Positions 1 through 12,325 of a stretch of DNA of 12,325 nucleotides are shown here, one piece after another (positions within the stretch are counted from its first letter, which is position 1; every line of letters starts with the position of its first letter). Source of the stretch: Candidatus Adiutrix sp. (GTDB lineage Bacteria; Desulfobacterota; Desulfarculia; Adiutricales; Adiutricaceae); NCBI GenBank assembly GCA_031273445.1, contig JAISRV010000434.1, positions 1 through 12,325 on the forward strand. The letters are read 5' to 3'. The position numbers were made by a program, and so were the translations under genes. The notes beneath the pieces are model-generated. The model was not told the DNA's origin and searched no databases. It worked only from the letters and a program-made list of their open reading frames with translations.

Positions 1-3000
1 GTCTGAAAACCCTTGAGGCCGGCGAGATCGGCCTTGAGGAAAGCGGCCTCGGCGGCCGAACTGAGATTGAAGCTCGCGTTTTTAAGACAGGCGCCGCTGA
101 AATCGGCCTCCCGGCCGGAACACATGCGCCAGTCGCTTTCAGACAGGTCGGCGTCCTTGAAAAGGGTTTGATTGAAAAAGACCCGCGACAGCCTCAGACC
201 CTTGAGGTCCCGGCCGCTGAAGTCCAGGCCGGACAGGTTCAGCCCGGTTATGGTTTCGCCGCGCGCGTAGAGGGCCAGCACCCGCTCCACCGTCGTCGGG
301 GTCAGGGTCAGGTCCACCCCTTTCGCTTTGGCTTCGGCCGCCGCTTCCGGGGGAAAGGGGTTTTTCAGCAGGCCCCGGCCCCAGTCCAGCAAATCCAGGC
401 CTTTTTGGTGCAGTTCGGCGGTCTTGGTCGCCGTCTCAATATGGCTGTCGCGGATTCTGGCCAGTTTGGCCCGGCCCTGCGGCGGCAAAACCCCGATTTT
501 ATCCAGCCGTTTTTCCAGGTCGTCCAGATGCCCCAGCAATTCCTGATTGGGCCCCGCGGGTTGGGGCGCTTCGATTTTATCCGGCCGGGCGAATTTTTTA
601 AAAATTTCGTCCGTGCTTTGCCCGTGAGGTTTGAGGTAACGGTCGAACTGGCGGGTCTCGGCCATGATTTTGTTTTTGACCGCCTCGAAATGCTCCGGCG
701 GGGAAGGAATTTTGCCGGCCACATGGGCTTCGACTTTGGCCCTGGAACGCGCCGCCAGGCCCGCCAGGTCGAATTCGGGAAATTTTATCGTCAGTTGGCC
801 GGCCTCTTCAGGTTTTTCCGGCAGACTTACGCCATAGGCCGGCGGCGCCTCAAGGCCGATGTCGGGCAGGAAGTCCATCAGCCAGTTCCGCAGGTCGAAG
901 CCGGCCCGGCGGGCTTCGAACAGGTGGGCGCCTTTTTCGAAGCCCCGCGCGGTCAGGCCGGGCAGGAGCCCCAGCCAAGCTTCGGTCTGGCCGGGATCAT
1001 CAACCAGACCAGCCGGAACCGGCAACACCGCCAGCGGCGCTGAGGCTAAAATTTCGGCCGCGCCCGCGGGCGGCTCGGCCCCCGGATCGCTCATTTGCAG
1101 GACCATATATTGATCGCCCGCTTCGGCATACAACAGCCAGGCAGCAAAAGGGTCGAGGGCCAGAACCAGAGGCCGGCCCAAACCGCCGCCCAGGAGGCGG
1201 ACCCCGGGCCGCGAGCCGGGCAGGAGAAAATCGCCTTCGGTCGGCCTGACCGGGCTGAAGGGGCTTTCGTCGAAGGGCCGCGTCAAAAGGCTGACGGCCA
1301 AAGCCCCGCTGAATTCGGGAATCAGCCAGCCGGGGCCCAGGCGGCCGCTCCAGCCGGGCGGCGGCTCTTTAAGGCCCCATTGGCTCAGGTCGATCTCCAG
1401 GGCTTGAGGCAAAAGGCCGAACAGCCCGGCCTTAATATCCCGCGAACGGAGCCCCAAAGCCGACAGCCGGCGGCGGCGCTCGTCGTCGCCGGTCAGGTTC
1501 CTCCGGCCCTGGGCCAGCAGTTTCAAAGTCTGCCTGGACCACGGGTCGCCGCCGCCGTCAAGGGGCGGCGATTCCAGGGTTTGCGGGTCCAGGCCCAGCC
1601 CGGCCAGGGCTTCCCTGACCCGGCCGGCCGCCTCCAGCGGCAGGGTGGTCAGGGTTTCATCCCGCAGTTTGCCCAGGTTTTTCTTCGCCATGGCCGAGGT
1701 TTTAGCCGCGGCCTCGGCCAGAACCGTCTTTTGGGCCAGGAGTTTTTCCTCCATTTTGGCCAGATTGGCTTCCATGGGCCCCAGCAGACGGACGTCGACG
1801 GGCATTAAGTGGCCGAATTGCTTTTTCGTGTCGCTTAAAAGCTTTTTCTGGTCCGTCAGCAAAGACTTCAGACGGCCGAAGTTGGCCAGATGGTCGTCGA
1901 TCACCTCGTTTACGGTCGTCGGAGCGGTCGGGCCCCGGCCCAGATGGCGTTCCAGCTCCAGGTCCACGTCCTGTTCCAGAGTGCGCAGATTGCGTACCGT
2001 CTCGTTGACCTTGTCGGCGGCCTTCTGAAAGGGGCTCATGTCTATCGGCGCGCTGGCCGCGCGCCGCCGTTTCTGCTCCTGAAGATAGTCCTCCAATGTT
2101 TTCGGCGGCTGGCCCTCGGCCTCTACGGCCACAAACAGGCAGTTCAGGTCGCCGAATTCCTCGTCGACCGTGGGAATCAGGGCCCGATATAGGGTCAGCC
2201 CGCGTTCGTCTTCCGGGAAAAGCCAGACCGTTTCCAGCCGGGTCTGGGCCTCGGCGAATTTTTGTTCCTCAGGTTTTTTAGGATCGGGGGCGGAGGTGAC
2301 GAAGAGCCTGACCCGGGCGCGGGGCACAAAGCTCTCCAGGCGATATTTTTCCGGGTGACAGCCCTCGATGACCACCCTTTCCCCGCCCTGGAAAAACCCC
2401 TCCGGCAAGATCTGGCCCGGCCCGGCCACGGAAAAAAAGTTGGGGTCAAGATCGTCGGGAAAGCCCGGCCAGCGGCGGCGCAGCCAGAAATCGTCATAAG
2501 TTCCGGCCAGGGGCTTGCGGCTGGGCCAGCTTAGCGGGCAGGGCAAAAAGGAGGCCGGGGCGGGCTGGTCGTCCGGCCCGCCTATAAGGCCGCGGGCCTC
2601 TTCGACCTGCGGCAGGGGCCGGTAGGGTTGGCCCGCCGGCGACAGCCTCCTGACCGCGCCCAGCCCGCCGGGGTTGTCCAGGCGCTCGTCGCCGCCGTAA
2701 GCCATATTCCAAGTCAAAGGGACGGCCGTAAAATCTTCAGGCGCGCCGGGGGCCGGGCCGCCCGGGCCGACCGACCAGCGCCGGGGGCCGAAAACGGCCA
2801 GGGCGCGCCTCAGGCCGCCCACCTGAATTTGGGCCAGGCCCCGGCCCGGCGTTGGTTCGCGGCCGGTCGCCGCCTTAAAGGTCTCATATAATTTGGGTTG
2901 GCCCGGCCAGAAGGCCCGGCCGGCGGCTAAAAATTCGCCGCGCGGCTTGGGAAAACCGGCATCCAATAGGGTTTCCGGCCCCAGACGCGCCTGGACCAGA

Positions 3001-3143
3001 GGCCAGAGCTCCTGTTCCGACAAAGCCGTCTCCGGGTCGTCCAGCTTAAAAAAAAGCATGACCGCGACCTGGAGGCGCCATTGACCGCCCAGACCGACGG
3101 CCGAAAAGAGCAGACTTTGTTCTATGTCTTTGATGACCTGCAT
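1..3143 (-). CDS. DUF2169 T6SS adaptor-like protein with coiled coil and C-terminal pentapeptide repeats (3' end outside window)
   Basis: The frame stays open from an ATG at 3143 to the left edge (1047 codons, no stop). Its N-terminal ~300 residues resemble DUF2169, including the family-like sequence NMAYGG at residues 146-151. DUF2169 proteins are encoded beside VgrG and PAAR genes; in Agrobacterium one serves as adaptor/chaperone loading an effector on the spike, and I infer a similar role. Residues ~372-500 are charged and heptad-rich, a long coiled coil. Residues ~600-760 look globular and I do not recognise them. A second charged helical stretch follows. From ~965 onward there are pentapeptide repeats (blocks such as SGLDF, SGRDL, KDADL, READF, LKADL) predicting a right-handed beta-helix that continues past the edge. 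The start lies 4 bases after the previous stop with no clear Shine-Dalgarno, suggesting coupled translation. Domain family fairly sure; function inferred. Confidence 0.85.
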   Translation of the reverse strand, partial: MQVIKDIEQSLLFSAVGLGGQWRLQVAVMLFFKLDDPETALSEQELWPLVQARLGPETLLDAGFPKPRGEFLAAGRAFWPGQPKLYETFKAATGREPTPGRGLAQIQVGGLRRALAVFGPRRWSVGPGGPAPGAPEDFTAVPLTWNMAYGGDERLDNPGGLGAVRRLSPAGQPYRPLPQVEEARGLIGGPDDQPAPASFLPCPLSWPSRKPLAGTYDDFWLRRRWPGFPDDLDPNFFSVAGPGQILPEGFFQGGERVVIEGCHPEKYRLESFVPRARVRLFVTSAPDPKKPEEQKFAEAQTRLETVWLFPEDERGLTLYRALIPTVDEEFGDLNCLFVAVEAEGQPPKTLEDYLQEQKRRRAASAPIDMSPFQKAADKVNETVRNLRTLEQDVDLELERHLGRGPTAPTTVNEVIDDHLANFGRLKSLLTDQKKLLSDTKKQFGHLMPVDVRLLGPMEANLAKMEEKLLAQKTVLAEAAAKTSAMAKKNLGKLRDETLTTLPLEAAGRVREALAGLGLDPQTLESPPLDGGGDPWSRQTLKLLAQGRRNLTGDDERRRRLSALGLRSRDIKAGLFGLLPQALEIDLSQWGLKEPPPGWSGRLGPGWLIPEFSGALAVSLLTRPFDESPFSPVRPTEGDFLLPGSRPGVRLLGGGLGRPLVLALDPFAAWLLYAEAGDQYMVLQMSDPGAEPPAGAAEILASAPLAVLPVPAGLVDDPGQTEAWLGLLPGLTARGFEKGAHLFEARRAGFDLRNWLMDFLPDIGLEAPPAYGVSLPEKPEEAGQLTIKFPEFDLAGLAARSRAKVEAHVAGKIPSPPEHFEAVKNKIMAETRQFDRYLKPHGQSTDEIFKKFARPDKIEAPQPAGPNQELLGHLDDLEKRLDKIGVLPPQGRAKLARIRDSHIETATKTAELHQKGLDLLDWGRGLLKNPFPPEAAAEAKAKGVDLTLTPTTVERVLALYARGETITGLNLSGLDFSGRDLKGLRLSRVFFNQTLFKDADLSESDWRMCSGREADFSGACLKNASFNLSSAAEAAFLKADLAGLKGFQ

Positions 3144-3147
3144 ATTT

Positions 3148-3789
3148 TCACATAATGATTAAGGCGCCGCTTTGGGTTCTGACCACGGAATTTACGGCGG
3201 CGGTTCCGAAGGCGCCCAGGTCGGCGCCTCTGATTCGGGTGCTCTGGCCGGCCGCTTGCTGGGCCTGGCCGAAGGCCTCGGTTTGCGAAGCGTCCAAACT
3301 GGCGGCGGCGCCTTCGGCGCGTGTTTCGGCCCCGTTGACCGCGCTGGCCGCCAGGGCCGCTTCCTGACGCTGCCCGGCCACAGCCAGGGCTTCGGCGCCG
3401 GCCTGGCTCAGGCTCAGAGCGGCCTCCTCGACCGCGCCGATCGTCTCCAATTGTGAAGCGGACACGACCGTATCGTCCAAAGTCGCTCTCTGTGTCTCCA
3501 CAGTGGTTTTTATCGTATTTATCCCGGTCTTGACCGCTGAAAGCGCGGCCTTAAGCCTGATCAGCCCGCTTCTGGTTTTGAAGCCGGAAAATTCAAATTC
3601 ATGCAGGCCCGCTTCAAATTTTCTCCCCGGGCTCGCGGAGACCGATACTCCCAAAGTCAGCGCCAACACGAAAACAGCCGTCGTCAGGTTGACGCCGAGA
3701 ACCCCGGAGAGGGACAGGTTTATAAACATCTCCGCCCCGCTGGCCACTTTTACGTAATAATAGTCGCCCTCTTCAACATACCCTTGCAT
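3148..3789 (-). CDS. Unknown protein C (213 aa), vgrG-linked: hydrophobic N-terminal part plus Ala-rich coiled coil
   Basis: I do not recognise the family. The start is an ATG at 3789 preceded by a modest AAGG about 8 bases upstream. Residues 5-17 carry an acidic/aromatic motif (VEEGDYYYVKVAS). Residues ~22-52 are hydrophobic with alternating small and branched residues (TTAVFVLALTLGVSV), readable as a membrane segment or amphipathic beta strands. Residues ~75-185 form an Ala-, Gln- and Glu-rich coiled coil, and the tail is hydrophobic (SGALIIM). There is no signal peptide. The layout matches the two unknown genes on the other side of vgrG. It sits 33 bases after vgrG and 4 bases before the DUF2169 gene, the usual place for a VgrG-linked cargo or its partner. 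Cargo, spike accessory or membrane-inserting effector are all open; the gene itself is well supported by tight spacing. Confidence 0.8.
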   Translation of the reverse strand: MQGYVEEGDYYYVKVASGAEMFINLSLSGVLGVNLTTAVFVLALTLGVSVSASPGRKFEAGLHEFEFSGFKTRSGLIRLKAALSAVKTGINTIKTTVETQRATLDDTVVSASQLETIGAVEEAALSLSQAGAEALAVAGQRQEAALAASAVNGAETRAEGAAASLDASQTEAFGQAQQAAGQSTRIRGADLGAFGTAAVNSVVRTQSGALIIM

Positions 3790-3822
3790 GCCGGCCGCCT
3801 TTGCTGATTTCGCCTTTTTGTT

Positions 3823-5397
3823 TCATTCCACGCCCATGGCTTTGATTTTGGCTTCGTGTTCTGGGTCGATCGTGCCCATGGAAAACAGCGTGCCGCTGGC
3901 TTCCGAAGTCATTCTGATGACTTCCTGGCCCTGCTGGTCATTGATGTGAATTTTGTTGCCGGCGGCGCTGTCCAGCTTGATCTGGGTCTGATCGGCGTCC
4001 GTGACCGGGCTGGGCGTCTCCGGGTTGGGCACGGCCCCGGCGATGACCATCCGGTCGGGATCGCCGTCGAGAAAAGCCAATAGCACCTCGGCGCCTTTGT
4101 GCAGGGGGGCGTGAAAGCCCATGCCGGGCCCGGCGTAAGGCTGCATAAGCCGCAGCCAGGCCGAGGCCTTGCCGCCGCCGCGGCCCGACTGATCCAGGGG
4201 CAGCCGCACCTTGTAGCGCCCCTGCTCATCGAGTTCGGCGTACTGGCCGCTGCCGGAGGCGTCGATCTTGGCCGGCATGAAGCCGGGCAGAACCGGGCCG
4301 GCTTCCGGCCTGGGCGGGCGGAACTGACGCTCGGCCGGGATGGCCCTGAAGTTGTTGCGATAGAAAAGGGCCTCCTCGCCCAGCCCGCCGAGACCCAGGC
4401 CGTTGATCAGATAGCGGGTCTGGCTGCCTTCATGCCGCAGGTGAACGGCCAGATAACGCTGATTGCAGCTCTGGCGGTAATGATTTTCCAGTTGGAAAAT
4501 ATAGCCCGGGCGCAGGTCCCGGACATCGCTGGCCCCCGCGGCGGTCATCTGGCCGCATAAATATTCCTCGGCCCTGATTTGGGCCAGCTTCCGGCCCTGG
4601 TCCAGGTCCGCGAAGCCGGCCCCGTAGATATAGACCGCGCCCTGGCCTTTGGCCGAGACCTGGCGTTCCACGGTCAGGTCCAGACCGGGCTTCTGGTCGT
4701 TGTAGTCCTTGAGGGTCAGCTCTTTGGGCAGGGGCTGGCAGCGGAGGCTGAAGTCGTGAATGTTTTCCTGTTGACCGTAATCCAGACCGCTGGGCTGGGC
4801 ATAGCGCAGTTTGACCCCGCCCGGCAGTTCGGCGTGGGCCACGGCCCGGTCGGAAAATCTGACTTTCTCGCCGTCCGGCGTTTCCATGAACCAGTAATAG
4901 GCCCCGTGGCGGGCCAGCCAGCGGGCCAGGAAATGATAGTGGCTCTCATTGTACTGGAGCGTCATTTCCCGTTCGGGGTATTCTTCAAGAAGCTTGATTT
5001 CAAAATCACGGCCGGCGTTCAGCCCGCCGTCGGCCAGCAGGGCGGCCAGGAAATCCGGCATTTTCTGTCCGAGAAAAACCTGGTTATGAAAAGTCAAGGT
5101 CAGCCGCCACAGCTTGGGCCGCAAGACGGCCCGGTAAAAGGCGTAGGGCCCGAATTCATGGCCCTGCTCAAAAGAAGAGAGAAGGCCGCTGATGACCCGG
5201 CGTCCCTCGGCCGCCTGAAGGGTCAGGCTGGCCTGGCCATAGAGGGCCTGCTCCAGGTCAACCGCCTTGTTTTTGGAAATGAGGGTCAGTTCAAAGCGAT
5301 ACAGTTCGCTCAAGCCTTCGTCGCCGTTGAAATTCACCACCAGAAACTCGTCGTCGGGCAGCGAATCGATCTTAAAAGTGAAATACTCTTCAGCCAT
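3823..5397 (-). CDS. vgrG: T6SS spike protein VgrG (TssI), short form
   Basis: VgrG trimers form the tip of the Hcp tube that the contracting T6SS sheath drives into a target cell. The 524-residue product has the full standard layout: an N-terminal gp27-like part (residues ~5-350, with FRVNF-type opening and the typical LQYNESHYHFLARWLARHG at 147-165), then the gp5-like OB fold (~370-455) with PGMGFHAPLHKGAEVLL at 424-440 and AFLDGDPDRMVIAGAVPNP at 441-459. A short beta spike (TQIKLDSAAGNKIHIND, from 471) follows. It ends ~65 residues after the OB fold with a small polar helix-like tail and has no toxin extension, so it is a structural rather than an 'evolved' VgrG. I chose the ATG at 5397 because AAGAGG lies 9 bases upstream; the in-frame TTG at 5406 directly abuts that site. 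Its neighbours are unknown proteins B (upstream) and C (downstream). Confidence 0.96.
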   Translation of the reverse strand: MAEEYFTFKIDSLPDDEFLVVNFNGDEGLSELYRFELTLISKNKAVDLEQALYGQASLTLQAAEGRRVISGLLSSFEQGHEFGPYAFYRAVLRPKLWRLTLTFHNQVFLGQKMPDFLAALLADGGLNAGRDFEIKLLEEYPEREMTLQYNESHYHFLARWLARHGAYYWFMETPDGEKVRFSDRAVAHAELPGGVKLRYAQPSGLDYGQQENIHDFSLRCQPLPKELTLKDYNDQKPGLDLTVERQVSAKGQGAVYIYGAGFADLDQGRKLAQIRAEEYLCGQMTAAGASDVRDLRPGYIFQLENHYRQSCNQRYLAVHLRHEGSQTRYLINGLGLGGLGEEALFYRNNFRAIPAERQFRPPRPEAGPVLPGFMPAKIDASGSGQYAELDEQGRYKVRLPLDQSGRGGGKASAWLRLMQPYAGPGMGFHAPLHKGAEVLLAFLDGDPDRMVIAGAVPNPETPSPVTDADQTQIKLDSAAGNKIHINDQQGQEVIRMTSEASGTLFSMGTIDPEHEAKIKAMGVE

Positions 5398-5406
5398 GGC
5401 GGACAA

Positions 5407-5412
5407 CCTCTT
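5407..5412 (-). promoter_or_regulatory. Ribosome binding site of vgrG
   Basis: AAGAGG on the minus strand, 9 bases before the ATG at 5397. It decides the start: an alternative TTG at 5404-5406 touches this site directly and could not use it. Confidence 0.6.
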
Positions 5413-5425
5413 AAAGTCATTTTTG

Positions 5426-5462
5426 AAAAAACGGCCGCGGCTTTGAATCCGCCTTCCGGCGG
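5426..5462 (-). terminator. Possible weak terminator or attenuator upstream of vgrG
   Basis: The 74-base gap between unknown protein B and vgrG contains, in minus-strand order, a hairpin CCGCC-GGAA-GGCGG (5462-5449), a GC palindrome GCCGCGGC (5441-5434), and a run of six T (5431-5426). The T run is not directly behind the strong hairpin and the palindrome has almost no loop, so the fit to an intrinsic terminator is imperfect. It could trim transcription into vgrG or simply stabilise the mRNA end. Confidence 0.25.
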
Positions 5463-5471
5463 CTGGCGGCC

Positions 5472-6281
5472 TCAGCCTATTTCGTCATGGGCGATGACCG
5501 TGGTGACGGCGCCCGTAGTCTGCCCGCTAAGGCCGTCGACCTGATCCGCGCTGGCGGCCGCCTCCGCCATCGACCCTCCAGCCTGAACCTCGGAGGCCCC
5601 GAGGCTCTGGCTGGAAGCGATCAGAGCCGCGGCCTGGCCGGCGACCTGGCTTTGGCTGCCCATAGCCGCGCTGCTCTGGCCGGCCAGCCGTGTTTCATTT
5701 ATTGACAATTCCTGCGCCTCGACCGCGCTGCGCATGCTCTCGGCCAAAACGGCCAGGCGGTCGGCCCGGGCCTCGACCGCCTCCACCCGCGCCGTCAGCT
5801 CATTGGCGCCCGCGTCGATTGCGGAAACCGTCGTGCGTACTTCCGACAATTTAGCGCTGGTTTTTTTTACCGCGCTCTCCAGGGTCTCCAGATTTAAAGC
5901 TTCTTTCAAGACCTTGGCTTTGACTTTAACCGCGGCGGCCGTAAGCTGCGGGCCGACGAAAACCGAGACTTCCGCGCCTTTGGCGAAGGCGTCCAGGGCG
6001 AATTTAAGATTCACCGAAAGCCCTACGTTGATGTCCACCAGATACCAGCCGATTTTTATGGCGAACAGTTTTATGTTTGTCCAATGGTAGTCGCCGCTGA
6101 AATTTATGCGTCCCTTTTCCTCTTTTTTCTCGTCGCCCTCTCCCTCTTCTTGCTCGCCGCCCTCTCCCTGTTCCGGCTCGGGCGGCACGGTCAGGTCGCC
6201 GTCTTCCTCGCCGTGGGCCCGGCCGGTCAGGGCCAGCCACCAGTCGACGATTTCCTGGGCGATGGGGTGTTGTTCAGACAT
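5472..6281 (-). CDS. Unknown protein B (269 aa), vgrG-linked: acidic linker, hydrophobic domain, Ala-rich coiled coil
   Basis: I do not recognise the family. An N-terminal helix (residues ~5-20, QEIVDWWLALTG) is followed by a very acidic, Gly/Glu-rich linker (~24-56). Residues 59-117 form a domain starting FSGDYHWTNIKLFAIKIGWY with alternating hydrophobic segments (VGLSVNLKF, AEVSVFVGPQL). From ~118 to ~215 there is a charged, then Ala/Ser/Gln-rich coiled coil, and the tail is rich in small residues. No signal peptide or known toxin motif is visible. The start overlaps the stop of the preceding gene by 8 bases (ATGTCTGA), has no clear Shine-Dalgarno, and is probably translated by coupling. 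Its GDY-aromatic motif, hydrophobic core and coiled-coil order match unknown proteins A and C, so I infer a paralogous set serving the VgrG spike. Confidence 0.82.
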   Translation of the reverse strand: MSEQHPIAQEIVDWWLALTGRAHGEEDGDLTVPPEPEQGEGGEQEEGEGDEKKEEKGRINFSGDYHWTNIKLFAIKIGWYLVDINVGLSVNLKFALDAFAKGAEVSVFVGPQLTAAAVKVKAKVLKEALNLETLESAVKKTSAKLSEVRTTVSAIDAGANELTARVEAVEARADRLAVLAESMRSAVEAQELSINETRLAGQSSAAMGSQSQVAGQAAALIASSQSLGASEVQAGGSMAEAAASADQVDGLSGQTTGAVTTVIAHDEIG

Positions 6282-6939
6282 GGGTCGTTACGAGGCTGGT
6301 CTCGTTAATCAGGCCGGCGGAATGATTGGCTTGCGCCTGGCTTATGGCCAGGTCTCCGATCGCCCTGGAGTGGGCGGTTCTCATATTCAGGTCTCTGGCG
6401 CTGAATCGGGCCTGACTGGCGGAGGCGCTTTCCGATGAGGCCCGGGCCGCGCTGCTTGATGTCGCCAGCGCGCTCCTGTCGGCGGCGACGCCAAGACGGG
6501 TGAGGGCGGCCTCGTTTTGAACGGCGGCGGAGGCCAGAGAAGTCAGGGTGGTCACGGAGCGGGCGGCGGCGACCTGGGCCCTCTCCAGACGGGTCTTAAG
6601 TTCGTTAAGACGCGCGGCGACCCGGTTAGCCTGGACCGACGTATCATCGACCCCGGCGCTGACAAGGTTGATGGAAACTTCGACTTCTTCGGCCGTGGTT
6701 TCTTCCTCATTCGCCTTTAAGCGCATAGGCGCCATCGTGATCAGGCTGTCTGAAGTCAAAAAAACCCCGACCGTCAAAGTCAGCGAAAGATTAAGAAGTA
6801 TAGAGCCGGTGAATTCGCCGATGGCGGCCGCCGTCGTCAAAGAGGAGCCGCAGAACTTGACCGCGCTGCCGAAAACAATGTCCAGATAGGAGTTTTCCCA
6901 TTCCCCTTCCACCAGAAATCCGGTCGTTTTTTCGCTCAT
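6274..6939 (-). CDS. Unknown protein A (221 aa), first gene of the vgrG cassette
   Basis: I do not recognise the family. I chose the ATG at 6939 because a near-perfect AAGGAG lies 5 bases upstream; an in-frame TTG at 7008 has no such site. Residues 8-24 hold the motif LVEGEWENSYLDIVFGS, equivalent to the GDY-aromatic motifs of proteins B and C. Residues ~26-66 are hydrophobic (GSILLNLSLTLTVGVFLTS), possibly a membrane segment or beta hairpin. An acidic patch (78-88) leads to a coiled coil (~100-200) that changes from Leu/Arg-rich to Ser/Ala-rich. The C-terminal part contains INET (211-214); protein B has INET too. It is the first gene after the 102-base gap and overlaps gene B by 8 bases, so A and B are coexpressed. 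Likely T6SS cargo or spike accessory; function unknown. Confidence 0.82.
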   Translation of the reverse strand: MSEKTTGFLVEGEWENSYLDIVFGSAVKFCGSSLTTAAAIGEFTGSILLNLSLTLTVGVFLTSDSLITMAPMRLKANEEETTAEEVEVSINLVSAGVDDTSVQANRVAARLNELKTRLERAQVAAARSVTTLTSLASAAVQNEAALTRLGVAADRSALATSSSAARASSESASASQARFSARDLNMRTAHSRAIGDLAISQAQANHSAGLINETSLVTTHV

Positions 6940-6944
6940 AAGGG

Positions 6945-6950
6945 CTCCTT
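6945..6950 (-). promoter_or_regulatory. Strong ribosome binding site of unknown gene A
   Basis: AAGGAG on the minus strand, 5 bases before the ATG at 6939. It is the best Shine-Dalgarno in the window and fixes the start of gene A at 6939 rather than the upstream TTG. Strong initiation here fits the head of a separately expressed cassette. Confidence 0.75.
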
Positions 6951-6986
6951 GTCCTGGCTTAAGGCTCGCCGGCCTTTTATCCGGCC

Positions 6987-7015
6987 AGTGTAGCACAGAG
7001 TTCGTCAAAGCTCCA
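6987..7015 (-). promoter_or_regulatory. Candidate extended -10 promoter for the vgrG cassette
   Basis: On the minus strand, TACACT (6992-6987) is preceded by TGC, an extended -10 arrangement. With a 17-base spacer the -35 position would be TGGAGC (7015-7010), only three matches to TTGACA. The site lies in the only sizeable gap of the window, about 50 bases upstream of the gene A start. Weak by sequence alone. Confidence 0.3.
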
Positions 7016-7032
7016 CCGCGCCAGGCGGGAGC
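7010..7032 (-). terminator. Possible weak terminator after tssA
   Basis: Ten bases after the tssA stop the minus strand can fold GCTC-CCGC, loop CTGGC, GCGG-(TG)-GAGC, a GC-rich stem with a two-base bulge, followed by only three T. This would be a leaky terminator at best, separating the apparatus genes from the vgrG cassette. It overlaps the -35 region of the candidate promoter. Confidence 0.25.
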
Positions 7033-7041
7033 GGAAGTTTT

Positions 7042-8544
7042 TTATTCGTCTTCGGGCGGCAGCGATAAAACCGCGGCCGGATCCAGCCGGGCCAGACGGG
7101 CGGTCAGAGCCCGGAGGGGCTGTTTTTTTTCCGGCCCCGCCGCCTGGTAGGCTTTATGGGCGGCCAGAAAAGCGGCCCGGGCCAAAGGCGGGTCCCAGTC
7201 GGTCAGGCCCCTGTGGTCTACCTCGGCCAGGGCCATCTCGGCCAGATCGGCGGCCGTGCCTCGGCGGCCGGCCCTGAGCGTCAGCTCCACCTGTTTGAGC
7301 AGAAGATTCAAACGCGTCGGGCCGTCGCCGGCCTCTTTCCCGACTTTGCCCAGCCAGGCCAGCGCCGCCCCTGTTTCGCCGGCCGCGATCAGCCGCTCCA
7401 GCTCGGCCGTCTGCTCTTGCCGGGGCTGAGGCTGATTTAAGCCGTCCGCGCCGGAGCGGCCTTCCTGGAGCCAGCGGCGGGTATCGGGGTCGGCCAGAGG
7501 GAGGCCGTCATTGAAAGACAGGTCCAACAGGCCCGGCCGGCCGGCGACGAAATCCAGCGTTTCCCTTCTCACCGCTTCGGCCGCCGGATGATATTCCGGC
7601 CCCAGGCCGGTCAGGGCGCGGGCGCAGAAATAATGCAGGTCCAGCCAGAAGATATAGGCCGCGATCTGGTCTTCGGCGGCCAGGGCCGCCTCTTTGAAGC
7701 GCCCGTTTTCCAGATGGGCCAGGATATTGCCGCGCGTTTCCGGCGGGGGCGGCGGCAGCATGGTTCGCCCGCCTTCGCTGGGCGGAGCTTTTTCGACAGC
7801 CAGCCAGATGCGCCAGCGCGAGGCCTTCCAGCGCCAGGGGTCGCTGAAATTTTCCTCCGCGGCCAGACGGACGAAATCCGCCGCCGCTTCGGCCAGAAGG
7901 CGGCGGGCCGAGGCCGGATCGGCGGTCTTTTCCGGATCGGCGGCCGGGGTCGGGGCAGGCTCGGGCGCGCCCGCGGCGGAAACGGCCGGCGTCGGCGCCG
8001 GGGCGGCTTGAAGCGCCGGCAGGCGCCGCACGAGCTGCCGCAACTCGTTCGGAAGTCTGGCCTCGGGCGCCTTTTCCCCGGCCAGCCGATCTAGGCGCTC
8101 GGCGGCGGCTAAAATAGCCTCATACTGTTCACGGCCCAGTTCCGGCCCCGTATATTTTTCCAGCCAGGCGGCGATTTTTTCCTGCTGCCAGGTCAGGGCG
8201 TTCAGGCGGGCCCGCAGCCGTTTCAGGGGCGGAAACATGTTTTCCCAAAATGTTTCCAAAAGGTCGCCGACGAGGGTCAGGCCCTGCAGCAGTCCGTCCG
8301 GGCCTTCGGTTTCCATTCGCCCCACGGCCAGATAGACGGCCGCCAGAAGGTCTTTGGACTGTTCGGCCAGAATGCGGGTCCCCAGTTCCGTCGCCAGGCG
8401 CCAGTCAACGCCGCCCGCCGCCCCGGCCATGGAGGAAAGTTTGTCGATTTCAGCCTGGAGGGCCAGAAAATCGGCTTCATAGCGGACGTCGGAACCAGCC
8501 GGAGATTCGGGGCTGATCGGTTCTTTGCCCAGTTCAATGGTCAT
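7042..8544 (-). CDS. tssA: T6SS protein TssA (ImpA_N / VasJ type)
   Basis: TssA proteins bind the baseplate and the distal end of the growing Hcp tube/sheath and guide its polymerisation in the cytoplasm. The 500-residue product shows an ImpA_N domain at residues ~8-135 (SPESPAGSDVRYEADFLALQ, ending LETFWENMFPPLKRLRARLN at 96-115), an Ala/Pro linker at ~180-212, and a C-terminal VasJ-like region (~213-500). The latter has WRIWLAVEKAPPSEGG (244-259), a Pro-rich turn (264-268), IFWLDLHYFCARALTGLG (298-315) and LSFNDGLPLADPDTRRWLQ (342-360), all typical of this TssA class. Length is normal. The ATG at 8544 overlaps the end of the AMIN-like gene by 11 bases, so translation is probably coupled. 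A 102-base gap separates it from the vgrG cassette. Confidence 0.94.
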   Translation of the reverse strand: MTIELGKEPISPESPAGSDVRYEADFLALQAEIDKLSSMAGAAGGVDWRLATELGTRILAEQSKDLLAAVYLAVGRMETEGPDGLLQGLTLVGDLLETFWENMFPPLKRLRARLNALTWQQEKIAAWLEKYTGPELGREQYEAILAAAERLDRLAGEKAPEARLPNELRQLVRRLPALQAAPAPTPAVSAAGAPEPAPTPAADPEKTADPASARRLLAEAAADFVRLAAEENFSDPWRWKASRWRIWLAVEKAPPSEGGRTMLPPPPPETRGNILAHLENGRFKEAALAAEDQIAAYIFWLDLHYFCARALTGLGPEYHPAAEAVRRETLDFVAGRPGLLDLSFNDGLPLADPDTRRWLQEGRSGADGLNQPQPRQEQTAELERLIAAGETGAALAWLGKVGKEAGDGPTRLNLLLKQVELTLRAGRRGTAADLAEMALAEVDHRGLTDWDPPLARAAFLAAHKAYQAAGPEKKQPLRALTARLARLDPAAVLSLPPEDE

Positions 8545-9217
8545 CGGCGGGCGCCCTTTCCCCGTCCGCCGGGCTTTTCAGGGTTATGGAAAAAGTTTTC
8601 TGATCGATGGCCTTGACCAGCGGCGGCGCCGCGCCCAGCCCGCCCTGGAGCGGCCGGTGATAAAGAACCAGCCGCAGGTAGCCGTGGTGCAGGCCGACGG
8701 CCAGCCGCCGCACCAGACCTTTCGGCCAATGGTAGTTGTTCTCCAGCTTAAAACGCCAGTCGGCCGGCAGGTCAATGATCCAGACCGGTTGGACGCTGGT
8801 CTGATAGCTCAGACGCGAAGTCAGACGTCCGCCGTGATATGCGAAACGGGCTTCAAAATAGTCGGGGTCGTTTCTGACGACCTCCATGGCTTGAAGCTCC
8901 CACACCGCCGGGGGCGGATCCGGAAAAACCAGCGGCGCGGCCGGCTCGGGCGCTTGCGGCTCAGGCGGCGGCCCGGGAGCTTCGGCCGGGGCCGGGGCAG
9001 GCGCGGCCGCGGGCGAAGGCGGGGACGCGGGAACTTCGGCCGCGGCCGGAGGCGGGGGCGCGGCCGCCGGAGGGCGGCCGCGGCGGTTGAAATTTGCCAT
9101 GATCTCAAGATAGATGTCTTGGTCGTGGCCGACGGACCAGGAAAAGACGGCCGCCGCCAGCCCCAGCCAGGCGAAGGTCATCAATAGGGGGGCCCGGCCC
9201 AGAACTTCCAGTTTCAT
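8534..9217 (-). CDS. Membrane-anchored AMIN-like protein of the T6SS cluster
   Basis: The 227-residue product has a short cytoplasmic start, one hydrophobic anchor (residues ~9-29, LLMTFAWLGLAAAVFSWSV), a Pro/Ala-rich linker (~48-105) and a C-terminal domain (~108-215). That domain reads like AMIN: VVRNDPDYFEARFAYHGG, then VWIIDLPADW (145-154) and VRRLAVGLHHGYLRLVLY (169-186), matching the 'IDLP...W ... R..VG.H....R.VL' pattern. AMIN domains sit in the periplasm and can bind or localise to cell wall, so a role in anchoring the TssM complex to peptidoglycan is my inference. The ATG at 9217 is set by GGGAGG six bases upstream and overlaps the tssM stop (ATGA). A longer in-frame reading to 9676 gives an Arg-rich sequence inside tssM and is rejected. 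Domain call moderate; gene call strong. Confidence 0.85.
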   Translation of the reverse strand: MKLEVLGRAPLLMTFAWLGLAAAVFSWSVGHDQDIYLEIMANFNRRGRPPAAAPPPPAAAEVPASPPSPAAAPAPAPAEAPGPPPEPQAPEPAAPLVFPDPPPAVWELQAMEVVRNDPDYFEARFAYHGGRLTSRLSYQTSVQPVWIIDLPADWRFKLENNYHWPKGLVRRLAVGLHHGYLRLVLYHRPLQGGLGAAPPLVKAIDQKTFSITLKSPADGERAPADDH

Positions 9218-12200
9218 GGCCGGCCTCCCCCGGGGGCGGCTTTTTGGCCCTCCGGCGCTTCCCCCGGGCTCTGGGCGCCTGGGTCGCCGGCGGCCAGGGC
9301 CGCGCTCACGTCGGCCGGAGCGACCGCCAGCCAGGGGCTGGTTATGAGGTTGGGCACGGCCAGAACCGGTCGGCCGCCGTCCCGCCAGATGTCCTCGGCC
9401 CCGTCTATCTTGTAGTGAACGGTCAGGTTTTCTATGCCGGCCGCTTTCATCTGGGCGGAAACGGCCGGAAAGTCGTCGGGGCCGAAGGTGACGGCGCCCT
9501 GCCTGAAGGCGTTGAGGAAATCCACGAAGCCGTTTTCGCCGGGCCAGATTTTCTCGGCCGTGAAGGCTTCGAAAGCCGCCATTAAAGTGACGTCGCCGCA
9601 GGAACTCATTTTCCAGTTGAAAGTGGCTTCGGCCGGATAATTGTAGTTTTCCAGATACTGCTCGCCGTCGGCGCACTGCAGATACAGGCCCACCAGATTA
9701 GGTTGGAGCGCCGTGGGCGGGTTCATGGTCGGAGGAATGGCGGTAAAGGCGACGGCATAGGCGTCCTGAAGGCTCTGACCGTGCCGCCAGCCGGTGTTCA
9801 GCAGGCCGAAAAAATCGTCGGTGAACGGCAGAGTCAAGCCCAGCCATTCGCGGCTGCGCCAGCCGGAACTGCCGCTGGCGATAAAACCTTTCGCGTATTT
9901 GTCGATAAAGACCGGAACCAGCCCGGTCGCCGGGGCGAAGAGGGTCGCCCACATTTTCTGTTGCGGCACGTAAACGGTGGGGCCGACCACCTGATCCTGC
10001 CAGTAGGAATTGAGCTGCGCCGCCGCCTGTTGATTGACCGTGCCGGCCAGAAACGACAGCGGGCCTTCCATGAGCCGCCAGATTATTTTTTCCTCGTCGT
10101 CCCGGGTTCCCAGAAGAGCCGACATTTTGTGCAGATCGGCCAGGGCCAGGTCGCCCGGCAGCTGGTCGCTCTGGGATCGGGCGTAGTGGTTCTGGGCCAG
10201 GATAAACCCGGCTTCCGGCGAGGTGACGGCCGGAATGAAGGCCGTCAGTTGGGCCAGATAGTCGGTCAGGGCTTCGCCGGCCTGAAGACGGGTTTTCAGG
10301 TCCAGGTAGGTTTTTTCGTCGACCTTGGCCGCCGTTTCTTCAGCGGCGCTCCGAGCCAGGTCGACGATCTGGCTTCTCAGGGGCTCCGGGCGGCCTTCGT
10401 CGGCTTTGGCTTTGATTATTTCGACCAGCTTGTCGCAGGCGACCGCCCAGTTGGGTTTGGGCTGGAGGTCGTCTATGACCGACAGTTCGGCGGCCATGCG
10501 CTTCAGAAAGTTCAGATAGGGGCTGTCAAAGCCGTTCATGCCGCCGGCCAGGTTCAGCCAGTCGTTGCGGGTGGAGCGGGCGGACAGGCTTTTGGCGCCC
10601 TGGTTGAAATTGCGGGCCAAATCCAGCCAGCCGCTGTAGTAGCGGCCGTGATACTGCCGCCAGAAGTCGTCCCTATAGGCGTCGGTCACGTCGTTTTCGG
10701 GGAAAAGGCGGTCCAGGCTTCGCAGCAGACGCTCAATCTGACGGCGGCCTTCCGCCGTGAAGGCCGCGGAAATGCTCCGGTCGTCTTCCGGCGGCAGGTC
10801 GGACCGCCAGAATTCGCTCAGCCTGACCGGCGGGGCATAGCTGTGCTGGAGCATCCATTCGAACAGCCAGGCCAGGCCCCGATTATCTATTATGGCCCCG
10901 AAGCGGTCTTTCAATAAAATGGCTTCACGCTCCTTCTGCCGCAGGTCGGACCGCCAGCCGATATAGGATATATACATGTCCCCCAGATTGGGGCTGATGT
11001 CCGGGGTCTCGGGGCCGAAAGCCATGATGACCGCCCGCATGCCTCCGACCTCCGCCGACCGGAGGGCCAGAGGGTCTTCGCCGGCCAGCAGGTCCAGCCG
11101 CCAGATTATGTTGGAGAGATAGGCATAGATGAACGAATCGGCCCCCCCGTCGCCGGGATCGACCCGGCCGGCTTCTTCAAGACGCCGGTTCATGGGCGCC
11201 AAGACGGCCTGCGCGTACATCCGGCAGAACCGGCTCTTCAGCATGGTCAGCGTCTCCCGGCCCTGCCCGGACCACAGCCGCTCGACCCGGGCCTGGCCCA
11301 GCCTGGCTTCCAGATTGGCTATGCCGTCCCGAAACTGACTCAGGGCCAGACTGTCGTGGATGAAATCGCCGTTCAGGGCCGGGGCGACCGGAAAAGCCCG
11401 GAACAGTTCGTTCTGCGCGGCGCGCACATGGCGGTAGCTGTAGCCGGAGTAAGCCAATAGCCCTAAAAGCAATAACAGCCAGAGGCCTAAAAAGGCCGCC
11501 CGCCGTCGGGCTTTCCGCCAGAGGGCGGCCGGCCTGAGGCGTCCGGCGTGCCGTTCGCCGGGCAAAACGGCGCCGAAAAAATCGTGCAGAAACAGGCCGC
11601 CCGCGCGGGCCTGTTCGGCCGGGGCGGCGGCCGCTTTCGCCGAATCGTTTTCAAAGGGGGCCGCGTCGAAAAGCCCGGCTTTGGCCTGGCCGCCCGCGCG
11701 GGCCGCCGAAAAGAACAGCCCGCGCAGATTCACCGGCTGCTGGTAAGGGTTTTCGCCGAGGCGGCCGACGACTTTCTCCAGGCCGGGGGCCAGGGTTTCC
11801 AATTCGCCGGGCAGGCCCAGGGCCCGGGCATGACGCCCGTCGCGGCCGCTCAGCGGCAGACGGCGCTCTTTCAGTTCCCTGACGATTTCTTCCAGAGCGT
11901 CGGCCGCAAAAAGCGGCGGCTGCAGGTTCAGTTCGTTCAGCGCGCCCAGGGCCTGACGCCGCTCGTCCGGGCGCAGCAGAGCGGCCAGGTCGGCCGCGCC
12001 GTACAACAGATCAAGCTTGCTGACCATGATGAAAACCGGCGGCGTTTCGTCGGCCAGGGCGGCCAGGTCTTCCAGCCTCAGACGGACGGCGGCGGCGGCT
12101 TCTTCTATTTCGTTGGAGCTTCCGCTTAAAATAAGATCGACCGGCAGAACCAGAACTATGCCGTCCAGCGGCTTTGAAGGTCGGTTGGCGGCCAGAAGGC

Positions 12201-12325
12201 GAACCAGTTCGTTCCATTCCTCAAGGTCGTCTGCCGGGTCGTCAGGCAGGGCGTAGCGGCCGGCGACGTCCAGCAGAACGGCCCGGCGGCAGAAGCGCCA
12301 TTCGCAATAGGCGGTCGGGCCGTCT
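9214..12325 (-). CDS. tssM: T6SS inner-membrane protein TssM (IcmF family), 5' end outside window
   Basis: TssM spans the inner membrane and forms, with TssL and TssJ, the trans-envelope channel on which the T6SS baseplate docks. The window holds the last 1037 codons; the N-terminal membrane helices and Walker A motif lie beyond 12325. The visible part opens in the cytoplasmic NTPase-like domain: TAYCEWRFCRRAVLLDVAGRY (ending at visible residue 24, with the DxxG-type DVAGRY at 19-24), then LDGIVLVLPVDLIL, then PVFIMVSKLDLL with SKLD at 102-105. A helix (~277-297, AFLGLWLLLLLGLLAYSG) leads to the large periplasmic region typical of IcmF/DUF1215. The protein ends with FGPDDFP, SPWLAVAP and a disordered Gly/Pro-rich tail of ~25 residues. 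The ATG at 12027 is internal, because the frame and the family motifs continue upstream of it. The stop overlaps the next start by four bases (ATGA). Confidence 0.95.
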   Translation of the reverse strand, partial: DGPTAYCEWRFCRRAVLLDVAGRYALPDDPADDLEEWNELVRLLAANRPSKPLDGIVLVLPVDLILSGSSNEIEEAAAAVRLRLEDLAALADETPPVFIMVSKLDLLYGAADLAALLRPDERRQALGALNELNLQPPLFAADALEEIVRELKERRLPLSGRDGRHARALGLPGELETLAPGLEKVVGRLGENPYQQPVNLRGLFFSAARAGGQAKAGLFDAAPFENDSAKAAAAPAEQARAGGLFLHDFFGAVLPGERHAGRLRPAALWRKARRRAAFLGLWLLLLLGLLAYSGYSYRHVRAAQNELFRAFPVAPALNGDFIHDSLALSQFRDGIANLEARLGQARVERLWSGQGRETLTMLKSRFCRMYAQAVLAPMNRRLEEAGRVDPGDGGADSFIYAYLSNIIWRLDLLAGEDPLALRSAEVGGMRAVIMAFGPETPDISPNLGDMYISYIGWRSDLRQKEREAILLKDRFGAIIDNRGLAWLFEWMLQHSYAPPVRLSEFWRSDLPPEDDRSISAAFTAEGRRQIERLLRSLDRLFPENDVTDAYRDDFWRQYHGRYYSGWLDLARNFNQGAKSLSARSTRNDWLNLAGGMNGFDSPYLNFLKRMAAELSVIDDLQPKPNWAVACDKLVEIIKAKADEGRPEPLRSQIVDLARSAAEETAAKVDEKTYLDLKTRLQAGEALTDYLAQLTAFIPAVTSPEAGFILAQNHYARSQSDQLPGDLALADLHKMSALLGTRDDEEKIIWRLMEGPLSFLAGTVNQQAAAQLNSYWQDQVVGPTVYVPQQKMWATLFAPATGLVPVFIDKYAKGFIASGSSGWRSREWLGLTLPFTDDFFGLLNTGWRHGQSLQDAYAVAFTAIPPTMNPPTALQPNLVGLYLQCADGEQYLENYNYPAEATFNWKMSSCGDVTLMAAFEAFTAEKIWPGENGFVDFLNAFRQGAVTFGPDDFPAVSAQMKAAGIENLTVHYKIDGAEDIWRDGGRPVLAVPNLITSPWLAVAPADVSAALAAGDPGAQSPGEAPEGQKAAPGGGRP
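9224..9229 (-). promoter_or_regulatory. Ribosome binding site of the AMIN-like gene
   Basis: GGGAGG on the minus strand, six bases before the ATG at 9217 and inside the last codons of tssM. It supports the short start of the AMIN-like gene. Confidence 0.55.

Follow-up and report, generated by a model that had tools for sequence, protein, structure and literature searches.

In the usual description a VgrG spike is a trimer in which each chain contains both hub and needle, and the needle of phage T4 gp5 consists of three copies of one chain type. Heterotrimeric spikes have also been described in which, as far as the accessible part of the source goes, whole VgrGs differ from one another (PMC10433429); the arrangement considered here would share with them the presence of different chains in one spike but would confine the difference to the distal part, the hub being the product of one gene. 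A similar locus already described is the Class III Tvp locus of Serratia marcescens VgrG1-Paar1. In the part of its description that is accessible, Tvp-associated VgrGs usually have 700–800 residues and the β-prisms are longer in Class III Tvp VgrGs than in VgrGs without Tvp proteins, which is a tendency and not a strictly defining feature (PMC13373197).

The window analysed here, a stretch of 12,325 nucleotides in which three genes (A, B and C) surround vgrG, is contig C17 of a 72% complete Candidatus Adiutrix assembly (G000). As judged from its sequence, it fits a Class III Tvp type VI locus. Its DUF2169 ORF carries C-terminal pentapeptide repeats, as in TvpAB (PF09937, E = 9.3e-64; PF00805, E = 1.3e-5), and is full-length in Candidatus Adiutrix Gx485_bin45 (G004), a genome of the same genus that also encodes a separate pentapeptide protein, TvpB (L011:18731-19894; PF00805, E = 3.5e-53), at a position that the window contig ends short of. 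Another contig of G000 (C131) encodes the DUF3540 protein TvpC (PF12059, E = 2.1e-30) and a DUF4150 PAAR-like protein (PF13665, E = 1.1e-28), so that the idea of A, B and C as stand-ins for an absent PAAR or DUF3540 protein was dropped. DUF4150 was not found in G004, whose T6SS contig stops right behind TvpB, and PF05488 PAAR was found in none of the eight genomes searched.

The likeness to the Serratia locus does not extend to VgrG. Instead of the expected long protein with an extended β-prism, the window encodes a VgrG of 524 residues with a tail of 96 residues, compared with tails of 309–450 residues in 24 relatives, and the Serratia locus, as the accessible part of its description presents it, contains nothing that corresponds to A, B and C (PMC13373197). 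This short VgrG conflicts with the usually long VgrG of Class III unless its needle comes in trans. The reading preferred here, with a probability of about 0.6, is that A, B and C make up the distal type VI spike as chains detached from VgrG and encoded by three related genes. Neither split VgrG needles nor A, B and C turned up in a search of the literature other than subscription papers and preprints.

Genes A, B and C and their setting

The T6SS genes, all on the minus strand, begin with TssM, an unassigned small ORF and TssA; A, B, VgrG and C follow in this order, and the DUF2169-pentapeptide gene, cut by the contig end, comes last (Table 1). The A and B ORFs overlap by 8 nt, and 4 nt lie between the end of C and the DUF2169 ORF. 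A promoter scan of window positions 3000–7200 found none, and an Rfam search gave no match.

Table 1. Positions of genes and protein segments in the window, with the basis of each assignment
Feature	Positions	Strand	Basis
Gene A, 221 aa: β-alternating N-terminal segment, then Ala/Ser-rich stalk	6274..6939	-	ORF; orthologue P0002 44% identical
Gene B, 269 aa: conserved helix-like N-terminal segment, acidic linker, core resembling A and C	5472..6281	-	ORF; orthologue 51% identical
B residues 6-21, PIA[QK]EIVDWWLALTGR, near-identical in both Adiutrix genomes	6219..6266	-	Alignment; putative helix, possible docking or recruitment role
B residues 22-56, low-complexity acidic linker; proposed remnant of a VgrG tether	6114..6218	-	Alignment, low-complexity count
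Short VgrG, 524 aa: gp27-like hub, OB domain, start of β-prism only	3823..5397 (from its ATG)	-	Family matches
VgrG tail, 96 aa from the HAPLH motif (OB-domain motif)	3826..4113	-	Tail census
Gene C, 213 aa: β-like N-terminus and heptad stalk; between vgrG and the DUF2169 gene, the site of the relatives' fused extension	3148..3789	-	ORF; orthologue 48% identical
C residues 64-209, stalk: predicted helix, Gly period 7	3163..3600	-	AlphaFold, Gly periodicity
TvpAB-type gene: DUF2169, long middle region, pentapeptide repeats; runs off contig edge	3..3143	-	Family matches
TssA	7042..8544	-	Family matches
TssM, N-terminal end off contig edge	9214..12324	-	Family matches

The initial annotation had described A, B and C as genes around vgrG and as members of no known family, and both descriptions stand: the ORFs are real and lie on the minus strand, with VgrG between B and C, and the library matches are all weak, with none near a curated cut-off where one exists. 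The best E-values are 0.06 in Pfam, 0.03 in NCBIfam, 0.05 in PHROGs and 8e-4 in PADLOC, the last with an SMC-like coil; no toxin, immunity, PAAR, chaperone or MIX-type domain was found in these four libraries. The linkage to vgrG recurs in both genomes where the genes were found, the orthologues in G004 lying in the same order (A-B-vgrG-C-DUF2169). Identities between the two loci are 44% for A, 51% for B and 48% for C, lower than those of VgrG (80%), the DUF2169 protein (70%) and TssA (61%). Even so, the alignments of the cores contain very few gaps: A has a single one close to its start, C has none and those of B are restricted to its N-terminal part and linker, suggesting a fixed register. 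Together with dN/dS values of 0.50 (A), 0.33 (B) and 0.33 (C), this conservation gives A, B and C the appearance of genes under selection.

The distribution of the three proteins is narrow. In the Adiutrix set of seven genomes VgrG matches occur in three and A, B and C in two, and these two are the only convincing occurrences among 395 genomes of the phylum. A profile (A5) searched against the same 395 genomes recovered the two Adiutrix genomes and seven weak matches in seven others (E = 1.8e-5 to 7.8e-4). No T6SS genes were seen among the ORFs of five of these seven loci (L080, L081, L083, L084 and L085, all but L082 and L086), and three weak matches in genomes of the family also lack T6SS genes by eye. 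Searches with A and C against 5.8 billion protein sequences returned only A, C and P0002. A search with an alignment of 16 sequences returned C itself and P0004, a relative of T2 (a split protein of another genus), among the 7996 scored candidates sharing the most words.

Likeness among the three proteins is limited. Single BLASTP comparisons give E = 0.001 for A with B (A residues 84–221), 0.033 for A with C (A residues 47–175) and 6e-7 for B with C (B residues 63–263, C residues 8–203), but these matches lie in low-complexity stretches and are therefore weak evidence of homology. The string INET, proposed initially as a feature shared by A and B, is present in both but not at corresponding positions, and neither G004 orthologue has it, so that it is not a conserved motif. 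The N-terminal β-like segment fared better: alternation of hydrophobicity is seen in A (p = 0.02), B (p = 0.003) and C (p = 0.05) and in the orthologues of B (p = 0.043) and C (p = 0.005), although not in that of A (p = 0.21). Of eight fused VgrG extensions only one shows alternation at p < 0.05, as do some but not all of the split proteins, so that it lends weak support to a β reading. Stretches hydrophobic enough for a membrane helix are present in C (maximum mean 2.11) and A (1.75), making a transmembrane character of these two proteins possible.

Fused extensions and the census of VgrG tails

The window VgrG ends where an extension begins in several of its relatives, which include a Desulfocapsa VgrG (L091, 49% identical), those of G101 and G148 and many of family f45. 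The extension comprises ∼230–270 residues and consists of a β segment with Gly octads, a stalk with Gly heptads and a hydrophobic C-terminus, often preceded by a Gly-rich or acid-rich linker. A clear low-complexity linker (at least 80% of 25 residues) is found in 11 of 22 fused VgrGs and is absent from that of G101. Among 18 fused extensions, 15 show Gly period 8 in their β segment (p < 0.05) and 16 show period 7 in their stalk (p ≤ 0.002), counts that are not independent because the sequences are related. Searched against the PDB, the fused β region gives gp5-type spikes as 14 of its 15 matches at E ≤ 1 (best E = 0.0015), many of the 14 being variants of one protein. The fused relatives thus share with the central spike of T4 gp5, an octad triple-stranded β-helix, both a profile match and the octad Gly pattern, but differ from it in the heptad stalk that follows the octads; the window proteins differ further in being three different chains. 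The VgrGs of G394, G360, G382, G189 and G240 have long tails that appear by eye to be of a different make.

The window resembles the fused relatives in the position of the genes past the OB domain, in size and in the apparent succession of β-like segment, heptad stalk and hydrophobic end. The DUF2169 gene adjoins in both cases, directly behind vgrG in L091, G101 and G148, and C and B score with the profile of the extension. The differences are the three separate chains, a β segment that profile comparison does not recognize and the restriction of Gly octads to B.

A census of tail length covered complete VgrGs with a readable tail motif; it excluded VgrGs without the motif and those cut by a contig end (G031, G233, G694, G695, G021 C71 and G024 C194 12336-13340). 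Its loci are not a random sample, as they were chosen for their likeness to these VgrGs, a single genus accounts for several of them and only ∼1.5 kb upstream was examined at 13 of the 24 long-tailed loci. All nine complete VgrGs with short tails (82–96 residues), that of the window among them, lack an extension of their own and adjoin one to three separate genes with cores of 194–225 residues. The number of such genes is three in the window and in G004, G196, G665 and G625; G527 has two, and two G619 loci and one G560 locus have one each. The gene at the second G619 locus, where a DUF2169 gene was not found, lies outside the profile's own set and scores 61 bits. All 24 VgrGs with long tails are followed directly by the DUF2169 gene, with a gap of −4 to 66 nt. 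In the stretch examined (upstream only ∼1.5 kb for 13 of the 24), none of them adjoins a spike-like ORF of fewer than 420 residues. The fused and split states are therefore complementary in the examined loci. An apparent short VgrG frame in G578 turned out to stem from a fragmented, long-tailed VgrG. The separate gene and vgrG are convergent both in G560 and at the second G619 locus. No inverted repeats flank the gene in G560 and a G619 locus shares its orientation, which makes an invertible switch or a misassembly unlikely.

The combination of a short VgrG with a trio of genes recurs in two lineages, Adiutrix and a second genus (G196, G665 and G625). Exactly one member of each trio carries a long low-complexity N-terminal arm: B in Adiutrix, S3 in G196 and T1 in G665 and G625. 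Without the arm the core lengths are 221/213/213, 222/213/213, 220/222/224 and 218/225/209 residues, with cuts made by eye and an uncertain start for T2.

Comparison of A, B and C with the fused extension

An HMM built from 20 fused extensions was run on 718 sequences and three reversed ones. Scores for the window and G004 proteins are 28.3 and 23.2 bits for C, 21.1 and 4.3 bits for B and 3.6 and 3.2 bits for A, and the split proteins from other genera lie between 14 and 58 bits; the controls reach 5.5 bits for the best of 150 shuffles, 8.5 bits for reversed A and at most 8.5 bits for unrelated coils. A second profile, which combines fused extensions, split proteins and C but leaves out A and B, gives 38.7 and 25.5 bits for B and 23.7 and 10.0 bits for A in the window and G004, compared with 13.3 bits for the best unrelated coil and at most 4.4 bits for shuffles, so that the A orthologue scores no better than unrelated coils. 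In six-frame scans with the fused extensions, C ranks second and B third in G000, behind a long generic coiled-coil ORF that scores above C, while in G004 another coiled-coil ORF scores above the C orthologue; A was not found in either scan. With a mixed profile, B and C rank first in the whole-genome scan of G000, and none of the trio was found in that of G004.

With regard to Gly periods, B shows both period 8 (p = 0.009) and period 7 (p = 0.001), C shows period 7 only, in its last 130 residues (p < 0.001), and A shows neither. A profile–profile comparison did not link the fused β regions with the N-termini of the window proteins (hhalign probability 1.8%), and a search of these N-termini against the PDB found no spike. 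Sequence alone is insufficient to prove the link between A, B and C and the extension, which is carried by position, complementarity and architecture, and A is the least certain of the three as a candidate part of a detached spike.

The initial annotation had also described coiled coils and named a common fold as a possible support. AlphaFold modelling of C by itself, with six sequences, predicts a stalk helix over residues 64–209 (pLDDT 61–76 over residues 81–180), but a common fold is not apparent in this model, which has a mean pLDDT of 52 and a pTM of 0.22 and offers nothing usable for residues 1–75 (pLDDT below 50). Foldseek found no PDB match for this low-confidence model, and the AlphaFold model of the L091 VgrG (mean pLDDT 35.5) is not usable. 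The stalk profile matches coiled coils (8qox, E = 3.3e-6) but also a grass antifreeze β-roll (3ult, E = 0.004), the latter match reaching E = 5.4e-5 with the profile of the whole extension; Pfam LbR_Ice_bind in L091 remains below its cut-off. A coiled coil is accordingly a likely fold for the stalk of A, B and C, with a β-roll as the second candidate.

Assembly model and alternative explanations

If A, B and C are the detached distal spike, VgrG would provide a trimer of hub and OB domains that stops at the first residues of the β-prism, and A, B and C would co-assemble as a trimer on this stump. Their short β segment would sit on VgrG, the heptad stalk of ∼130 residues would extend the shaft and the short hydrophobic C-terminus could serve as the seat for the DUF4150 PAAR-like tip, the loading of which may be aided by the DUF2169/pentapeptide (TvpAB, TvpB) and DUF3540 (TvpC) proteins. 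The acidic linker of B would correspond to the tether between VgrG and extension found in many relatives, and the conserved N-terminal segment of B may dock it. Assembly as a 1:1:1 heterotrimer is a tentative proposal, somewhat short of even odds. Proposed with marginally less confidence than that is an obligate heterotrimeric spike, maintained in two lineages, in which a VgrG hub from one gene bears a distal shaft built from three distinct chains, of which one has a free acidic arm; threefold symmetry would then be broken below the asymmetric PAAR tip and three non-equivalent faces would be available for cargo docking. A heteromeric coiled-coil complex assembled on the spike, one of the possibilities raised initially, comes close to the preferred reading of a detached distal spike, and the proteins do belong to a T6SS spike locus.

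Alternatively, A, B and C could each be homotrimeric and serve the one VgrG as stacked or interchangeable tips. The loci of genus g278, which carry one or two such genes, indicate that a single chain type can suffice there, and the fused relatives are presumably homotrimers. In both trio lineages, however, the genes number exactly three, a single one is armed and the cores are of near-equal length, which makes homotrimers unlikely in the window. Membrane-active cargo carried by VgrG, in the form of effectors or of an effector with its immunity protein, would be in keeping with the hydrophobic segments of C and A, with the rapid divergence of the three proteins (44–51% identity, compared with 80% for VgrG) and with the Serratia immunity gene vai1, which in the accessible part of that work lies closely behind vgrG1 in a position like that of C (PMC13373197). 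Vai1 as described there is unlike C, however, consisting of a transmembrane helix and a periplasmic β protein (PMC13373197), and three proteins of one design do not resemble an effector–immunity pair. Since the comparable segment is part of VgrG itself in several close relatives, which have no separate gene, and no toxin or immunity family is matched in the four libraries, a role of A, B and C as cargo effectors, immunity proteins or chaperones, as raised initially, is quite improbable.

A third possibility is that the proteins are non-secreted scaffolds for assembly, mimics of the VgrG tip that give way to it before firing. In the accessible part of the Serratia work TvpC is described as a trans-encoded VgrG mimic in a pre-complex (PMC13373197). 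A scaffold role is very improbable: G000 already encodes a DUF3540 TvpC on another contig, Pfam detects no OB domain in A, B or C and the window VgrG would be left with no long tip of its own.

Should A, B and C indeed be a detached distal spike, the distal shaft would be a separable module, which would explain how a short VgrG works in a locus of the long-spike class and would offer a natural route to tip exchange or to an asymmetric cargo platform. A, B and C would also gain a place as a group of proteins that has been without annotation so far. Further examples could be sought by a genomic sign, a short VgrG beside one to three genes of ∼200 codons. In the genus of G196, a close VgrG of this kind is present in 5 of 79 genomes, two of the five being cut by a contig end.

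Orientation of separate spike-like genes

In genomes G560 and G619 of genus g278, a separate spike-like gene, a short ORF beside vgrG, is convergent to vgrG rather than co-directional with it. A search for inverted repeats flanking the G560 gene found none.

Coordinates of the ORFs discussed
Feature	Position	Strand	Context
Spike-like gene, G560	L152:6068-6676		convergent to vgrG
Spike-like gene, G619	L163:5134-5718		convergent to vgrG
S3, arm-bearing trio member, G196	L110:9038-10093
Proline-rich ORF, 231 aa, hydrophobic N-terminus	window 8534-9229	minus	between TssM and TssA
ORF on contig C131 of the window's own genome (G000)	L160:2011-2448		immediately after DUF3540 gene

Other ORFs of the window's genome and its relatives

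The proline-rich ORF of the window gave no match in a Pfam search. In the related loci L067 and L068 an ORF of 839–855 residues adjoins TssM, with a hydrophobic stretch likewise at its start. The neighbour of the DUF3540 gene is presumably transposase-like.

Arms, stalks and VgrG tails

S3 carries about 127 residues ahead of its core, approximately half of them made up of Pro-Val-Glu-Pro-type repeats. The stalks of the fused VgrGs in G537 (L129) and G559 (L133) are built of near-perfect TIGQH[TD]x heptads, in which the isoleucine-to-histidine spacing is three residues; the arrangement of the repeats differs between the two genomes. At a T6SS locus of G578 (L166, contig C2), one VgrG is split into two frames and adjoins two intact long VgrGs, the tails of which are unlike each other.
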